Shown here one piece after another: positions 1-64,000 of a stretch of DNA of 64,000 bases. Within the stretch, counting starts at the first letter, position 1; every line of letters begins with the position of its first letter. Below the pieces are notes generated by a model. The model saw nothing but the letters and a program-made list of their open reading frames with translations, searched no databases and was not told where the DNA came from. Made by a program: the position numbers and the translations under genes. The stretch is from Gemmatimonadota bacterium (GTDB lineage: Bacteria > Gemmatimonadota > Gemmatimonadetes > Longimicrobiales > Gaopeijiaceae), in the NCBI GenBank assembly GCA_022823365.1, contig JAJDXG010000045.1:156486-220485 (forward strand), given 5' to 3'.

Positions 1-2877
1 TTCTTCCAGGTGGCTGGCCGGGCGCACCCCCCGGCCGGCCAGCCGTTCCCTCAGCAGGGCGGCGGGGTGCTGTTTCAGGGACAGCCCGGTGGCGCGGTAG
101 TCGGCCACCACCTGCTCGCCGGCGGAGAGGGCGGGCAGAGCCGGTTCCGGGCGGGGCGGCTCCGCCTCGCCGGGAGAATCGAAGAGCGGCAGCGGCTCCA
201 CCTGGTCCATGGAGGCGATCGCCCAGGCGGCCTGGCGGCGGTCCAGCCCGGTGGAGGTGAAGGCATCGGCCCTGGCCAGGCGGACCAGAACGGCCGACCT
301 GATCCCTGCCCGCCGCCGCAGGTCGGCCGGGGAACGATACCCCTCCTCCCGGGCCGTCACGATGCGGGTGGCGTCCTCTTCCCTCAGACCGCGGATCTGG
401 CGCAGTCCCAGCCTCAACGCCATGCGCGGATGGGAGCCCACCGGCTCCAGGGTGCAGTCCCACTCCGAGTGGTTGACATCCACCGGGCGCACCTCCACCC
501 CGTGCCTGCGCGCATCGCCCACGATCTGTGCGGGCGCGTAGAACCCCATGGGCTGGCTGTTGAGGAGGGCGCAGGCGAAGACCTCCGGGTAGTGGTGCTT
601 CAGCCACGAGGAGATGTAGACCAGGAGCGCGAAGCTGGCCGCATGGCTTTCCGGGAAGCCGTAGTCGCCGAACCCCTCGATCTGCCTGAAGCAGCGCTCG
701 GCGAACTCCCGGTCGTATCCCCTCCCCACCATCCCATCCACGAACTTGTCGCGGAAGCGATGGATGGTGCCGTAGTTGCGAAAGCTGGCCATGGCCCGGC
801 GCAGCTGGTCGGCTTCGGCCGGGCTGAATCCGGCCCCGACGATGGCGATCTTCATCGCCTGCTCCTGGAAGAGGGGCACGCCCAGTGTCTTCCCCAGCAC
901 CTCGCGCAGCTCTTCGGAGGGATACTCCACCGGCTCGACGCCCCTTCGCCGGCGCAGGTAGGGGTGGACCATGTCCCCCTGGATGGGCCCCGGACGCACG
1001 ATCGCCACTTCGATGACCAGGTCGTAGAAGGTGGCCGGCTTCAGCCGGGGGAGCATCGCCATCTGCGCCCGGCTCTCGATCTGGAACACGCCGATCGTGT
1101 CCGCCCGCTGGATCATCCCGTACACCCCCGGATCCTCCGAGGGCACGTCCCCCAGGGTGTGGCGGACGCCGTAGTGCGCCTCCAGCAACTCGAAGGAACG
1201 CCGGATACAGGAGAGCATGCCGAGCCCCAGCACGTCCACCTTGATGAGCCCCAGCGCCTCGAGATCGTCCTTGTTCCACTCGATCACCGTGCGGTCGTCC
1301 ATGGCCGCGTTCTCGATGGGAACGATCTCGCACAGCGGCCCGCGGGAGATGACGAACCCGCCCGTGTGCTGGGACAGATGGCGGGGGAAGCCGTACAGTT
1401 CCCGGGCCAGTTGCAGGGTCAGGCGCAGGCGCCGGTCCGTCGGATCGAATCCCTCCTCGCGGGCGCGCTCCTCGTCCACCGGCTTCGACCACACCGAAGC
1501 CATGGAGAGCAGCCGGTCGACCGTGTCCTTGCTCAGCCCCATGGCCCTGCCGGTGTCGCGCAAGGCGCTGCGCACGCGGTAGGTCACCACCGTCGCGGCC
1601 AGCCCGGCCCGTTCCCGGCCGTACTTGCGGTAGATGTACTGGATGACCTCCTCGCGGCGCTCGTGCTCGAAATCCACGTCGATGTCGGGCACTTCGCCGC
1701 GCTCGGCGGAGATGAAGCGCTCGAACAACAGGTCGACGCGGTCCGGATCGACCGATGTGATCTCCAGGCAGTAGCACACCGCCGAGTTGGCGGCCGAGCC
1801 GCGCCCCTGGCACAGGATGCCCAAGCCGCGGGCGGTCCGGACAATGTCGGCGACGGTGAGGAAGTACGGGGCGAACTCCAGTTCGCCGATGAGCGCCAGC
1901 TCGTGTTCGAGGGTCGCCCGCACCCTGGAGGGGATGCCCTCGGGATAGCGCCGGGCCGCGCCCTCCCAGGTCATAATCTCCAGCTCCCGCTGGGGTGTGC
2001 GGCCTTCACCCACCACCTCCTCGGGGTATTCGTAGCGCAGCTCTCCGAGAGAGAAGCGGCAGCGTTCGGCGATCTCCACCGCATTGGCCAGGGCACGGGG
2101 ATGATCGCGGAAGAGGGCAACCATTTGCGCGGGGGACTTGAGATGGCGTTCCGCGTTGGCCGCGAGGCGCCAGCCGGCGGTGTCGATGGTGCAGCGCTCG
2201 CGGATGCAGGTGAGCAGATCGTGGAGCCGGCGCCGCTCGGGGATGTGCTGGTGCACGTCGCCGGTCGCGACCAGCGGCACGCGCTCCGTCTCCGAGAGGG
2301 ATGCGAGAGCGGCCAGGCGGCGGATGTCGTTGCCCCGGTAGCTGCAGGTGGCGGCCAGGTAGAGAGGTGTGTCCAGCCGCTCCCGGTACCACGCCAGCCG
2401 TTCGGCGAAATCGGGGCCGGGCACCTCCGGCGGCAGGGCAACGAAGATCTGCTCTCCGGCCGCTTCCACGACATCCTCGCGCACGAGCCGGCACTCCCCC
2501 TTGGGGGCGCGCCTGCGTCCGCAGGTGATCAGACGGGCCAGACGGCCGTAGCCCTTCCTGGAGACGGGCAGGCAGAGCAGGGACGGCCCGTCCTCGAGGT
2601 CGAGGCGGGCTCCGGGGATGAAGCGCAGCTCCGTCTCGCGGGCGGCGTGGTGGGCGCGCACGACCCCCGCCAGGGTGTTGCGGTCGGTGAGCGCCAGGGC
2701 GCGGTAGCCCAGCGCATGCGCCCGCTCCACAAGCTCCTCGGGCTGGGAGGCGCCGCGCAGGAACGAGAAGTTGCTGGTGACCTGGAGTTCCGCGTAGCCG
2801 CCCGTCCAGGCCGCCGAGCCTCCGTCTACGCGGCTGCCGGAGAAGCACGGCGCGGGGTCGCGCCCGGGCCCGTTCAC
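1..2877 (-). CDS. dnaE2: Error-prone DNA polymerase III alpha subunit DnaE2/ImuC (C-terminus cut by window edge)
   Basis: This is the catalytic polymerase of the ImuA-ImuB-DnaE2 translesion synthesis system. The visible 959 residues begin with a PHP domain (motif ELQVTSNFSFLRGAS near residue 30). The C-family palm follows, with the catalytic aspartates in PDIDVDF at residues 397-403. A fingers region comes next (FQEQAMKIAIVGAGFS), then helix-hairpin-helix-like sequence (EEGYRSPADLRRRAGI) before the left edge. DnaE2 is usually 1050-1100 residues, so roughly the last tenth is missing. The start is a GTG at 2877 that overlaps the imuB stop as GTGA, implying translational coupling; the reading frame has no stop down to base 1. 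A long open frame on the opposite strand is only its high-GC shadow. Distinction from the replicative DnaE1 rests on gene order and the N-terminal motif. Confidence 0.95.
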   Translation of the reverse strand, partial: MNGPGRDPAPCFSGSRVDGGSAAWTGGYAELQVTSNFSFLRGASQPEELVERAHALGYRALALTDRNTLAGVVRAHHAARETELRFIPGARLDLEDGPSLLCLPVSRKGYGRLARLITCGRRRAPKGECRLVREDVVEAAGEQIFVALPPEVPGPDFAERLAWYRERLDTPLYLAATCSYRGNDIRRLAALASLSETERVPLVATGDVHQHIPERRRLHDLLTCIRERCTIDTAGWRLAANAERHLKSPAQMVALFRDHPRALANAVEIAERCRFSLGELRYEYPEEVVGEGRTPQRELEIMTWEGAARRYPEGIPSRVRATLEHELALIGELEFAPYFLTVADIVRTARGLGILCQGRGSAANSAVCYCLEITSVDPDRVDLLFERFISAERGEVPDIDVDFEHERREEVIQYIYRKYGRERAGLAATVVTYRVRSALRDTGRAMGLSKDTVDRLLSMASVWSKPVDEERAREEGFDPTDRRLRLTLQLARELYGFPRHLSQHTGGFVISRGPLCEIVPIENAAMDDRTVIEWNKDDLEALGLIKVDVLGLGMLSCIRRSFELLEAHYGVRHTLGDVPSEDPGVYGMIQRADTIGVFQIESRAQMAMLPRLKPATFYDLVIEVAIVRPGPIQGDMVHPYLRRRRGVEPVEYPSEELREVLGKTLGVPLFQEQAMKIAIVGAGFSPAEADQLRRAMASFRNYGTIHRFRDKFVDGMVGRGYDREFAERCFRQIEGFGDYGFPESHAASFALLVYISSWLKHHYPEVFACALLNSQPMGFYAPAQIVGDARRHGVEVRPVDVNHSEWDCTLEPVGSHPRMALRLGLRQIRGLREEDATRIVTAREEGYRSPADLRRRAGIRSAVLVRLARADAFTSTGLDRRQAAWAIASMDQVEPLPLFDSPGEAEPPRPEPALPALSAGEQVVADYRATGLSLKQHPAALLRERLAGRGVRPASHLEE

Positions 2878-4466
2878 GCGAAGAACCCGTGCAGGAACCA
2901 TCGCGGCGGGGCGGCGGGGTCGCGGGACCGCTCGCAGAAGAGCCAGTAGCGCCGCCCTTCCTCGTCTTCGGCCAGGTAGTAGTCGCGGGAAGGAGCATCT
3001 TCCAGCCACCATTCGCACTCCAGCCGCTCGGGCCCTTCGGCCACGCGCAGCCTGTGCCTCCGTCCGCGCCAGCGGAAGAAGGCCGGCGCACCCGCAGGCT
3101 CCAGTTCGCCTGATTCGCGGGCGACGGCCTCCACCCGCTCCGGGGAAGACAGCAGCCGGAGCGGCCGGCAGCGCCCCTCCGGCCAGCCCGGGCCGAGCCT
3201 CCGGGGTGCGGCCAGGGGTTCACGCAGCTCGACCGCGCGCTCGGGCAGCCAGCTCTGGTGCGGGACCGGACAGGCGACGCTTCCGAACCCGAAGCGGTTC
3301 CCCAGCCGGTCGAGGAGGGCGGCCAGCTCTTCGCGGCCCGTCCCACCCTCCCCTCCGATCCATCCGTCGCCCGCCGCCGCTGTTTCGGCCCGCGCGAACC
3401 AGTCCTCCTGCTCCTCCTCGACAACCTCGACCACCTCGGCGGACAACACCATCTCCTCGATGCCGAACCCCGGGTCGATCCGCTCCAGTTTTTCGGAGAG
3501 CAGGTTCATGAGGAGCCTTGGGCGGCGCAGAGGCCGGCTGGTACCTGCCACCAGAACGGAACGCGCTCCATCCCCTCGGCGGCTGACGAGCCGCATGCGC
3601 CGCACGCCCTCGCCTGCCCGGCTCAGGTTCCGGCACAGCTCCTCCAGCAGGGCTTCCACCGCCGCGTGGATGGAGTCCACTGTCGAGATCGGCTCCGCAA
3701 AGGCACGGCGGACCTCGCGCGGAAGCGGAGGCGGAAGAGAGATGACCGGCTCCTGGGCGAAGCCGAGTGCCTGCTCCAGGCGGCGGTGCGGGGCGGGGCC
3801 GAACCTCTTCGCCAGCGCCCCGGGATCGAAGGGGTAGAGGGCTCCGATCCTGTCCAGGCCGAAGGAGACCAGCGCTTCCACGACATCGGCATCGAGCCGG
3901 AGGGCGGCGACGGGGAGCCCGGCCAGCGTCTCCTTCACTTCGTCCGGATCCGCGGACCGAGTCACGATGGCCCCAGACTCCTCGCCGTGGCGGGCCAGCG
4001 CCCAGGCCGCCCCGGGCGTGCCGGCGAGAGCCAGCCGAGAGGTGAGCCCCAGCCCCCCCAGCCCCGCCCCCAGCGCCGCCATCAGCGCCTCCCCGCCGCC
4101 ATGGAGATGCGTGCACCCCCCGACATCGAGGAAGAGCCCATCCACACCGGCCGGCATGACCCGGGGGGTGAAGCCGTCCGCCCACCGGGCCAGCCGCTTC
4201 AGCGCATGGGCGTCGGCGACCGGATCGGCGGGGTGGACGATCACGTCGGGTACGATGGCCCGCCCGTCGGCCAGGGGCATGCCCGGCGCCAGTCCCGCCC
4301 CCGCCGCACGCGGGTTGACCGCCTCGATCACCAGCCGGCCCCGCTGCTCGCCGATGGTCGCGAAGGGCCGGGTGCGCGCCTCGGGGCAGCGCCAGGCCAG
4401 CCTCTCCACCGGCCACCAGGGGAACCAGGCGGCGACAATGCGGCGGGGGGTGGAAAAAACGCCCAT
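2874..4466 (-). CDS. imuB: ImuB, Y-family polymerase-like scaffold of the mutasome
   Basis: A 530-residue protein of the ImuB family, which in other bacteria is a catalytically inactive Y-family polymerase that links DnaE2 to the beta clamp. The N-terminus carries the family-typical IVAAWFPWWPVERLA (about residues 10-24). Y-family palm and little-finger sequence follows (DGLFLDVGGCTHLHGG near residue 115; AGTPGAAWALARHG near 150). The usual SIDE-type catalytic acids of active Y-family enzymes are not visible, as expected for ImuB. It lies between imuA (14-bp gap) and dnaE2 (4-bp overlap) in one transcription unit. I infer that the Pro- and Gly-rich C-terminal third is the partner-binding region. 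Confidence 0.93.
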   Translation of the reverse strand: MGVFSTPRRIVAAWFPWWPVERLAWRCPEARTRPFATIGEQRGRLVIEAVNPRAAGAGLAPGMPLADGRAIVPDVIVHPADPVADAHALKRLARWADGFTPRVMPAGVDGLFLDVGGCTHLHGGGEALMAALGAGLGGLGLTSRLALAGTPGAAWALARHGEESGAIVTRSADPDEVKETLAGLPVAALRLDADVVEALVSFGLDRIGALYPFDPGALAKRFGPAPHRRLEQALGFAQEPVISLPPPLPREVRRAFAEPISTVDSIHAAVEALLEELCRNLSRAGEGVRRMRLVSRRGDGARSVLVAGTSRPLRRPRLLMNLLSEKLERIDPGFGIEEMVLSAEVVEVVEEEQEDWFARAETAAAGDGWIGGEGGTGREELAALLDRLGNRFGFGSVACPVPHQSWLPERAVELREPLAAPRRLGPGWPEGRCRPLRLLSSPERVEAVARESGELEPAGAPAFFRWRGRRHRLRVAEGPERLECEWWLEDAPSRDYYLAEDEEGRRYWLFCERSRDPAAPPRWFLHGFFA

Positions 4467-4480
4467 GGCTTGAGGTCGGG

Positions 4481-5209
4481 TCAGCCGGCGCGGCGCGAAA
4501 GATCACGGGCAGCCGCGGAAGGCACCGGGGCCGCAAATGGCAGGGCGCGCCACCCATCGTCGTCCATCTCCACCACCCAGCACCCCGGTCTCCCGCCCCG
4601 GCAGTGCAGCACCTCCACGCGCCACCGGGCCATCCCGGCGCCCGGAACGGTGGTGACCCGCCACCGGCTGTCGGCCGTGGGAACCCTCGCCCGTCCCGCC
4701 CCTCCTCTCCCTGCTTCAGACCACAGCACCAGCCCGGGCACGCCCGAGCCTTCGGCCGCCAGCATCAGGCGCCGGGAGGCTGCCCGGTCGAGAGCGTCCA
4801 CCTCCGCCACAACCCCTCTCAGGGCTCGGCAGCGCAGCGCCTCCTCCATGGCCCACAGCATGTCGGCCCGCCGCCGCAGCCCGGAAGCGACCAGCAACCG
4901 CCCCGGCTCGATCCCGTACCGGACCAGCCCCGGCAGATAGAGGTCATCCCCGCGCGCCAGCCACATGAGCGGCCCCGGGGCCCTGCCGGCACGGGCCAGG
5001 AGGACGGCGCAGAAACCGGTCGCGGCCTCGTCCCCGCCAATCTCGTGGACGCACCCCGCTCGCAGCCCGCCTCCGGGCAGGGCGCCATCGATTTCCGGGA
5101 TGCCCAGCGACAGGCACGCCGCCCCGACTTCGACCGGAATCTCGATCCGGCGGATCTCCCGGCGCAGCGCCTCCAGCGCTCGCCGCTTCGTCTTCGGCAC
5201 GTGAGACAT
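4481..5209 (-). CDS. imuA: ImuA, RecA-like accessory protein of the mutasome
   Basis: A 242-residue RecA-fold protein (ImuA, sometimes labelled SulA/RecA-like) heading the imuA-imuB-dnaE2 cassette. The segment GIPEIDGALPGGGLRAG (about residues 36-52) matches the RecA-like start of ImuA proteins. There is no canonical Walker A lysine motif, which agrees with ImuA being a degenerate RecA relative. In other bacteria the cassette is DNA-damage induced. Here a TTGACA/TATCTT promoter ends about 9 bases before the ATG, so the message would be nearly leaderless. I could not find a complete LexA palindrome, so SOS control is assumed from the family rather than seen. Confidence 0.9.
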   Translation of the reverse strand: MSHVPKTKRRALEALRREIRRIEIPVEVGAACLSLGIPEIDGALPGGGLRAGCVHEIGGDEAATGFCAVLLARAGRAPGPLMWLARGDDLYLPGLVRYGIEPGRLLVASGLRRRADMLWAMEEALRCRALRGVVAEVDALDRAASRRLMLAAEGSGVPGLVLWSEAGRGGAGRARVPTADSRWRVTTVPGAGMARWRVEVLHCRGGRPGCWVVEMDDDGWRALPFAAPVPSAAARDLSRRAG

Positions 5210-5217
5210 GGGCCGAC

Positions 5218-5247
5218 AAGATACCGAACAAAAACCGTAAGTGTCAA
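5218..5247 (-). promoter_or_regulatory. Strong sigma-70-type promoter for the imuA-imuB-dnaE2 operon
   Basis: On the minus strand a perfect TTGACA (5247-5242) is followed by an 18-base spacer and TATCTT (5223-5218). The imuA ATG begins at 5209, so transcription would start on or within a couple of bases of the start codon. The spacer contains a single GTTCG half-site resembling half of a Gram-positive-type LexA operator, but the other half is not conserved. Confidence 0.6.
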
Positions 5248-5334
5248 ATCACGGCCCGCGCCCATGAAGCGTACATGAAAAGATGCCGCCTGAACCACGA
5301 ACCCGGGTCATGCGGGCACTCAAGTCATGCCAAC

Positions 5335-5358
5335 CCGGATCGAATCATCCCGATCCGG
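5335..5358. other. 8-bp inverted repeat upstream of the 5457 lipoprotein gene
   Basis: CCGGATCG (5335-5342) and CGATCCGG (5351-5358) are perfect reverse complements separated by 8 bases. No T-run follows, so it is not an obvious terminator. It lies about 100 bases upstream of the lipoprotein start and could be an operator or a leader hairpin. Confidence 0.35.
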
Positions 5359-5456
5359 AAAGGGTAGGATGACGTGCGGAAGCTGGTTCCTCCCGGCGCG
5401 ACGGTGGACTGCCGCCGAGGAAACGCCGCCAACCTCACCTCAGGAGGTTTCTGACC

Positions 5457-6134
5457 ATGTTACCAAAGACGAATCGTCAGCCGATATCCCTCAAACTCAT
5501 CCTCGCCCTGCTGCTCGTCCCGACCACCTTCGCGCTGACAGCCTGCGAAAGCTCCACGGAGCCGGACGGAGACCAGATGACCCAGGACGAAGCCAACGCC
5601 CTCGTGCAGGGGCTGTATGGCGGAAGCCTTCTGGCGTATGGAGGAATACTCCTCAATGGCGATCCGGCCATGCTCACGGCCGTTCCGCCTGGAGCGCCTC
5701 TTCCCGTGGACGCCGCCGCTCCCTGCGCCGATGGCGGCCAGGCCGCGTTCTCGGGGAGCGTGATGATCTCCATAGACGAAGCCCGGGGCTCTATTGAGCT
5801 GGAGCTGTCCGGCACCCTGGCCCCCAGCGGCTGCACGTTCACCGGCGGCGGCGCCACCTTTGTCCTGGACAGCAATCCGGGTCTGGCCCAGACAGGCTCG
5901 GTCATCGCCGTACTGGAAGACTTCAGCTTCTCCATCAACATCACGTCTTCCGGCTCGTTCAGCTGGACGAGCGGGACCAGGTCGGGCAGCTGCGATCTCG
6001 ACAACACCATCACCTCCGAGATCTCCATGGTCGATGCCGCCCTCAGCGGCGCCATCCCGACGGCGACGATCACCGGCTCCGTATGCGGCCTCAACGTCAA
6101 CCGTGACATCGAACTGACCGCCATGACCTCCTGA
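5457..6134 (+). CDS. Predicted lipoprotein of unknown function
   Basis: A 225-residue exported protein. The N-terminus has a basic stretch, a hydrophobic core and a lipobox-like LTAC with the acylated cysteine at residue 30, so it should be a membrane-anchored lipoprotein. The mature part is rich in Ser, Gly and Thr, with alternating polar and hydrophobic residues typical of a beta-sandwich. Three further cysteines (in PCADG, SGCTF and GSCDL) could form disulfides. A good GGAGG lies about 10 bases before the ATG. It is a single-gene unit closed by a strong terminator. I do not recognise the family. Confidence 0.85.
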   Translation: MLPKTNRQPISLKLILALLLVPTTFALTACESSTEPDGDQMTQDEANALVQGLYGGSLLAYGGILLNGDPAMLTAVPPGAPLPVDAAAPCADGGQAAFSGSVMISIDEARGSIELELSGTLAPSGCTFTGGGATFVLDSNPGLAQTGSVIAVLEDFSFSINITSSGSFSWTSGTRSGSCDLDNTITSEISMVDAALSGAIPTATITGSVCGLNVNRDIELTAMTS

Positions 6135-6141
6135 CGCGGAC

Positions 6142-6182
6142 AAACCCGCCGGGCAACATCCCGACTGCTCGGCGGGTTTTCA
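6142..6182 (+). terminator. Rho-independent terminator after the 5457 lipoprotein gene
   Basis: AAACCCGCCG (6142-6151) pairs perfectly with CGGCGGGTTT (6170-6179) across an 18-base loop, and the stem runs into a short TTTT tract. It sits 8 bases after the stop codon. Confidence 0.8.
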
Positions 6183-6260
6183 CGTTTCCTGAAAGCTGCA
6201 GGACCGGCCGACAGGCATCGTCGTATCCCTTCCGAAGGAACTGACCGGGTCTTGCGATGA

Positions 6261-6279
6261 TATATCGATTATCGATATA
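6261..6279. promoter_or_regulatory. Perfect 19-bp AT-rich palindrome, candidate PadR operator
   Basis: TATATCGAT (6261-6269) and ATCGATATA (6271-6279) are exact reverse complements around a single central T, in a region otherwise above 60 percent GC. It lies 55 bases before the ATG of the 6335 gene. A related GATATG element recurs twice just downstream. PadR-family regulators bind short AT-rich palindromes, and a padR gene is second in this unit, so autoregulation is a reasonable inference. Confidence 0.55.
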
Positions 6280-6334
6280 ATGTTGTCTGATATGACGGCT
6301 ACCGATATGTTGTCCCCGGGAGGAGGTTTCGGAA

Positions 6335-8476
6335 ATGCGCAAGCGTTCGCGTTTCATCCGGCCATGCGGCGCCATGCAGCGTCGCCCGGCGCAAACCGGC
6401 ATTCCATGGATCGCGGCATTGCTGGCGTTGACCGGTTCGTGCGACCCGGCGAGCCGCGATACCCAACCTGCACCTGCGCGCGATTCCGCGGGCGTGACCA
6501 TCATCGAGAACGACGGCCCCGACGAAATGCTTGACATCCGAGCCGTGCGAACGGTCGATCTCATCCCCCCCGACAGCGCGCTCACGGCGGTTCCGTGGGG
6601 TGTGGCCGCGGACCCGATGACAGGCCGGATCCATGTGGCGGACTGGACAGGGGAGAGAGTCGTGGCCTTCGACGCTTCGGGAGCCTATGCGGGCAGCTAC
6701 GGACGCTCCGGGGACGGACCCGGAGAGTTTCGCAATCCCGCCGCCGTGTCCATGGACCCGTACGGGGCTCTCGCGGTGTGGGATACCGGCCGGCAGATCC
6801 TGAATCGCTGGTCGAGCGAGGGCGATCTGCTGAACGAGCAACGCCCGGAGCTGGTCTACTGGGGTCCGGGATTCGCGGTCGGAAGCGACTGGCTCGCCAC
6901 GGTGACGAGCGCCACGTCGGCATCGGGAATGGTCACGGAGCAGCGACTCGTCGTCGAGAGAGGACAAACGACGACGACGCTGCACGAGGTCCCGATGGAA
7001 CTGGCGGTCATGGAGTTCGGCGGCGGATCCTTTCCGGGGCCCAGGGTGCTCGCTCCCTCGGTCATCTGGACGCACCGGGGAGACTCCATCTTTTTCCTGA
7101 ACGGGCCGGGCTATCGCATCGACAAGCATGCCGGCGGCTCGGTGGTGTCGAGTATCAGACGGTCCCTGGACCCGATCGACGTCACGCGGCAGATGGCCGT
7201 AAGAGGCGCGGAGTTCGGCCCCGGTCCCTATGGAATGTTCATGCGGCGCTTCGGGCTGGAGGCGGAGGACATCGTGGCCGCGGTCGGATACGAGGAGCAG
7301 GTCTCGCCGGTGCTGAGTATGGTCGCAGCTCCCGGAGGCCAGCTGTGGGTGACGCGCAGCACCGACGGAATGACGCCCCGCATCGTCGACATCCTCGATT
7401 CCTCCGGAGGGTACGCGGGCTCCTTCGAGTTGCCCGGGGTCCCCGTTGCGTTCATCTCCGACTCGATTTTCGCGGGTCTTCGTCTGGAGGAAACCGGAGA
7501 GACGATCGTATCGCTCTACCGTCTGACCGATGGGGACTCCAGTCGGGAGGCGGCGGATTCCGGTAGAGAGCCGGCAATGGAGAGCGGTGGGGTCGCGAAC
7601 CCGCCGGTCCCGACATCGTCCGGATTCCGTGAGTTCCGCGACTGCCCGGAATGCCCCCTGATGGTCGAGCTGCCTCCGGGCGAATACGTGATGGGACGAG
7701 GCGCGCACGAGGAGCCGGATCCCGGAAACCCGCCGCCACCTGAGTGGCTGGTGGAGGCGCAGAAACCGCCCACCGAGGTGCGGATCGCGTACTCCTTCGC
7801 CATCGGCAAACATGAAGTGACGTTCGGGGAATGGGATTCCTGCGTCGACGCCGGAGGGTGCACGTATGTGCCCGACGACAACGGCTGGGGGCGCGCCGAC
7901 CGGCCGGTGATCAACCTCGCCCGTCCCGATGTCGACCAGTACGTCACATGGATCGGCCAGCGTACCGGCCAGGCCTACCGTCTGCCCAGCGAGGCGGAGT
8001 GGGAATACGCCGCGCGAGGCGGCACCACGACAACCCGTTATTGGGGGGATGGGCTCGGCGCCGGCATGCTCACCTGTGAAGGCTGCCCGGGCCGCCGATG
8101 GGAACTCAGGAACACAACTCCCGCAGGGTCGTTCCCGGCCAACCCGTTCGGACTCCACGACACAATCGGGAACGTGACGGAATGGGTTGCCGACTGCTGG
8201 AATGCCACTCATGAAGGAAATCCCGGCGACGGCTCCGCGAGGACGGAGGATTCTCCCTGGTGGCAGGACGGCGCCTGTGTACGGCCTGTCAGGCGGGGCA
8301 GCAGCTGGTCATCCTACTCGTGGGCCGTAACGGCTGCCTTTCGGCACTACCATTGGCCGGGCCCGTGGAACGACCGGGAAACCATGACCGGCTTTCGCCT
8401 GGTTCGACCCATCGCATCGCATCCGGCGGAGGCGCCAACCCTCGAATCGCATTCCCGGAGACAAGATCAGCCATGA
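6335..8476 (+). CDS. Lipoprotein fusing a 6-bladed beta-propeller to a SUMF1/FGE-fold domain
   Basis: A 713-residue exported protein with two domains. The N-terminus has a hydrophobic core ending in LTGSC (Cys36, lipobox-like). Residues about 45-390 resemble the 6-bladed propeller lipoproteins common in Gemmatimonadota, starting with RDSAGVTIIEN and containing WGVAADPMTGRIHVADW. Residues about 440-700 form a SUMF1 (formylglycine-generating enzyme) fold: GEYVMGRG, HEVTFGEWD, YRLPSEAEWEYAARGG, GNVTEWVAD and GFRLV. The paired catalytic cysteines of true formylglycine-generating enzymes are not seen in the final segment, and no sulfatase lies nearby, so sulfatase activation is unlikely. A GGAGGAGG precedes the ATG. 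The stop overlaps the padR start as ATGA. Confidence 0.85.
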   Translation: MRKRSRFIRPCGAMQRRPAQTGIPWIAALLALTGSCDPASRDTQPAPARDSAGVTIIENDGPDEMLDIRAVRTVDLIPPDSALTAVPWGVAADPMTGRIHVADWTGERVVAFDASGAYAGSYGRSGDGPGEFRNPAAVSMDPYGALAVWDTGRQILNRWSSEGDLLNEQRPELVYWGPGFAVGSDWLATVTSATSASGMVTEQRLVVERGQTTTTLHEVPMELAVMEFGGGSFPGPRVLAPSVIWTHRGDSIFFLNGPGYRIDKHAGGSVVSSIRRSLDPIDVTRQMAVRGAEFGPGPYGMFMRRFGLEAEDIVAAVGYEEQVSPVLSMVAAPGGQLWVTRSTDGMTPRIVDILDSSGGYAGSFELPGVPVAFISDSIFAGLRLEETGETIVSLYRLTDGDSSREAADSGREPAMESGGVANPPVPTSSGFREFRDCPECPLMVELPPGEYVMGRGAHEEPDPGNPPPPEWLVEAQKPPTEVRIAYSFAIGKHEVTFGEWDSCVDAGGCTYVPDDNGWGRADRPVINLARPDVDQYVTWIGQRTGQAYRLPSEAEWEYAARGGTTTTRYWGDGLGAGMLTCEGCPGRRWELRNTTPAGSFPANPFGLHDTIGNVTEWVADCWNATHEGNPGDGSARTEDSPWWQDGACVRPVRRGSSWSSYSWAVTAAFRHYHWPGPWNDRETMTGFRLVRPIASHPAEAPTLESHSRRQDQP

Positions 8477-8844
8477 GCGAGACAAACCCCACCGGCGACC
8501 AGGAATTCGACGCGCAGGGCTTCGCCCGAGGGATCCACGAGCTGCTGGTTCTCGCCGCCCTGCGCGAGAGCCCCAGGCACGGCTACCAGATCGCCCTGGA
8601 CGTGGAGGCGCACAGCAACGGGGTCTTCCGGTTCCGGCACGGCACCCTGTATCCGATCCTGCACCGGATGGAGGCGAACGGGCTCATCCAGGGCCGCTGG
8701 TCGAGCGGGGGCGGGCGGAGGCGGAAGGTATATTCGCTCACCGACATCGGCCGCAGGCACCTCAGCGGAGAAGCGGACCGGGTTGAGGATATTCTGGCCG
8801 GCCTCATGCGGATGCTTCGCCGCGCGCGCGAGGTTCCGGCGTGA
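8473..8844 (+). CDS. PadR-family transcriptional regulator
   Basis: A 123-residue winged-helix protein. Its centre carries the PadR signature: LLVLAALRESPRHGYQIA (about residues 25-42) and FRHGTLYPILHRMEANGLI, followed by the wing and VYSLTDIGRRHL. PadR proteins are usually ligand-responsive repressors of a linked transporter or envelope gene. The chosen ATG at 8473 overlaps the preceding stop (ATGA), and the stop overlaps the next GTG start, so it is translated in the middle of a coupled unit. The 19-bp palindrome at 6261 is the best candidate operator. An upstream in-frame extension is rejected because it lies inside the preceding gene. Confidence 0.92.
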   Translation: MSETNPTGDQEFDAQGFARGIHELLVLAALRESPRHGYQIALDVEAHSNGVFRFRHGTLYPILHRMEANGLIQGRWSSGGGRRRKVYSLTDIGRRHLSGEADRVEDILAGLMRMLRRAREVPA

Positions 8845-9656
8845 GCGCGTTCCAGCCCACGCTCCGCAGGCTGGACCGGGATCTGACGGTGCCCATTCCG
8901 GACCGCCTCAGGATCCTGCGCGAACTCGAGTTCGACCTCGAGGCACTCTCCGGCGAACTCGAAGCCCGGGGCATGCCGCCGGAGCAGGCTCGCGCCCGTG
9001 CGCTGGACGCGCTCGTGCCCGACGGGGCGACGCTCCGCGAACTCGACCGGCTGCACGCCTCCCACTACCGCCGGCTCACCCGCCACTTCAGCCCCGGCCG
9101 CCTGCGAACCATCGAACGGTCGGCGCTGGCCTTCGCCACCGCGGCCGTGCTTTTCGCGGAGACCTTCCTGCTCCTGCGGGCCGACTGGCTCCGTCATGCG
9201 TCGCCCTTCCTGTGGCCGGTTCTCGGACTGGGCACACTCCTTTTCGCAGCCATCGCCACGCTCTCGTTCAGGCTGTGGGTCAAGCGCGACCACCAGGATC
9301 CGACAGCGAACCTCCGCGTCATCCTGTTCCTGTCCGGCCTGACCCTCGCCACCGGCATCTTCGGCGCCCTTGCCGACCTCTTGCGGCTCGCCGGGGTTCT
9401 GGAGGCCGAGCCCGAACTGGCCGGATCGCTCCTGCTCGAATGGCTGCCCGCGAGCAGCGTCCTGCTCTCGTTCTCACTGCTCCTGGCCCTCGCCGGAGGG
9501 CTGGCCTGGTTCATTCCGGCCCACTGGCTCGCACTCGTTTCCGGCGCGCACGCGGAGCTGCTGGGCCATCCCCTGCCGAACACTCGCTCCGGAGCACCGC
9601 GGTCGCTCGACCCCGCGCCTCCACACCAACCCGCATCCCTGGGAGAATCGTCATGA
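8841..9656 (+). CDS. Membrane protein with a permease-prefix-like N-terminus
   Basis: A 271-residue protein. Residues about 20-65 (RILRELEFDLEALSGEL ... ARARALDAL) resemble the short helical prefix domain found at the start of ABC permeases encoded next to padR genes in Acidobacteria and Gemmatimonadota. Four hydrophobic helices follow (about 90-110, 120-140, 155-180 and 200-225), then a Pro-rich tail. There is no MacB/FtsX permease core, so this is not an ordinary antimicrobial-peptide ABC permease. The start is a GTG overlapping the padR stop. The function is unknown; context suggests a membrane response protein controlled by the PadR regulator. Confidence 0.7.
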   Translation: MSAFQPTLRRLDRDLTVPIPDRLRILRELEFDLEALSGELEARGMPPEQARARALDALVPDGATLRELDRLHASHYRRLTRHFSPGRLRTIERSALAFATAAVLFAETFLLLRADWLRHASPFLWPVLGLGTLLFAAIATLSFRLWVKRDHQDPTANLRVILFLSGLTLATGIFGALADLLRLAGVLEAEPELAGSLLLEWLPASSVLLSFSLLLALAGGLAWFIPAHWLALVSGAHAELLGHPLPNTRSGAPRSLDPAPPHQPASLGESS

Positions 9657-10054
9657 CCGCGATGGAAGCCTTCGAAGCCCTCGGCGTCATCCGCTGGCCG
9701 CTCACCTTCTCGCTGCTGGTGGTCGTCGCCCTCGCGCTGTGGTCGCTTGCGCTGGTGTGGCGCAGTGCCATGCCGGGCCGGCACGCCAAGGCCTGGATCG
9801 ACGCCATCCTGTTCTGGGGAGGGTTCGCGGCCATCAGCGGCGTGCTGGGCACGCTGGTCGGCATCATCATCACCTTCCAGTTCATCGAGTTGGCCGGCGA
9901 GGTCCGGGCAACGCTGGTGGCGGGAGGCATCAAGGTCGCGCTCCTGAGCTCGGCGCTCGGCACCTTGATTCTGGCCGTGGCTTCCCTGCTCTGGTTCGGG
10001 CTGCAACTGCGCTGGCGCACCCTGGTCGCGGAACACGCCGACAGCCCCGCATAG
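9653..10054 (+). CDS. Short MotA/TolQ/ExbB-like membrane protein
   Basis: A 133-residue protein with three hydrophobic helices (about residues 15-37, 48-70 and 88-112). The central GGFAAISGVLGTLVGIIITF and the following GGIKVALLSSALGTLIL match the pore-lining GTVxGI and GTAxGL-type repeats of the MotA/TolQ/ExbB family. It is shorter than the usual 200-plus residues, and no ExbD/TolR partner is adjacent. The ATG overlaps the preceding stop (ATGA), making it the last gene of the propeller/SUMF1-PadR unit. It converges on the next gene across a 54-bp gap with no clear terminator. Confidence 0.7.
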   Translation: MTAMEAFEALGVIRWPLTFSLLVVVALALWSLALVWRSAMPGRHAKAWIDAILFWGGFAAISGVLGTLVGIIITFQFIELAGEVRATLVAGGIKVALLSSALGTLILAVASLLWFGLQLRWRTLVAEHADSPA

Positions 10055-10108
10055 GAGCGCGGGCGAATCCGGAGCCGGCGCGAGAGGCTGGCCTCGGAAA
10101 AAGACGCC

Positions 10109-12394
10109 CTACCGCGAAAACAGGTACGTGACCTTGACGATCAGCTGCCGCTCGCGGAAGGACGCGAACTCGTTGTACCGGCCGAACTCGTCGTAGTCGT
10201 TCCGGCGCAGCTCGTCGTAGACGATGTAGATGTCGCTCCCCGGCCGGTAGATGTAGTTGAAGCGGGCCGCGGTGCTCCACTGGTCGGTGAGCGAGTTGTA
10301 CTGCGTCACGGTGCGCAGCGTCATCGTCGGCGAGAGCGCGTAGTCGACGCGGAACGAGGCGATGTCGGCGCTGAAGTCGCCTCCCGGCAGTCTCACGTCG
10401 TTGCGCGTGAACGCCCCCTCGGCGGCCAGTTGGCTGGTCAGCCTGAAGCCCGCGCTCGCGCTGTAGTCGGTGCGGTCGCCGTCGAAGAAGGTCTGCGGGG
10501 AGTAGTAGACGGTCCCGTAGAGCCGGCGCGACGGGTCGCTGTTGAACGAGAAGCGCCAGTCGCCGAAGCGGTGGGTGCCCGGCTCCACGACGACATCCGG
10601 CCGCACGTGGAAGGGGTCGTCCAGCACCTCCAGGTTGGCGTTGTACCAGATGTTGATGTAGGCCCCGTTCTGGAGCCTCGTCCCCAGCATGTGGTGGATG
10701 CGGCGCGTCACCAGCCGATTGTTCTGGTCGGTGGTGTAGGTGATGTTGACCATCGGGTCGAAGACGCGCACGCCGAAGCGGCCCGGCCGGGGATTGCGCT
10801 CCAGGTGGATCTTGCTGATGCGGATTCCGTTGCGCGGCAGGAAGCCCACCTCCGGGTTGAAGTTGTCCTGGAAGTCCGCGTACTCGCCGTAGACGTTCCA
10901 GTCCTCGTCCAGCCAGCCGAGGCGAATGTAGCCGGCGAGCTGGCCGTCGGTGACCCCGGTGGTCGAGGTCTTGGCGATGAAACTGTTGACGAGGAAGGCC
11001 GGGTGCGGGGCCAGCGTCATGTCCGCCGCGAAGGTGCGGTTGATGTAGTGCCCGTCGCCCACGTGCTTGTTGATGACCAGCGCGCCCACCTTGGAGCGCG
11101 CCATGATGTCGCGGCTGTAGCGGGCCACGAAGAAGTTCTCGCCGTCGCGGCCCCCGATGCCCTGCCCCAGGTCGCCGGGAAGGCCGTCCGTCTGGATGTC
11201 CATGATGGCGATGTTGTTGCGACCCACCTTACCGGTCAGCCGCGCGCCACCGAGGATGGGGATGGGATCGCCCGTCGCGGACAGGCCGATGCGCCGGCTG
11301 AAGAACAGGTCGGCCACGCGCTGGAAGGCGCTGTTGGTGCCGACGTTGAACTGTCCGGCGTTCTCCAGGAAAAACTCGCGTTTCTCCGGATAGAAGAGCG
11401 CGAAGCGGGTCAGGTTGACCTGCTCGTCGTCGACCTCCGCCTGGGCGAAGTCGGTGTTGTATGTGAGATCCAGGTTCAGTCCGGCCGACACCCCGTACTT
11501 GATGTCGAACCCGACTTCTCGCTGCCCGTCGTTCTCCACGATGCCCGCCTGCGACACCCGTGCCGCGCCCCCGGAGACGAACGGCTTGACGCGCAGGTCC
11601 ATCCCGCGGTTGAGCGACTCCAGCCCGGTGAGGCTGCCGGCCAGGCTCACGCGGGTGAGGGTGTAGGGCTTCGGGATGCCCGCCCAGAACGCCTGCTCGT
11701 TCTTGCGGCGGATGTTGCGCATGAAGTTGACGCCCCACTCCTGGCGCTCTTGGTCGGGGAAGCGCAGGGTGACCATCGGAATCGCGATCTCCGCGGCCCA
11801 GCCGTCGTCGGTCCGGCGCGCGGCGACGTGCCAGACCCCGTCCCAGTCCTTGTTGATGTTGGTCGCCACCCCGAAGCCGCGCCGGCTTCCTCCCTCGCCC
11901 TCCTCGAAGACCTGCTGCTCCAGCTTCGCCCCCAGGGGCGTGGTGACGAACATGTAGGCGGAGCGGAAATCCTTGAAGGTGTCGAGGATGATCTGGAAGT
12001 TGTCCTCCTCCAGGATTCGGTCGGAATCGCGGCGCATCTCGGTGGCGATGACGGCGTCCGGCTCCGAGTCGAACGCGCGCACGCCGATGTAGAGGTTCTC
12101 CCCGTCGTAGAGGATGCGGGCTTCCGTGCGCTCCGACGCCGGCGCTCCCTCGTCGGGCTCCTGCTGCACGAATGCGTCGATGGCTTCGGCCGACCTCCAG
12201 ACGGGCTCGTCCAGGATTCCGTCCAGGACCGGCGCCACGTCCACGCGGGAGGCGGCGACACTTTGGCCGTTCCGGCCGTTCTCGCCGTTCTGGGCGGAGA
12301 GGGGCGCGGCGGCCGCGGTGGCCACAAGGGCCGCCGCCGCCACCGAATGCATGCCGCGGCGCGTTCGCCGAACGCGGGAATCATCACGCGTCAT
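10109..12394 (-). CDS. DUF5916 outer-membrane protein with N-terminal CBM9-like domain (paralogue 1)
   Basis: A 761-residue exported protein. After a signal peptide ending at PLSAQ (about residue 35), residues about 50-210 form a carbohydrate-binding family 9-like sandwich (LDGILDEPVWRSAEAIDAF, NLYIGVRAFDSEPDA, WAAEIAIPMVTLRFP). The rest is a DUF5916 beta-barrel with the family-typical LTRFALFYPEKREFFLENAG. The protein is presumably in the outer membrane; the ligand is unknown. The ATG at 12394 is preceded by GGGAG; the frame stays open further upstream only as read-through across the terminator of the neighbouring gene. A paralogue lies at 17480-19780. Confidence 0.88.
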   Translation of the reverse strand: MTRDDSRVRRTRRGMHSVAAAALVATAAAAPLSAQNGENGRNGQSVAASRVDVAPVLDGILDEPVWRSAEAIDAFVQQEPDEGAPASERTEARILYDGENLYIGVRAFDSEPDAVIATEMRRDSDRILEEDNFQIILDTFKDFRSAYMFVTTPLGAKLEQQVFEEGEGGSRRGFGVATNINKDWDGVWHVAARRTDDGWAAEIAIPMVTLRFPDQERQEWGVNFMRNIRRKNEQAFWAGIPKPYTLTRVSLAGSLTGLESLNRGMDLRVKPFVSGGAARVSQAGIVENDGQREVGFDIKYGVSAGLNLDLTYNTDFAQAEVDDEQVNLTRFALFYPEKREFFLENAGQFNVGTNSAFQRVADLFFSRRIGLSATGDPIPILGGARLTGKVGRNNIAIMDIQTDGLPGDLGQGIGGRDGENFFVARYSRDIMARSKVGALVINKHVGDGHYINRTFAADMTLAPHPAFLVNSFIAKTSTTGVTDGQLAGYIRLGWLDEDWNVYGEYADFQDNFNPEVGFLPRNGIRISKIHLERNPRPGRFGVRVFDPMVNITYTTDQNNRLVTRRIHHMLGTRLQNGAYINIWYNANLEVLDDPFHVRPDVVVEPGTHRFGDWRFSFNSDPSRRLYGTVYYSPQTFFDGDRTDYSASAGFRLTSQLAAEGAFTRNDVRLPGGDFSADIASFRVDYALSPTMTLRTVTQYNSLTDQWSTAARFNYIYRPGSDIYIVYDELRRNDYDEFGRYNEFASFRERQLIVKVTYLFSR

Positions 12395-12455
12395 TCGCCG
12401 AATCGCTCCCGGGAACACAGTGGTTGCTCGCACGAGGAATCCTGTCTGGTTGAAA

Positions 12456-12489
12456 GAAAAAGCGCCGGGAGAAGGTATCTCCCGGCGCT
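12456..12489 (-). terminator. Rho-independent terminator after the Gly/Tyr-rich protein gene
   Basis: On the minus strand AGCGCCGGGAGA pairs with TCTCCCGGCGCT (12-bp perfect stem, 5-base loop), followed by TTTTTC. It lies 35 bases after the stop at 12525 and separates that gene from the DUF5916 gene. Confidence 0.88.
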
Positions 12490-12524
12490 CTTCCGGCGCC
12501 AGCCCGAACCGACTCCCGGCTCCG

Positions 12525-13724
12525 CTAGCTGCCTCCTCCCCGCCTGCGCGCGGTGCGGCCGGTCGAACTCCGCGACCCGCCGCCTCCGCCGGACGAGACG
12601 CCGACCGAAGAGCCTCCGCCGTCACGCCCCACCGTGGCGACGCCGCTGGGCAGCCTGCCACCGCTGCGCGTATATCCCTGGCCCCGGACCAGCCTTCCGC
12701 GGGACGATTCCACGCGCGGCTCGACGGACACCACCACCGGACGATAGCCGATGCCGTAGAAGCTGTTGTATCCCAGCCCGTAGCCGCCGTACCCGTAGCC
12801 GTAGGGCGAATAGCCGTACCTGTACGGCGAATACCCGTACCCGTAGTACCCGAAGCCGAAAGGCGAGTAGTACCGCGGCCAGCCGTAGGCGCTGCGGTCA
12901 CGGACTCGCCCACGCTGCTCGATGCCCGTGCCGATCCGGTCTTCCTCCTGCAGCCGGAAACGCCGGGGGTGGGACACCGCGACCACGACATCGATGACGT
13001 CCGAAGTCACCCCGGCGTCGGCCATGCGGATCAACTGTTCCGCATTCACGTTCATGTCGGGCGCGCTTTCCACCAGCCAGGCCTGGACGGTCTCGGCGTG
13101 CAGCACCTGACTGGCCTCGACGATCGAGGTGATGGTGGGCGCCGTGGTCGAGTACATGCGGGCGGCGCGAACCGCCATCTCCTGTCCGGTTGCCAGGTCG
13201 CCGTACCCGGCCGCGTCCGCGGCCTCGACGGTCGCCATGCGATAGTGCTGAACCCACGGCGTCACCTGGCCTTCCACCTCGACCGAACTGACATCCATCC
13301 ACTCGGTGGGGTTCACCATGACCATCATCCCCGAACCCTTCCGGTTCACCGCGTTGTCGCAGACATGTTCGGAGCGATGGTAGACGCGATGCCCGTCGGC
13401 GGAGAAGCGCCAGGTGGTGGTGCCCTCGCACCCTTCCTGGGTGGCGTCAACCGGCCGCCCGTCGGCGCGTGCCACCTCGCGCGAGACGACTTCGCTCCCG
13501 CGCACGGTCACGAACTCCGCCGATACCCGGTCCTCGCCGGGGATCACGCACAGCGTGGACGCGTCCTCGACATCCTGGCCGATGGGCGTCCAGCATCCCG
13601 TGAACGCCAGCCAGCTGCCGACCGGGGATTGTCCTTCCACGGGGACGGTGCCGACCAACAACAGTAGCGCGACGACCGAACACCGCCGGATCACAGCCGC
13701 CAAGGCTTCCTGACGTGCTCTCAT
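12525..13724 (-). CDS. Exported protein with a long Gly/Tyr-rich low-complexity tract
   Basis: A 399-residue protein with a signal peptide (hydrophobic VVALLLLVGTVPVEG, about residues 16-30). The folded part (about 30-260) has several cysteines and ends in a helical region (AEQLIRMADAGVTSDVIDVVVA). From about residue 280 to 345 the sequence becomes a repetitive Tyr/Gly/Pro tract (YGYSPY and GYGYGGYG units), then a Ser/Gly/Arg tail. GGAGGGAAGGA lies just before the chosen ATG at 13724. It is 47 bp downstream of the barrel gene and ends in a strong terminator, so the two form one unit. The family is unknown; tyrosine-glycine tracts of this type occur in self-assembling or adhesive surface proteins. 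Confidence 0.8.
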   Translation of the reverse strand: MRARQEALAAVIRRCSVVALLLLVGTVPVEGQSPVGSWLAFTGCWTPIGQDVEDASTLCVIPGEDRVSAEFVTVRGSEVVSREVARADGRPVDATQEGCEGTTTWRFSADGHRVYHRSEHVCDNAVNRKGSGMMVMVNPTEWMDVSSVEVEGQVTPWVQHYRMATVEAADAAGYGDLATGQEMAVRAARMYSTTAPTITSIVEASQVLHAETVQAWLVESAPDMNVNAEQLIRMADAGVTSDVIDVVVAVSHPRRFRLQEEDRIGTGIEQRGRVRDRSAYGWPRYYSPFGFGYYGYGYSPYRYGYSPYGYGYGGYGLGYNSFYGIGYRPVVVSVEPRVESSRGRLVRGQGYTRSGGRLPSGVATVGRDGGGSSVGVSSGGGGGSRSSTGRTARRRGGGS

Positions 13725-13771
13725 GTTCCTTCCCTCCGCTGACAACTGCCGTACTTCCAAGGGCGCCATGG

Positions 13772-14527
13772 TCAACCACCCATGCGGATTCCAAATCCCG
13801 CCAGGACCTGGAAACCGGACAGGTCGATGTTGTCAAAACCCTCGAACGCGCGATCCATGGGGCCGCTGGACCAAGAATAACGCCCTTCCGCCGTCAGCAC
13901 GAATCGCGGCCCCATTGCGACCTCCACTCCGCTGAAGACGTGCAGGAAGGGGGTCGTGCCGTCCGACACCAACTGGTCATAAAAGATGTCCAGCGTCTCG
14001 ACATCGACGAAATCCCCGTCCTGCTCGAACCTGTAATAGTTGCCGCCACCTCCCGCTCCGACGTAGGGCACGAAGCCGGACGGCACCCACGCAAAACGGC
14101 CCAGGCTGCGGCCGCGGTCCCGCAGGTAGTAGCGCACGCTCAGCGTAAACGGGAGCTTCGAGTGCGTGGTCACCTGCTCGATGGGCAGGCCGTCGGTGTC
14201 TTCCCAGTCGCGGAATTCGGAGGGGGTTTCGCTCTTGGCGTAAGCCACGCCCGCCACCAGGTCGAGCCTGTCGCTCAGCCGCACGCCGAGATCGACCCCG
14301 AAGGCCGGGGCGGCGAAACTGCTCTTTTCCAGCGTGAGCAGCTCGCTCGTATAACTGAAGATGTCGCTGCCCGCGCGCGGGATGTCGTATCCGGTGCGGA
14401 TGGAAAAGGTGGCTCCGGGGCGGCCGAAGAGAAAACCGTCTCCATCCTGCGCCCGAGCCGCCGAAGGCAGGGCCGCCGCGCCCGCCACGACCGCGATCAG
14501 AAACGACACCATGGCCTGTCGATTCAT
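13772..14527 (-). CDS. Outer-membrane beta-barrel protein
   Basis: A 251-residue protein with a signal peptide ending at AARAQ (about residue 25). It consists of alternating amphipathic strands typical of an eight-stranded OmpA/OmpW-like barrel (FSIRTGYDIP, FGVDLGVRLSDRLDLVAGVAYA, LPFTLSVRYYL, FVPYVGAGGGGNYYRF, FVLTAEGRYSW, FQVLAGFGIRM). There is no OmpA peptidoglycan domain. The ATG at 14527 follows GGGAG. It precedes the Gly/Tyr-rich exported protein in the same unit, so the pair may act together at the cell surface. The specific function is unknown. Confidence 0.82.
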   Translation of the reverse strand: MNRQAMVSFLIAVVAGAAALPSAARAQDGDGFLFGRPGATFSIRTGYDIPRAGSDIFSYTSELLTLEKSSFAAPAFGVDLGVRLSDRLDLVAGVAYAKSETPSEFRDWEDTDGLPIEQVTTHSKLPFTLSVRYYLRDRGRSLGRFAWVPSGFVPYVGAGGGGNYYRFEQDGDFVDVETLDIFYDQLVSDGTTPFLHVFSGVEVAMGPRFVLTAEGRYSWSSGPMDRAFEGFDNIDLSGFQVLAGFGIRMGG

Positions 14528-14692
14528 GGAGCACTCCCGATAAGTTGGATGCCGGTCCCGCACCTCGGCTGCTTGCGCATCCGGAACGTCGTTCTACACG
14601 ATTTCCGGTTACGCGTTCGCCGCTCGAACTCATCATGGTTCGCCGCTGGATGGGGAGCCACGCTGCAATCATCGTGCCGAAGGAGTCACGCC

Positions 14693-15886
14693 ATGAACCA
14701 CCCACGCACCTTTTCCTACGCGCTGACCTGCGTCGCCGCCGCCGGCATCATGGCACTCTCCGCCTGTACCATCGAGTCGGCGAGCCAGACGCCCGACATG
14801 TCGGGCGAGGCGCCCATCTTCGAGGTGGATCCGCTCTGGCCCAAGCCGCTGCCCAACCACTGGATCCTGGGCTCGACCATCGGCGTGGGCGTCGATTCGC
14901 GCGACCACGTCTTCATCATCCACCGCCAGACCACCTTCAGCGAGGTCAACGAGATCGGCGCCACCCTGGACCCGCCCACCAGCGAGTGCTGCGTGCCCGC
15001 GCCCAACGTGCTCGAGTTCGATCCCGAGGGGAACCTGGTCAACTCCTGGGGCGGCCCCGGGGAGGGCTACGACTGGCCCACCTCCAACCACGGCCTCAGC
15101 GTGGATCACCACGACAACATCTGGATCGGGGGCAACGGCGGACCGGACGGGCAGTTGCTCAAGTTCACCCGCGACGGCGAGTTCCTGATGCAGGTGGGCG
15201 TGGCCGACGCGCAGCCCAACAGCAACTCCATGGAGCACTTCTCGCGGGTCGCGAAGATCTCCTTCGACGGCACCACGGACGAGGCTTTCGTCGCTGACGG
15301 ATACGGCAATCGGCGGGTAGTGGTGCTCGACTCCAACACCGGGGAATTCAAGCGCTACTGGGGCGCCTACGGCAACGAGCCCAGCGACGACCTGGTGCCC
15401 TCGCACACGCCCGGCGGCCCGCAGCAGCAGCAGTTCCGCACGCCGGTGCACTGCGCCGACCCCTCGGCGGACGGGCTGGTCTACGTCTGCGACCGCGCCG
15501 GCAACCGCATCCAGGTCTTCCAGAGCGACGGCACCTTCGTGCGCGAGGCGATCATCGCCAACCAGACCCTGGGCGGCGGATCGGTGTGGGACATCACTTT
15601 CTCGCGCGATCCCGGGCAGCGCTTCCTGTACGTGGCCGACGGGATGAACAAGGTGGTCCACGTGCTCGACCGGGAGAGCCTCGAAGTGCTCACCAGCTTC
15701 GGCGGCGGCGGCCGTCAGCCCGGCCAGTTCTACGGCGTGCACAGCGTCGCCACCGACTCGCAGGGCAACCTCTACACCACCGAGACCTACGAGGGCAAGC
15801 GGCTGCAGAAGTTCGTCTTCATGGGGACCGGGCCGGTGACCGCGGAGCACCAGGGCGCCCTCTGGCCGCGGAGCGGCGGTGAATAG
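14693..15886 (+). CDS. NHL-repeat beta-propeller lipoprotein
   Basis: A 397-residue protein with a lipobox LSAC (Cys25), so membrane-anchored outside the cytoplasm. The remainder is a six-bladed NHL-type propeller: repeated blades such as GVGVDSRDHVFIIHR, NVLEFDPEGNLVNSWG, GLSVDHHDNIWIGG, LVYVCDRAGNRIQVFQSDG and SVATDSQGNLYTTETY. Similar proteins are annotated as 6-bladed propeller or peptidyl-glycine-lyase-like, but no catalytic assignment is safe here. AAGGAG precedes the ATG. Its last codons overlap the next gene's GTG start by 8 bases, making it the first gene of a five-gene operon of exported hydrolases and barrel proteins. Confidence 0.88.
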   Translation: MNHPRTFSYALTCVAAAGIMALSACTIESASQTPDMSGEAPIFEVDPLWPKPLPNHWILGSTIGVGVDSRDHVFIIHRQTTFSEVNEIGATLDPPTSECCVPAPNVLEFDPEGNLVNSWGGPGEGYDWPTSNHGLSVDHHDNIWIGGNGGPDGQLLKFTRDGEFLMQVGVADAQPNSNSMEHFSRVAKISFDGTTDEAFVADGYGNRRVVVLDSNTGEFKRYWGAYGNEPSDDLVPSHTPGGPQQQQFRTPVHCADPSADGLVYVCDRAGNRIQVFQSDGTFVREAIIANQTLGGGSVWDITFSRDPGQRFLYVADGMNKVVHVLDRESLEVLTSFGGGGRQPGQFYGVHSVATDSQGNLYTTETYEGKRLQKFVFMGTGPVTAEHQGALWPRSGGE

Positions 15887-17483
15887 GCGCTTCCTTGCGC
15901 TGGCCGCAATCCTCGTCGCGGCGTGCGCGCCGGACGCGGGCGGCAACTTCGACGTCCTCATCACCGGGGGCACCGTCGTCGACGGGACCGGGAGCGCGGG
16001 CTTCGCAGCCGACGTAGGAGTGCGCGACGGGTTCATCGCCGTGGTCTCGCGCGAGCCCCTCGATCGCGGGGCCGCGGACCTGGTCATCGACGCCTCGGGC
16101 CGGACCGTGACCCCGGGCTTCATCGACAACCACGCGCACATCCAGCAGACCATCGCCGAGTATCCCCTGGTCGAGAACTTCCTGCACCAGGGAATCACGA
16201 CCATCATGGCCTCCCTGCACTCGGGCGATCAGCCCTGGCCGCTGGACGAGTTCGCGTCGAACCTGGAGATGGCGCCCAACGTGGGCTTCTTCGCCGGGCA
16301 CACCTGGACCCGCAAGCAGGTGCTCGGGCTCGAGAACCGGGCCCCGACCGCGGACGAACTCGAGCAGATGAAGACGCTCGTCGACCAGAGCATGCGCCAG
16401 GGCGCGCTCGGCCTCTCGACCGGGCTTCTCTACGTGCCGGCCAACTTCGCCGAGACCGAGGAGGTCATCGAGCTCGCAAAGGTGGCGTCGCGGCACGGCG
16501 GCATCTACGTCAGCCACATGCGCAACGAGGCCAGCGGACTGCTGGAGTCGGTCGCGGAGGTCATCCGCATCGCCGACGAGGCCGACATCCCGGCGCAGAT
16601 CAACCACCACAAGGCCGCGGGCGCGGCGCAATGGGGATGGAGCGAGCACAGCCTGGCCATGATCGACTCGGCCAACGCCGCGGGCCTCACCGTCACCCAC
16701 GACCTCTATCCGTATGCGGCTTCGAGCACGGGGTCGGTCATCCTCTTCCCGCAATGGGCTCTTGCCGGAGGGCCCGACGCCTTCGCCGAGCGCGTGGCCG
16801 ATGCCGGGACCCGCGCGCGCATGGAAGAGGACATGCGGGCCATCTTCACCACCGACCGGGTGGGGAATGACATCTCCCGCATCCAGTTCCGGGTGCTGCC
16901 GGCGGACGAAAGCTACAACGGACGCACGCTGGCCGACTACGCCGCCGACCGGGGCCTCCCCAACGACCTCGAAACCGGCATCGACCTCGCCATCGACCTG
17001 CAACTGGGCGGCGGCTTCAGCGCCATCTATCACGCGATGGACGAAGGCGACGTCATCCGCATCATGCAGCATCCGCTGGCGATGATCGAGACGGATGGAG
17101 ACGCGGTGGAGTTCGGCGTAGGATATCCGCATCCGCGCAGCTACGGGGCGTTTCCGAGGGTGCTGGCTCGCTACGTGCGCGAGCTGGGCGTGATTTCGCT
17201 CGAGGAGGCGGTGAAGAAGATGACGTCGATGCCGGCGCAGTGGCTGAACCGGGACGACATGGGCGTGATCGCCGAGGGGATGCGCGCGGACATCGCCGTG
17301 TTCGATCCGGCAACGGTGGCGGATCGGGCCACCTACACCGACCCCCACCAGTACAGCGAGGGCATCGACAACCTGCTGGTGAACGGCGTGCCGGTCATCC
17401 TGGGCGGGAAGATCACCGGTGAGAAGCCCGGACGATGGATCCGGGGGCCGGTGCGCGAACCGCGGGAGGGTTCCGCAGGATGA
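15879..17483 (+). CDS. Exported D-aminoacylase-like amidohydrolase (N-acyl-D-amino-acid deacylase family)
   Basis: A 534-residue metal-dependent amidohydrolase with a lipoprotein signal (VAAC, Cys16). Visible family motifs are the HxH of DNHAHIQQT, the D-aminoacylase hallmark GLSTGLLYVPANFAETEEV, SHMRNE, the metal-ligand INHHKAAG, and MIETDGDAV near the end of the barrel. The family removes acyl groups from N-acyl-D-amino acids, or acts on related amides. Lipid anchoring places it in the periplasm or on the outer membrane, whereas typical relatives are cytoplasmic. The GTG start overlaps the propeller gene, and the stop overlaps the next ATG (ATGA). The substrate is not deducible from sequence alone. 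Confidence 0.85.
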   Translation: MNRRFLALAAILVAACAPDAGGNFDVLITGGTVVDGTGSAGFAADVGVRDGFIAVVSREPLDRGAADLVIDASGRTVTPGFIDNHAHIQQTIAEYPLVENFLHQGITTIMASLHSGDQPWPLDEFASNLEMAPNVGFFAGHTWTRKQVLGLENRAPTADELEQMKTLVDQSMRQGALGLSTGLLYVPANFAETEEVIELAKVASRHGGIYVSHMRNEASGLLESVAEVIRIADEADIPAQINHHKAAGAAQWGWSEHSLAMIDSANAAGLTVTHDLYPYAASSTGSVILFPQWALAGGPDAFAERVADAGTRARMEEDMRAIFTTDRVGNDISRIQFRVLPADESYNGRTLADYAADRGLPNDLETGIDLAIDLQLGGGFSAIYHAMDEGDVIRIMQHPLAMIETDGDAVEFGVGYPHPRSYGAFPRVLARYVRELGVISLEEAVKKMTSMPAQWLNRDDMGVIAEGMRADIAVFDPATVADRATYTDPHQYSEGIDNLLVNGVPVILGGKITGEKPGRWIRGPVREPREGSAG

Positions 17484-19780
17484 ATCCGCGGGGGCCCGGG
17501 GGCCTGTCCCGGGCCGTTTCTCCTCCGGGCATGGCTCGAGCAGCGTTTCGGGCCATGGCCGTGCTGGTGGGGGCGCTGCCGGCCGTCTTCCCTGCCCCCA
17601 CGCCCGCCGCCGCTCAGACCGGCATGCCCGAGGCGCGCGCGACCGCTACCCCCGTTCCCCGTCCCCCCACCATCGACGGGGTGCTGGACGAGCCCTTCTG
17701 GGCGATGATCGAGCCGGTCACCGACTTCCGCCAGCGCGACCCGGTGGACGGCGCGCCGGGCAGCGAACCCACCGAGGTGCGCATCGGCTACGACGCCAAC
17801 GCCCTCTACTTCGGCTTCGTCTTCCACGACTCCGAGCCCTCGCTCATCCGGCGCAGCATCCTGCACCGGGGCGGGCGCATCGACAAGGACGACCGCGTCA
17901 TCGTTGCGCTGGACACGTATCACGACCGCCGCAACGCCTACATCTTCGAGATCGGCGCGCTGGGGACGCAGGACGACGCCCTCATCTCCGACGAGAGCAT
18001 GACCCTGGACGACTGGAACTGGGACGGGGTCTTCACCAGCGAGACGCGCGTTACCGAGGATGGCTGGGTACTCGAGCTCGAGATCCCCTTCACCACCATC
18101 CGCTTCCCGGACGTGGCCGAGCCCACCATGGGCATCGCCTTCATGCGCTCGATCCGGCGCAAGAACGAGATCCTGCTCTGGCCGCACATCGGGCAGGAGT
18201 ACCGCTCCGGGATCTCGCAGGTGTCGCGCTACGCCACCCTTGAAGGGCTGAGCGGCCTCCGGCGCGGGCGCTACGCCGAGGTCAAGCCGTTCGCGACCGC
18301 CGGCACCCAGCGCATGGCCGGCGACGACAGCTTCGAGGGGCAGACCGACGTGGGCGTCGACGTCAAGTATTCCCTGACCTCGAACCTCACCTTCGACCTC
18401 ACCTGGAACACCGACTTCGCACAGGTGGAGTCCGACAACGTCCAGATCAACCTCACCCGCTTCGACCTCTTCTATCCCGAGAAGCGGGAGTTCTTCCTGG
18501 AGCGGGCCGGGCTCTTCCAGTTCGAGACGCCGCGGCAGACCGAGGTCTTCTTCAGCCGGCGGGTCGGGCTCCAGGGCGACATCGCGGGAGGGGGGAGGCT
18601 GACGGGGCAGGCGGGACCGTTGTCCATCGGGGCACTGGCTTTGCGCACGCGCGGGTATTCGGACGATGCGGTCGCGCTGCCGGCGGCCTGGAACTCGGTG
18701 GTGCGCCTCAAGACCGACCTGCGGCCCCGCACCACCCTGGGCGGGATCATCACCAGCCTTGATCACGAGAGCGGCTGGGACCGGTCGGCCGGGCTCGACT
18801 TCTCCAGCCGCTTCTGGAGCAGCAGCGCATTCAACCTGTGGGCGGCGCGGGTGTGGAATCCGGACTTCGCCCCCTCCGTGACGGAGGTTTCGGGATCACC
18901 CCGGGGCACGGTGTCGCCCGGATCCGCGGAGTTCCGGGAGGCAGGCAGCTCCAACGCCGCCGCCGCCGAGCTGGTGCTCCAGAACGACCTGTACGTCGCG
19001 GGCGTTTCGCGCCTGGTCATAGACGATGGCTTTCAGCCCGCTCTGGGCTTCGTCCCCCGGACCGACCAGGACCGGTGGCAGGGTCGGGTCGGGGTCACCC
19101 CCCGCTTCGAGTCCAGTACGTGGGCGCGCCAACTGATGCTCGACGTGAGCGGCCACCACATCCGCGGCCGAGACGGCGCCAAGCAGACGCATCAACTGCG
19201 GGCGGGCGCCGGCCTCAACTTCCAGACCGGCGAGTTCGCCAACATCGCCTTCAGCGAGCGCTTCGAGAGGCTGGAGTTCCCGGCGCGCATCAGCGGACGC
19301 CGTCTCGCGGCGGACGACTATCGCTTCCGGCGCCTCACCGCGAGCATGCGCACCAACGACAGCCGCACCTTCTCCGGGGCGCTGCAGGGATCGATCGGCG
19401 ACTTCTGGTCCGGGACGCGGACCGAGATCGGAGGCGGCGCCACCTGGATCACCGGCCCGCACCTCACCATCGGCGGCCGATACGCGTGGAACGGCGTTTC
19501 GCTACCGGTCGACGACGGGGATTTCTCGACCCACCTGGTGAGCGCAAACATCCAGGGCGCGGTCAGCCGCAAGCTCTTCGCCAACGCGCTGGTCCAGTGG
19601 GACAATCACTCCCGCGAACTGCAGGCCAACATCCGCATCGACTGGATCCACACCCCCGGCAGCGACCTCTTCGTGGTCATCGACACCGGCTACCTGACGG
19701 GCGACCTGCTCGACCCACGCGCGCCCCGCTGGCAGCGTCGCACGGGCGTGGTGAAGCTGACGTATCTGATGGCCTTCTGA
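17480..19780 (+). CDS. DUF5916 outer-membrane protein with N-terminal CBM9-like domain (paralogue 2)
   Basis: A 766-residue protein with a signal peptide (AVLVGALPAVFPAP ... AAAQ). Residues about 45-210 form a CBM9-like domain (IDGVLDEPFWAMIEPVTDF, ALYFGFVFHDSEPS, WVLELEIPFTTIRFPD). A DUF5916 barrel follows with LTRFDLFYPEKREFFLERAG, and the protein ends in a C-terminal Phe as many outer-membrane barrels do. It shares the same architecture and central motif as the 10109-12394 protein. The ATG overlaps the amidohydrolase stop, so it is coupled to that enzyme; an outer-membrane binding or import role for the same substrate is the natural inference. Confidence 0.87.
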   Translation: MNPRGPGGLSRAVSPPGMARAAFRAMAVLVGALPAVFPAPTPAAAQTGMPEARATATPVPRPPTIDGVLDEPFWAMIEPVTDFRQRDPVDGAPGSEPTEVRIGYDANALYFGFVFHDSEPSLIRRSILHRGGRIDKDDRVIVALDTYHDRRNAYIFEIGALGTQDDALISDESMTLDDWNWDGVFTSETRVTEDGWVLELEIPFTTIRFPDVAEPTMGIAFMRSIRRKNEILLWPHIGQEYRSGISQVSRYATLEGLSGLRRGRYAEVKPFATAGTQRMAGDDSFEGQTDVGVDVKYSLTSNLTFDLTWNTDFAQVESDNVQINLTRFDLFYPEKREFFLERAGLFQFETPRQTEVFFSRRVGLQGDIAGGGRLTGQAGPLSIGALALRTRGYSDDAVALPAAWNSVVRLKTDLRPRTTLGGIITSLDHESGWDRSAGLDFSSRFWSSSAFNLWAARVWNPDFAPSVTEVSGSPRGTVSPGSAEFREAGSSNAAAAELVLQNDLYVAGVSRLVIDDGFQPALGFVPRTDQDRWQGRVGVTPRFESSTWARQLMLDVSGHHIRGRDGAKQTHQLRAGAGLNFQTGEFANIAFSERFERLEFPARISGRRLAADDYRFRRLTASMRTNDSRTFSGALQGSIGDFWSGTRTEIGGGATWITGPHLTIGGRYAWNGVSLPVDDGDFSTHLVSANIQGAVSRKLFANALVQWDNHSRELQANIRIDWIHTPGSDLFVVIDTGYLTGDLLDPRAPRWQRRTGVVKLTYLMAF

Positions 19781-19801
19781 AGCCGTCACCAGGGAGGACC
19801 C

Positions 19802-20008
19802 ATGCAGACTCCGTACACGAACGAAACCGCGCTCGAACACGCACGCCGACTCGCCGAAGTCGTCGGGCTCGCCGAGAACCAACTGCCCACCACCGTCTTC
19901 GCCGACGTGCTGAACGGGCTCGCCGAGTGCGAGGCGATCCTGGCCGGGATGCCGCAGCAGGAAACGCCTCCCCCGGTCACGAAGCACGTGCCGGAGTGGC
20001 TGCCATGA
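19802..20008 (+). CDS. Small GatC/AtzG-like amidase partner (tentative)
   Basis: A 68-residue protein with no signal peptide. It is predicted mostly helical (EHARRLAEVVGL, FADVLNGLAECEAILAG), followed by a Pro-rich tail. Length, layout and position directly before an amidase gene match AtzG/GatC-type small subunits, which wrap around amidase-signature enzymes such as AtzE and GatA. A strong GGGAGGA precedes the ATG, and its stop overlaps the amidase ATG (ATGA), implying stoichiometric production. I recognise the pattern more than the sequence, so the family call is tentative. The amidase has a Tat signal while this protein has none, so it would need to travel with the enzyme to stay bound. 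Confidence 0.6.
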   Translation: MQTPYTNETALEHARRLAEVVGLAENQLPTTVFADVLNGLAECEAILAGMPQQETPPPVTKHVPEWLP

Positions 20009-21540
20009 GCGCCGCCGGCAGGACGGCGCTCACGCGCCGAAGCTTCGTGAAGGGTGCGGCCGCGGCCGCGGCTGCGCCGTGGGTGCCCATGTCGCGGCAG
20101 CCCCGTTGGACCATCCCGCCGGTCGAACCGCAGGACGTCCCGCTCTACGACCTGGAGGTGTGGCAGGCGGCCGATCTGATCCGCCGGCGAATCGTGTCTC
20201 CCGTCGAGCTGGCCGAGGCGACCCTTGAACGCATCGCGGAAACCGAGCCGCGCATCGAAACCTTCGTCAACCAGTACCCGGCCGACGAGATCATGGCCCA
20301 GGCGGAAGCCGCCGAGGACGAGATCGCCGCGGGGCGCTACCTCGGACCTCTGCACGGAATCACCGTGGGGCTGAAGGACATCTACCTCACGGAGGGCAAG
20401 GTCACCGAGGGGAACTCCGGTCTCTACACGGGCTTCACCCCCTCCTTCGACGCGACCTCCGTGGCAAGGCTCAAGGCCGCGGGAGCCGTCATCGTGGGCA
20501 AGGTGGGCACCGCCGAATTGGCCACTGCGGACCAATGGCCCGCAAGGAACCCCTGGGACTTCGATCGAGTTGCCGGCGGATCCAGCACGGGCTCCGCGAC
20601 GGGTGTGGCGGCGTCCCAGTTCATGGTGGGAATGGGCACCTGCACCGGCGGTTCAATCCGTGGCCCCGCCGCCAACTGCGGCATCACGGGGCTTAAGCCC
20701 ACCTACGGAGCCATCAGCCTGCACGGGGTCCTCCCCCTCGCGTGGTCCATGGACCACCCCGGCCCGATGGTGCACAGCGCCCGGGACGCGGCGCTGGTGC
20801 TGGACGCGGTGGGTGGCGAAGACCCGCTGGACCCGCACACCCGCAAGGTGGCCCGCTACCGGACCGCCGAGGCGCTCTTCCGGGAGCCCCGGCCCAACCC
20901 CCTCGAGCGCGTGGTGGTGGGCGTCCCCGCCGAAGACGACTTCCTCATGGGCGTGCCCAACGACGAGCAGCTGGGTGCTTTCGGGGAAGCGGTCGAGGTC
21001 ATGAGATCATTGGGGGCTACGGTCCGCACCGTGCGCACCAACGTGCTCTTCCCCGGACTCACGAGCCTGAGTTCATTCTACCTGATCATCCGAAGCGCGG
21101 AAGTGGGAGCGTATCAGCGGCACAACCTGCTCACCCAGCCCGAAAACATGTCCGAGGCCTACCGTTCGCGGGTGGCTTCGGGCGTGCTGATGCCGGGCCA
21201 CGCCTACGTACAGGCTCAGCGGGTGCGCCGGCACTGGCGCGACCGGTTCCTCACCGTCTTCGATGAATGCGACGTGCTCATTCACCCGGCGGACGACATC
21301 GCCGGACTGGTCGAGGGTGAGGATCCTCCGCGTCCCCGGGAGTCGACCGGGAGCAAGACCAATATGTGGAACCTGTCGGGAGCCCCGGCCGTCGCCATCC
21401 CCACCGGCTTCTCCGAGATGGAGGGAATGCCGCTGTCGATGCAGGTGGCGGCCGCTCCCGGGCGGGATGAGATTGCGCTCATCGTCGCGGACGCCTTCCA
21501 GCAGGTGACCGGGCACCACAGGGCGCGGCCGGCGTTGTAG
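20005..21540 (+). CDS. Tat-exported amidase-signature hydrolase
   Basis: A 511-residue amidase-signature enzyme. The N-terminus carries a twin-arginine signal (TRRSFVKG, Arg11-Arg12, then an Ala-rich core), so it should be exported folded. The catalytic triad is complete: Lys124 in VGLKDIY, the cis-Ser193 in GGSSTGSATG, and nucleophile Ser217 in TGGSIRGPA. The 24-residue Ser-Ser spacing matches the family. It hydrolyses a carboxamide; the substrate is unknown. It is the last gene of the 14693-21540 operon and is coupled to a small GatC/AtzG-like protein. The length is normal for the family. Confidence 0.9.
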   Translation: MSAAGRTALTRRSFVKGAAAAAAAPWVPMSRQPRWTIPPVEPQDVPLYDLEVWQAADLIRRRIVSPVELAEATLERIAETEPRIETFVNQYPADEIMAQAEAAEDEIAAGRYLGPLHGITVGLKDIYLTEGKVTEGNSGLYTGFTPSFDATSVARLKAAGAVIVGKVGTAELATADQWPARNPWDFDRVAGGSSTGSATGVAASQFMVGMGTCTGGSIRGPAANCGITGLKPTYGAISLHGVLPLAWSMDHPGPMVHSARDAALVLDAVGGEDPLDPHTRKVARYRTAEALFREPRPNPLERVVVGVPAEDDFLMGVPNDEQLGAFGEAVEVMRSLGATVRTVRTNVLFPGLTSLSSFYLIIRSAEVGAYQRHNLLTQPENMSEAYRSRVASGVLMPGHAYVQAQRVRRHWRDRFLTVFDECDVLIHPADDIAGLVEGEDPPRPRESTGSKTNMWNLSGAPAVAIPTGFSEMEGMPLSMQVAAAPGRDEIALIVADAFQQVTGHHRARPAL

Positions 21541-21620
21541 GAAGGTCCGTGCCGGCGGGTCAGGCGGCGCGGAGCGGGATCGGCGCTGTGCAGCTTCCGT
21601 GACGGCTCGAGGCCGCTGCT

Positions 21621-22205
21621 TCAGCCTGGTCTGCCCCAGGGCCGCACGAACGTCTCCGGCTCCACCCCCAGCCCGTCCGCCACCCGGGTGATGTAGTTGA
21701 AATACCCGATCACCTGGGTCGCGTCGTGGATCGCCCGGTCGTCGAAGCCATGGCTGCGCAACGCTTCCAGATCCTCCGCTCCCACTTCCGCCTGTCGCAG
21801 CGTGAGCTTCTCCGCATAGTCGCATAGCGCCCGGTCCGCCTCCGACAATCCCGCCTCGCGCCAGTCGCGGACGATGGCGTGCACGAAGGCATCGCGCTCG
21901 CCGTCGCTCTCGAACAGCTCCTCGATCTCTTCCCGGAGATCATGCGCGTGCGCCTGCTCTCAGTAGAAGCAGCCATTCACCTTGGAGGTGACCACGGCGA
22001 GCATCTCACGGCGCCAGCGGTTCAACGGCGAAGACCCGAACATGAGCGTGCGGTAGAACTGCATGGTGGTCTGCATGACCCGAGGGTTCAGGCTCATCAC
22101 CCGTACGATGTTCCAGATCCGGCCGGCCCGGTCCCGCGCCTCGCCGTACAGCCTGCGCAGGAGGCCGATGGCTTCGGATTCGGGTATCTCTCGTATGTGG
22201 GACAT
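21621..22205 (-). CDS. AhpD-like peroxidase-related selenoprotein (in-frame TGA read as selenocysteine)
   Basis: The full frame is 194 residues with one in-frame TGA at 21962-21960 (codon 82). Upstream sequence ends VVTSKVNGCFY; downstream sequence continues without a shift as EQAHAHDLREEIEELF and then typical AhpD/carboxymuconolactone-decarboxylase-fold helices (LSEADRALCDYAEKLT, DATQVIGYFNYITRVADGLGV). The TGA therefore replaces the second Cys of the redox motif NxCxYCxxxH, giving CFYU. CxxU forms of AhpD-like proteins are known from metagenomic selenoproteome surveys. A hairpin with a 6-bp perfect stem starts 18 bases after the TGA, in the range for a bacterial SECIS element. The ATG overlaps the hicB-like stop (TAATG). 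A stop or pseudogene is the alternative, but the frame and family similarity on both sides argue against it. Confidence 0.85.
21924..21941 (-). promoter_or_regulatory. SECIS-like hairpin for UGA recoding
   Basis: In the mRNA, GAUCUC (21941-21936) pairs perfectly with GAGAUC (21929-21924) around the 6-base loop CGGGAA. An adjacent U-G pair can extend the stem. The stem begins 18 bases, and the loop 24 bases, after the in-frame UGA, which is the distance seen for SelB-binding hairpins in bacteria. The GG in the loop is also typical. It encodes DLREEI in frame. Confidence 0.6.
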
Positions 22206-22372
22206 TACGGCCGGCAACCGTCTTCGAGCAGCATCGCAATGACTTCCCTCAGGTTTTCGGCAAGCTCGTCCAGGCTTCCGGCCTGTGAGTGCGCTCCCGG
22301 AAGTTCGGGAACATAGCCCACGAACAGGCCGGTCTCGCGGTCCTGCTCGACCACGGCGGTGAATCGTCTCAC
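22205..22372 (-). CDS. HicB-like small protein (no HicA partner)
   Basis: A 55-residue protein of the HicB/UPF0150 fold: VRRFTAVVEQDRETGLFVGY (residues 1-20) followed by VPELPGAHSQAGSLDELAENL, the partial RNase-H-like fold of HicB antitoxins. It lacks a C-terminal DNA-binding domain, and no hicA toxin gene lies on either side. The GTG start shares one base with the Omp85 gene stop (TAGTG), and its stop shares one base with the selenoprotein ATG (TAATG), so all three are translated as a coupled unit. The function may not be antitoxin activity. Confidence 0.78.
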   Translation of the reverse strand: MRRFTAVVEQDRETGLFVGYVPELPGAHSQAGSLDELAENLREVIAMLLEDGCRP

Positions 22373-24300
22373 TACCTCGAAACCCCTTCGAAGTTGGTGT
22401 TCACGCCCGAGCGCCGGCTGCGGACCATCTGTGCGTCGGCGAATCCGCGCACCAGGCCGATGAAGTCGCCGGCACTCGCGCGGAACATGGGCCCGCGTCC
22501 CGAGTCCGCGCCAACCGGCCAGGCCAGGTCGATGCGCGTGACGCGGCTCGAGCCCGCCGGGAATGCGAGACGCAACCCGGCGCCGACAGCCGTCTTCCAG
22601 CCGGTGTCCGTGCCGAAGGGAACATCGCCTGCCCAGGCCCGTCCGGCATCGGCGAAGAAGGTCATCCCCAGGTCGATCGAGGACGGAGCCGGCCACCCCA
22701 GATCCACGCGATTCTCGAAGGAAGCCACCATCCGGCGGCCCGCCGGGAAGTCCTCCTCCTTGTACCCGCGCACCACGTCCCGGCCTCCCAGAGTCAGCTG
22801 GAAGGGCGAGATCGTGTTCCAGCCGCCGGCTGCCGAGACCCGCGCAACCAGCGTCCTGGCGAATCCCACACCGGTCTGCCAGTAGGCAAGCAGGTCGGCC
22901 TCCGAGAAGATGTCCCTCCAGCGCCCATCCGCCTCGTCCTCGAACCGTACCCGCCGGGCTTCCGTGTCGGCATTCACCAGCAACACCGCCGATGCCGACC
23001 CAACGCCCCCGAAGAACGAGACGCGGCCCATGAAGTCGCTCGCGAGCGCGGCCAGCGACGTCTGCGATGACTCGTCCTCCCCCGACAGCCATCCTCCCAG
23101 CGGCAGCCGCGGCCCGAGCGTCAGCGAAAGATCGACGCCCTGCGGCACGCTCTGCTCCCCGCTCACCGCGTCCAGCCCGGTCCGGGTCTCGAAGCGCACC
23201 TTGCGCCTCGCAAGAAGCAGGTTGAAGCGGGTGAGCTCGTGGCCGCGCGTCTGGCCCGCGAGACGGGAGCCGATGCCCGGTTCGTCGTCGAGCAGGTTGC
23301 CGAAATCCAGGCCCCGAACGAGCGACACGGAGTCCGGATATTCGTCGAAGCGCAGTGTTTCGTGCGTGATGCCGAAACCGAGCAGGGTCAGATTCCCCGG
23401 CTCACCGAAGCGATACGCCTGCGTGGCTTCGATGCGCTCCGCGAGCTCCGGCAGGAGGGCATAGCTGTAGTCCAGCGAGGGATCGAGCACGTACGGAAAG
23501 AGCGACTCACGACGATGGAAGCGCAGGCGCCCCGCGAATCGCCCCACTTCTCCAACGAAAGGGTACACCAGCATCGCGTCCGTGAAGCCGCCCGAGCGCG
23601 TGCGGCCCACGTTGAGGCGCCCGTCCAGCCGCGTCCCGGCGAGGCGCGTGGAGTGCAGGGTGAGCCCTAAGTCGCGCCGCTCCTTGCGCTCCTGGTAGAA
23701 GGCGCCGATCAGGTTGCCCGAGCCCAGGAAGTTCTCCTCCACCACGCTCGCGCCCTCGAACTGCAGCCCGTCATCGACGGTCACGTCGATCTGGATCTTG
23801 GTGGTCCACTCGTCGCGCGTGGTCACCCGCACGTGGCGGGTGCCGTCGGGCTGGGGCTCGGCGACGATGTCCGCGGTAGCGATGAAGCCGAGTTCGCGCA
23901 GGATCCTCTCGGACTCCTCGAAGAGAAACGGGTCCGGGCAGTCCCCTTCGCCGAACAGCAGCTCGCCGGCGATGAATCCCTCCCGCGTGTCGACGTGCAT
24001 GAAGTTCGCGAGACCGCGCGTCCAGCGCAGGATGCGCGGTTGCGACGGAGGCCCAGGGTCGAAGATGGGCCGGCTTTCGATGATGATGCGCGAGACCGGT
24101 CCCGCCTCGCAGGCGACATCTTCACCGGGCAGCTGGGCGCGCGCCGGACTTGCCGCCCCGAGAACTCCCGTTAGAAGGACACCCGCGGACGCCAGGCAGC
24201 GGAGGCTGGCAACAGAGAGATCAGGCAAGGGACCGTGCAGAGAATGCGCTCGGAGGGAAGTTTGATCCGGGACCAGTCGGAGACGGACCCGAAAGCTCAT
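22372..24300 (-). CDS. Omp85/BamA-superfamily outer-membrane protein
   Basis: A protein of about 642 residues with a signal peptide ending near AASPARAQ. A POTRA-like segment follows (ILRELGFIATADIVAEPQP ... VRVTTRDEWTTKI), then a C-terminal surface-antigen barrel with family strands (GSGNLIGAFYQERKERRD, LTLGGRDVVRGYKEEDFPAG, LGMTFFADAGRAWAG, TAVGAGLRLAFP). The GRDVVRGY segment corresponds to the lid-loop RGY/RGF motif of Omp85 proteins. With one POTRA-like repeat and about 640 residues it is closer to TamA or patatin-type Omp85 proteins than to BamA. The ATG at 24300 has only a weak ribosome site; a TTG at 24321 is an alternative. Confidence 0.82.
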   Translation of the reverse strand: MSFRVRLRLVPDQTSLRAHSLHGPLPDLSVASLRCLASAGVLLTGVLGAASPARAQLPGEDVACEAGPVSRIIIESRPIFDPGPPSQPRILRWTRGLANFMHVDTREGFIAGELLFGEGDCPDPFLFEESERILRELGFIATADIVAEPQPDGTRHVRVTTRDEWTTKIQIDVTVDDGLQFEGASVVEENFLGSGNLIGAFYQERKERRDLGLTLHSTRLAGTRLDGRLNVGRTRSGGFTDAMLVYPFVGEVGRFAGRLRFHRRESLFPYVLDPSLDYSYALLPELAERIEATQAYRFGEPGNLTLLGFGITHETLRFDEYPDSVSLVRGLDFGNLLDDEPGIGSRLAGQTRGHELTRFNLLLARRKVRFETRTGLDAVSGEQSVPQGVDLSLTLGPRLPLGGWLSGEDESSQTSLAALASDFMGRVSFFGGVGSASAVLLVNADTEARRVRFEDEADGRWRDIFSEADLLAYWQTGVGFARTLVARVSAAGGWNTISPFQLTLGGRDVVRGYKEEDFPAGRRMVASFENRVDLGWPAPSSIDLGMTFFADAGRAWAGDVPFGTDTGWKTAVGAGLRLAFPAGSSRVTRIDLAWPVGADSGRGPMFRASAGDFIGLVRGFADAQMVRSRRSGVNTNFEGVSR

Positions 24301-24369
24301 CCGTCCGAACACCAGCCTCAAGTGCTAACGCCCGCGCGAGCGCGATGTTCCCGGCCGGCGGCACCCCCG

Positions 24370-24399
24370 TTGACCCTCGCCCGCTCTCTCGAATAAGAT
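24370..24399 (+). promoter_or_regulatory. Candidate promoter for pckA
   Basis: TTGACC (24370-24375), an 18-base spacer and TAAGAT (24394-24399) lie about 107 bases before the pckA ATG, within the divergent spacer between the Omp85 gene and pckA. The leader of roughly 100 bases is long enough for post-transcriptional control, but I see no known riboswitch. Confidence 0.45.
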
Positions 24400-24505
24400 T
24401 GGAACCGTTGTCTCCTCCGCGCGGCGTCGTGATTCGAGAGGCCCGCGGAGGATCGTGTCTTGGGCCGCTGATCTCTTCCATCCAGCCCGGAGTTCCCCGG
24501 ATCTC

Positions 24506-26122
24506 ATGACCCTGCCAGCCCTCGACATGTCTCCAGCCCCCTCGCCCGCCGCCGTCCAACTCGACGCCCACGGTCTGACCCCCGCGGGGCACATCCACTG
24601 GAATCTCTCGCCCGCGCAGCTCTACGAGGCCGCCCTCGCCCGGGGCGAAGGCCATCTCGTGAACATGGGTCCCTTCGCCGCGGTCACCGTCCCGCACACC
24701 GGCCGCTCTCCCGACGACCGCTTCACCGTCGAGGAGCCCTCAACGGCCGGCCAGATCGACTGGGGGTCGATCAACCGCCCCATGAGCGAGGCGCACTACC
24801 GGGCGCTCAGGGCCGACATCATCGAGTACCTGAACCCGCGCGAACTCTTCGTGCGCGATGCCCACTGCGGAGCCGATCCGGCGCACCGGATCTCGGTTCG
24901 CGTGGTCAGCCCGAGCGCCTGGCACACGCTCTTCGTGTACAACATGTTCCTGCGCCCGTCCGCCGGCGAACTGGCCGCCATCCGCCCCGACTTCGTCGTG
25001 CTGCACGCGCCCCTGCTCCAGGCCGACCCGGCGCGCCACGGCACCCGCAGCGGCACCGCGGTGGTCGTGAATCTGGCCGAGCGGACCGTGCTCGTGGCCG
25101 GCACGCGCTACGCGGGCGAGATCAAGAAGTCCATCTTCTCGTCGATGAACTTCTTCCTGCCCGGCAAGGGCGCGCTTCCCATGCACTGCTCGGCCAACAT
25201 CGGCGAGGCAGGGGACACCGCGCTCTTCTTCGGGCTCTCCGGAACCGGCAAGACCACGCTTTCCGCGGACCACGCGCGCCGCCTGATCGGCGACGACGAG
25301 CACGGCTGGAGCGACGACGGCATCTTCAACTTCGAGGGCGGATGCTACGCGAAGGTGATACGCCTCTCCCCGGAGAACGAACCCGAGATCTACCGCACCA
25401 CGCGCATGTTCGGGACCATCCTCGAGAACGTGATCTTCGACCAGGACACGCGCGAGCTGGACCTCGACGACGACACCCTCACGGAGAACACGCGCGCCTC
25501 CTATCCCATCCACTACATCCCCGGGGCGGTGCCGGACGGCCGGGGCGGCCACCCGAACAACATCTTCTTCCTCACGGCCGACGCCTTCGGCGTGCTGCCG
25601 CCCATCGCACGCCTGACCCCGGAACAGGCGATGTACCACTTCCTGTCGGGGTACACCGCGAAGGTGGCGGGGACGGAGCGGGGCGTGACCGACCCGCGCG
25701 CGACCTTCAGCGCCTGCTTCGGCGCGCCCTTCCTGCCCATGCACCCGAGCGTCTACGCGCGCATCCTGGGCAGGAAGCTTCGCCGCCACGCCTCGCGGGT
25801 GTGGCTGGTGAACACCGGCTGGACGGGCGGCGGGTTCGGCACCGGCAAGCGCATGGACCTTCCGCACACGCGCGCGATGATCCGCGCGGCACTCGACGGG
25901 TCGCTGGACGGGGTGCCGACGCGCACCGATCCGGTCTTCGGGCTGGCGGTCCCGCGGGAAGTCGAGGGCGTTCCAGCGTCGGTTCTGACCCCGCGCGCCA
26001 CCTGGGCCGACCCGAAGGCCTACGACCGCGCCGCCGGCCGGCTCGCGGCCATGTTCCGGGACAACTTCTCGCGCTTCGCCGACGCCGCTCCGGAGGAGGT
26101 GCTGGCGGCGGGACCGAGGTAG
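24506..26122 (+). CDS. pckA: ATP-dependent phosphoenolpyruvate carboxykinase
   Basis: A 538-residue cytoplasmic enzyme converting oxaloacetate and ATP to phosphoenolpyruvate, CO2 and ADP, the entry step of gluconeogenesis. Motifs: PHTGRSPDDRF (substrate site), GTRYAGEIKKSIFSSMNFF, the kinase-1a P-loop GLSGTGKTTLS with Lys249, the metal-binding LIGDDEHGW, and NTGWTGGGFGTGKRMDL. The length is normal for the ATP type. Starts at 24506 and slightly downstream are both possible, because the first 15 residues are not conserved in the family. It appears monocistronic behind its own promoter. Confidence 0.97.
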   Translation: MTLPALDMSPAPSPAAVQLDAHGLTPAGHIHWNLSPAQLYEAALARGEGHLVNMGPFAAVTVPHTGRSPDDRFTVEEPSTAGQIDWGSINRPMSEAHYRALRADIIEYLNPRELFVRDAHCGADPAHRISVRVVSPSAWHTLFVYNMFLRPSAGELAAIRPDFVVLHAPLLQADPARHGTRSGTAVVVNLAERTVLVAGTRYAGEIKKSIFSSMNFFLPGKGALPMHCSANIGEAGDTALFFGLSGTGKTTLSADHARRLIGDDEHGWSDDGIFNFEGGCYAKVIRLSPENEPEIYRTTRMFGTILENVIFDQDTRELDLDDDTLTENTRASYPIHYIPGAVPDGRGGHPNNIFFLTADAFGVLPPIARLTPEQAMYHFLSGYTAKVAGTERGVTDPRATFSACFGAPFLPMHPSVYARILGRKLRRHASRVWLVNTGWTGGGFGTGKRMDLPHTRAMIRAALDGSLDGVPTRTDPVFGLAVPREVEGVPASVLTPRATWADPKAYDRAAGRLAAMFRDNFSRFADAAPEEVLAAGPR

Positions 26123-26195
26123 CGTCGAACGCCGCGGGCCCAGCTCGCGCCGCAATCCGAGGACCCCGGGGGCAGCACCGGGACAGGGAGCCGAA

Positions 26196-26660
26196 ATGGC
26201 GAAGAAACACTGGCTGATGAAGACGGAACCGGGCGTCTACTCGATCGACGACCTGGAGCGGGACGGCTACACCTGGTGGGAAGGCGTCCGCAACTACGGG
26301 GCCCGCAACAACATGCAGGCCATGCACGTGGGCGACGAGGTGCTCTTCTACCACAGCATGGCCAAGCCGCCGGGCGTCGCGGGGCTGGCGCGCGTGTGCA
26401 AGGAAGCCTATCCCGACCACTTCGCCTTCGATCCCGACGAGCCCTACTACGACCCGAAGTCCGACCCGGCCAAACCCCGCTGGTACATGGTCGACGTGGA
26501 GTTCGTGGAGAAGTTCCCCGAGGTCGTGTCGCTGAAGGACATCCGCCAGGTGTCGGCCCTGAGCGAGATGGTGCTGGTGAAGAACTCCCGCCTCTCGGTC
26601 CAGCCGGTGCGCGAGGAGGAGTTCGAGATCATCCGCGGGATGGGCCGCGGCGAGGGCTGA
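26196..26660 (+). CDS. EVE-domain protein
   Basis: A 154-residue single-domain EVE/PUA-like protein related to thymocyte nuclear protein 1. Family signatures are WLMKTEPGVYSIDDLE at the N-terminus, WEGVRNYGARNNMQAMHVGDEVLFYHS and WYMVDVEFVEKF. EVE domains bind modified bases in DNA or RNA and often sit near restriction or RNA-processing genes, but no restriction system is visible here. GGGAGCCGAA precedes the ATG. It lies between pckA and an HD-domain enzyme with 70-bp gaps on both sides, so it may be independently expressed. Confidence 0.93.
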   Translation: MAKKHWLMKTEPGVYSIDDLERDGYTWWEGVRNYGARNNMQAMHVGDEVLFYHSMAKPPGVAGLARVCKEAYPDHFAFDPDEPYYDPKSDPAKPRWYMVDVEFVEKFPEVVSLKDIRQVSALSEMVLVKNSRLSVQPVREEEFEIIRGMGRGEG

Positions 26661-26730
26661 CCGCCACCCGCCGGCCCGGCGTCCCGTTTGGCCATTGCTC
26701 CGCCCGCGCACGCGCCGGTAGACTCCCTGC

Positions 26731-28017
26731 ATGTCCGCCCGGAACGCGCCCGCCCTGATTCGCGACCCGATCTGGGGCTCCATCCGGCTGGACGCGACCG
26801 CCGCCCGCATCACGGACGCCGCCGCCTTCCAGCGGCTGCGCTATATCCGCCAGCTCGGTCTCGCCCACCTGGTCTACCCGGGCGCCACCCACACCCGCTT
26901 CGCCCACGCGCTCGGCGTGTACCACCTGGTGAGCACCGCCCTCAGGAGCCTGAGGAAGCGGGAATCCCTCCCCGACCACGTGTGGAGGGGCGCCGAGCTG
27001 GTGCCGTACGCGGGACTCCTGCACGACATCGGCCACTACCCCTTCTCGCACGCGCTCGACGACCTGCGCGGCGACGATCATCCGGGCGACCACGAGGCGG
27101 TCGCGGGACACTTTCTGGAGTCGCCCGAAGTGCGGGAGGCGCTGGCCGGCCTGGGACCCGGGGCCGGCGCCGAGATCGGCGCACTCATCCGCGGCGAGAG
27201 CAACGCGCCGCTTAGGGGCCTGGTGCACGGCAGCCTCGACATGGACAAGATGGACTACCTCAAGCGCGACGCACGCTCCTGCGGGGTGCCGTATGGAGAG
27301 GTGGATGTCGAGCGCCTCCTGCAGGGACTGGTCATTCTCCAGGATCCGGAGAGCGGCGCGTACGAGGTGGGGGTGGGCGAGAAAGCCGTCAGCGCGCTGG
27401 AATCCCTGCTGTTCGCCAAGTACCAGATGTTCCGCAACGTCTACTGGCACCACGCGGTGCGCGCGGGCACGGTGCTCTGCGCGCGCATCGTCAACGACGC
27501 GGTGGCCGCGGGGCTGGTCGGGGGGCGTGAGCTGGCCGGCCCGACGGACGACGAGCTCCTGCACCTGATCGGCCGCCGGGCGCGGACCCGCGGCGGACCC
27601 GTCGCCGACCGCATCCGCCGCCGCTGGCTCCCGGCCCTGAGGGGGCGGCGTCTCCCCAAGCGCGCCGCCGAGCTCACCGCGGCCGACCTGGGCGACCGGA
27701 GCCTTCCTCCCTGGATCGAGGCCCCGGGTCCCGAACGCCGCCGGCTCGAGGACCAGCTCGCGGAGGGGCTCTCCCTCGAGCCCGGCGAGGTCGTGATCGA
27801 CTTCCCCTGCAAGCCCGCCATGTTCCAGCTCGACCTCCTGGTGCGCCGCCGCAACGGGCGCGCCGAGCGGCTCGGCCGGACCGGCATCCCCGGCGTCATC
27901 GACCTTCCCAGGGTGGCCCGCGAGCTCTACCGCACCTCCCGGGTGCTGCGCGTCTTCACCTTCGAGAAGAGGTCTCTCGCGCCCGACGAGGTCATCGATC
28001 TGATAACCGAAGCGTGA
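26731..28017 (+). CDS. HD-domain phosphohydrolase (SAMHD1/dGTPase-like)
   Basis: A 428-residue HD-superfamily enzyme. Visible motifs are HTRFAHALGVYHL, the HD pair in LLHDIGHYPFSHAL, a further conserved HE in GDHEAVAGHF, and HGSLDMDKMDYLKRDA, all typical of the SAMHD1/YwfO group that hydrolyses (d)NTPs. The C-terminal half (residues about 230-428) is helical and less conserved. The ATG at 26731 gives the expected N-terminus (IRDPIWGSIRL). Substrate preference within the dNTPase group cannot be read from the sequence. Confidence 0.9.
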   Translation: MSARNAPALIRDPIWGSIRLDATAARITDAAAFQRLRYIRQLGLAHLVYPGATHTRFAHALGVYHLVSTALRSLRKRESLPDHVWRGAELVPYAGLLHDIGHYPFSHALDDLRGDDHPGDHEAVAGHFLESPEVREALAGLGPGAGAEIGALIRGESNAPLRGLVHGSLDMDKMDYLKRDARSCGVPYGEVDVERLLQGLVILQDPESGAYEVGVGEKAVSALESLLFAKYQMFRNVYWHHAVRAGTVLCARIVNDAVAAGLVGGRELAGPTDDELLHLIGRRARTRGGPVADRIRRRWLPALRGRRLPKRAAELTAADLGDRSLPPWIEAPGPERRRLEDQLAEGLSLEPGEVVIDFPCKPAMFQLDLLVRRRNGRAERLGRTGIPGVIDLPRVARELYRTSRVLRVFTFEKRSLAPDEVIDLITEA

Positions 28018-28119
28018 GCGGACCAACGGTGGGGCTCATGTAACCGCCCCGGCCGTCCAGGCGTAAGGAACCCGGTTGACGGTGGGGTTTAGGATGCGTG
28101 GCACCTCAATCCGGAGTTC

Positions 28120-28147
28120 TGGACAATTCCGTGAATCTTATTATGAT
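28120..28147 (+). promoter_or_regulatory. Candidate promoter for the sigma-70 factor gene
   Basis: TGGACA (28120-28125), a 16-base spacer and TATGAT (28142-28147) lie in an AT-rich island about 107 bases before the ATG at 28254. It is the best -10/-35 pair in the 236-bp gap. Confidence 0.45.
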
Positions 28148-28253
28148 TTAGGGCTGCGGATCCTACGCCTCGCGCGCGGGTATGCGGGGCCGATACAAAA
28201 CGCGATTCCAGCGCGCCAACGGCCGCCGGAGCCGATAAGGAGACCTTTTCAGA

Positions 28254-29201
28254 ATGCCCGCCACGCTGCGAAAGAAGGTGGTTCGTCGAAAGAAGGTGGT
28301 TCGTCGAAAGAAGGCGGTTCGTCGACCCAAGAAGCGCTCGACCAGCCTGCTCGTCGGTTTCGATACCGGAGTAGAGGAGCAGAGTGCGCTCGACCAGTAC
28401 CTGCGCGACGTCAGCCGGCACGAGCTGATCACCCCGGACCAGGAGAAGGAACTGGGAGCCCGGGCTCAGCTCGGCGACGAGGAGGCGGTGCAGGAACTCG
28501 CGCGCGCCAACCTGCGGTTCGTCATCAGCGTGGCCAAGAAGTACCAGAATCGGGGAGTATCGCTTACGGACCTGATCCAGGAGGGCAACGTCGGCCTGGT
28601 CACGGCGGCCCGGAAGTTCGATCCCGAGCAGGGCGTCAAGTTCATCAGCTACGCGGTGTGGTGGATTCGTCAGGCCATCCTGGCCTCCCTGGCCAACCAG
28701 GGCCGCTCGGTGCGCGTTCCGCTGAACCGCGCCTCCGACCTCGCGCGCATCTTCCGCGAGAAGGAGCGGCTGCGGCAGGAGCGCGGCCGCGAGCCCTCTC
28801 CCGAGGAGCTCTCCAAGGCCACCCGGCTCACGCCCGAGCTCATCGAGTCGCTGCAGACTCTGAACGCGGCCGAAATCCGCCTCGATGCCCCCATCGGCGA
28901 CAGCGAGGATTCGCAGCTCGTGGAACGGTTCCTGACGGAGGAGGCCACCGAGCCCGAACTGGGGGTGGAAGCCCGGCTGCTGGCCGAGTCGGTCAACGTG
29001 GCGCTCACCACGCTCGAGGCCCGCGACGCCAAGGTGCTGCGCCTCTATTTCGGGCTGCAGGGCGAGCGGGAGCACACGCTGGAGGAGATCGGCAACATGC
29101 TGGGGGTCACGCGCGAGCGCATCCGCCAGCTGCGCGACCGGGCGCTGCGCCGCCTGCGGGACGGCGAGAAGGGATCCGCGCTGGAATCCTTCGCCGCGTG
29201 A
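28254..29201 (+). CDS. RNA polymerase sigma factor of the RpoD/RpoS family with a basic N-terminal repeat
   Basis: A 315-residue sigma-70 protein without the large N-terminal insert of proteobacterial RpoD, like the short primary factors of Bacteroidota. Region 1.2 (DQYLRDVSRHELITPDQE), region 2 (ANLRFVISVAKKYQNRG, DLIQEGNVGL, FISYAVWWIRQAI), region 3 and region 4 (TLEEIGNMLGVTRERIRQLR) are all present. The first 28 residues are an unusual basic tract made by three 18-base in-frame repeats (28272-28325) encoding KKVVRR, KKVVRR and KKAVRR. Whether it is the primary factor or an alternative group 2 factor cannot be decided from this window. Confidence 0.92.
   Translation: MPATLRKKVVRRKKVVRRKKAVRRPKKRSTSLLVGFDTGVEEQSALDQYLRDVSRHELITPDQEKELGARAQLGDEEAVQELARANLRFVISVAKKYQNRGVSLTDLIQEGNVGLVTAARKFDPEQGVKFISYAVWWIRQAILASLANQGRSVRVPLNRASDLARIFREKERLRQERGREPSPEELSKATRLTPELIESLQTLNAAEIRLDAPIGDSEDSQLVERFLTEEATEPELGVEARLLAESVNVALTTLEARDAKVLRLYFGLQGEREHTLEEIGNMLGVTRERIRQLRDRALRRLRDGEKGSALESFAA
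28272..28325 (+). repeat. Three tandem 18-base in-frame repeats in the sigma factor gene
   Basis: The unit AAGAAGGTGGTTCGTCGA occurs at 28272-28289 and 28290-28307, then with one base change at 28308-28325. Each encodes a KKxVRR hexapeptide. Copy number could vary by slippage without breaking the frame. Confidence 0.9.
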
Positions 29202-29298
29202 CCTCCGGGGTGAGGCGCCGCCTCGCACCCATCCTCCCCCAGCGCCGGGGGTCTCGCTCCTCCGCCCCACCCCTCCCGGTTCAGCGCATCGCGCGCCG

Positions 29299-30198
29299 GT
29301 GACCCCCATCGGACAGGTTCACGAGGTGGTGGGCGGCGTCTATCGCGTCGAGCTCGACGACGGCACCTCGGTCGACTCCCATCTCCGCGGACGCCTCAAG
29401 GCCAGGCCCTGGAAGGGAGGCCGCGTGGTCATCGGCGATCGCGTCAGGGTGGCCCTGGACGGCCGCGACGCCACCGTCGAGGAGGTGCTCCCGCGCACAA
29501 CCGCCTTCCTGCGCCGGGGGTCGTACGGGCGGACGGCGAAGGTGATGGCCGCCAATCTCGAGCGGGTCGTCGTGGTGATGTCCGCCCGCGAGCCGGATAT
29601 CAGCCTGGGCTATCTGGACCGCATCCTCGCCGTATGCGAGGCCAACGCGCTTTCCTGCACGCTGGTGATCAACAAACAGGACCTGCCGGGAGCTCGCGCC
29701 GCCTCGGAGCCGGTGCGCGACCTCTATCGCCGGATCGGCTACGAAGTCGTCCTCACCAGTGCCGAATCGGACCTCGGTCTCGATCGGCTGCGCTCGGTCG
29801 CCGTGCGCGGCATCTGCGCTCTGGTGGGTCCCTCCGGCACGGGCAAGTCCAGCCTGCTGAACCGGCTCGACCCCACGCTGGGCCTGCGCATCGGCGAACT
29901 CAGCCGCAAAACCGGCACCGGCCGGCACACCACGGTGACCAGCCGCCTGCTGCGGCTCTCGGACGGCACCCTGGTTGCAGACACTCCGGGGTTCGGGGAC
30001 GTCGGCCTGTGGGGTGTTCCGGCGGGACGACTTGACCGATGTTTCCCGGAGATCGGGGCGCTCGGGGACGGCTGCCGATTCCGCGGATGCAGCCATGTGC
30101 ACGAGCCCGACTGCGCCGTTCACGAGAGCGTCCGTTCGGGCGAGATCGCCGAGAGCCGCTACGCGCACTACCAGGCACTCCTCGAGGAGGCCGATTGA
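29299..30198 (+). CDS. rsgA: Ribosome small-subunit-dependent GTPase A
   Basis: A 299-residue circularly permuted GTPase that aids 30S subunit maturation. An N-terminal OB-fold (GQVHEVVGGVYRVELDDG) is followed by G4 (NKQDL), G1 (GPSGTGKSSLLN) and G3 (DTPGFGD), in the permuted order typical of the family. A C-terminal zinc site follows (CRFRGCSHVHEPDCAV). The start is GTG at 29299; no strong ribosome site is visible. The end touches the flavin reductase gene region, so the two may be co-transcribed. Confidence 0.96.
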   Translation: MTPIGQVHEVVGGVYRVELDDGTSVDSHLRGRLKARPWKGGRVVIGDRVRVALDGRDATVEEVLPRTTAFLRRGSYGRTAKVMAANLERVVVVMSAREPDISLGYLDRILAVCEANALSCTLVINKQDLPGARAASEPVRDLYRRIGYEVVLTSAESDLGLDRLRSVAVRGICALVGPSGTGKSSLLNRLDPTLGLRIGELSRKTGTGRHTTVTSRLLRLSDGTLVADTPGFGDVGLWGVPAGRLDRCFPEIGALGDGCRFRGCSHVHEPDCAVHESVRSGEIAESRYAHYQALLEEAD

Positions 30199-30281
30199 AT
30201 GCGCCGGAGCGGGGAGCGTTGGCATGGGCAGCCGGACGGGAGGCGCCGCGGACGGCGGCGACCGCCCGCGGAGTGGACTCG

Positions 30282-30746
30282 ATGGTAGACGAGAACCGGT
30301 TTCGGGACGTGATGAGCCGCCTGGTGACCGGGGTGGCGCTGGTCACCTGCCGGCTCGACGGTTCCGTGCACGGGCTGACGGTCAACGCGGTCAGTTCGGT
30401 TTCGCTGAATCCGCCCCTGGTCCTCGTGTGTCTCGACCGGCGCGGCAACTCGCACGATCCCGTCATCGCCTCGGGAGCGTTCGCGGTCAGCGTGCTGGCG
30501 AGCCACCAGGAGGAGATGGCGCATCGCTTCGCGCGCGGAACCCACCGCGAGCGGTTCGCCGGGGTCGAGTTTCGCGACAGCTCGTCGGGGAGCCCGGTCC
30601 TGCCGGACGCGCTCGCCTGGCTGGACTGCCGGGTCCGGGCCGTGCATCCCGCGGGCGACCACTCCATCGTGGTGGGTGAAGTGCTGGGGTGCGGGGCCGG
30701 GGAAGGCGATCCGCTGGTGTTCTTCCGAAGCGAGTACGGGCGATGA
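30282..30746 (+). CDS. Flavin reductase-like FMN-binding protein
   Basis: A 154-residue single-domain protein of the flavin reductase-like family. Typical motifs are FRDVMSRLVTGVALVTC, GLTVNAVSSVSLNPPLVLVCLD (flavin-binding strand-loop) and GAFAVSVLASHQEEMAHRFA. It probably supplies reduced flavin to a monooxygenase, none of which is visible nearby. An ATG at 30282 is chosen; an upstream in-frame TTG at 30195 that overlaps the rsgA stop would add 29 poorly conserved residues. The stop overlaps the next ATG (ATGA). Confidence 0.88.
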   Translation: MVDENRFRDVMSRLVTGVALVTCRLDGSVHGLTVNAVSSVSLNPPLVLVCLDRRGNSHDPVIASGAFAVSVLASHQEEMAHRFARGTHRERFAGVEFRDSSSGSPVLPDALAWLDCRVRAVHPAGDHSIVVGEVLGCGAGEGDPLVFFRSEYGR

Positions 30747-31459
30747 TGGGCATGGGCACGACGGTCCGCCGGACGCATCTGGCGGCGTTTCTGATCGGCG
30801 GGGTGATGGGCGTCATGGCCGAGATGGCCGCCGGGCTGATCCTCTACGAGGGGGCCGGACTGCTGCGGGCGACCACCGTCGTCCTCACCACCGAGGCCGC
30901 CGCGGCCGGGGCGGGGCTGCTCTTCGCCACCCGCGTGCCCGCCGATGAGATCTCCCGGCACCTGCGCCGACACCTGCACCTCACGCTGGTGTCGCTGGGG
31001 CTCGCCGGCATCCTCACCTCGCTGTGGGGCTACCTCGGCGGTCTGTCGGAGGTGACGGGCGGACAGGCGGCTGCGCTCGCCCTGCTGGCGGCGCTTCCGC
31101 TGTACATGGCGGGATCGGTGCTCGGGCTGGTGTGCCGGGCGGGCAGCCGCGATGCGGAGGGGGGAACCGTGGCCGGGGGAGGGCCCGCACTGCTGGGCGC
31201 CGCGACCGGGTTCCTGATCTACGGACTCTTTCTCATTCCCCGCCTCGCACCCCCGGTATTGGTGCTGCTGTGCATGGCCGCGGTGTCGGGCGCGGCCCTG
31301 CTGGTCGGTTCCGCCGTGACGCGCGCGGCGGATCTGGCCTACCGGGAGAAAGACGGAGTGGATCCTGACGCGGCGGCCGGGGAAGAAGATGCGGCGGGCG
31401 CGGCTATATTGGAGGACCGACCTCAAACACTCGAACCAGCGGGAAGCCCGGAGTCATGA
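30743..31459 (+). CDS. Multi-pass membrane protein of unknown function
   Basis: A 238-residue protein with about six hydrophobic helices (roughly residues 12-35, 40-60, 78-98, 105-130, 145-165 and 168-190) and an acidic hydrophilic C-terminal tail of about 35 residues. The start codon overlaps the flavin reductase stop, and its own stop overlaps the following lipoprotein ATG, so it sits in a translationally coupled three-gene set. I recognise no family; residues within the helices are mainly Gly, Ala and Leu with few charged groups. Confidence 0.75.
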   Translation: MMGMGTTVRRTHLAAFLIGGVMGVMAEMAAGLILYEGAGLLRATTVVLTTEAAAAGAGLLFATRVPADEISRHLRRHLHLTLVSLGLAGILTSLWGYLGGLSEVTGGQAAALALLAALPLYMAGSVLGLVCRAGSRDAEGGTVAGGGPALLGAATGFLIYGLFLIPRLAPPVLVLLCMAAVSGAALLVGSAVTRAADLAYREKDGVDPDAAAGEEDAAGAAILEDRPQTLEPAGSPES

Positions 31460-32199
31460 CAGAGACAAGGGACGACAGACACGGAAGATGCACCGGCAAT
31501 ATGCGTCCGGCGGCCTATGCCCTTCTTGCGACGGCCGCCATGGCGGCATGCGCCCCCCAGGGCGGCGGCGGACGCCTGAACGTGCGCACGCTGGAGGTGC
31601 GGGCCATCAGCGCGGACAGCATGGTGTTCGAGGGCGCCGCCATCGATTCCACCTGGACCATCCCCGGGGACGATGTCCGGCAGCTGACCCGTTCGCTGGT
31701 GCTGGAGCCGGGCGACGGGTCGGATACCCCGAACCCCCTGGTGGATGTCGCCCTGCGCGCACTGGTCACGGGCTACCAGTTTCTCCCGCCGAGCGAACTC
31801 CCGGATGACATGGGGAGCACGCAGGAAACCGCCAATGGACTCCTGGAGATCGCTCTGCAGCAGGGAATCAACTTCCGGGCGATCGTCGTCGCCAACTACA
31901 GCCGCGGCGAGGACATGGCGTGGCGCGGCACGGCGAACTTCACGGACCGCATGGTGTGGATCGACAGCCGCGTCCTGCCCGCGGACACCCTGCGGCTCGC
32001 TCTGGAAGGAGACTACGAGGATGTGCGCGATGCCGCGGGCGGGCAGCAGGCCGTCCTGCGCGCGCAGGGCACTCTCTCCGTGGCCACCGCCGGCGAATAC
32101 ACGGTCGAGCTGACCGAGCGCGTCGAGATCATGGAAGTGTCGGCCGAGGGCGTGGCACGGATGATGGGCGGGGTGAGGGTGGAGTACGAGCCGCAATAG
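31456..32199 (+). CDS. Predicted lipoprotein of unknown function
   Basis: A 247-residue protein with a lipobox MAAC (Cys32 from the first ATG; Cys17 if translation begins at Met16, which would give a more normal signal peptide). The mature part alternates polar and hydrophobic residues in a beta-rich pattern (LNVRTLEVRAISADSMVFEG, EYTVELTERVEIMEVS). The first ATG overlaps the preceding stop. It is the last gene of the set beginning at rsgA or the flavin reductase. No family is recognised. Confidence 0.75.
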   Translation: MTETRDDRHGRCTGNMRPAAYALLATAAMAACAPQGGGGRLNVRTLEVRAISADSMVFEGAAIDSTWTIPGDDVRQLTRSLVLEPGDGSDTPNPLVDVALRALVTGYQFLPPSELPDDMGSTQETANGLLEIALQQGINFRAIVVANYSRGEDMAWRGTANFTDRMVWIDSRVLPADTLRLALEGDYEDVRDAAGGQQAVLRAQGTLSVATAGEYTVELTERVEIMEVSAEGVARMMGGVRVEYEPQ

Positions 32200-32251
32200 G
32201 ATCCAGGGGTCAGTGAACTCCAGGAGTCGGTGAGTTCCGGAGGCCAGACTA

Positions 32252-32269
32252 AGTCCGATTAGTCGGACT
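32252..32269. other. 7-bp inverted repeat between convergent genes
   Basis: AGTCCGA (32252-32258) and TCGGACT (32263-32269) are reverse complements around TTAG, overlapping the stop of the minus-strand hydantoinase gene. There is no T-run on either strand, so a bidirectional terminator is possible but not proven. Confidence 0.35.
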
Positions 32270-34310
32270 AACTCACTTGTCGCAGCAGCAGATTCCCCGT
32301 TTCGTCGACCTGCGCGCGCCACCCGGACGGAATCCAGGTGGTCGAGCTGTACTCCAGGACGAGGCCCGGACCCGGTAGCGCGTGTCCGGCGCGCAGGTCG
32401 CGCCGCCACCAGCAGGCAGCGTCCCGCAGGCGGCCGCCGGCGTGCACCCGGGCGGTGCGGGCGGGCGGGGTGGCCTCGGTGGCGGGCTCGAGCGCGGGGG
32501 GGTCCAGGGACAGGCCGGGGGCCCGGGTGACGACCCGCAGCGTCACCGCCTCCACGCGGGCGTCGTCCTGGCGGTAGCCGTACCGCTGCGCGTGGGCCTG
32601 GTGGAATCGTTCCACCCAGCCGTCCGCGAGCACCGGGAGCTCGTAGCTCTGGCCGAGGTAGCGGGCGTCCACCCAGCGCTCCACGGCCAGCGACGCGCGG
32701 CCATGGCCTTCTTCGGCCATGCGGGTGGTCGCGGTCTCCTCCAGCTCGGCGAACACCTCGCCGAGCTGGGCGTCGCAGGCGGCGTCATCGTGGGCGACGA
32801 GCACCGTGCGCGAGACCTCCTTGGTGACCGGCGCGGCCAGCATGCCGTAGGCGGACAGAAGTCCCGGGTCGGGCGGGATCATCGCGCCGGCGGCGCCCAG
32901 GCGCTCGCTCAGCTCCGCCACGTGGAGACCCCCCGCCCCCCCGAACGCGACCACCACGAAGGCGGCCGGGTCGTGGCCGCGCTCCACCGAGATGACGCGC
33001 AGCGCCCGCTCCATCGAACTGTTGACCACGGCCAGGATGCCGACCGCCGCGTCCTCCATGGTTGAGCCCAGGCGGCCGGCCAGCTCCGCCAGGGGCTTCT
33101 CGACGGCTCCCCGGTCGAGGGTCGCGCTCCCGCCCAGGAAGCCGTCGGCGGGCAGGCGGCCCAGCCACACGTGGGCGTCGGTGACGGTCAGCCCCCCGCC
33201 CCCGCGGCCGTAGCAGATCGGCCCCGGCGCCGCGCCCGCGCTCTGGGGACCCACCCGAAGGGCGCCGCCGGGGTCCACGCGGGCGAGCGAGCCGCCGCCC
33301 GCCCCCACCGTATGGATGTCGATCACCGGGATGGCGGCCGGCTGCCCTCCGATCGTGAATTCCCGGGTCCGCAACGGCCGTCCCGGACAGAGCGACACGT
33401 CCGTGGAGGTGCCACCCATGTCGAAGGTGACGATGTCCCGGAAACCCGCCCGCCGCGCCCAGGCGAGCGCCCCCACCACCCCGCCCGCCGGGCCCGACAG
33501 GACGGTGTGGACCGGCTCCTCGCGCGCCCGCGCTACCGGCAGCGCCCCCCCGTTCGAACCCATGATGCGGATGGCGCGCGCGCCCGCCTCCTCCTCCAGC
33601 CGCCCCAGGTAGCCCGACACCACCGGCGCGATGTAGGCGTTCACGACCGTGGTCGAGGTGCGTTCGTATTCGCGGTATTCGGGCAGGATCTCCGAGGACA
33701 CCGACACCAGGTGGCCCGCCGCCCGCAGCCGATCCGCCACCGCGGCCTCGTGCGCGGGATCGGCGTAGGCATGCAGCAGCGCCACCGCCCACGCCTCCGC
33801 CTCACGGGCCGTGAGCGCCTCCACCTCCGCCGGATCGAGCGGCTCGATCTCCTCCCCCTGCGGCCCCAGCCGCCCGCGGATGCCCACCCGGTCGGCGCGT
33901 GCCACCAGCGGCGGCGGCCGGTGTCCGGCCAGGGCGTAGAGCTGCGGGCGGTTCTGGCGCCCGATCTCGATCACGTCCTCGAAGCCCCGGTTGGTCACCA
34001 GCACGACGCGCGCGCCCTTTCGCTCGAGCAGGGCGTTGGTCCCGACGGTCGAGCCGTGCACCATCAGGAAGGGTCCGTCTTCGTCCATCAGCCGCCGCAC
34101 CCCCGCCAACACCGCCTCGGAGGGGTCCGCCGGGGTGGAGGGGAGCTTAAGGGTGGAAACCTGCCCGCCGCGGTAGAGCACGAAGTCGGTGAAGGTCCCG
34201 CCCGTGTCCACCGCCAGCACCGGGAGGCCGGACAGCCCGTCCGGCGCCCCCTCGTGGCCGGAGATCTCGCCAGCCGACACCGATGGTCCCTCCAGGGTGT
34301 TGCTAGGCAT
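32268..34310 (-). CDS. Hydantoinase A / 5-oxoprolinase-type protein
   Basis: A 680-residue protein of the HyuA/OplA-type ATPase family. The N-terminal ASKHA-like phosphate-binding motif LAVDTGGTFTDFVLYRGG is followed by VHGSTVGTNALLERKGARV, the central FDMGGTSTDVSLC and VAFGGAGGLH. The family hydrolyses cyclic amides such as hydantoins and 5-oxoproline using ATP, normally together with a HyuB subunit; no hyuB is present in this window. The start at 34310 lies close to the divergent trpE start, and a longer upstream frame is rejected because it would overlap trpE. Confidence 0.9.
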   Translation of the reverse strand: MPSNTLEGPSVSAGEISGHEGAPDGLSGLPVLAVDTGGTFTDFVLYRGGQVSTLKLPSTPADPSEAVLAGVRRLMDEDGPFLMVHGSTVGTNALLERKGARVVLVTNRGFEDVIEIGRQNRPQLYALAGHRPPPLVARADRVGIRGRLGPQGEEIEPLDPAEVEALTAREAEAWAVALLHAYADPAHEAAVADRLRAAGHLVSVSSEILPEYREYERTSTTVVNAYIAPVVSGYLGRLEEEAGARAIRIMGSNGGALPVARAREEPVHTVLSGPAGGVVGALAWARRAGFRDIVTFDMGGTSTDVSLCPGRPLRTREFTIGGQPAAIPVIDIHTVGAGGGSLARVDPGGALRVGPQSAGAAPGPICYGRGGGGLTVTDAHVWLGRLPADGFLGGSATLDRGAVEKPLAELAGRLGSTMEDAAVGILAVVNSSMERALRVISVERGHDPAAFVVVAFGGAGGLHVAELSERLGAAGAMIPPDPGLLSAYGMLAAPVTKEVSRTVLVAHDDAACDAQLGEVFAELEETATTRMAEEGHGRASLAVERWVDARYLGQSYELPVLADGWVERFHQAHAQRYGYRQDDARVEAVTLRVVTRAPGLSLDPPALEPATEATPPARTARVHAGGRLRDAACWWRRDLRAGHALPGPGLVLEYSSTTWIPSGWRAQVDETGNLLLRQVS

Positions 34311-34335
34311 GGGCCGGCGCGTCAGCTTCGGTCGC

Positions 34336-35844
34336 ATGAATCCTGGCCTTTCCTTCGAGCGCTTCCGCGACCTCGCCCGGTCCAGCCGTCTGGTGCCGGT
34401 GTGGGCGGAGCTGCTCTTCGATGTGGATACGGCGGTCACCGCCTACGCGCGGCTTGTGCGCCCGCCCTGGGGTTTCCTGCTGGAGTCGGTGGTGGGAGGC
34501 GAGCGCTGGGCGCGCTACAGCTTCCTGGGGACGGATCCGGCGGCGGCCTGGCGCCTCCACGGCGGCAGGGCCACCTGGTGGACGCGCGACGGTGGGTGGC
34601 AGCCGATCGACGCCGACGACCCCCTCGCCGACCTTTCCCGGCGGCTCGCGGCGTACCAGCCCGCCGATGTCCCGGAACTCCCCCGCTTCTGGGGAGGCGC
34701 CGTCGGCTATCTGGGATACGACGTGGTGCGCCAGCTGGAGCGGCTGCCCGACGCCCCTCCGGACGGTCTCGACATCCCGGACGCGGTGTTCATGTTCACC
34801 GACGTCGTGCTCGCCATCGACAACCTGCTGGGGCGGGCGAACGTCATCGCCGCCGTCCTGGTCGAACCCGGGCTGGGCGAGGAGGAGTTGCGCGCCCGCT
34901 ACGAGCACGGGCTCCGCAAGGTCGCCGCCGTCATCCACTCGCTGCGCACGGCCCCCGCGCCCCCTCCCATGGAGCTGCTGCCCGAACCCGCCGCCGATCC
35001 CGGGTTCGAAAGCAGCATGAGCCGCCGGGAGTTCGAGAGCGCCGTACAGACCATCCGCGACTACATCTTCGCCGGCGACGCCTTCCAGGTGGTGCTCAGC
35101 CAGCGGCTCGAGATGTCGCTCGCGGGGTCGCCCTTCGAGCTCTACCGGGTGCTCCGCACCCTCAATCCCTCGCCCTACCTGTACTTCGTCGAGCTGGACG
35201 GCGTGACCCTGGTGGGCAGCTCGCCGGAGCTGCTGGTGCGGGTGGAGGACGGCGTCGTGACCGTGCGCCCCATCGCCGGGACGCGCCCGCGGGGCGCCAC
35301 CCCCGAGGAGGACGCCCGGCTGGCCGCCGAACTGGCCGCGGACGAGAAGGAGCTGGCCGAGCACCGCATGCTCGTCGACCTGGGACGCAACGACGTCGGC
35401 CGGGTGGCGCGCTCCGGCACCGTGCGGGTCTCGGAGCTGATGGCGGTCGAGCGCTACTCGCACGTCATGCACATCGTCAGCCGGGTGGAGGGAGACCTCC
35501 GGGAAGGGCTCACGGCGCTGGACGCGCTCCTGGCCGGCTTCCCGGCGGGAACGCTCTCGGGAGCGCCCAAGGTGCGCGCCATGGAGATCATCGACGAGCT
35601 GGAGCCCGTGCGCCGGGGTCCCTACGGCGGCGCCGTTGGCTATCTCGCCTACGGGGGCAGGACCATGGACACCGCCATCGCCATCCGCACGCTGCTGGCG
35701 ACGCGCGGGAAGGCCTACGTGCAGGCGGGGGCCGGGGTGGTGGCGGACTCCGATCCCGCCGCCGAGTACGAGGAGACCCTCAACAAGGCGCGGGCGCTGC
35801 TCAGGGCGGGAACGATGATATCGGGGGCGGATTCGGACGGCTGA
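34336..35844 (+). CDS. trpE: Anthranilate synthase component I
   Basis: A 502-residue chorismate-using enzyme catalysing the first step of tryptophan synthesis with a TrpG glutaminase. Conserved segments are FWGGAVGYLGYD, SRREFESAVQTIRDYIFAGD, QVVLSQRLEM, LNPSPYLYFVEL, PIAGTRPRGATPEED, HRMLVDLGRNDVGRV and GTLSGAPKVRAMEIIDELEP. The length fits TrpE rather than the shorter PabB. No trpG or other trp gene is adjacent, and no leader peptide or attenuator is apparent. An ATG at 34309, on the same CATG palindrome that carries the divergent gene's start, is a possible alternative start adding 9 residues. Confidence 0.94.
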   Translation: MNPGLSFERFRDLARSSRLVPVWAELLFDVDTAVTAYARLVRPPWGFLLESVVGGERWARYSFLGTDPAAAWRLHGGRATWWTRDGGWQPIDADDPLADLSRRLAAYQPADVPELPRFWGGAVGYLGYDVVRQLERLPDAPPDGLDIPDAVFMFTDVVLAIDNLLGRANVIAAVLVEPGLGEEELRARYEHGLRKVAAVIHSLRTAPAPPPMELLPEPAADPGFESSMSRREFESAVQTIRDYIFAGDAFQVVLSQRLEMSLAGSPFELYRVLRTLNPSPYLYFVELDGVTLVGSSPELLVRVEDGVVTVRPIAGTRPRGATPEEDARLAAELAADEKELAEHRMLVDLGRNDVGRVARSGTVRVSELMAVERYSHVMHIVSRVEGDLREGLTALDALLAGFPAGTLSGAPKVRAMEIIDELEPVRRGPYGGAVGYLAYGGRTMDTAIAIRTLLATRGKAYVQAGAGVVADSDPAAEYEETLNKARALLRAGTMISGADSDG

Positions 35845-35921
35845 GCCGTTCCCCGCACCTGTCCGGCACGCCCCCATCCCGATGGAGCCCGGCCGCATTC
35901 GGGCGCGCACGCCGCGCCTGC

Positions 35922-37301
35922 TCAGGCCGCGAAGGCGCCGCTCCCCAGCTCCTCCAGCAGCGCGGCGAGGGCGACGATGCCCTTGTCGAAGTTCTCCAGC
36001 GGGAACCACTCGTCCGGAGCGTGCATGTTGGCCCCGGGGAGCGCGAACCCCAGAAGGAGCACCGGCGCCTCCAGGATGCGCTCGAACTCGCCCACGATGG
36101 GAATCGAACCCCCCTCCCCGGTGAGCACCGGCCGCCGGCCGAACGAGCGCGCCAGCGCCCGGCTGGCGGCATCGATCAATCCGCCGGACACCTGTCCGCG
36201 CCAGGGCATCCCGCCGTGCAGTTCCTCGATCTCGACCCGGACTTCCGGGGGCGCCACCCGCGCGATGTGGGCCCGCAGGAGCTTCGCCACCCGTGCCGGA
36301 TCCTGGTCCGGAACCAGCCGGAAGCTGACCTTGGCCATGGAGTGCGCCGGGAGCACCGTCTTGGCGCCCTCGCCGGTGTAGCCGGAGAGGAGGCCGTTCA
36401 CCTCGCAGGTGGGCCGGATCCAGAGGCGTTCCAGGGTCGAGTACCCCGCCTCGCCGGACAACGCGGCCACACCCACCCCATCGCGGAACTCCTCGTCGTC
36501 GAACGGCAGTGCGCGAATCTCGGCGCGGGTCTCGTCGCCCCAGTCCACGACGTCGTCGTAGAATCCCGAGATCGCGATGCGGCCGTTTTCGTCGTGCAGC
36601 GTTCCCAGGATGCGGGCCAGCGCCATCGCCGGGTTGACCACCCCGCCCCCGTAGCTGCCCGAGTGCAGATCGCTCGCGGGCCCGTGCACGGTGATCTCGA
36701 AGTAGGCCAGGCCGCGGAGCGAGAAGAGCACCGAGGGCAGGCCGGGCGCGAACATCGCGGAATCGGAGATCACCACCACGTCGCACGCCAGCCGCTCGGA
36801 GTGCGCCTCCACGAACGGGATGAGGTTGGGCGAGCCGATCTCCTCCTCTCCCTCGGCCAGCACGATCAGGTTGACCGGCAGCCGCCCGTCCGCGGCCAGC
36901 AGCGACTCCGCGGCCTTTACGTGCAGGAAGAGCTGCCCCTTGTCGTCGGCGGATCCGCGCGCGTAGATGCGTCCGTCGCGCACGTCGGGTTCGAAGGCGG
37001 GCGCCGTCCACAACTCCAGGGGCTCGGCGGGCTGGACGTCGTAGTGACCGTACACCAGCACGGTGGGAGCGTCGTCCCCCGCCCCGCGCCACTCGCCGAG
37101 CACCACCGGGTGGCGTGGCGTCTCCAGAATCTCGGCCTCCAGGCCGATGTCCCTCATGCGGTCGCGCAGCCAGCCGGCAGCGTGCCGCGTGTCTCCGTTG
37201 TGTTCGGACTTGGCGCTGATGGAGGGGATGCGCAGGAAGTCGAAGAGCTCCGCCAGAAACCGGTCCAGGTTGGCGGCGGTGAACTGCTCCGCAGGCGTCA
37301 C
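35922..37301 (-). CDS. M20-family dipeptidase/metallopeptidase
   Basis: A 459-residue zinc peptidase of the M20/CNDP-like dipeptidase group. Metal and catalytic motifs are visible in order: YGHYDVQP, GSADDKGQ, LAEGEEEIGS, a lid-domain DLHSGSYGG and HAPDEWFP near the C-terminus. No signal peptide is seen, so it is cytoplasmic and probably cleaves imported dipeptides. The GTG start overlaps the stop of the upstream YeaQ-like gene (GTGA). Confidence 0.92.
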   Translation of the reverse strand: MTPAEQFTAANLDRFLAELFDFLRIPSISAKSEHNGDTRHAAGWLRDRMRDIGLEAEILETPRHPVVLGEWRGAGDDAPTVLVYGHYDVQPAEPLELWTAPAFEPDVRDGRIYARGSADDKGQLFLHVKAAESLLAADGRLPVNLIVLAEGEEEIGSPNLIPFVEAHSERLACDVVVISDSAMFAPGLPSVLFSLRGLAYFEITVHGPASDLHSGSYGGGVVNPAMALARILGTLHDENGRIAISGFYDDVVDWGDETRAEIRALPFDDEEFRDGVGVAALSGEAGYSTLERLWIRPTCEVNGLLSGYTGEGAKTVLPAHSMAKVSFRLVPDQDPARVAKLLRAHIARVAPPEVRVEIEELHGGMPWRGQVSGGLIDAASRALARSFGRRPVLTGEGGSIPIVGEFERILEAPVLLLGFALPGANMHAPDEWFPLENFDKGIVALAALLEELGSGAFAA

Positions 37302-37576
37302 ATCCACCCCCGGATGCCCCAGCGGTAGGTCCAGGACATGAGCGCCGCGAGCACGACCGCGCCGATCATCCCTCCCGCGCTGAGCGCCACGGGATCGTCG
37401 AACTCGAGGATGCCCACGCCCAGCATGCCGCCGATGACCGCGCCGAAGGCTCCGAAGACCGCCAGCAGCCAGGTGTGGCCCGCGCTTTCCTCGGGCCGTT
37501 TCACCACCACCTTCATCATCAGCCCGATGAAGGCACCGATGACGATCCACACGCCGACGCCGATCCAGTTTTCCAT
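37298..37576 (-). CDS. YeaQ/GlsB-type small membrane protein
   Basis: A 92-residue protein with three hydrophobic helices and glycine-rich turns (IVIGAFIGLMMKVVV, WLLAVFGAFGAVIGGMLGVG, GGMIGAVVLAALMSW). The pattern is that of the transglycosylase-associated/GlsB/YeaQ/YmgE family, often stress-induced and without proven enzymatic activity. It precedes the M20 peptidase with a 4-base overlap and follows the PspA-like gene by 139 bp. Confidence 0.78.
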   Translation of the reverse strand: MENWIGVGVWIVIGAFIGLMMKVVVKRPEESAGHTWLLAVFGAFGAVIGGMLGVGILEFDDPVALSAGGMIGAVVLAALMSWTYRWGIRGWM

Positions 37577-37715
37577 GGCGTTATCCCGAACCTCGTTGAG
37601 GGAGTCCGTCGAGCGGCGAAAATCTACCCGCGCGCGGAGCGGGAAGCCACCCCGGGGACCCGCCGCCGGCCACCGCGAACCCGTGCGCGGCCGGCTCGTG
37701 CGCCCCGGCGCCGAT

Positions 37716-38348
37716 CTACCGCTTGCCCATCCGGCGCTTCAGTTCCTCGAGGCGATCCTCCAGGTTCTCCTCCCTCGTGGGCCCGGATTCGAATTCCCGG
37801 TCGAAGGCGGCGGTGGCTTCGGCCTCGGACTCGGTGCCGGAGACCTTCTCTCCCATGCGGTCGAAATCGCGGAAGAGGTCGTCGGCCCTGCCCAGGGTCT
37901 CGCGCGCCTCCGTCCGCCCTGCGGTGGCGCCGAGGGCCTCGCTCTTCTGACGCGCGGCCTTGATCTGCTCCAGCATCTCGTCCACGTCGCTCCGGCACAC
38001 CGTGAGCTCGCGCAGAATCGCCTCCGCCTTGCCCTCGAGCACCTGCGCGCGCTCCTCGTGCCTTACTGCGAATTCCTCCGCGACGCGGACGGTTTCCTCA
38101 TCGCCGATACGCTCGGCCTGCTGCTGGCGGCGGCGGCAGACTTCGGCCTGCTCCGACTCGCGCTGCGCGCGGGCCCGGGCCGCGGCCAGGTCTTTCTCCA
38201 GCCTGGAGACGTACGCCTTGGCGTCGGTGGCTTCGCGGTACATGCCCGCGAGCAGGCCATCCACCGTCTCGGGGATCTGGTCGCGATTGAGCTCGGTCTT
38301 GAAGTTTTCGACGGCTTCCCGGAACGCGGCTCGTAGCTTGGCGAACAT
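37716..38348 (-). CDS. PspA/IM30-like coiled-coil protein
   Basis: A 210-residue highly charged helical protein. It begins MFAKLRAAFREAVENFKTEL and continues through long heptad-rich segments (KAYVSRLEKDLAAARARAQRE, ERAQVLEGKAEAILREL, MLEQIKAARQKSEALGA), the layout of PspA/IM30 (ESCRT-III-like) membrane-protecting proteins. Length matches. It lies 23 bp after an ECF sigma factor gene, which fits envelope-stress induction. Sequence identity to PspA is not strong, so a generic coiled-coil protein remains possible. Confidence 0.7.
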   Translation of the reverse strand: MFAKLRAAFREAVENFKTELNRDQIPETVDGLLAGMYREATDAKAYVSRLEKDLAAARARAQRESEQAEVCRRRQQQAERIGDEETVRVAEEFAVRHEERAQVLEGKAEAILRELTVCRSDVDEMLEQIKAARQKSEALGATAGRTEARETLGRADDLFRDFDRMGEKVSGTESEAEATAAFDREFESGPTREENLEDRLEELKRRMGKR

Positions 38349-38371
38349 GTGACGGGCGCGGCGGGCGCCGC

Positions 38372-38998
38372 TCAGTTCAGGTAGGGTTCGATGCGCTGGG
38401 CGAAGGAGTTGCGGGCCCGGTGCAGGCGGCTCTTCACGGTGCCCAGGTTCACGCCGGTGATCTCCGCGATCTCGTCGTAGCTCTTGCCGTCGAGTTCGCG
38501 CAGGCGGAAGACCATCCGGTGATGCTCGGGCAACTGGGCCACCGTGTCCTCGACGAGCCTCTTCAGGAAGCGCTTGCGATAGAGCCCGTCCGGGGACATG
38601 GAGGAATCCTCGAACTGGAGGGGCCGGGGATCGTCTTCCCACCGGCTGCGCAGCACCTGGAAGAGCACCACGGGGCTCCGTGACCGGTTGCGCAGCTCGT
38701 TCTTGGAGAGATTGCTCGCGATCGTGTAGATCCAGGTGGAGAACTTCTTGCTGGTGTCGAAGCGCTCGAGGTGCCGGGCCACCCGGATGAAGGCCTCCTG
38801 GGTGAGATCCTGCGCGCGGTCGGCGTCCCCCGTCTTGCGGACGATGAAATGGACGAGGCGCTCGCGGTACCGGTTGAAGAGCCTGGTGAAGGCCCCGCGG
38901 CGGTCGTTCAGGTGCGACACCACCAGCTCCTCGTCGCTCATGCAGTCGAGCGGGAGTCTGGAGAGCAGGTCCGGTTCGCGCAGTTTCGACTCCGCCAT
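38372..38998 (-). CDS. RNA polymerase ECF-type sigma factor
   Basis: A 208-residue sigma-70 family protein with regions 2 and 4 only. Region 2 shows LFNRYRERLVHFIVRKTGD, DLTQEAFIRVARHL and FSTWIYTIASNLSKNELR; region 4 shows LPEHHRMVFRLRELDGKSYDEIAEITGVNLGTVKSRLHRAR (helix-turn-helix). AAGGAG lies just before the ATG at 38998. No anti-sigma factor is next to it; instead the PspA-like gene follows directly, so I infer control of an envelope-stress response. Confidence 0.92.
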   Translation of the reverse strand: MAESKLREPDLLSRLPLDCMSDEELVVSHLNDRRGAFTRLFNRYRERLVHFIVRKTGDADRAQDLTQEAFIRVARHLERFDTSKKFSTWIYTIASNLSKNELRNRSRSPVVLFQVLRSRWEDDPRPLQFEDSSMSPDGLYRKRFLKRLVEDTVAQLPEHHRMVFRLRELDGKSYDEIAEITGVNLGTVKSRLHRARNSFAQRIEPYLN

Positions 38999-39119
38999 CG
39001 GCTTCTCCTTCACACCTCCACCATACACCCCGTAACCCCGCGATCCCCGTGAGCCGTGCGGAAGCAATGCACGTCAGACCGATGCGCCGGCCTGCGGGAG
39101 CGCGGGTTCCCTGCCTCGG

Positions 39120-39148
39120 AATATGCCCGCTCGCCACGCGTTACTCAA
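39120..39148 (-). promoter_or_regulatory. Candidate promoter for the ECF sigma/PspA-like operon
   Basis: On the minus strand TTGAGT (39148-39143), a 17-base spacer and CATATT (39125-39120) match four of six consensus bases each. It would give a leader of about 115 bases. Confidence 0.35.
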
Positions 39149-39231
39149 GTGTGACACGGCACCTGAAGCAATCGCTCGACGGGACGGGAATCGCGCCCGC
39201 GGGCCATGGTCCCTCGCGGTCCCCGTGGACG

Positions 39232-40347
39232 TCAGACGGGACGCCGCTCCAGCGACAGCAGCGTGCCTCCCTCGGAGATGCCTTCGTAGAGAGCTTTTTC
39301 GGGCGCGGGTTGCCGGTCGCGGGAGGCGAGCGCCTCCTCCGCGCCCGCCGCGACCTCGTCGGTGACCAGTTCCTCGATCACCCGCAACTCGTCGGGATCC
39401 ACGCCCCGGGCCTCGAGATACGCTTCGAAGAGGCCCACCGGATCCCTGCGTCCCCACCGCTCGAACAGTTCCGGAGGGAAGGTCTCGCGGGCCTCGCGCT
39501 CGTCGTGGGTGGCGTGTCCGCCCATGCGGAAGGTGGAAGCGACGATGATGGCGGGACCATCGCCGGCCCGGCAGGCATCCGCGGCCATGCGCGTCACCGC
39601 ATACACGTCCAGGATGTTGTTGCCGTCGCAGCGCCAGCCCCGAACCCCGTACATCGCGGGCCAGGCCTCCAGGTCTCCGGCGCCGTGCTGCTCGAGCGGA
39701 GTGCCGAGCGCCACCTGGTTGTTCTGGATGATGAAGATGGCCGGAAGACGCTGGACGGCGGCGAGGTTCAGCCCCTCGTGGCACTCGCCGGTCTTGGTGG
39801 CGCCGTCGCCGATCCACGTGAGCGCGACCCGCTTCTGACCCAGGTTGCGGAAGGCCAGCGCCACGCCCGCCATCACGGGCACGTTGGTGCCCATGTGGCT
39901 GATGGGCTGGATGACGCCCTTGGCCAGCGCGCCGATGTGGAGGTCGCGCCCCCCGTTGGGCCCGTCCTCGGTCGCGAGGTAGCCGCGGAAGATGTCCGCC
40001 ACCGGCATCCCCATCATGTGGCACGCCCCCGCGTTGCGGATCATCGGGCTGACGATGTCGCGGGTGGGATCGAGCGCGCGCACGCTGCCGACGGTGACCG
40101 CCTCTTCACCGGTGGAGAGCCAGGCCTTGGAGATGACGCCCTGGCGCACCCAGCGCTTGAGCCCGATGTCGTGGAGGCGCGTCGTCAGCAGGTCGCGGTA
40201 GAAGGCGAGCAGGTCGTCCTCGGAGAGCTCGGCGACGAGCGCGGCGCGCGAGGGTTCGGTCAGCGTCCGCTCGAACGCGCGCACCAGCTCCGGGTCGGCT
40301 TCCCAGTCCTGGTACTCGGGCGGGTCGAAGGCGGGGTAGCGCTTCAT
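39232..40347 (-). CDS. 2-oxoacid (pyruvate or branched-chain) dehydrogenase E1 component, alpha subunit
   Basis: A 371-residue thiamine-diphosphate enzyme subunit. The ThDP motif GDGATKTGECHEGLNLA ... QNN is clear, as are RDIVSPMIRNAG and the phosphorylation-loop-like FRMGGHATHDE. It decarboxylates a 2-oxoacid as part of an alpha2beta2 E1. The beta subunit, E2 and E3 genes are all absent from this window, which is unusual because alpha and beta are normally adjacent. The ATG at 40347 gives a family-like N-terminus; the open frame upstream is a non-coding read-through. Confidence 0.9.
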   Translation of the reverse strand: MKRYPAFDPPEYQDWEADPELVRAFERTLTEPSRAALVAELSEDDLLAFYRDLLTTRLHDIGLKRWVRQGVISKAWLSTGEEAVTVGSVRALDPTRDIVSPMIRNAGACHMMGMPVADIFRGYLATEDGPNGGRDLHIGALAKGVIQPISHMGTNVPVMAGVALAFRNLGQKRVALTWIGDGATKTGECHEGLNLAAVQRLPAIFIIQNNQVALGTPLEQHGAGDLEAWPAMYGVRGWRCDGNNILDVYAVTRMAADACRAGDGPAIIVASTFRMGGHATHDEREARETFPPELFERWGRRDPVGLFEAYLEARGVDPDELRVIEELVTDEVAAGAEEALASRDRQPAPEKALYEGISEGGTLLSLERRPV

Positions 40348-40417
40348 GGGACGCCGGCCCCGGCCGGAGCGGCGGCGGCCCGGTCCGGGCGCCGCGATGC
40401 GACTGCGGGATGTCCGA

Positions 40418-40885
40418 TCATCGACCTGCCGTCGCTGCGCGATGAACCCGATACGTGCACATGTCCTGCACGACCCGGATCCCCCGGGCACGCGCTTCGG
40501 CCGCTGCCTCGTCGGCACGGATGTCCTGTTGCAGCCAGACCACCGGGCGCTCCGGGCGGGCGGCAGCCTCCGCCAGGTGGGTTCCCGCCTCCTCGGAGGG
40601 CCGGAAGACCACGACCATGTCCAGGGGCTCCGCGACCTCCGCGAGCGACTTCCGCGCGGGCTTTCCCAGGATGCGGTCCGCGAACGGGTTGACCGGCAGG
40701 ATGTCGTACCCCTTGGCCGCCAGGTACGACGGCACCCGCCGTGCCGCCTTGGCGGGATCCCGGGATATGCCCACGACCGCGATCGTCCTCACGGAGCGCA
40801 TGATGTCCAGCAGCTCCGCGGCATCCGGATTGTCCGGATCCGAGGACTCCTGGAGCAGGACATCGAGCGCGGTCAGGTTGGTCAT
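40418..40885 (-). CDS. CoA-binding domain protein (YccU-like)
   Basis: A 155-residue Rossmann-fold protein of the CoA-binding_2 family. Motifs are VRTIAVVGISRDPAKAARRV, VPSYLAAKGYDILPVNPFAD, LDMVVVFRPSEE and VWLQQDIRADEAAAEARARG. The family binds CoA without proven catalysis. It precedes the E1-alpha gene by 70 bp on the same strand and may be co-transcribed with it. Confidence 0.92.
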   Translation of the reverse strand: MTNLTALDVLLQESSDPDNPDAAELLDIMRSVRTIAVVGISRDPAKAARRVPSYLAAKGYDILPVNPFADRILGKPARKSLAEVAEPLDMVVVFRPSEEAGTHLAEAAARPERPVVWLQQDIRADEAAAEARARGIRVVQDMCTYRVHRAATAGR

Positions 40886-41103
40886 GATGGGGCATGGGGG
40901 TGGATCGCGCGCCCGTTCGGCATCGGCCGGCGGGCGCGCACCGGCGCCGGGCAGGGCGTCAGGATACTGGATGGGGACCGAGGGAGCAATGGTGCGCCGG
41001 GGCGGGCAACGGTTGCTCGCAGTTCGCCGCATCGCCATCATCCCGGGCGTCTGCATTCCGATCATCTTCGGGATGCGTGGTTTCGGAAGGAGGCCATCTG
41101 GGT

Positions 41104-41928
41104 ATGCCTGGTGTGCTTGTATACATCCTGTTTTTCGTCGCGGTCGCGGCCCTGCCCGTGGTCTGGCGAGTGTCGGGCCAGCGCGCGGCGGCGCGGTACC
41201 GGCGCGCGCTCGAACGCCTCGACGCGGAGGCGCGCTCCGGGAAGATCGAGGCGGGCGACACTTCGCAGCCTGCCGGGATCAGAAGGGTTCGCAATCGTCT
41301 CTCGAGCGGGTGGATGCCGGTTCGGGGCGCGTCGCCGGAGGTCCTCTCGCGCCTCGCGCAGTTCCTCCAGACGGCCGTCGTCAAGCCGCTCGTGCAGGCC
41401 CTGCACGCCCGCGGCCGCGGCGTTCGCCCCCGCATTCAACAGGCGCTCGACGCCATCGAGGACATCGAGTTCTACGCGGAGACGCCGGAGCTGGCACGCG
41501 CTTCCATCGACCTGGCCGAGGCGGTGCAGGGTGTCGCCCGTGAATTCCAGAAGGCCTTCAAGGTGGAGGTGAAGCTGGATCTGCCCGGGGAGCCGGTGCC
41601 GTGCCGCGCGGACCTCGCTGCGCTGCAGGATGCCGTCTACATGATTCTGGCGAACGCAGGGCGTCACGGGGACGGAAAACCAATCGGAATCTCGCTTCGG
41701 AACGCCGCCGGCTCGGTGCGGATTGTGGTGCGCGATGCGGGCGAGGGTTTCTCGGATGAGGCGCTGGGACGCGCGGCGGAGCCCTTCTTCAGCACGGTGC
41801 CGGGCGCACTGGGGCTGGGGCTGACGCACGCCCGCTACGTCGTCCAGGCCCACGCCGGGACCCTGGAGGTGCGCAATCGAGGGGGCGGCGGGGAGGTGGT
41901 GGTGGAGTTGCCGGTGGGGGAGGGCTGA
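41104..41928 (+). CDS. Membrane-anchored HATPase protein (histidine-kinase-like, no recognisable H-box)
   Basis: A 274-residue protein with one N-terminal membrane helix (VYILFFVAVAALPVVW, about residues 5-20), a basic linker, a helical middle and a C-terminal GHKL ATPase domain. The N box (MILANAGRHG), G1 (VRDAGEGF), F box (PFFST) and G2 (GLGLTHARYVV) are present. A canonical H-box (His-Asp/Glu-x-x-Asn/Thr-Pro) is not visible in the helical middle, and no response regulator is adjacent. AAGGAGG lies about 12 bases before the ATG. It could be a degenerate sensor kinase or an ATP-binding regulator. Confidence 0.78.
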   Translation: MPGVLVYILFFVAVAALPVVWRVSGQRAAARYRRALERLDAEARSGKIEAGDTSQPAGIRRVRNRLSSGWMPVRGASPEVLSRLAQFLQTAVVKPLVQALHARGRGVRPRIQQALDAIEDIEFYAETPELARASIDLAEAVQGVAREFQKAFKVEVKLDLPGEPVPCRADLAALQDAVYMILANAGRHGDGKPIGISLRNAAGSVRIVVRDAGEGFSDEALGRAAEPFFSTVPGALGLGLTHARYVVQAHAGTLEVRNRGGGGEVVVELPVGEG

Positions 41929-41978
41929 GCGTTCCGCTTCAGGGACCGCATATCCGCGCGGTCAGGCGCCCCGTCCGC

Positions 41979-44135
41979 TCATCGGGAGCTGCGGCGGCGG
42001 GCCTCACCGGCCTCGACGGACCGGCGCCTGCCTCGCCACCAGCGCGGGACGGTCGTGGCGTGCACGTCGTAGCGGTGCCGCAGGTCGATGATGTCGCGCG
42101 GGGAACCGAGGATGGTCAGGCGGTCGCCCTGCTCGACGACGGTGTCGTCATGGGGGACGACGAGCTGTCCGCGCCGCCGGATCATGGCCGCCAGGGTGCT
42201 CTCGGGCAGCGCCATGTCGTGGATGGTCATTCCGGCCAGCGAGCTGCTCGCCCCTTCACGCAGCACCTCGACCACGAGCATGCGTTCGTCTCGCAGCATG
42301 ACCTCGCGCAGCTCCAGGTTGTCTTCCGCCTCGAGCCACTCCGTAAGGAAGCTCTCGTCGTCCACGCGGCCCGCGATCTGGGCCAGGATGCGCAGATGGC
42401 GGCCGGAATCGGGCTCCGGGCTCGCCAGGAAGAACGCCGCCTGGATGAGCTCGTCGTCCGCCGGGGGGACGTCGGGTTCGCCGACATCGATTTCGATCCC
42501 CCCATGGACGCGCGCGAGGACCATGCGGTGACCCGGAATGGAGTCGAGGCGCAGATGTTCCAGGACGACGCCCTGGGATACCGGCGTCAGGCCGCTGCCG
42601 CTGTCCTCGAAGAAGCCCTGAGCGAGACTGCCGGCATCCACATCAAGCTGTTCCGACAGCACCTGTGACGCACGGCCCACCAGTTCGGAGAAGCGAACGC
42701 CGTCCTGGTAGTCCAGCACCGCCGAAGACGCCATGAGTTCCTCGAAGGGATCAGCGTCGCGCACCCCCTTCTCCTTGAGGATCTGGAGCAGCTCCCCTTC
42801 CAGCCCCTGGTTGCGCTGCTGGCCCAGCCGCTCGAAGACGTGGTAGATGGCGCCCTCCCGGCGCACGTGATCGCGGGTGTAGAGGCTGTACCAGAGGAGC
42901 CCGAAGGCGATGAAGGCGACGCTCAGGAGTGTGGCGAGCCAGCCCATCTCGACGATCAGCGGAAAGGGGATGACGATGCCGACGATCTGGACCCAGGGGT
43001 ACAGGGGCGCGCGGAAGCCGGGGTCGTAGGGGGCGAGCCCGCTCTCGCGCATGACGATCACGGCGAGGCAGGCGAGGGCGAACATGATGAGCTGGAAGGC
43101 GCTCGCCAGCTTCGCGATGCTGGACGGGTCGAAGAGCAGCAGCCAGAGGACGATCAGCCCCACGGTGGCGAGGACGGCGACCCAGGGGGTACCCCACCGG
43201 CTGATGCGGCGGAGCGCGGCCGGCAGGACGTGGTCGCGGCTCATGGCCAGCGGGTAGCGGCTCGCGGACAGCACCCCCGCATTGCCCACCGACGTGAAGG
43301 CGAGGATGGCGGCCACGGTCATGACGGCTTCTCCCGTGGTCCCGGAGACCGCCCGGGCCATCGCCGCCGCAGGCGCCAGGTTGCCGCCATCGGCGGAGAG
43401 CGCCTCGACCCCGATCGCCCCGACCATTGCCCAGGTGCCGAGCACGTAGACGAGCAGCACCGTGACGAAGGCCAGCAGCATGCCCAGCGCCAGGTTGCGG
43501 TCCGGGTTCCTGACCTCCTCGGAGACCGAGGCGACATGGGTGAGCCCCATGTACGACACGATCACCAGCCCGACGGTGGAGAAGAAGGGAGAGGCGCCCA
43601 GCTCGAACGCGCCTTCGAAGGCGCCGGGATCGACGGCGGTGACGCCGGTCCCGATCAGCCATCCCAGCATGGCCAGCAGCACCACCGTCAGGACCAGCTG
43701 GATGGAGCTGGTCTTCTTGGCGCCGAAGAGGTTGACCGCGCCGAATCCCGCCGCGAAGGCGAGGGCGATGGGGCCGGCGGGCGCGTCGGGATAGTAGACC
43801 TGCAGGTAGGCGCCGAGTCCCACCAGCGCGAAGGCCGACTTGAGGGTAAGCGTGGTCCAGGTGCCGAATCCACCGATCGCCCCGACCCGCTGGCCCATGC
43901 TGCGGTCCAGGAAGTAGTAGATGCCGCCGGCGCGGGGCATGGCGGTCGCCAGCTCGGCCATGCTCAGGATGCCCGGCAGGAGAAGCAGGCCCGCCAGCAG
44001 GTAGGCGAGGGGGATCGCCCCGCCGGCCTGCGCGGCCGCGAGACCGGGCAGCAGGAAGAATCCCGAACTCAGCGTGGCGCCGGTGGCGATGGCGTAGACG
44101 TCGAAGAGCCCGAGCTCCCGCTTGAGTTTCGCCAT
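41979..44135 (-). CDS. APC-family permease fused to PTS EIIA-like and RCK_C domains
   Basis: A 718-residue three-part membrane protein. Residues 1 to about 430 form a 12-helix amino acid/polyamine/organocation permease starting KRELGLFDVYAIATGATLSSG, with VSYMGLTHVASVSEEVRNPDRN. Residues about 450-600 resemble a fructose-type PTS EIIA domain (VVLEHLRL with the His at the usual phospho-site, and FLASPEPDSGRHLRILAQIA). The last part (about 610-690) matches a TrkA-C/RCK_C ligand domain (LAGMTIHDMALPESTLAAMI, VVEQGDRLTILGSP). I infer uptake of an amino acid or similar solute, gated by phosphorylation or nucleotide signals. The substrate is unknown. Confidence 0.85.
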   Translation of the reverse strand: MAKLKRELGLFDVYAIATGATLSSGFFLLPGLAAAQAGGAIPLAYLLAGLLLLPGILSMAELATAMPRAGGIYYFLDRSMGQRVGAIGGFGTWTTLTLKSAFALVGLGAYLQVYYPDAPAGPIALAFAAGFGAVNLFGAKKTSSIQLVLTVVLLAMLGWLIGTGVTAVDPGAFEGAFELGASPFFSTVGLVIVSYMGLTHVASVSEEVRNPDRNLALGMLLAFVTVLLVYVLGTWAMVGAIGVEALSADGGNLAPAAAMARAVSGTTGEAVMTVAAILAFTSVGNAGVLSASRYPLAMSRDHVLPAALRRISRWGTPWVAVLATVGLIVLWLLLFDPSSIAKLASAFQLIMFALACLAVIVMRESGLAPYDPGFRAPLYPWVQIVGIVIPFPLIVEMGWLATLLSVAFIAFGLLWYSLYTRDHVRREGAIYHVFERLGQQRNQGLEGELLQILKEKGVRDADPFEELMASSAVLDYQDGVRFSELVGRASQVLSEQLDVDAGSLAQGFFEDSGSGLTPVSQGVVLEHLRLDSIPGHRMVLARVHGGIEIDVGEPDVPPADDELIQAAFFLASPEPDSGRHLRILAQIAGRVDDESFLTEWLEAEDNLELREVMLRDERMLVVEVLREGASSSLAGMTIHDMALPESTLAAMIRRRGQLVVPHDDTVVEQGDRLTILGSPRDIIDLRHRYDVHATTVPRWWRGRRRSVEAGEARRRSSR

Positions 44136-44148
44136 CGCGCTCCCCTTT

Positions 44149-44589
44149 CTACTGCACGTACCCGTACACGTGGTACAGCATGGCGTAGACGACCAGACCG
44201 GTCACCGACACGTACAGCCAGATCGGAAATGTCCAGCGCGCAAGGCGGGCGTGCTCGGTGAAGCGCTCGCGGCCCGCCAGGAAGAGCAGGCGGATGATGA
44301 GGGGCAACACCACCACCGCGAGCACCATGTGCGAGAACAGGATGGCGAGGTAGACCACCCGGGCGGTTCCCTCTCCGGCGAAGGCGTGTGTGCCGGTGAG
44401 CGAGAAGCGGATGACGTAGAAGACGAGGAAGAGGCCGGACGCGCTCGCCGCCGAGATCATGCACAGGCGGTGGCGGGGGATGTTGCGCGCCCGGATGAAG
44501 GCGAACCCGGCCACCAGGAAGCTGGTGCTGAGCAGGTTCAGCGAGGCGTTGACCGGGGCCAGGAAGTTGCCGAGCGCCTCAGCGTCCAT
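44149..44589 (-). CDS. DUF420 membrane protein linked to heme A/oxidase assembly
   Basis: A 146-residue protein with four hydrophobic helices and the DUF420 pattern: LAPVNASLNLLSTSFLVAGF, ARNIPRHRLCMISA, LAILFSHMVLAVVVLPLI and ARLARWTFPIWLYVSVTGLVV. DUF420 relatives (CtaM in Bacillus/Staphylococcus) assist maturation of heme-A-type terminal oxidases. The chosen ATG at 44589 overlaps the heme A synthase gene by 11 bases; an upstream in-frame ATG at 44631 would overlap further. Being directly after heme A synthase supports the role. Confidence 0.85.
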   Translation of the reverse strand: MDAEALGNFLAPVNASLNLLSTSFLVAGFAFIRARNIPRHRLCMISAASASGLFLVFYVIRFSLTGTHAFAGEGTARVVYLAILFSHMVLAVVVLPLIIRLLFLAGRERFTEHARLARWTFPIWLYVSVTGLVVYAMLYHVYGYVQ

Positions 44590-45508
44590 GGAATGCAGCG
44601 GCGCCGTCGGCAAGCCGCAGCTCGGGTTCATGCCCGTAGGCCGCGAGCCCCACGGTCAGCGAGAGGAGCAGCGCGGCCAGCAGCGTGTGCAGCGAAACCG
44701 GCGCAACCGCGAGCCCGCTGCTCACCGAGAGGAAGCCCACGGTGACCTGGGCCAGCACCGTGACCAGCGCTCCCGCCGCGAGGGCCGGGAGCGGGGCGGC
44801 GGCCTTCCGGCGCAGCACGAAGACGGCCAGCGCGAGGGTCGCGAGCGCCACCAGGATGCCCAGCAGGCGGTGGCCGAAGTGCAGAATCACCAGCGGGTGC
44901 TCGAGGGGAGGCACCACCTGGCCCATACAGAGCGGCACGTCCGGGCAGGCCATCCCGGCGTCGGTGTGGCGCACCACCGCGCCCAGCACCGACTGCGCCA
45001 GCACCAGTGCGGCCACCCCGCCCGCCATCCTCCCCAGCGTCGCCCGCGCGGCGCCCGCCAGGCGCGCGCCCCCGCCCCATCCCCGGGCCGTCACCACCGT
45101 CATGACCGTGGCCAGACCCAGGAAGAGGAACGCGAGCGCCAGGTGGGAGGACGAGATGGCGTCCGGCAGGCGCATCAGCACGGTGAGGCCGCCGAGCACC
45201 GACTGGACGATCAGCAGCGCGATCCCGGCCAGCCCCGCCCGGTGCAGCCACCGGCGCTCCGGCTGCCGGCGCCAGGTCAGCCAGGCGGCCGCCGCGAACA
45301 GCAGAACCAGCCCGCCCGCCACCAGCCGGTGCAGGTGCTCCCAGAAGACGCCGCCGGTCATCTCGGGCATCATGGTGCCGAAGCAGGTCGGCCAGTCCGG
45401 GCAGGCGAGGCTCGATCCGGTCGCGTGCACGATGCTTCCCAGGAGCAGAAGCCCAAGGGTCCATCCCAGCACGACGGCCAGGGCGATGTGATGAAGACGC
45501 GCGCTCAT
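44579..45508 (-). CDS. ctaA: Heme A synthase (COX15/CtaA family)
   Basis: A 309-residue eight-helix membrane enzyme converting heme O to heme A for cytochrome oxidase. Conserved histidine sites are present in order: HATGSSLACPDWPTC, WEHLHRLVAGG, SSHLALAFLFLG, RHTDAGMACPDVPLC, LHFGHRLLGILVAL and SLHTLLAALL. Two CPD/CPDW cysteine loops match the COX15/CtaA signature. It is followed by the DUF420 gene and preceded by the acyl-CoA dehydrogenase gene 12 bp away, so the three are probably one transcript. No oxidase subunits are in the window. Confidence 0.93.
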   Translation of the reverse strand: MSARLHHIALAVVLGWTLGLLLLGSIVHATGSSLACPDWPTCFGTMMPEMTGGVFWEHLHRLVAGGLVLLFAAAAWLTWRRQPERRWLHRAGLAGIALLIVQSVLGGLTVLMRLPDAISSSHLALAFLFLGLATVMTVVTARGWGGGARLAGAARATLGRMAGGVAALVLAQSVLGAVVRHTDAGMACPDVPLCMGQVVPPLEHPLVILHFGHRLLGILVALATLALAVFVLRRKAAAPLPALAAGALVTVLAQVTVGFLSVSSGLAVAPVSLHTLLAALLLSLTVGLAAYGHEPELRLADGAAAFHGR

Positions 45509-45520
45509 CGGCCCCTTGCG

Positions 45521-47473
45521 CTAACGCGCCGCCACCGCGGCCTCCCAGGCTCGCTGCGCGGCCGTAGGACCGGGGGAGGCGCTGGCCTCGGCCTCTTCCA
45601 TCGCCTCCAGGTCGGCCATCGTGACCACACCCTCCTCCAGCCACCCGTAGGTCCCATCCATGGCCTTGGCCGCCACGTCGTAGGCCGCGACGTCGTCGTT
45701 GGAGAAGAGGGCGGCGAAGTGGGCCTTGATGCGCCGCCGCGCCTGCCTGCAGAACAGGTCCGCAAGATCCTCCGGAGAGGAGTCGCCGGCGTTCTTGGCG
45801 GCCAGCATGTCGACGCGAACGCTGACGGCCGTCATCGCGAAGAGCTCGGATCCGATGTCGACGATGCGGCCCAGCACGGCCTGGCGCTTCTCGAGCCCCG
45901 CCCCGAACCGGAGCATGCAGTGGAACAGGGCGCGCGCCAGCTTGCGCGAACTGCGCTCGATGAATCCCATGTGCCCCGCCAGGCGTCCGAATTCCGAGAA
46001 TCTGGGCCAGCGGCTCCAGCCCACCCAGCGCGTGGGATACCACCAGGCGTAGTGCAGCCCGGCGCGCACCAGCGCGGCCAATCGCGCGCCCGTCGGCGCC
46101 CGCGGATCCACCAGGGCCCCCGCCAGCTTCAGGTGCTGGTCCACCGCCTCGCGCGCGATGAACAGGCGCATGATTTCGCTCGAACCCTCGAAGATGCGAT
46201 TGATGCGCACGTCGCGGAGCAGGCGCTCCACGGGAGCGGGCATTTCCTCGCCCCGGGCACGCAGGGAATCGGCGGTCTCGTACCCGCGGCCGCTGCGCAT
46301 CTGGACCGCGTCATCGGCCAGGGCCCAGGCGGTTTCGCTGTTCCAGAGCTTGGCCATGGCGGCTTCGATGCGGATGTCGAAGGTCCCGGCGTCGGCCATC
46401 ACCGAGGACAGTTCCATGACCGCTTCCATGGCGAAGGCGTTCGCGGCCATCCGGCCCAGCATCTGCGCGACGGCGTCGTGCCTGCCCACCGGGGCGCCCC
46501 ACTGAACCCGGTCGCCGCACCAGCGGCGGCACATGTGCAGGGCCGACTTGCCGGCCGCGGCGCACAGGGCGGGAAGCGACAGCCTGCCCGTGTTCAGCGT
46601 GATGAGCGCGAGCTTGAGCCCGAGCCCTTCTCCCCAGAGCAGGTTCTCGCGCGGCACCCGCACGTTGGTGAAGCGCAGGACGCCGTTGGAAAGCCCCCTC
46701 AGCCCCATGAAGCGGCTGGTGTGCACCACCTCCACCCCGGGCCAGGCCTTGTCCACGATGAAGGCGGAGATGGGCCGCTTGCCCTTGACGCCCGGGCGCG
46801 CCGGCGTGCGCGCCATGACCACCAGGAGCTCCGCCCGCGGCCCGTTCGTACACCAGAGCTTCTCTCCGTTCAGGATGTACGCGCCGCCGTCCGCGGTGGG
46901 CGTGGCGGTGGTCGACATGTTGGCGGGATCGGAGCCGGCTTCCGGTTCGGTCAGCGCGAAGGCGGAGAGCGCCCCCGCGGCCAGCCTGGGAAGGTAGACC
47001 CGCTTCTGCGCCTCGGTGCCGAAGTAGGCAAGGGGCTGGGGCACGCCGATGGACTGGTGCGCGGAGAGGAACGCGGCGGTGGAGATGCAGCGGCTTGCCA
47101 CGATCTCGAGCGCGCGGTTGTAGGTGATCTGCGAGAGTCCGAGGCCTCCGTATTCCCGCGGGATCTTGATGCCGAAGGCGCCCAGAGCACGCAATCCGTC
47201 GAGCACTTCCTCGGGGACCCAGGCGTCACGGTCGACGGCGTCCCCGTCGATATGGTTGCGCGCGAACTCCTCGAGTTCCCTGAGGAAGTGATTCCCCCGA
47301 AACTGCTCGCCGGGGTCGGGCAGCGGATGGGGATGGACCCAGTCCACGCGGAAGCGCCCCGAGAACAGCGACCTGACGAAGCTCCGCTGCTTCCAGCGCT
47401 TTTCCCGCGCGCTCTCCGCGACCTCGCGTGCTTCGCGCTCGCTGGCGTGGCCCCGGGATGGGCGTGACGTCAT
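45521..47473 (-). CDS. Acyl-CoA dehydrogenase-family protein
   Basis: A 650-residue flavoprotein of the acyl-CoA dehydrogenase superfamily. The N-terminal 60 residues form a basic extension; then the ACAD core shows [33 protein letters not shown] (FAD/substrate), [19 protein letters not shown] and [22 protein letters not shown]-terminal helical domain of about 150 residues is extra, as in the very-long-chain ACAD9/VLCAD-type enzymes. It catalyses alpha,beta-dehydrogenation of an acyl-CoA. Substrate length is not deducible. It lies upstream of heme A synthase on the same strand. Confidence 0.93.
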
Positions 47474-47492
47474 TCGCGACTCCGTTGAACGG

Positions 47493-47888
47493 CTAGCCCG
47501 TGGTCTCGAGCAGCGAGCGGCCGATCGCGGCGACGCCCGCCCAGATCAGCGCCAGCGCGATCAATGCGGACACCGCGTGAGGCGGATAGGTGCGCTGTTC
47601 CTCGGGACGGCGCCGCATCACCGAAACCGGCAGCTGCGCCACGGCGGCCGCGATCGCCATGGGCAGGATGTGCCCCATGAGCGCCGTGCTGAAACTGCCC
47701 GGTATCGTAAGGATGACCGCCACCCCGAGCAGGATCTGCAGGTGCAGCGATCCCGCGAAGATTGAAGCCAGCACCCGCATGGGGCGGTCGTAGGGGCGGC
47801 CCGTCGCCCACCCCACGAGGGCGTAGAGTACGCACGCCGCGCCAAACAGCAGAACCAGGTAGCGAACTCCCGAATGGGCCATGAACAT
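47493..47888 (-). CDS. Small four-helix membrane protein with conserved histidines
   Basis: A 131-residue protein with four hydrophobic helices (about residues 7-26, 38-60, 68-88 and 104-125). It begins [20 protein letters not shown], resembling a group of small Bacteroidota/Gemmatimonadota membrane proteins with an HSGLRW start. His residues at the helix ends (HSGVRY, SLHLQI, MGHILPM) could bind heme or metal, but this is inference. It is 20 bp upstream of the acyl-CoA dehydrogenase gene and may start the same transcript. Confidence 0.72.
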
Positions 47889-47932
47889 GGGGGCAGGACT
47901 CCTTGTCGGTTATCGGAAACGGCGGTTCGCCA

Positions 47933-50905
47933 TCAGCGGAGGCCGCCTGCGTCCTCCAGCTCTTCGCGGGCGCTGGCGAGGAGGGCCTCGACGCGCTCCT
48001 TCTGGTCGCGGTGGGTCGCCGTGGGCGGATAGAGCGAACCCTGGCGGACGCCACCGCCGTTCATCGACTGGTAGATGCCGGCCAGCGCCGCCCGGCCCTG
48101 GTTGAGGGCCTCGATCCGGTCGCCCGTTGCGCCGCCTCCGCCCCTGCCGCTCAGCTCGTCCCGCACCCGCTCCACCTCCTGCCTCAGCGCCAGCACCTCC
48201 GACAGGAACTGCTCGCGCTCCCGGTACTGGGCCAGGGTGACCGGCAACTCCGGATCACCCGTGACCACCAGGCTTTGTTCCGAGGTCGCGCCGCGGGCCT
48301 CCAGCATCACCCGGAACGTGCCCGGGGACACGAAATGGCCGCGGTCCTCGATGGTGCGCGCCAGCCCCTCCACATCGTGGGCCCGCCACTGAGTCGAGCT
48401 GCCGGGAAGCGGATGCCGGAGGTCCCAGTTGACCCTGTGCACACCCGAAGAACCGGGTACCGAGAGCTCGCGCACGAAGTTCCCGCGCTCGTCCTCGATG
48501 ACGATGCGCGCCGGGCCGCTTCCCTCGCCGAGGCTGTAGGTGATGATGGCGCCGTCCACGGGATTGGCGCCCGCGTACGGCTCCTGGGCCCGGTACGACG
48601 TGTCCTTCCAGTACTGGAAGATGGTTGCCGAGCGGATCGGGAAGAGGTGCGCGGGCGCGGAGGCCACCTGGGCGTTCCACGCGGCGAGCGCCCCCAGGTC
48701 GTCCAGAATCAGGATGCCCCGCCCGTGGGTGCCCATCACCAGGTCGCTGTCGCGCGGATGGATGACGAGGTCGTCGTAGGCGGTGGTGGGCGCGGGCATC
48801 CTCGCCCAGGTGGCGCCCGCGTCGGTGGAGGCGAACAGACCGTGCTCGCTGCCCGCGAAGACCAGCTCGGCGTTGTCGGGATGTTCGGCGAGAGAGTTGA
48901 CCGAACCGCCCGCCTCGAGCCCGACGCTCAGGTTCAGCCATGTGGCGCCCGCGTCCTCGGTGCGGAACACGTAGGGGGCGAAGTCGCCGCTGCGGTGGCC
49001 GTCGAAAGCGACGTAGGCGGCATCCTCGCCGCGCACCGAGGGGAGGATGCGGCTCACGTAGGTGCCGTCCGCCACCCCGTCGATATTTCCGGAAAGCTCC
49101 GTCCAGGTGGACCCCCCGTCGCGCGACAGCTGCACGTTGCCGTCGTCCGTGCCCACCCAGAGCACGTCCCCGTTCAGGGGCGACTCCGTGATGATGGTGA
49201 TCTCGCTGAAGCCGCTCGTGCCGTCGTTGCGCGACAGGCGGATGTCGGAGCCGCGCACGCCCATGATCTCCAGGGCGTCGCGATCGACCTGGCGTGTCAG
49301 GTCCTCGGTGCGCGTCCAGCTGTTGCCGTAGTCGCGGCTGATGAAGAGCCGGTTGCCGGCGCTGTAGACGAGCCCCGGCGTATGCCGGGACACCAGCGAG
49401 GGCGAGACCCAGTCGAAGCGGTAGCGCTCCTCTCCCGCGGGAGGCTGCGGGCGGATGTCGAGCTGGTCTCCGGTTTCGGCATCGACACGCACGTATCCGC
49501 CGCCGTTGGAGTTCACGTAGACGTAGCGGGGGTCCTGCGGATCCGGCTGCTGGTACATGCCGTCCCCGAAGCCGGTCTGGCGCCAGTCGTCGTTGAGGAT
49601 GCCGGCCCAGCGCCGGGTGCGCGACGGCCCGGCGAAGGAATGGTTGTCCTGAAGTCCCCCGTGCACCCAGTACGGGTCGCGCATGTCGACCCCGATGGCG
49701 TAGAACTGCGCGATGGGGATGTTGTTGATGCGGCGGTAGTTGACGCCGCCGTCGTAGGTCTCGTGCAGCCCCGCGTCGCCGGCCAGGTAGAAGTGCTCGG
49801 GATCGGCCGGGTTGATCCACATGGAGTGCATGTCGGCGTGCACGCCCACGTCGTAGGTCGGGCGTGCCGAGATGTCCTCCCAGGTGCGTCCCCCGTCGCG
49901 GCTGCGGTAGGAAGACGTCGCCAGGGTGTACACCACGTTCTCGTCGTTGGGGTCGATGTAGATGTGGGAGTAATACATGGGGCGGCCGTTCAGGTCGCTC
50001 ATCTTCTCCCAGGTGTCGCCGCCATCCGTCGAGCGGTACGTCCCGGTGTCTTCGGTGTGCTCGATCAGCGCGTTGAGCACCATGGGATTGGAACGGGAGA
50101 TGGCGAGACCGATGCGCCCCTTGTCTCCCGCGGGAACGCCTTCGGTCAGCTCCTCCCAGGTGTCGCCGCCGTCCGTGGAACGGTAGATGCCGCTGCCGGG
50201 ACCACCTCCGTTGAAGCCCCAGGCGGTGCGGCGCCGCTGGTACATCGCCGCGTAGACGACGTCGGGGTTTTCGTGGCTGAGGACGAGGTCGATGGCGCCG
50301 GTGTCCTCATCCACGTACAGGACCTTGCGCCAGTTGCGGCCGCCGTCGAAGCTGCGGTAGACGCCCCGCTCCTCGCTTGCGTTCCAGAGATCTCCGCTGG
50401 CCGCCACGTAGACGACGTCGGGGTTGCGCGGATGGACCTGCACCTCGGCGATGTGCCGGGTGGCCTCCAGTCCCAGGTGCTCCCAGCTCTCCCCGCCGTC
50501 ATCGCTCCGGTAGACGCCGTTGCCCCACGAGGTGCTCTGGCGGTTGTTCTGCTCCCCGGTGCCCGCGTACACGACCCGTGGATCGGAGGGTGCGAGAGCC
50601 ACGTCGCCGAAGGTGTTGACCTCCATGTCCTCGAAGACGTTAACCCAGGTGTGCCCGCGGTTGAGGCTGCGCCAGAGGCCGCCCGAGGCGGTGGCGACCC
50701 AGAGCACGGAGGGGTCGTCCGCGAGCGCCTCCACGTCGTGGACCCGCCCACCCGTGACCGCGGGGCCTATGGACCGTGGACGGAAGGCTTCCAGCTGGGC
50801 TTCGGAGATGGGCGCGGATTGCGCGGCAACCGCAAACGGGAGCGAGAACGCCAGCAGCAGGCTCCCGAGAGCGCCTGCGCCGACTCTCCGCAAATGGACG
50901 GACAT
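47933..50905 (-). CDS. VPS10/sortilin-like beta-propeller protein (paralogue 1)
   Basis: A 990-residue exported protein with a signal peptide (LGSLLLAFSLPFAVAAQ). Most of it consists of BNR/Asp-box propeller blades (SDDGGESWEHLG, STDGGDTWEEL, SRDGGSTWTEL), as in sortilin/VPS10 propellers and 'glycosyl hydrolase' BNR proteins. Family landmarks are IGPAVTGGRVHDVEAL, GEQNNRQSTSWGNGVYRS, FNGGGPGSGIYRSTDG and the terminal GSLYPPTATHR. A C-terminal beta domain of about 130 residues follows the propellers. AGGAGA precedes the ATG at 50905; the open frame further upstream is not coding. Two close paralogues lie downstream in the window. Confidence 0.88.
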   Translation of the reverse strand: MSVHLRRVGAGALGSLLLAFSLPFAVAAQSAPISEAQLEAFRPRSIGPAVTGGRVHDVEALADDPSVLWVATASGGLWRSLNRGHTWVNVFEDMEVNTFGDVALAPSDPRVVYAGTGEQNNRQSTSWGNGVYRSDDGGESWEHLGLEATRHIAEVQVHPRNPDVVYVAASGDLWNASEERGVYRSFDGGRNWRKVLYVDEDTGAIDLVLSHENPDVVYAAMYQRRRTAWGFNGGGPGSGIYRSTDGGDTWEELTEGVPAGDKGRIGLAISRSNPMVLNALIEHTEDTGTYRSTDGGDTWEKMSDLNGRPMYYSHIYIDPNDENVVYTLATSSYRSRDGGRTWEDISARPTYDVGVHADMHSMWINPADPEHFYLAGDAGLHETYDGGVNYRRINNIPIAQFYAIGVDMRDPYWVHGGLQDNHSFAGPSRTRRWAGILNDDWRQTGFGDGMYQQPDPQDPRYVYVNSNGGGYVRVDAETGDQLDIRPQPPAGEERYRFDWVSPSLVSRHTPGLVYSAGNRLFISRDYGNSWTRTEDLTRQVDRDALEIMGVRGSDIRLSRNDGTSGFSEITIITESPLNGDVLWVGTDDGNVQLSRDGGSTWTELSGNIDGVADGTYVSRILPSVRGEDAAYVAFDGHRSGDFAPYVFRTEDAGATWLNLSVGLEAGGSVNSLAEHPDNAELVFAGSEHGLFASTDAGATWARMPAPTTAYDDLVIHPRDSDLVMGTHGRGILILDDLGALAAWNAQVASAPAHLFPIRSATIFQYWKDTSYRAQEPYAGANPVDGAIITYSLGEGSGPARIVIEDERGNFVRELSVPGSSGVHRVNWDLRHPLPGSSTQWRAHDVEGLARTIEDRGHFVSPGTFRVMLEARGATSEQSLVVTGDPELPVTLAQYREREQFLSEVLALRQEVERVRDELSGRGGGGATGDRIEALNQGRAALAGIYQSMNGGGVRQGSLYPPTATHRDQKERVEALLASAREELEDAGGLR

Positions 50906-51033
50906 GCTGATTCTCCTGACACGAAGAGACCCGGCCGGACGGCGAGGGATGAGACGGGAGACGCCCTTTCCGGCACTGTTGACGGCCCGAAAAAGAATCG
51001 TATCCGCGCCGGTTCGGTGCAAGCCGACGACCG

Positions 51034-51867
51034 TCAGAATCCCCACTCCGGAGGTTCGGCGCCGCCCCCCGGCGGTTCGCGCCCGCTGAAGCGCTCGAGG
51101 GCTTGGCTCACCGCTTCGAGCACGTCGTCCGGCATGTCGCTGGCCGTCAGCATCCAGTCCAGGTAGTCGGGCGCGTTCGCCGCCACTTCGGAGAGGCGCG
51201 TCCCCCGATGCTTGCCGCGGGCGAAGACATGGCTCTCGAGGTCGCCGCCCGAGAACCACTTCTGAAACTCCGTCAGAAAGGGCCTGAACTCGTCGCAGTA
51301 GGCGTGGAGGCCGTCGATGTCGCCCGGAAGATCCGGGTAGCGGGCGAGCTGCGCGGCGAGGACGCGGGCGGTCATGCGGACATCGCCCCGCGCGGTGTGC
51401 GCACCATCGTCGTGATCCTCGTCGAGGTAGAAGCGCGCGGCGGCGGCCAGGTCGCGCGGCTCCTCCCGGTGGAAGATCGCCTGGGCGTCGATCAGCCGGC
51501 GGTCCTTCACGTCGAAGGGAACCTCCGCGCGCCGGAACTCCTCGAGCAGGATGTGCAGGTCGAAGCCGCGGATGTTGAATCCGGCCAGATCGCACCCATC
51601 GAGCAGGCCGGCCAGGCTGCGTGCCCGCCGGTGGAAGGGCTCTTCACCGGCAACGTCGGCATCGCTGATTCCGTGGACCGCGGCGGCTTCAGGGGGGATG
51701 GGGATTCCCGGGTTGAAGCGGCGAACCCTGTCCACCACCCGGCCATCGGGATACAGGATGAGCAGCGCCAGTTCGACGATGCGGTCGTTCGCGCGGTTCA
51801 GACCGGTGGTTTCGAGGTCGAGGAAGGCCACCGGACGGGCCAGACTGATGGGGAGCGCAGGGTCCAT
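51034..51867 (-). CDS. 3'-5' exonuclease (DnaQ/DEDD family)
   Basis: A 277-residue exonuclease of the DnaQ-like DEDDh type. Motif I FLDLETTGL carries the two acidic residues; motif II appears as FNIRGFDLHILLEEFR; and motif III is HTARGDVRMTARVLAA with His and Asp in the DEDDh arrangement. The last 80 residues (YPDLPGDIDGLHAY ... KHRGTRLSEVAANAPDYLDWML) are an extra domain seen in other exonucleases of this group. It is probably a standalone repair or RNA/DNA-processing exonuclease rather than the replicase proofreading subunit. Confidence 0.9.
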   Translation of the reverse strand: MDPALPISLARPVAFLDLETTGLNRANDRIVELALLILYPDGRVVDRVRRFNPGIPIPPEAAAVHGISDADVAGEEPFHRRARSLAGLLDGCDLAGFNIRGFDLHILLEEFRRAEVPFDVKDRRLIDAQAIFHREEPRDLAAAARFYLDEDHDDGAHTARGDVRMTARVLAAQLARYPDLPGDIDGLHAYCDEFRPFLTEFQKWFSGGDLESHVFARGKHRGTRLSEVAANAPDYLDWMLTASDMPDDVLEAVSQALERFSGREPPGGGAEPPEWGF

Positions 51868-52063
51868 GGGCGACGGGTCAAGGGGGTTGCTGCGGCGCGG
51901 GCCGGCACCTCCGGCGCGTGCCCCGCTCGAGTCCGATTCGGGGAGCGTTGAGTCTGGCAGCGGGGGAGGCGGAATGCCAGACTTGCGGCCGCGAACGCGC
52001 CGCATCCTGGAGGACACCCAAGTGGACAGCCACTCGCCCTGAAGGTTGTCGGCCCGTCCCGAC

Positions 52064-52564
52064 TCACGGCACCGGGCGGGGTACGAACGCATCTCCGGGG
52101 GGCGTTACGGTACGGGGGGGAGTCGACCCGCCCGCGACTCTGAATCGCCAGACGACGATGGCGCCTATCGCGATTCCTCCAGCCGCTGCGAGGACCGCGG
52201 TCGTCCGCGAATTCAACTCCTTCTGCTGCAGTTCGGCGATGTGGCCCAAAGGGATGCCCACCGTGTCGATTCCCGTTCCGAAGGCCTGGCCGGCACGGGC
52301 CAGCACCGCGGAACCCACAACCACGTAGAGGCTGTCGGAGTCCGCGCCTACGATCTCACCCTCCGGGTTCGGACCCCGCCGGCCCGTACGCATCTCAAAG
52401 CTCTCCTGACCCGGGCGAGTGAGCAGGGCGCGGGCCCGGGATCCCGGAGCAATGCTCTGTACTCCCTCCACGGCGCGATACGAGTAGCAGCCCGCCATCG
52501 CCACGGCGATGCAGCCGAACCGCAGGAAGACTGCCGTCCTTCCTGCGGTCATCGATCCCCTCAT
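52064..52564 (-). CDS. Predicted small lipoprotein
   Basis: A 166-residue protein with a lipobox MAGC (Cys26), so anchored outside the cytoplasm. A beta-rich middle (SFEMRTGRRGPNPEGEIVGADSDSLYVVVG) is followed by one hydrophobic helix near the C-terminus (TTAVLAAAGGIAIGAIVVW) and a Pro-rich tail. Possible anchoring at both ends is unusual. GGAAGGA precedes the ATG at 52564. It is 27 bp downstream of the second VPS10-like gene on the same strand. Confidence 0.75.
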   Translation of the reverse strand: MRGSMTAGRTAVFLRFGCIAVAMAGCYSYRAVEGVQSIAPGSRARALLTRPGQESFEMRTGRRGPNPEGEIVGADSDSLYVVVGSAVLARAGQAFGTGIDTVGIPLGHIAELQQKELNSRTTAVLAAAGGIAIGAIVVWRFRVAGGSTPPRTVTPPGDAFVPRPVP

Positions 52565-52591
52565 CGATCCTTCCCCGAGATAGTCTTCGGG

Positions 52592-55561
52592 CTACTGACC
52601 CTGGGGCAGGATCTCGTCGAGCCGTCCCTCGAGCCGCCGCTTCAGGACCCGGTGTCCCTCGGTGGGCGGATAGAGCGAGCCGGGGCGAACGGCTTCCCCG
52701 TTCAGCGCGACGTAGAGGCCCTGCGCCTGCTGCTGGAGGGCGGCCAGTTCTCCGTTCGCCTCGCCCGTAGCCCGCTCGCGAGCCTCCTCGATGCGGTTCA
52801 GGGTCGAGAGCAGGCCCAGCAGGAAGGCCTCCCGATCCCGCTGCTGGGTCGGGGTGATCAGGCCGGCCATCATCGGATCCAGTTCGACGCCGATTTCACG
52901 GGTCCGCTCCTCGCCCCCGGCCGCGACGATGACCGCGTAGGTGCCGGCGGAGACGAACGGGCCCCGTCGCTCGATGGTCCGCGGGAGCTCGGGGGAGCCC
53001 TGGCGTTCCCAGATCTCCATCGGGTCGGACGGGAGCCCGTGGCGAAGATCCCAGTTTACCCTGTGTACGCCCGCCTCTCCGGGAACCCGCATCTCCCGGA
53101 CCACCCCGCCACCGGGGCCCCGGACCGTCAAGGTGGCCTCGCCAGCGCTTTCCGGGCCGACGCGGTAGGTGACGAGGACCCCGTCGTCCGGGTTGGTCCC
53201 GTGGAACTCCGCGTTGCCCCGGTACGAGGTGTCCTTCCGGTAACTGAAAACGGTCCCGTCCCGGATGGAGAAGAGGTGCAGCGGTGCGGAGACGACATCC
53301 GCGGTCCATTCCGCAAGGTAGCGCGTGTCGTCCAGGATCAGGACGCTCAGTCCGTGGGTCCCGAGCACCAGGTCCTTCTCCCGAGGGTGGATCAGCAGGT
53401 CGTCGTAGAGGGTCGTGGGAAGATTCGGCACCTTCGCCCAGTTGGCGCCCGCGTCGGCGCTGGCGAAAACGGCGTGCTCGGTGCCGACGACGAGGACATC
53501 CGGGTTGTCGGGGTGCTCCGCCAATACGTTCACGGAGCCCGACGGCAGACCGGCGGCCAGCGACTCCCAGGTGCGGCCGAAATCCGTGGTCCGGGCCACG
53601 TAGGCCTCGAAGTCCCCGTCCCGGTGCGCGTCGAAGGTGGCGTAGGCCGTGCCGGGCGCGGCGGCTGAACCCACCACCCGGCTCACATAGGTGCCGTCCG
53701 GGACGCCTTCAACGTTGCGGCCCACCTCCGTCCAGGTATCGCCGCCGTCGCGGGAGACCTGGACGTTGCCGTCGTCGGTGCCCACCCAGAGGATATCGGG
53801 GTCCAGGGGGGACTCGGCGATGGTGACGATCGAGCCGTAGTTCGACGCCCCATCGTTCCTAGAAATCCCGATTTCGGTCCCGCGCACGCCCATGAGTTCC
53901 AGCGCGTCGGGGTCGATGGCCCGGGTCAGGTCTTCGGTCCGCTGCCAGCTCTCGCCCCGATTCGGGGAGATGAAGAGGCGGTTCCCGGCTACGTAGACGC
54001 GCTGCGGATCGTGCTGGGACACCAGGCTCGGCGAGACCCAGTCGAAGCGATACGTCTCTCCTTCGGGCGGACGGGGACGGATGTCGAGGATGTCGCCGGT
54101 TTCGGTATCGACCCGGGTATAGGCGCCGTTCTGGGAGTTGCCGTAGGCGTAACGGGGGCTGGTAGGATCCGGCTGCCAGTACATCCCGTCGCTGAAGCCG
54201 ATCTGTCTCCAGTCGTCGTCGATGATCCCGATCCAGTGGCGGGTGCGCGAAGGACCCATCCACGAGTGGTTGTCCTGCGATCCCCCGTAGACCTGGTAGG
54301 GGTCCTGCATGTCCACGCCGATGTCGTAGAACTGGGCGATGGGCAGGTTGTAGGACGCGCGAAAAGTCTGTCCCCTATCATAGGTCTCGTAGAACCCGCC
54401 GTCCCCCGCCAGGTACAGGTGGTCCGGGTCGCCGGGATCGATCCAGAGCGCGTGGTGGTCCCCGTGGACGCCCACGTCGTAGGTGAACGTCTCCGCGATC
54501 AGCTCGAAGCTCCGGCCGGCATCTTCGCTCTTGAAGGCACTGCCGCCCAGGATGTAGACCCGGTCCGCTTCCCTCGGGTCGATGAAGATCTTCGAGTAGT
54601 ACATGGGCCGGGGATTCAGGTCGTTCACCTTGCTCCAGCTGTCCCCGCCGTCCTCCGAGCGGTACGTCCCGGTCCCTTCATCCGTACCGTGCTCGATGGT
54701 CGCCATCACCACGGAGGGATCGCTCGCGGTCACCGCCAGGCCGATCCGCCCCTTGTCGCCCGCGGGGATTCCCCCGGTGAGTTCGGTCCAGCTCTCGCCC
54801 CCGTCGGTGCTCCTGAAGATCCCGCTTCCCGGCCCTCCACCGTTGAAGCCCCAGGTCCGGCGCAGGCGCTGGTACATGGCGGCGTACAGGACATCGGAGT
54901 TCGACGGGTCGAGAGCCAGGTCGGTCGCGCCCGTCCACTGGTTCGCTCCGGCGAGCACCTTGCGCCAGTTGGCGCCGCCGTCGGTGGTCTTGTAGACGCC
55001 CCGCTCGTCTGAGCCCCTCCAAAGGTTGCCCTGAGCGGCCACCCAGGCGACGTCCGGGTCGCCGGGGTGCACCAGGACCCGTCCGATGTGCCGGGTTTCC
55101 TCCAGTCCCAGATGCCGCCAGCTGTCGCCCCCGTCGTCGGAGCGGTAGACCCCGTTGCCCCAGGACGTGCTCTGCCGGTTGTTCTGCTCTCCCGTTCCGG
55201 CGTACACGATCCGGGGATCCGACGGAGCAATGGCCACGTCGCCGAAGGTGCTCACGGGCATGGCCTCGAAGACGTTCGTCCAGGTGTGGCCGCGGTTCGT
55301 GGTCTTCCAGAGACCACCCGACGCCGTGGCTGCGAAGATCGTGGACGGATTGTCCGGCAGGGCCTGCACCACGTGTATGCGGCCGCCCGCCGCCGTGGGC
55401 CCGATGGCACGGGGCTGGAAGGCCTGTAGATCCGCCGTCCTGACGGGGGCCGGGGATTGGCCGAGAAGGGGCCGTGCGGAAGCTGATGCCGCCAGGGTCA
55501 ACAGCACGAGCCCGAGAAGGGAAGCGGCGTACGGGGAAGGGGAGATTCTGCAGGTCGACAT
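52592..55561 (-). CDS. VPS10/sortilin-like beta-propeller protein (paralogue 2)
   Basis: A 989-residue exported protein with a signal peptide (LLGLVLLTLAASASARPLLGQ). It has the same layout as the 47933-50905 protein: IGPTAAGGRIHVVQAL, GEQNNRQSTSWGNGVYRS, FNGGGPGSGIFRSTDG, repeated Asp-box units (SEDGGDSWSKV, SRDGGDTWTEV) and the terminal GSLYPPTEGHR. AAGGAG precedes the ATG at 55561. It is divergent from paralogue 3 across a 388-bp spacer. No catalytic residues can be assigned; BNR propellers of this type often bind or cleave carbohydrates or proteins. Confidence 0.88.
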   Translation of the reverse strand: MSTCRISPSPYAASLLGLVLLTLAASASARPLLGQSPAPVRTADLQAFQPRAIGPTAAGGRIHVVQALPDNPSTIFAATASGGLWKTTNRGHTWTNVFEAMPVSTFGDVAIAPSDPRIVYAGTGEQNNRQSTSWGNGVYRSDDGGDSWRHLGLEETRHIGRVLVHPGDPDVAWVAAQGNLWRGSDERGVYKTTDGGANWRKVLAGANQWTGATDLALDPSNSDVLYAAMYQRLRRTWGFNGGGPGSGIFRSTDGGESWTELTGGIPAGDKGRIGLAVTASDPSVVMATIEHGTDEGTGTYRSEDGGDSWSKVNDLNPRPMYYSKIFIDPREADRVYILGGSAFKSEDAGRSFELIAETFTYDVGVHGDHHALWIDPGDPDHLYLAGDGGFYETYDRGQTFRASYNLPIAQFYDIGVDMQDPYQVYGGSQDNHSWMGPSRTRHWIGIIDDDWRQIGFSDGMYWQPDPTSPRYAYGNSQNGAYTRVDTETGDILDIRPRPPEGETYRFDWVSPSLVSQHDPQRVYVAGNRLFISPNRGESWQRTEDLTRAIDPDALELMGVRGTEIGISRNDGASNYGSIVTIAESPLDPDILWVGTDDGNVQVSRDGGDTWTEVGRNVEGVPDGTYVSRVVGSAAAPGTAYATFDAHRDGDFEAYVARTTDFGRTWESLAAGLPSGSVNVLAEHPDNPDVLVVGTEHAVFASADAGANWAKVPNLPTTLYDDLLIHPREKDLVLGTHGLSVLILDDTRYLAEWTADVVSAPLHLFSIRDGTVFSYRKDTSYRGNAEFHGTNPDDGVLVTYRVGPESAGEATLTVRGPGGGVVREMRVPGEAGVHRVNWDLRHGLPSDPMEIWERQGSPELPRTIERRGPFVSAGTYAVIVAAGGEERTREIGVELDPMMAGLITPTQQRDREAFLLGLLSTLNRIEEARERATGEANGELAALQQQAQGLYVALNGEAVRPGSLYPPTEGHRVLKRRLEGRLDEILPQGQ

Positions 55562-55949
55562 CGGGGCACTCCTTGTCCAGCGGGAGGGGGAGGGCAGGAC
55601 CGCCCGGCGATCTTCACAACGGCGGAAGCTCCCCCAACATCCAAGATTTCCATGGATGCTCCGGAGGCGCAAGCGAGGTTGCCGGCACCGTCGACACAAG
55701 TCGGAGATTCGCGCCGTCAAGTCTTGACGCTTATTCTGGGTATTGGTCGTCTCAATGCAGGAACGGATGGAAGGGGAGATGCCAACCCGGGGGTCGGGAG
55801 GCGGGCGACACCTCGGCTTGGTCTTCATCTCCCTCGCTGTAGTGCCCTGTTGGACATCCCCTCCCCGCCCTTCGTGGTAGCCCGGCTGCCGGGATCGACC
55901 GCGTGTCCCGGCATCCGCTTGACGGTGCATCGCAGTTTGGAGGTTGAAG
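55562..55949. other. 388-bp divergent intergenic region between VPS10-like paralogues 2 and 3
   Basis: No gene is supported here. The region holds a symmetric 15-bp palindrome at 55715-55729 (separate entry) and the ribosome sites of both flanking genes (AAGGAG before 55561, GGAGG before 55950). No terminator or RNA gene was recognised. It probably carries both promoters, but -10 boxes are not convincing. Confidence 0.5.
55715..55729. promoter_or_regulatory. 15-bp palindrome overlapping TTGACG hexamers on both strands
   Basis: CGTCAAG (55715-55721) and CTTGACG (55723-55729) are exact reverse complements around a central T. Each strand therefore reads TTGACG, a -35-like element, pointing toward its respective VPS10-like gene. 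Matching -10 boxes are poor on both sides. It may be an operator controlling both genes. Confidence 0.45.
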
Positions 55950-58900
55950 ATGCGCCTCACCGTGGTCCGTCCCGTAGTCCTGGCTTCGTTCATCCTGTTG
56001 CTCCTCGGGTTGGCGTGTACGGGAGAGCCTGACGCCGGGGTGACCGGCGCCGCACCCGCCGCGCTTACGCCCGAGCTCCTGCAAGGGCTGCCTTTCCGCT
56101 CCATCGGCCCCGCGGTCACAGGTGGCCGCATCCACGACATCGAAGGGGTGCCGGGAGACCCAACGACTCTCTACGTAGCCAGCGCGTCCGGCGGGCTGTG
56201 GAAGACGGTGAACAAGGGGACGACCTGGACCCCGGTTTTCGACGACCAGCCGGTCAGCACCTTCGGCGACGTGGCCATCGCCCCCTCGAACCCGGACGTC
56301 GTCTGGGCAGGGACCGGCGAGCAGAACAACCGCCAGAGTTCCTCGTGGGGGAACGGCGTCTACCGGTCGACGGACGCCGGGAGCAGCTGGTCGCCCCTCG
56401 GGCTCGAGAACACGCGACATATCGGGGAGATCGAGGTCCACCCGCAGAATCCCGACATCGCGTATGTGGCGGCCCTCGGCAACCTCTGGGCGGCGAGCGC
56501 CGATCGCGGTGTGTTCAAGACGACGGATGGGGGACGGTCGTGGGAGAAGGTGTTGTTCGTGGACCCGATGACCGGTGTTGTGGACCTGGTCATGGATCCT
56601 GCGAACCCGAACACGCTGTACGCCGCCGCCTACCAGCGGCAACGCCGCGTCTGGGGCTTCAACGGCGGCGGGCCGGGGAGCGGAATCCACAAGACCACCG
56701 ACGGCGGCCGCACCTGGCGCCTTCTCACGCACGGGCTGCCCGCAGGCGACAAGGGGCGCATCGGCCTGGCTATCTCCCGCTCGAACCCGCGTGTCCTCAA
56801 CGCCATCATTCAGGCGGACAGCGCCGAACAGGGCGTCTACCGCAGCGAGGACGGAGGCGAAATCTGGACACGGGTGCACAGCCGCAACGAGCGGCCCATG
56901 TACTACAGCAAGATTTTCATCGATCCCGAAAACGACCAGCGCGTCTACACCCTGGCCAGGTATTCGTGGCGGAGCGAGGACGGCGGCCGCACCTGGACCC
57001 AGATCGGGAGGCCGCCCACCTACGACGTGGGCGTCAAGCCGGATCAGCACGCGCTGTGGATCGATCCCACCGATACCCGACACCTGTACGTGGGCACCGA
57101 CGGCGGCCTCTTCGAGAGCTGGGACCGCGGCGAGTTGTACATGAAGATCGACAACCTGCCGATCGCCCAGTACTACGCCGTCGGCGTCGACATGCGCGAC
57201 CCGTATTTCATCTACGGAGGTCTCCAGGACAACCACTCCTGGATGGTCCCCAGCGCCACGCGCCACTGGTCCGGGATCCTGCGCGACGACTGGGCGCAGA
57301 TCGAGTTCGGAGACGGGATGTACCACCAGCCCGATCCCACCAACCACCGCTTCATCTACTCCAACGCGAACGACGGCAGGCTCACCCGCGTGGATGCCGA
57401 GACGGGCGACATCCTGGCCCTCAAGCCGCATCCGCCCGCAGGCGAGGAGGAGTATCGGTTCGACTGGGTGACGCCGACCCTGCTCTCCCGGCACGACCCC
57501 GATGTCATCTACCTCGGAGGCAACCGCCTCTTCGTCTCCCGAGACAGGGGCGTCTCCTGGGAGCGTACGGAGGACCTGACCCGCCGGATCGATCGCGACA
57601 CCCTGCGCATCATGGATGTCCCCGGGGCGGACATCACGTTCTCGAGAAATGACGGTACCGGTTCGTTCGGGGAGATCGTCGCGATCGCCGAGTCGCCGCT
57701 CGACCGGAACGTGCTCTGGGTCGGTACCGACGACGGCAACCTTCAGGTTTCGCGGGACGGCGCCGAGACCTGGACGGAGGTGGGACGCAACGTGGAAGGC
57801 GTCCCGGACGGGACCTACGTCAGCCGGGTCGTCGCATCGGTCACGGGCGCCGGCGTCGCCTACGCGACGTTAGACGCGCACCGCGAAGGCGATTTCGCTC
57901 CCTACGTCTTCCGCACCCGCGACTTCGGCGGAACCTGGGAGCCCCTCATGGGAGGGCTGCCCTCGGGGTCGGTCAACGTCATCCGCGAGCATCCGGACAG
58001 CCCGAATCTTCTGTTCCTGGGCACGGAGCATGCCCTTTTCGCCTCCGGCGATGCGGGCGCGCACTGGGTGAGGTTCGATTCGAATCTCCCCACCACGCTC
58101 TACGACGACCTGGTCATTCATCCACGGGACGACGACCTGGTGGTGGCGACGCACGGCCGCGGCATCTGGATCCTGGACGACCTGACCCCGCTCGCGGAGT
58201 GGTCGGCCGGCGTCGCGGACGCAGCCGCGCACCTCTTCACCATCCAGCCGGCGACGATCTTCCAGTTCCGCAAGGACGACATGTACCGCGGCAACCACGA
58301 GTTCGTGGGCGAGAACCCGCCCTTCGGCGCGGTCATCAGCTACTACCTGGGCGACACGGCGCCACCCGTCCGCGTGACCGTGGCGAACGGCCAGGGTGAA
58401 GCGGTACGCGCGCTGGAAGGACCTTCGTCACCCGGTATTCACCGGGTCGTCTGGGATCTGCGTCACGAACCGCCGCCGTACGATGCCGCTCTCGGGCTGG
58501 TCGAAGTGGGCGACCCGCCGTTGCCCGGGCCGCCAGGCGTGCTCCCCCACCCGGTGACCCCGAGAGGGCCCTTCGTCGCTCCCGGCACCTACCGCGTGAC
58601 GCTCGAGGCCGGGAACGCCCGGGTCACCGGCGATGTCGTCGTGAGACCCGACCCGCTCATGCCCATGATCGCGCAAGGAGACCATGAGGTGCGGGAGCGC
58701 TTCCTCGTGGAGCTCCTGGCACTGCAGCGGCGCGCCTTCGACGCGCTCGGACGCGCCGAAGCACTTGACGAGCCGGCTGACGGATCCGGGCGCGACCGCC
58801 TCGAGACGCTGCTCCGCGACATCTACGGGCTCGCGGCTGAATTCAACGGAAACGGCGTGAGGCCGGGAAGCCTCTACCCACCCACCCCAACCCACCGGCA

Positions 58901-58985
58901 GCGCTACGCGGCATTGGAGGATTCGCTGGCCGAGGCGGTGGAAGAGTTGTCAGAGGAGGAGGCGCGGACCGGAGCTGCAGGTTAG
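55950..58985 (+). CDS. VPS10/sortilin-like beta-propeller protein (paralogue 3)
   Basis: A 1011-residue exported protein. The N-terminus ends in LGLACTGEP (Cys23), so it may be a lipoprotein, although Gly at position -3 is unusual. The core repeats the paralogues: IGPAVTGGRIHDIEGV, GEQNNRQSSSWGNGVYRS, FNGGGPGSGIHKTTDG, Asp-box blades and the terminal GSLYPPTPTHR. A GGAGG lies 6 bases before the ATG at 55950; an in-frame TTG two codons earlier is a less likely start. It is 64 bp upstream of the SusC-type receptor gene on the same strand, so it may be part of that uptake operon. Confidence 0.88.
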   Translation: MRLTVVRPVVLASFILLLLGLACTGEPDAGVTGAAPAALTPELLQGLPFRSIGPAVTGGRIHDIEGVPGDPTTLYVASASGGLWKTVNKGTTWTPVFDDQPVSTFGDVAIAPSNPDVVWAGTGEQNNRQSSSWGNGVYRSTDAGSSWSPLGLENTRHIGEIEVHPQNPDIAYVAALGNLWAASADRGVFKTTDGGRSWEKVLFVDPMTGVVDLVMDPANPNTLYAAAYQRQRRVWGFNGGGPGSGIHKTTDGGRTWRLLTHGLPAGDKGRIGLAISRSNPRVLNAIIQADSAEQGVYRSEDGGEIWTRVHSRNERPMYYSKIFIDPENDQRVYTLARYSWRSEDGGRTWTQIGRPPTYDVGVKPDQHALWIDPTDTRHLYVGTDGGLFESWDRGELYMKIDNLPIAQYYAVGVDMRDPYFIYGGLQDNHSWMVPSATRHWSGILRDDWAQIEFGDGMYHQPDPTNHRFIYSNANDGRLTRVDAETGDILALKPHPPAGEEEYRFDWVTPTLLSRHDPDVIYLGGNRLFVSRDRGVSWERTEDLTRRIDRDTLRIMDVPGADITFSRNDGTGSFGEIVAIAESPLDRNVLWVGTDDGNLQVSRDGAETWTEVGRNVEGVPDGTYVSRVVASVTGAGVAYATLDAHREGDFAPYVFRTRDFGGTWEPLMGGLPSGSVNVIREHPDSPNLLFLGTEHALFASGDAGAHWVRFDSNLPTTLYDDLVIHPRDDDLVVATHGRGIWILDDLTPLAEWSAGVADAAAHLFTIQPATIFQFRKDDMYRGNHEFVGENPPFGAVISYYLGDTAPPVRVTVANGQGEAVRALEGPSSPGIHRVVWDLRHEPPPYDAALGLVEVGDPPLPGPPGVLPHPVTPRGPFVAPGTYRVTLEAGNARVTGDVVVRPDPLMPMIAQGDHEVRERFLVELLALQRRAFDALGRAEALDEPADGSGRDRLETLLRDIYGLAAEFNGNGVRPGSLYPPTPTHRQRYAALEDSLAEAVEELSEEEARTGAAG

Positions 58986-59049
58986 CCCGCCCGTGCCGGC
59001 GCCGTGACCGGTTCATGGCGCCTGGAAGGACCCAGGAAAGGAGGGACTC

Positions 59050-62001
59050 ATGAGTTGGACAGACGTTTATCGCAGAGTATTCTCTGCGCAGGCCTTGAGA
59101 ACGCTGCTCAAGGTGTGCGCCGCGGTACTGGTCCTTCTGGCGCTGCCCGCGCGCGGCGCCGCCCAGACCGGGACCGTGACGGGGCAGGTGACCGACGCCA
59201 CCACCGGACGGGGCCTGGTCGGGGCCCAGGTCTTCCTGGTGGGCACCCAGATCGGAAGCCTTGCCGGTGGCGAGGGCCGCTACCTCATCCTCGGCGCGCC
59301 CCCCGGCACCCACCAGGTTCAGGTGATGTTGCTGGGCTACCCGACCGAGACCCAGGAGGTCACCATCCAGGTCGACCAGGCCTCGGTGGCTGATTTCGCC
59401 CTGACGCCGCGGGCCATCGATCTCGACGAGATCGTCGTGACCGGGACGGCCGGTGCGGTGGGCCGCCGGGAGGTCGGAAACAGCATCTCGGCCATCAACG
59501 CCGAGGATGTCCGGGGGCGCGCCATCAAGACGATGGACGATGTCCTGGCGGCCAGTGCCACCGGGCTGGACATCCTCTATACGGGCGGAGATGCCGGTTC
59601 GGGGGCCACCATCCGCATCCGCGGGGTGAACTCCATTACCCAAGAGAACGAGCCCCTCATCTACGTGGACGGCATCCGGGTCTACAGCGGGCACTACATA
59701 CCCCCGAAGTCGGGTCCTCTGCCAGGCCTCACGACCGCCAGCACCCCTGGTCAGAGAAGCTCGCCCCTGAACGACATCAACCCGGAGGACGTCGCCCGCG
59801 TCGAGGTCATCAAGGGGGCGGCCGCGACCACGCTCTACGGCACGGAGGCCGCAGGAGGCGTCATCCAGATCTTCACCAAGTCCGGGACGGGTCTCCAGCA
59901 GGGTGTTACGGTCTGGGACGCAAAGATCACGCAGGGCGTCTCCCACCTGCCGGTCCAATGGGGGCCGCATGGACGACCCTCCGAGGCCTGGTTCAACACG
60001 CACGGCCCCGAGTCCGAGGGGATCTTCCTCGACCAGTGGCTGGACTACGGCTACTTCCAGGAGTACAGCCTGTCGGCCCGGGGACGGCGCGACGAGTTGA
60101 CCTATTTCCTGTCGGGCCGCTGGCTCGGTGACGAGGGCGTTTTCCCCTCCGACCAGCAGTCCAGGGAATGGACGGTGCGGGCGAACACTTCCTTCGCCCC
60201 GAGTTCCGCCATCACCATCGGCTTCAACAACCACCTCAGCCGGCGGCGGGTGGACTGGATCGCCAACGGGGGCGAGGCGGAGGGCTTCATGCTGAACGTC
60301 CTGCGGGGCGGCAGGGACTACACCGAGGATCAGGATGAACTGGTCCTGGAGCTCGACTTCGACGACTACCAGACACACTGGATTTCGGGCATCGACTTCG
60401 GCTACCAGCCGACGACGGCCCTGGAGATGAGAGCCGCCCTGGGCTTCGACTACGTTGAGCAGGAGCACATCGCGGACACGCCGTTCGGCTCCTGGTTCGT
60501 CCCGAGGGGCGAACGTGGTCTCGCAGGGTTCCGCACCGAGACGAAGACCATCGATTTCCGCACCACGTACCGGGCCGATGTGGGCAGGATTGCGACGAAC
60601 ACGTCGGCCGGCTTCGCGGTCTTCGACAACCTGGTCCGGCACACGCACGGCCTCTCGACCACGTTCGCCGGCCCCCAGGAGCCCACTCTCACCTCCGGAG
60701 CGGTTCGGCAGGTGGTCGAAAACCGGCTCCGCGAGGTCAACGCGGGCTTCTTCGTCCAGGAAGTGCTCGGCTTCGCGGACAGGGTGTACCTGACCGCGGG
60801 CCTGCGCGTGGATGGAAACAGTGCATTCGGCAGCGACTTCGGCCTCCAGACCTATCCCAAGCTCTCGGGCTCCTATGTCATCTCCGATGAGGCCTTCTGG
60901 CCCGCCGCGCTCGAGGTGACAAAGCTCCGCGTGGCCTTCGGAGAGTCCGGCAAAGCGCCGGGCTTCTTCGACGCCGAGAGGGTGTGGTCGCCGATCCAGA
61001 CCAAGACCGGGCAGCCCGGCGTGAGCCCGCAGAACCTGGGGAACGCCGCGCTCGGACCGGAGCGCACCCGCGAGATCGAGGCCGGCTTCGAGATGAGCGC
61101 GTGGGACGGGCGTGTGGGCCTGGACTTCAGCTACTACTACCAACGGACTCTGGACGCCCTGGTACCCGTTGCACTGGATCCGACCCTGGGCTTCCAGGGA
61201 TCACAGCTCCTGAACATCGGCACAATCGACAACAAGGGTATCGAAGTGGGTCTCGATACCGAGCCCGTGCGCACCCGCGACCTCTCGTGGCAGCTGGGTC
61301 TGGGCCTCTCCACGAACAGGTCCGAGGTGATCGATCTGGGCGAGGACGACGCGGTTCAGATCGGGGGCCGGATCTGGGCCCGCGAGGGCTACCCGCTGGC
61401 ATCCTACTTCGACTTCCAGGTGACCAACCCGGACGAGATCGCCGAGCCCGTGTACGCCGAGGATCCGGATCCGCGCTTCGGCCGGAGGGTCTTCATCGGG
61501 CCGGTCTTCCCGGAACTCAACTGGACCGTCTCCAGCGCACTCCGGATCGGAGACAACCTCCAGATCTCCGCCCGGGGCGAGTTCAAGGGAGGGCAGGTCA
61601 TGTTCAGCCGCACCGCCGAAGCCAACACCCAGCGGGGCACCTGGCCCGCCTGCTTCGACATACAGCAGAAGATGGCCGCCGGCAACCTCAGCGACGTCAC
61701 CGCCCTCCAGCGGTCCCGGTGCAAGGAGCGGCCCGACCGCGGCTCGCTCACCACCAACGCCGACTTCTTCCGGCTCCGGAGCCTCGCGCTCAGCTATGAC
61801 CTGCCGCAGAGCATGGTGCCCGGAGGGTTGAGTTCTCTCGCGTTGCACGTCGCGGCAACCAACCTCTTCAAGATCACGGACTACTGGGGCCTCGATCCCG
61901 AGACCTGGAACACGGCCGGGGAACCTCAGTTGACCCGGAACGAGAACTACCTGCTGCCACCGGTTCAGCGGTTTGACTTCTCGCTCCGGATGTCGTTCTG
62001 A
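59050..62001 (+). CDS. SusC/RagA-type TonB-dependent outer-membrane receptor
   Basis: A 983-residue outer-membrane importer. A signal peptide (LVLLALPARGAAQ) is followed by a carboxypeptidase-regulatory-like domain (about residues 40-115; GTVTGQVTDATTGRGLVGAQ), a plug domain (about 125-280; IRIRGVNSITQENEPLIYVD, EVIKGAAATTLYGTEAAGG) and a barrel ending in the C-terminal Phe (LRMSF). SusC proteins work with a SusD lipoprotein lid and TonB-ExbBD energy to import oligosaccharides, peptides or other large solutes. The SusD-type gene follows 42 bp downstream. AAAGGAGG precedes the ATG. Confidence 0.94.
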   Translation: MSWTDVYRRVFSAQALRTLLKVCAAVLVLLALPARGAAQTGTVTGQVTDATTGRGLVGAQVFLVGTQIGSLAGGEGRYLILGAPPGTHQVQVMLLGYPTETQEVTIQVDQASVADFALTPRAIDLDEIVVTGTAGAVGRREVGNSISAINAEDVRGRAIKTMDDVLAASATGLDILYTGGDAGSGATIRIRGVNSITQENEPLIYVDGIRVYSGHYIPPKSGPLPGLTTASTPGQRSSPLNDINPEDVARVEVIKGAAATTLYGTEAAGGVIQIFTKSGTGLQQGVTVWDAKITQGVSHLPVQWGPHGRPSEAWFNTHGPESEGIFLDQWLDYGYFQEYSLSARGRRDELTYFLSGRWLGDEGVFPSDQQSREWTVRANTSFAPSSAITIGFNNHLSRRRVDWIANGGEAEGFMLNVLRGGRDYTEDQDELVLELDFDDYQTHWISGIDFGYQPTTALEMRAALGFDYVEQEHIADTPFGSWFVPRGERGLAGFRTETKTIDFRTTYRADVGRIATNTSAGFAVFDNLVRHTHGLSTTFAGPQEPTLTSGAVRQVVENRLREVNAGFFVQEVLGFADRVYLTAGLRVDGNSAFGSDFGLQTYPKLSGSYVISDEAFWPAALEVTKLRVAFGESGKAPGFFDAERVWSPIQTKTGQPGVSPQNLGNAALGPERTREIEAGFEMSAWDGRVGLDFSYYYQRTLDALVPVALDPTLGFQGSQLLNIGTIDNKGIEVGLDTEPVRTRDLSWQLGLGLSTNRSEVIDLGEDDAVQIGGRIWAREGYPLASYFDFQVTNPDEIAEPVYAEDPDPRFGRRVFIGPVFPELNWTVSSALRIGDNLQISARGEFKGGQVMFSRTAEANTQRGTWPACFDIQQKMAAGNLSDVTALQRSRCKERPDRGSLTTNADFFRLRSLALSYDLPQSMVPGGLSSLALHVAATNLFKITDYWGLDPETWNTAGEPQLTRNENYLLPPVQRFDFSLRMSF

Positions 62002-62043
62002 GGCCGACCACACCGACTACCGATGATTCCGGAGGAGTTGACG

Positions 62044-63396
62044 ATGAAGACAGACATAGAGAAAGGAACGAGAGGACCAGGGAGACGAGGCACCCCACGG
62101 TGGTCGAGAGGCGGCGTGGTGTCTGCCTTGTTGGCGGCCGTCGTGGCCACGACCGGATGCGACGTTACGAACCCGGGGAACATCCTCGACGAGAACCTGA
62201 ACCGGGAGGACGCCTTCCAGGCGCTGGTGAACGGGATGGCGGGGGACTTCTCCCTGGGCCTGAACGGGGCGAACAGCGGAGCGGTCCGGTTCGCCGTCCT
62301 CTTCGGGGAAATCTGGGCCGGCACCTCGGGCGAAGCCGACCTCTTCGCGGCGAGGGGGATACTCCCCACGGACCGGCCCGACTACAACAACTGGACCAAC
62401 AACGCGCACGCCGCCCGATGGGTGGCCGAGGACGGCATCCGCCGGATGAGGGAAACGGGCGGGGCGGTCGAGAGTAGCGCGCTCATGGCCGAGGCGCGGC
62501 TGTGGGCCGGATTCTCGAACCGGCTGTTGGGCGACATTCACTGCGAGGCCGTGTTCGACAACGGCCCCGCAATGCCGCGCAGCGCGTACTACGAGAGGGC
62601 CGAGGAACACTTCACCGAAGCCATCGGCGTGGGCATGTCCTCCGGCGCCAGCGACCTGACGTACGCCGGCTACGGTGGGCGGGCCTCGGTTCGCCTGATC
62701 CTGGGCGACCTGAGCGGAGCCGTCGCGGACGCCGGACAGGTTCCCACCGACTTCGCCTGGTATGCCGAATTCAACGACGTTGCCCAGGGGGGCCGGCAGA
62801 CCAACGCCGTCTGGCACGAGACGCATCCGCGGCGGAACGTCACGGTCGGGTTGACCTGGTTCCGGGACTACTACGTGGAGACCGGGGATCCGCGGGTTCC
62901 GTCGCAGGACGCGAACCGCGCCGGTGGTGACGGGATCTCGCCCCTGGTCTCCGTGGAGAAATATCCGGACGGCACGTCGGACGTCCCGTTGACCAAGGGC
63001 TCGGAGATGCGGCTCATCGAGGCGGAAGCCCTGATCCGGGGCGGCCAGTGGCAGCAGGGGCTGGACATGATCAACGCCGCCAGGGCCGAGATCGGGGTAC
63101 CGGCGTGGGAGGCCATGAGCGTCGAGGACGCTTTCGAGGCGCTGATCCTCGAAAGAGGGATCGACATGTGGCTCGAGGCGCGGCGCGGCGGAGAGTTCTA
63201 CCGGCTGAACCAGCTCTCGCAGTTCTTCCCCGGGGGGTACACGCCAGCCGACGACACCATCATCCAGCGGATGATAGACAACGTGAAGGCCACGCTGCCG
63301 GCCGTGATGGCCGATGCGGTGCTTCGGCAGAACCGGGCCACCTGCTGGGGGTTCAGCGAGGTCATGCGCGCCACGAACCCGAACCTGGGCGGATAG
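62044..63396 (+). CDS. SusD/RagB-type lipoprotein
   Basis: A 450-residue lipoprotein with a long basic n-region and a lipobox ATTGC (Cys39). The mature part starts DVTNPGNILDENLNRED and is helical, TPR-like, with the family-typical VSVEKYPDGTSD, LTKGSEMRLIEAEALIRGGQW and ERGIDMWLEARRGGEFYRL. It would form the lid of the SusC receptor encoded just upstream. GGAGGAG precedes the ATG at 62044; an in-frame ATG 7 codons earlier is less well placed. The substrate cannot be inferred from the sequence, but the following gamma-glutamyltransferase hints at peptides. Confidence 0.88.
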   Translation: MKTDIEKGTRGPGRRGTPRWSRGGVVSALLAAVVATTGCDVTNPGNILDENLNREDAFQALVNGMAGDFSLGLNGANSGAVRFAVLFGEIWAGTSGEADLFAARGILPTDRPDYNNWTNNAHAARWVAEDGIRRMRETGGAVESSALMAEARLWAGFSNRLLGDIHCEAVFDNGPAMPRSAYYERAEEHFTEAIGVGMSSGASDLTYAGYGGRASVRLILGDLSGAVADAGQVPTDFAWYAEFNDVAQGGRQTNAVWHETHPRRNVTVGLTWFRDYYVETGDPRVPSQDANRAGGDGISPLVSVEKYPDGTSDVPLTKGSEMRLIEAEALIRGGQWQQGLDMINAARAEIGVPAWEAMSVEDAFEALILERGIDMWLEARRGGEFYRLNQLSQFFPGGYTPADDTIIQRMIDNVKATLPAVMADAVLRQNRATCWGFSEVMRATNPNLGG

Positions 63397-63617
63397 GATC
63401 GGACTGGAAGCGGGGGCGGCAGGCAGGTTGCGCCGCACCCCTCCGGGAGTGGGCCGCCGGGTCGTCACGAAAGCCCGGTGACCCACCCCCGGTTGCCTGC
63501 GTACAGGCCTGGAGTGTCTCCGCGGACCCGGTCGGCTTACTGTGTACGATGTTGCTGACCGGACCCCGCAGTTCCGGCCCGCGCTCCTTCGTTAACGTCT
63601 CACAAAGGAAGGACCTG

Positions 63618-64000
63618 ATGGGTCGCTTTTCGATCCCGATGATCACGCTCTTCGCCGCGACTGCCCTCCTTCTGCCGCCGGGCGCCGTTGCCCAGGACAG
63701 GGGCTTGGCGCGGCACCTCGACCGGGCGGCGCACCGGCCCGCGGTCCCCGGACCCAACGGACTGGTGACGGCAGGGCATCCGCTGGCGTCGATGTCGGGT
63801 CTGCGCATGCTCATGGCCGGGGGCAACGCCGCCGATGCCGCCGTCGCGACGCTCGCCACCCTGAACGTGGTGCGGCCCCAGATGTCCGGGATGGCCGGGA
63901 ACGGGTTCGTGACCCTGTACGACCGCGTCTCCGACCGCGTGTACTCGCTCGGGGCCACCGGCGCCGCTCCCCTGGCCATCGATCCCGCGAACCGCACGGC
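63618..64000 (+). CDS. ggt: Gamma-glutamyltransferase (N-terminal part, cut by window edge)
   Basis: The first 127 residues of an exported gamma-glutamyltransferase-type Ntn-hydrolase. A signal peptide (MITLFAATALLLPPGAVAQ) is followed by NGLVTAGHPLASMSGLRMLMAGGNAADAAVATLATLNVV and QMSGMAGNGFVTLYD (quoted in parts), all typical of the large-subunit start of the family. The nucleophilic Thr and the small subunit lie beyond base 64000. AAAGGAAGGA precedes the ATG. It would release gamma-glutamyl groups, for example from glutathione, in the periplasm; it may share the SusC/SusD transcript despite a 221-bp gap. Confidence 0.85.
   Translation, partial: MGRFSIPMITLFAATALLLPPGAVAQDRGLARHLDRAAHRPAVPGPNGLVTAGHPLASMSGLRMLMAGGNAADAAVATLATLNVVRPQMSGMAGNGFVTLYDRVSDRVYSLGATGAAPLAIDPANRT

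What the first reader, a model, noticed from the sequence alone, without database searches (positions are those of the whole stretch)
21621..22205. AhpD-like selenoprotein hidden as two short open frames
Seen: one in-frame TGA at 21962-21960 splits an otherwise continuous 194-codon gene. The TGA falls exactly where the second Cys of the AhpD redox motif is expected (NGCFY-TGA-EQAH), and the same frame continues with family-typical sequence. Known: CxxU AhpD-like selenoproteins have been described from marine metagenomes. Inference: this organism decodes UGA as selenocysteine here, giving a more reactive peroxidase. Ordinary annotation would report two unrelated fragments.
Basis: partly seen in the sequence, partly recalled or inferred. 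Interest (0 to 1): 0.88.

Follow-up and report, generated by a model that had tools for sequence, protein, structure and literature searches.

The report
AhpD-like CxxU selenoprotein gene
The gene really does use an internal "stop" codon to insert the rare selenium amino acid selenocysteine into the active site of a predicted peroxide-handling redox enzyme; this is a new member of a selenoprotein family predicted since 2005, so it is sound but not surprising.

Summary
Window 22205-21621 (minus strand) is one 194-codon gene with a single in-frame TGA at 21962-21960, at the second Cys position of an AhpD CxxC motif (NGCFY-U-EQAH). The genome carries selA, selB, selD and a UCA tRNA-Sec, and at least three other TGA-containing selenoprotein-type genes. 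Of 80 relatives fetched from genome contigs, 79 have TGA at exactly this codon and one has TGC; they span at least eight phyla. In the GTDB family, TGA forms co-occur with selA (71 of 75, against 4 of 16 TGA-less forms; p = 9e-9). Both halves are under equal purifying selection. A hairpin at +21 to +38 fits the published bacterial SECIS model, is more stable than synonymous shuffles and shows compensatory changes. AlphaFold gives a confident AhpD fold across the TGA, and the five proton-relay residues are conserved.

The selenoprotein reading is supported. "More reactive peroxidase" is plausible but untested. CxxU AhpD-like selenoproteins were predicted in 2005, and this exact family (TIGR01926, CxxU) is in a 2026 review table, so this is a new member of a known kind. 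The one modestly new point is that the surrounding subfamily appears almost exclusively Sec-containing.

The parts
21621..22205 (-). AhpD-like (TIGR01926) selenoprotein gene, 194 codons plus terminal TGA
   Evidence: TIGR01926 131 bits, cut-off 81.8; Pfam CMD 33.7 bits; pLDDT 96
21960..21962 (-). Sec codon TGA (residue 82), second position of the CxxU motif
   Evidence: TGA in 109 of 110 loci, TGC in L130; co-occurrence with selA
21924..21941 (-). Apical hairpin of the predicted bacterial SECIS: GAUCUC-CGGGAA-GAGAUC (6 bp, 6-nt loop, G at loop position 2, loop 24 nt after UGA)
   Evidence: model constraints from PMC13188914
21912..21959 (-). Larger region after UGA that can fold with an outer GAGCAG/CUGUUC stem in this genome; the outer stem is not conserved in relatives
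21969..21971 (-). Cys79, resolving partner of the CxxU pair
   Evidence: invariant
22005..22007 (-). Glu67, proton-relay residue (Glu36 of PA0269, Glu118 of M. tuberculosis AhpD)
   Evidence: invariant; PMC3141380
21948..21950 (-). His86, proton-relay residue (His55 of PA0269, His137 of M. tuberculosis AhpD)
   Evidence: (invariant)

Best explanation
This is a selenocysteine-containing AhpD-like redox enzyme. Shown by sequence: one gene interrupted by UGA, conserved SECIS-like hairpin, complete Sec machinery, Sec/Cys equivalence and the AhpD catalytic residues. Inferred: SelB carrying Sec-tRNA(UCA) binds the hairpin just after the UGA and inserts Sec at residue 82. The Sec selenolate, activated by the Glu67/Tyr81/His86 relay, attacks a peroxide or another oxidised substrate. 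It then forms a selenenylsulfide with Cys79, which a cellular thiol or lipoyl/thioredoxin-type donor reduces. My confidence that UGA is Sec is about 0.97; that the enzyme is a peroxidase or peroxidase-adaptor in vivo is about 0.6.
For: selA, selB, selD and tRNA-Sec in the same genome. Other TGA-containing selenoprotein-type genes in the genome: SelW-like CTAU, Prx-like UPWC and AhpC/TSA RGUT. TGA in 79 of 80 genome contigs relatives in at least eight phyla, Cys in the remaining one. TGA form linked to selA across 91 family genomes, Fisher p = 9e-9. Cys homologues (12 loci) have TGC or TGT at this codon and lack the conserved stem. Equal purifying selection on both sides. Hairpin at +18 to +39 is the most stable 22-nt window on average among 81 non-redundant genes (-8.6 against -3.1 kcal/mol mean over all windows), more stable than synonymous-codon shuffles (-5.1, Wilcoxon p = 5e-14), with compensatory C-G/U-A changes at two pairs. 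E67, C79, Y81, U82/C82 and H86 invariant in 40 relatives. AF2 model pLDDT 96; best PDB matches 2pfx, 2oyo and 6k40, with TM-scores of about 0.83-0.86.
Against: For this single sequence the fold is no better than shuffles (z = -0.6), and the published bSECIS constraints are lax: 63% of random positions in the window pass them. The alignment used was picked partly for pairing, so its 100% pairing is circular. No protein or RNA data exist. Four genomes with the TGA form lack a detected selA, but all are incomplete (63-89%). The substrate and electron donor are unknown. AF2 without an alignment gave a poor model.
Confidence: 0.95

Rival explanations
1. The TGA is a sequencing error or a nonsense mutation in a decaying gene.
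For: The window comes from a fragmented assembly (63 contigs). Broken copies do exist in relatives: G033 interrupted, G106 frameshifted.
Against: The same TGA occurs in 109 of 110 loci from independent assemblies in at least eight phyla. dN/dS downstream is about 0.09.
Confidence: 0.01
2. Two separate genes, or a functional truncated protein ending at Tyr81.
For: An ordinary ORF caller reports two ORFs. Some truncated product from termination at UGA is expected, as for any Sec gene.
Against: The downstream ORF's first possible start (GTG 21884) lies 25 codons after the TGA, and the intervening codons (EQAHAHDLREE...) are conserved and include the invariant His86. The fold and the TIGR01926 match run through the TGA.
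Confidence: 0.01
3. UGA is reassigned or read through without Sec (for example Trp).
For: None found.
Against: It is the only coding-on-both-sides TGA in 64 kb, and the gene's own terminator is TGA. The homologous residue is Cys, not Trp. The tRNA-Sec machinery is present.
Confidence: 0.01
4. It is a selenoprotein as described, but its main job is not peroxide reduction. It could instead be a reductive dehalogenase or general disulfide/selenenylsulfide reductase, as the AhpD fold is also used by the debrominase Bmp8 (PDB 6ohi/6ohj).
For: Bmp8 is a structural neighbour (Foldseek E 1e-5, TM 0.72-0.73). Deiodinase is a precedent for Sec in dehalogenation (general knowledge).
Against: Sequence identity to Bmp8 is only 16%, while peroxidase-related AhpD proteins are nearer in sequence and structure. 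The full AhpD proton relay is invariant. Relatives come from very diverse lineages. No halogen-metabolism genes were found among the immediate neighbours annotated.
Confidence: 0.06

Closest known systems
AhpD-like selenoprotein, TIGR01926, CxxU (Sargasso Sea and GOS families; Table 1 of PMC13188914)
   Same: Same NCBIfam subfamily, same CxxU motif, SECIS directly downstream of UGA
   Different: Here placed in a near-complete Gemmatimonadota-type genome with its sel genes; nearest relatives form an almost exclusively Sec-containing clade in the sample
NF041238 alkylhydroperoxidase-related (seleno)protein (CFYUT)
   Same: CFYU motif, shared C-terminal domain
   Different: 62 bits against a cut-off of 175; NF041238 is a longer protein (357 positions). 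Not a member
D. radiodurans AhpD (PDB 6k40) and D. geothermalis 2oyo, peroxidase-related proteins
   Same: Best solved relatives in sequence (E 5e-28 and 3e-27) and among the best in fold; same E-(11)-CxYCxxxH layout
   Different: Cys where the window has Sec
M. tuberculosis AhpD / PA0269
   Same: Proton-relay residues at the same spacing (E, C, H/Y, C, H)
   Different: Different chain topology in MtAhpD, low overall identity, Cys not Sec

Membership tests
Bacterial selenoprotein | In-frame UGA at a position occupied by Cys in homologues | tested here: met
   TGA against TGC/TGT at the same codon; PDB homologues have Cys
Bacterial selenoprotein | Genome encodes SelA, SelB, SelD and tRNA-Sec | tested here: met
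Bacterial selenoprotein | bSECIS stem-loop just downstream of UGA | tested here: met
   the lax model alone is weak evidence, the conservation is strong
Bacterial selenoprotein | Selenium physically present in the protein | not testable with these tools
   needs mass spectrometry or 75Se labelling
TIGR01926 peroxidase-related (AhpD-like) | Score above the curated cut-off | tested here: met
   131 bits against 81.8
TIGR01926 peroxidase-related (AhpD-like) | All-helical AhpD fold | tested here: met
   AF2 pLDDT 96; Foldseek 2pfx, 2oyo, 6k40 at TM about 0.83-0.86
AhpD mechanism | Proton-relay residues Glu, Cys, His/Tyr, Cys, His at fixed spacing | tested here: met
   E67, C79, Y81, U82, H86
AhpD mechanism | Peroxidase activity or reduction of AhpC | not testable with these tools
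   A protein with AhpC-TSA and 1-Cys-Prx C-terminal domains is encoded at C50:7304-7903, but no linkage to this gene was shown
NF041238 AhpD-related (seleno)protein | Score above the equivalog cut-off of 175 bits | tested here: not met
   62 bits

The most novel reading that the evidence does not exclude
The subfamily is effectively Sec-obligate across at least eight phyla and does chemistry that Cys cannot do well in this fold, such as reductive dehalogenation or reduction of a specific organic peroxide, rather than being a Sec upgrade of ordinary AhpD.
Probability: 0.08. Interest if true: 0.6.

Novelty: new member of a known kind. Interest (0 to 1): 0.3.

Why it matters
It confirms selenocysteine use in this lineage and corrects a gene that ordinary annotation would split in two. 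The sampled subfamily is almost entirely Sec (98 Sec rows on one side of a tree branch, 11 distant Cys rows on the other), so it would suit a test of why some families keep Sec and do not revert to Cys. The family itself is already listed in reviews.

Tried and rejected
Single-sequence RNA folding gave no significance (z = -0.6). The published bSECIS constraints as a stand-alone test were rejected as too lax (63% of random positions pass). The Rfam gathering scan of the whole window found nothing. AF2 without an alignment was poor and was replaced by an alignment of 40 sequences. A phage origin was checked: no match. The second tRNA-Sec hit (C8:417202) is a tRNA-Leu by ARAGORN. The upstream HicB-like ORF was considered as a conserved operon partner and dropped: it is not found in close orthologous loci.

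Full report
Observation. The minus-strand frame 22205-21621 reads MSHIREIPE...VNGCFY-TGA-EQAHAHDLREE...RPWGRPG-TGA. The internal TGA is at 21962-21960, as stated. Ordinary ORF calling splits the gene into 85 and 87 aa pieces. A codon-usage scan over the six frames of the window returned this as the only TGA with 50 open, coding-like codons on both sides.

Family. The read-through protein scores 131 bits against NCBIfam TIGR01926 (peroxidase-related enzyme; cut-off 81.8) and 33.7 bits against Pfam CMD. The nearest solved proteins by sequence are 6k40 (D. radiodurans AhpD) and 2oyo, which have Cys at the TGA position. An AlphaFold model from an alignment of 40 sequences has mean pLDDT 96 with no break at residue 82 and matches 2pfx, 2oyo and 6k40 (TM about 0.83-0.86). 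PMC3141380 describes the AhpD proton relay as Glu36, Cys48, Tyr50, Cys51 and His55 in PA0269, and Glu118, Cys130, His132, Cys133 and His137 in M. tuberculosis. The window has E67, C79, Y81, U82 and H86 at the same spacing, and all five columns are invariant in the alignment (read with TGA as C).

Machinery. The window's own assembly (98% complete) has selA, selB, selD and one tRNA-Sec with anticodon UCA. It also encodes a SelW-like protein with CTAU, a peroxiredoxin-like protein with UPWC and an AhpC/TSA protein with RGUT, each interrupted by TGA at what looks like the redox site. Sec decoding in this organism does not therefore rest on this gene alone.

Comparative evidence. Of 80 relatives from genome contigs, 79 have TGA and one (L130, Phycisphaerae) TGC at the aligned codon; with 30 further loci from the GTDB family the count is 109 of 110, though some loci are from the same genomes. 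Relatives carry names from Gemmatimonadota, Planctomycetota, Verrucomicrobiota, Chloroflexota, Actinomycetota, Acidobacteriota, Fidelibacterota and Myxococcota. The query was searched with C in place of U, so the search was not biased towards TGA. In the family, 71 of 75 genomes whose best match has a TGA also have selA, against 4 of 16 without (Fisher p = 9e-9; genomes are related, so the p-value is nominal). The four exceptions with TGA but no selA are incomplete assemblies, and three of the four TGA-less genomes with selA have only weak matches. Twelve Cys homologues fetched from the family have TGC or TGT at the codon. In a maximum-likelihood tree, Sec and Cys rows fall on opposite sides of one branch (97/67 support; long branches, so cautious). 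dN/dS among close orthologues is 0.074 before and 0.092 after the TGA (dN 0.025 and 0.031, dS 0.34 and 0.33).

SECIS. After the UGA the RNA forms GAUCUC-CGGGAA-GAGAUC (offset +21 to +38). The published bacterial model asks for a 3-9 nt loop, a 4-16 bp stem, a G in the first two loop positions, 16-37 nt between UGA and loop, and MFE of at most -7.5 kcal/mol (PMC13188914). The window meets all of these, as do 79 of 81 non-redundant relatives, and 81 of 81 have the G. Random positions in this GC-rich window also pass 63% of the time, so that test alone is weak, and single-sequence folding is not significant. Stronger tests: the +18 window has the lowest mean folding energy along 81 genes; real sequences beat synonymous-codon shuffles that keep the protein (p = 5e-14); two of six pairs show C-G to U-A compensation, 10 cells against 2.1 in shuffles (the sequences were chosen partly for pairing, so only the covariation is informative). 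A second clade (planctomycetes and allies) uses a register-shifted stem, often with a GGUCN loop, which as I recall resembles the E. coli fdhF loop.

Mechanism. Shown: gene structure, machinery, conservation, predicted fold and active-site layout. Inferred: SelB-dependent Sec insertion; selenolate at residue 82 attacks the oxidised substrate; Cys79 resolves it. Peroxide is the most likely substrate by family, but neither substrate nor reductant was tested. The AhpD fold also includes the debrominase Bmp8, so reductive dehalogenation is a low-probability alternative.

Novelty. CxxU AhpD-like selenoproteins were predicted in the Sargasso Sea data (27 sequences, PMC1088965), expanded in GOS (AhpD-like 1: 299; AhpD-like 2: 70; PMC2398784), and "AhpD-like protein, TIGR01926, CxxU" appears in Table 1 of PMC13188914. 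This gene is a well-supported new member. I could not check whether this exact locus is already annotated as Sec-containing in RefSeq.

Context. The gene lies behind an Omp85-family gene, convergent with an amidase gene and with a PEPCK gene beyond. Omp85 and PEPCK are kept in all eight closest relatives, and the amidase in four of them. A 55-codon HicB-like ORF between Omp85 and the selenoprotein gene is absent from the two relatives read at the junction and had no match in any of the 80 relatives' loci.

Noticed in passing
window 22205-22372 (-): A 55-aa HicB-like ORF (Pfam PF15919, 27 bits) lies exactly between the Omp85 gene and the selenoprotein gene with overlapping stop/start codons on both sides (TAGTG and TAATG). 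It is absent from orthologous loci of close relatives, where Omp85 and AhpD are separated by only a few bases; single copy in this genome.
   Followed up: partly
L154, L157, L160 (G000 C62:155420, C53:23175, C62:115787): Three more probable selenoprotein genes in the same genome: SelW-like (CTAU), peroxiredoxin-like (UPWC), AhpC/TSA-like (RGUT).
   Followed up: partly
L144, L145, L146 and similar hits: Many genomes of the family carry a second, about 45-50% identical paralogue group, also with TGA (three read: CFYU-INHHG or CYYU-IIHHG); this genome lacks it.
   Followed up: partly
L147 (G033) and L148 (G106): Copies of the selenoprotein gene that look broken: one interrupted by over 1 kb of other sequence, one apparently frameshifted near the Sec codon.
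   Followed up: no
L083, L101, L104 and other planctomycete/verrucomicrobial loci: The SECIS hairpin of this clade is shifted by one base and often has a GGUCN apical loop instead of CGGGNN/CGUGNN, as if the SECIS drifted in register while staying functional.
   Followed up: partly
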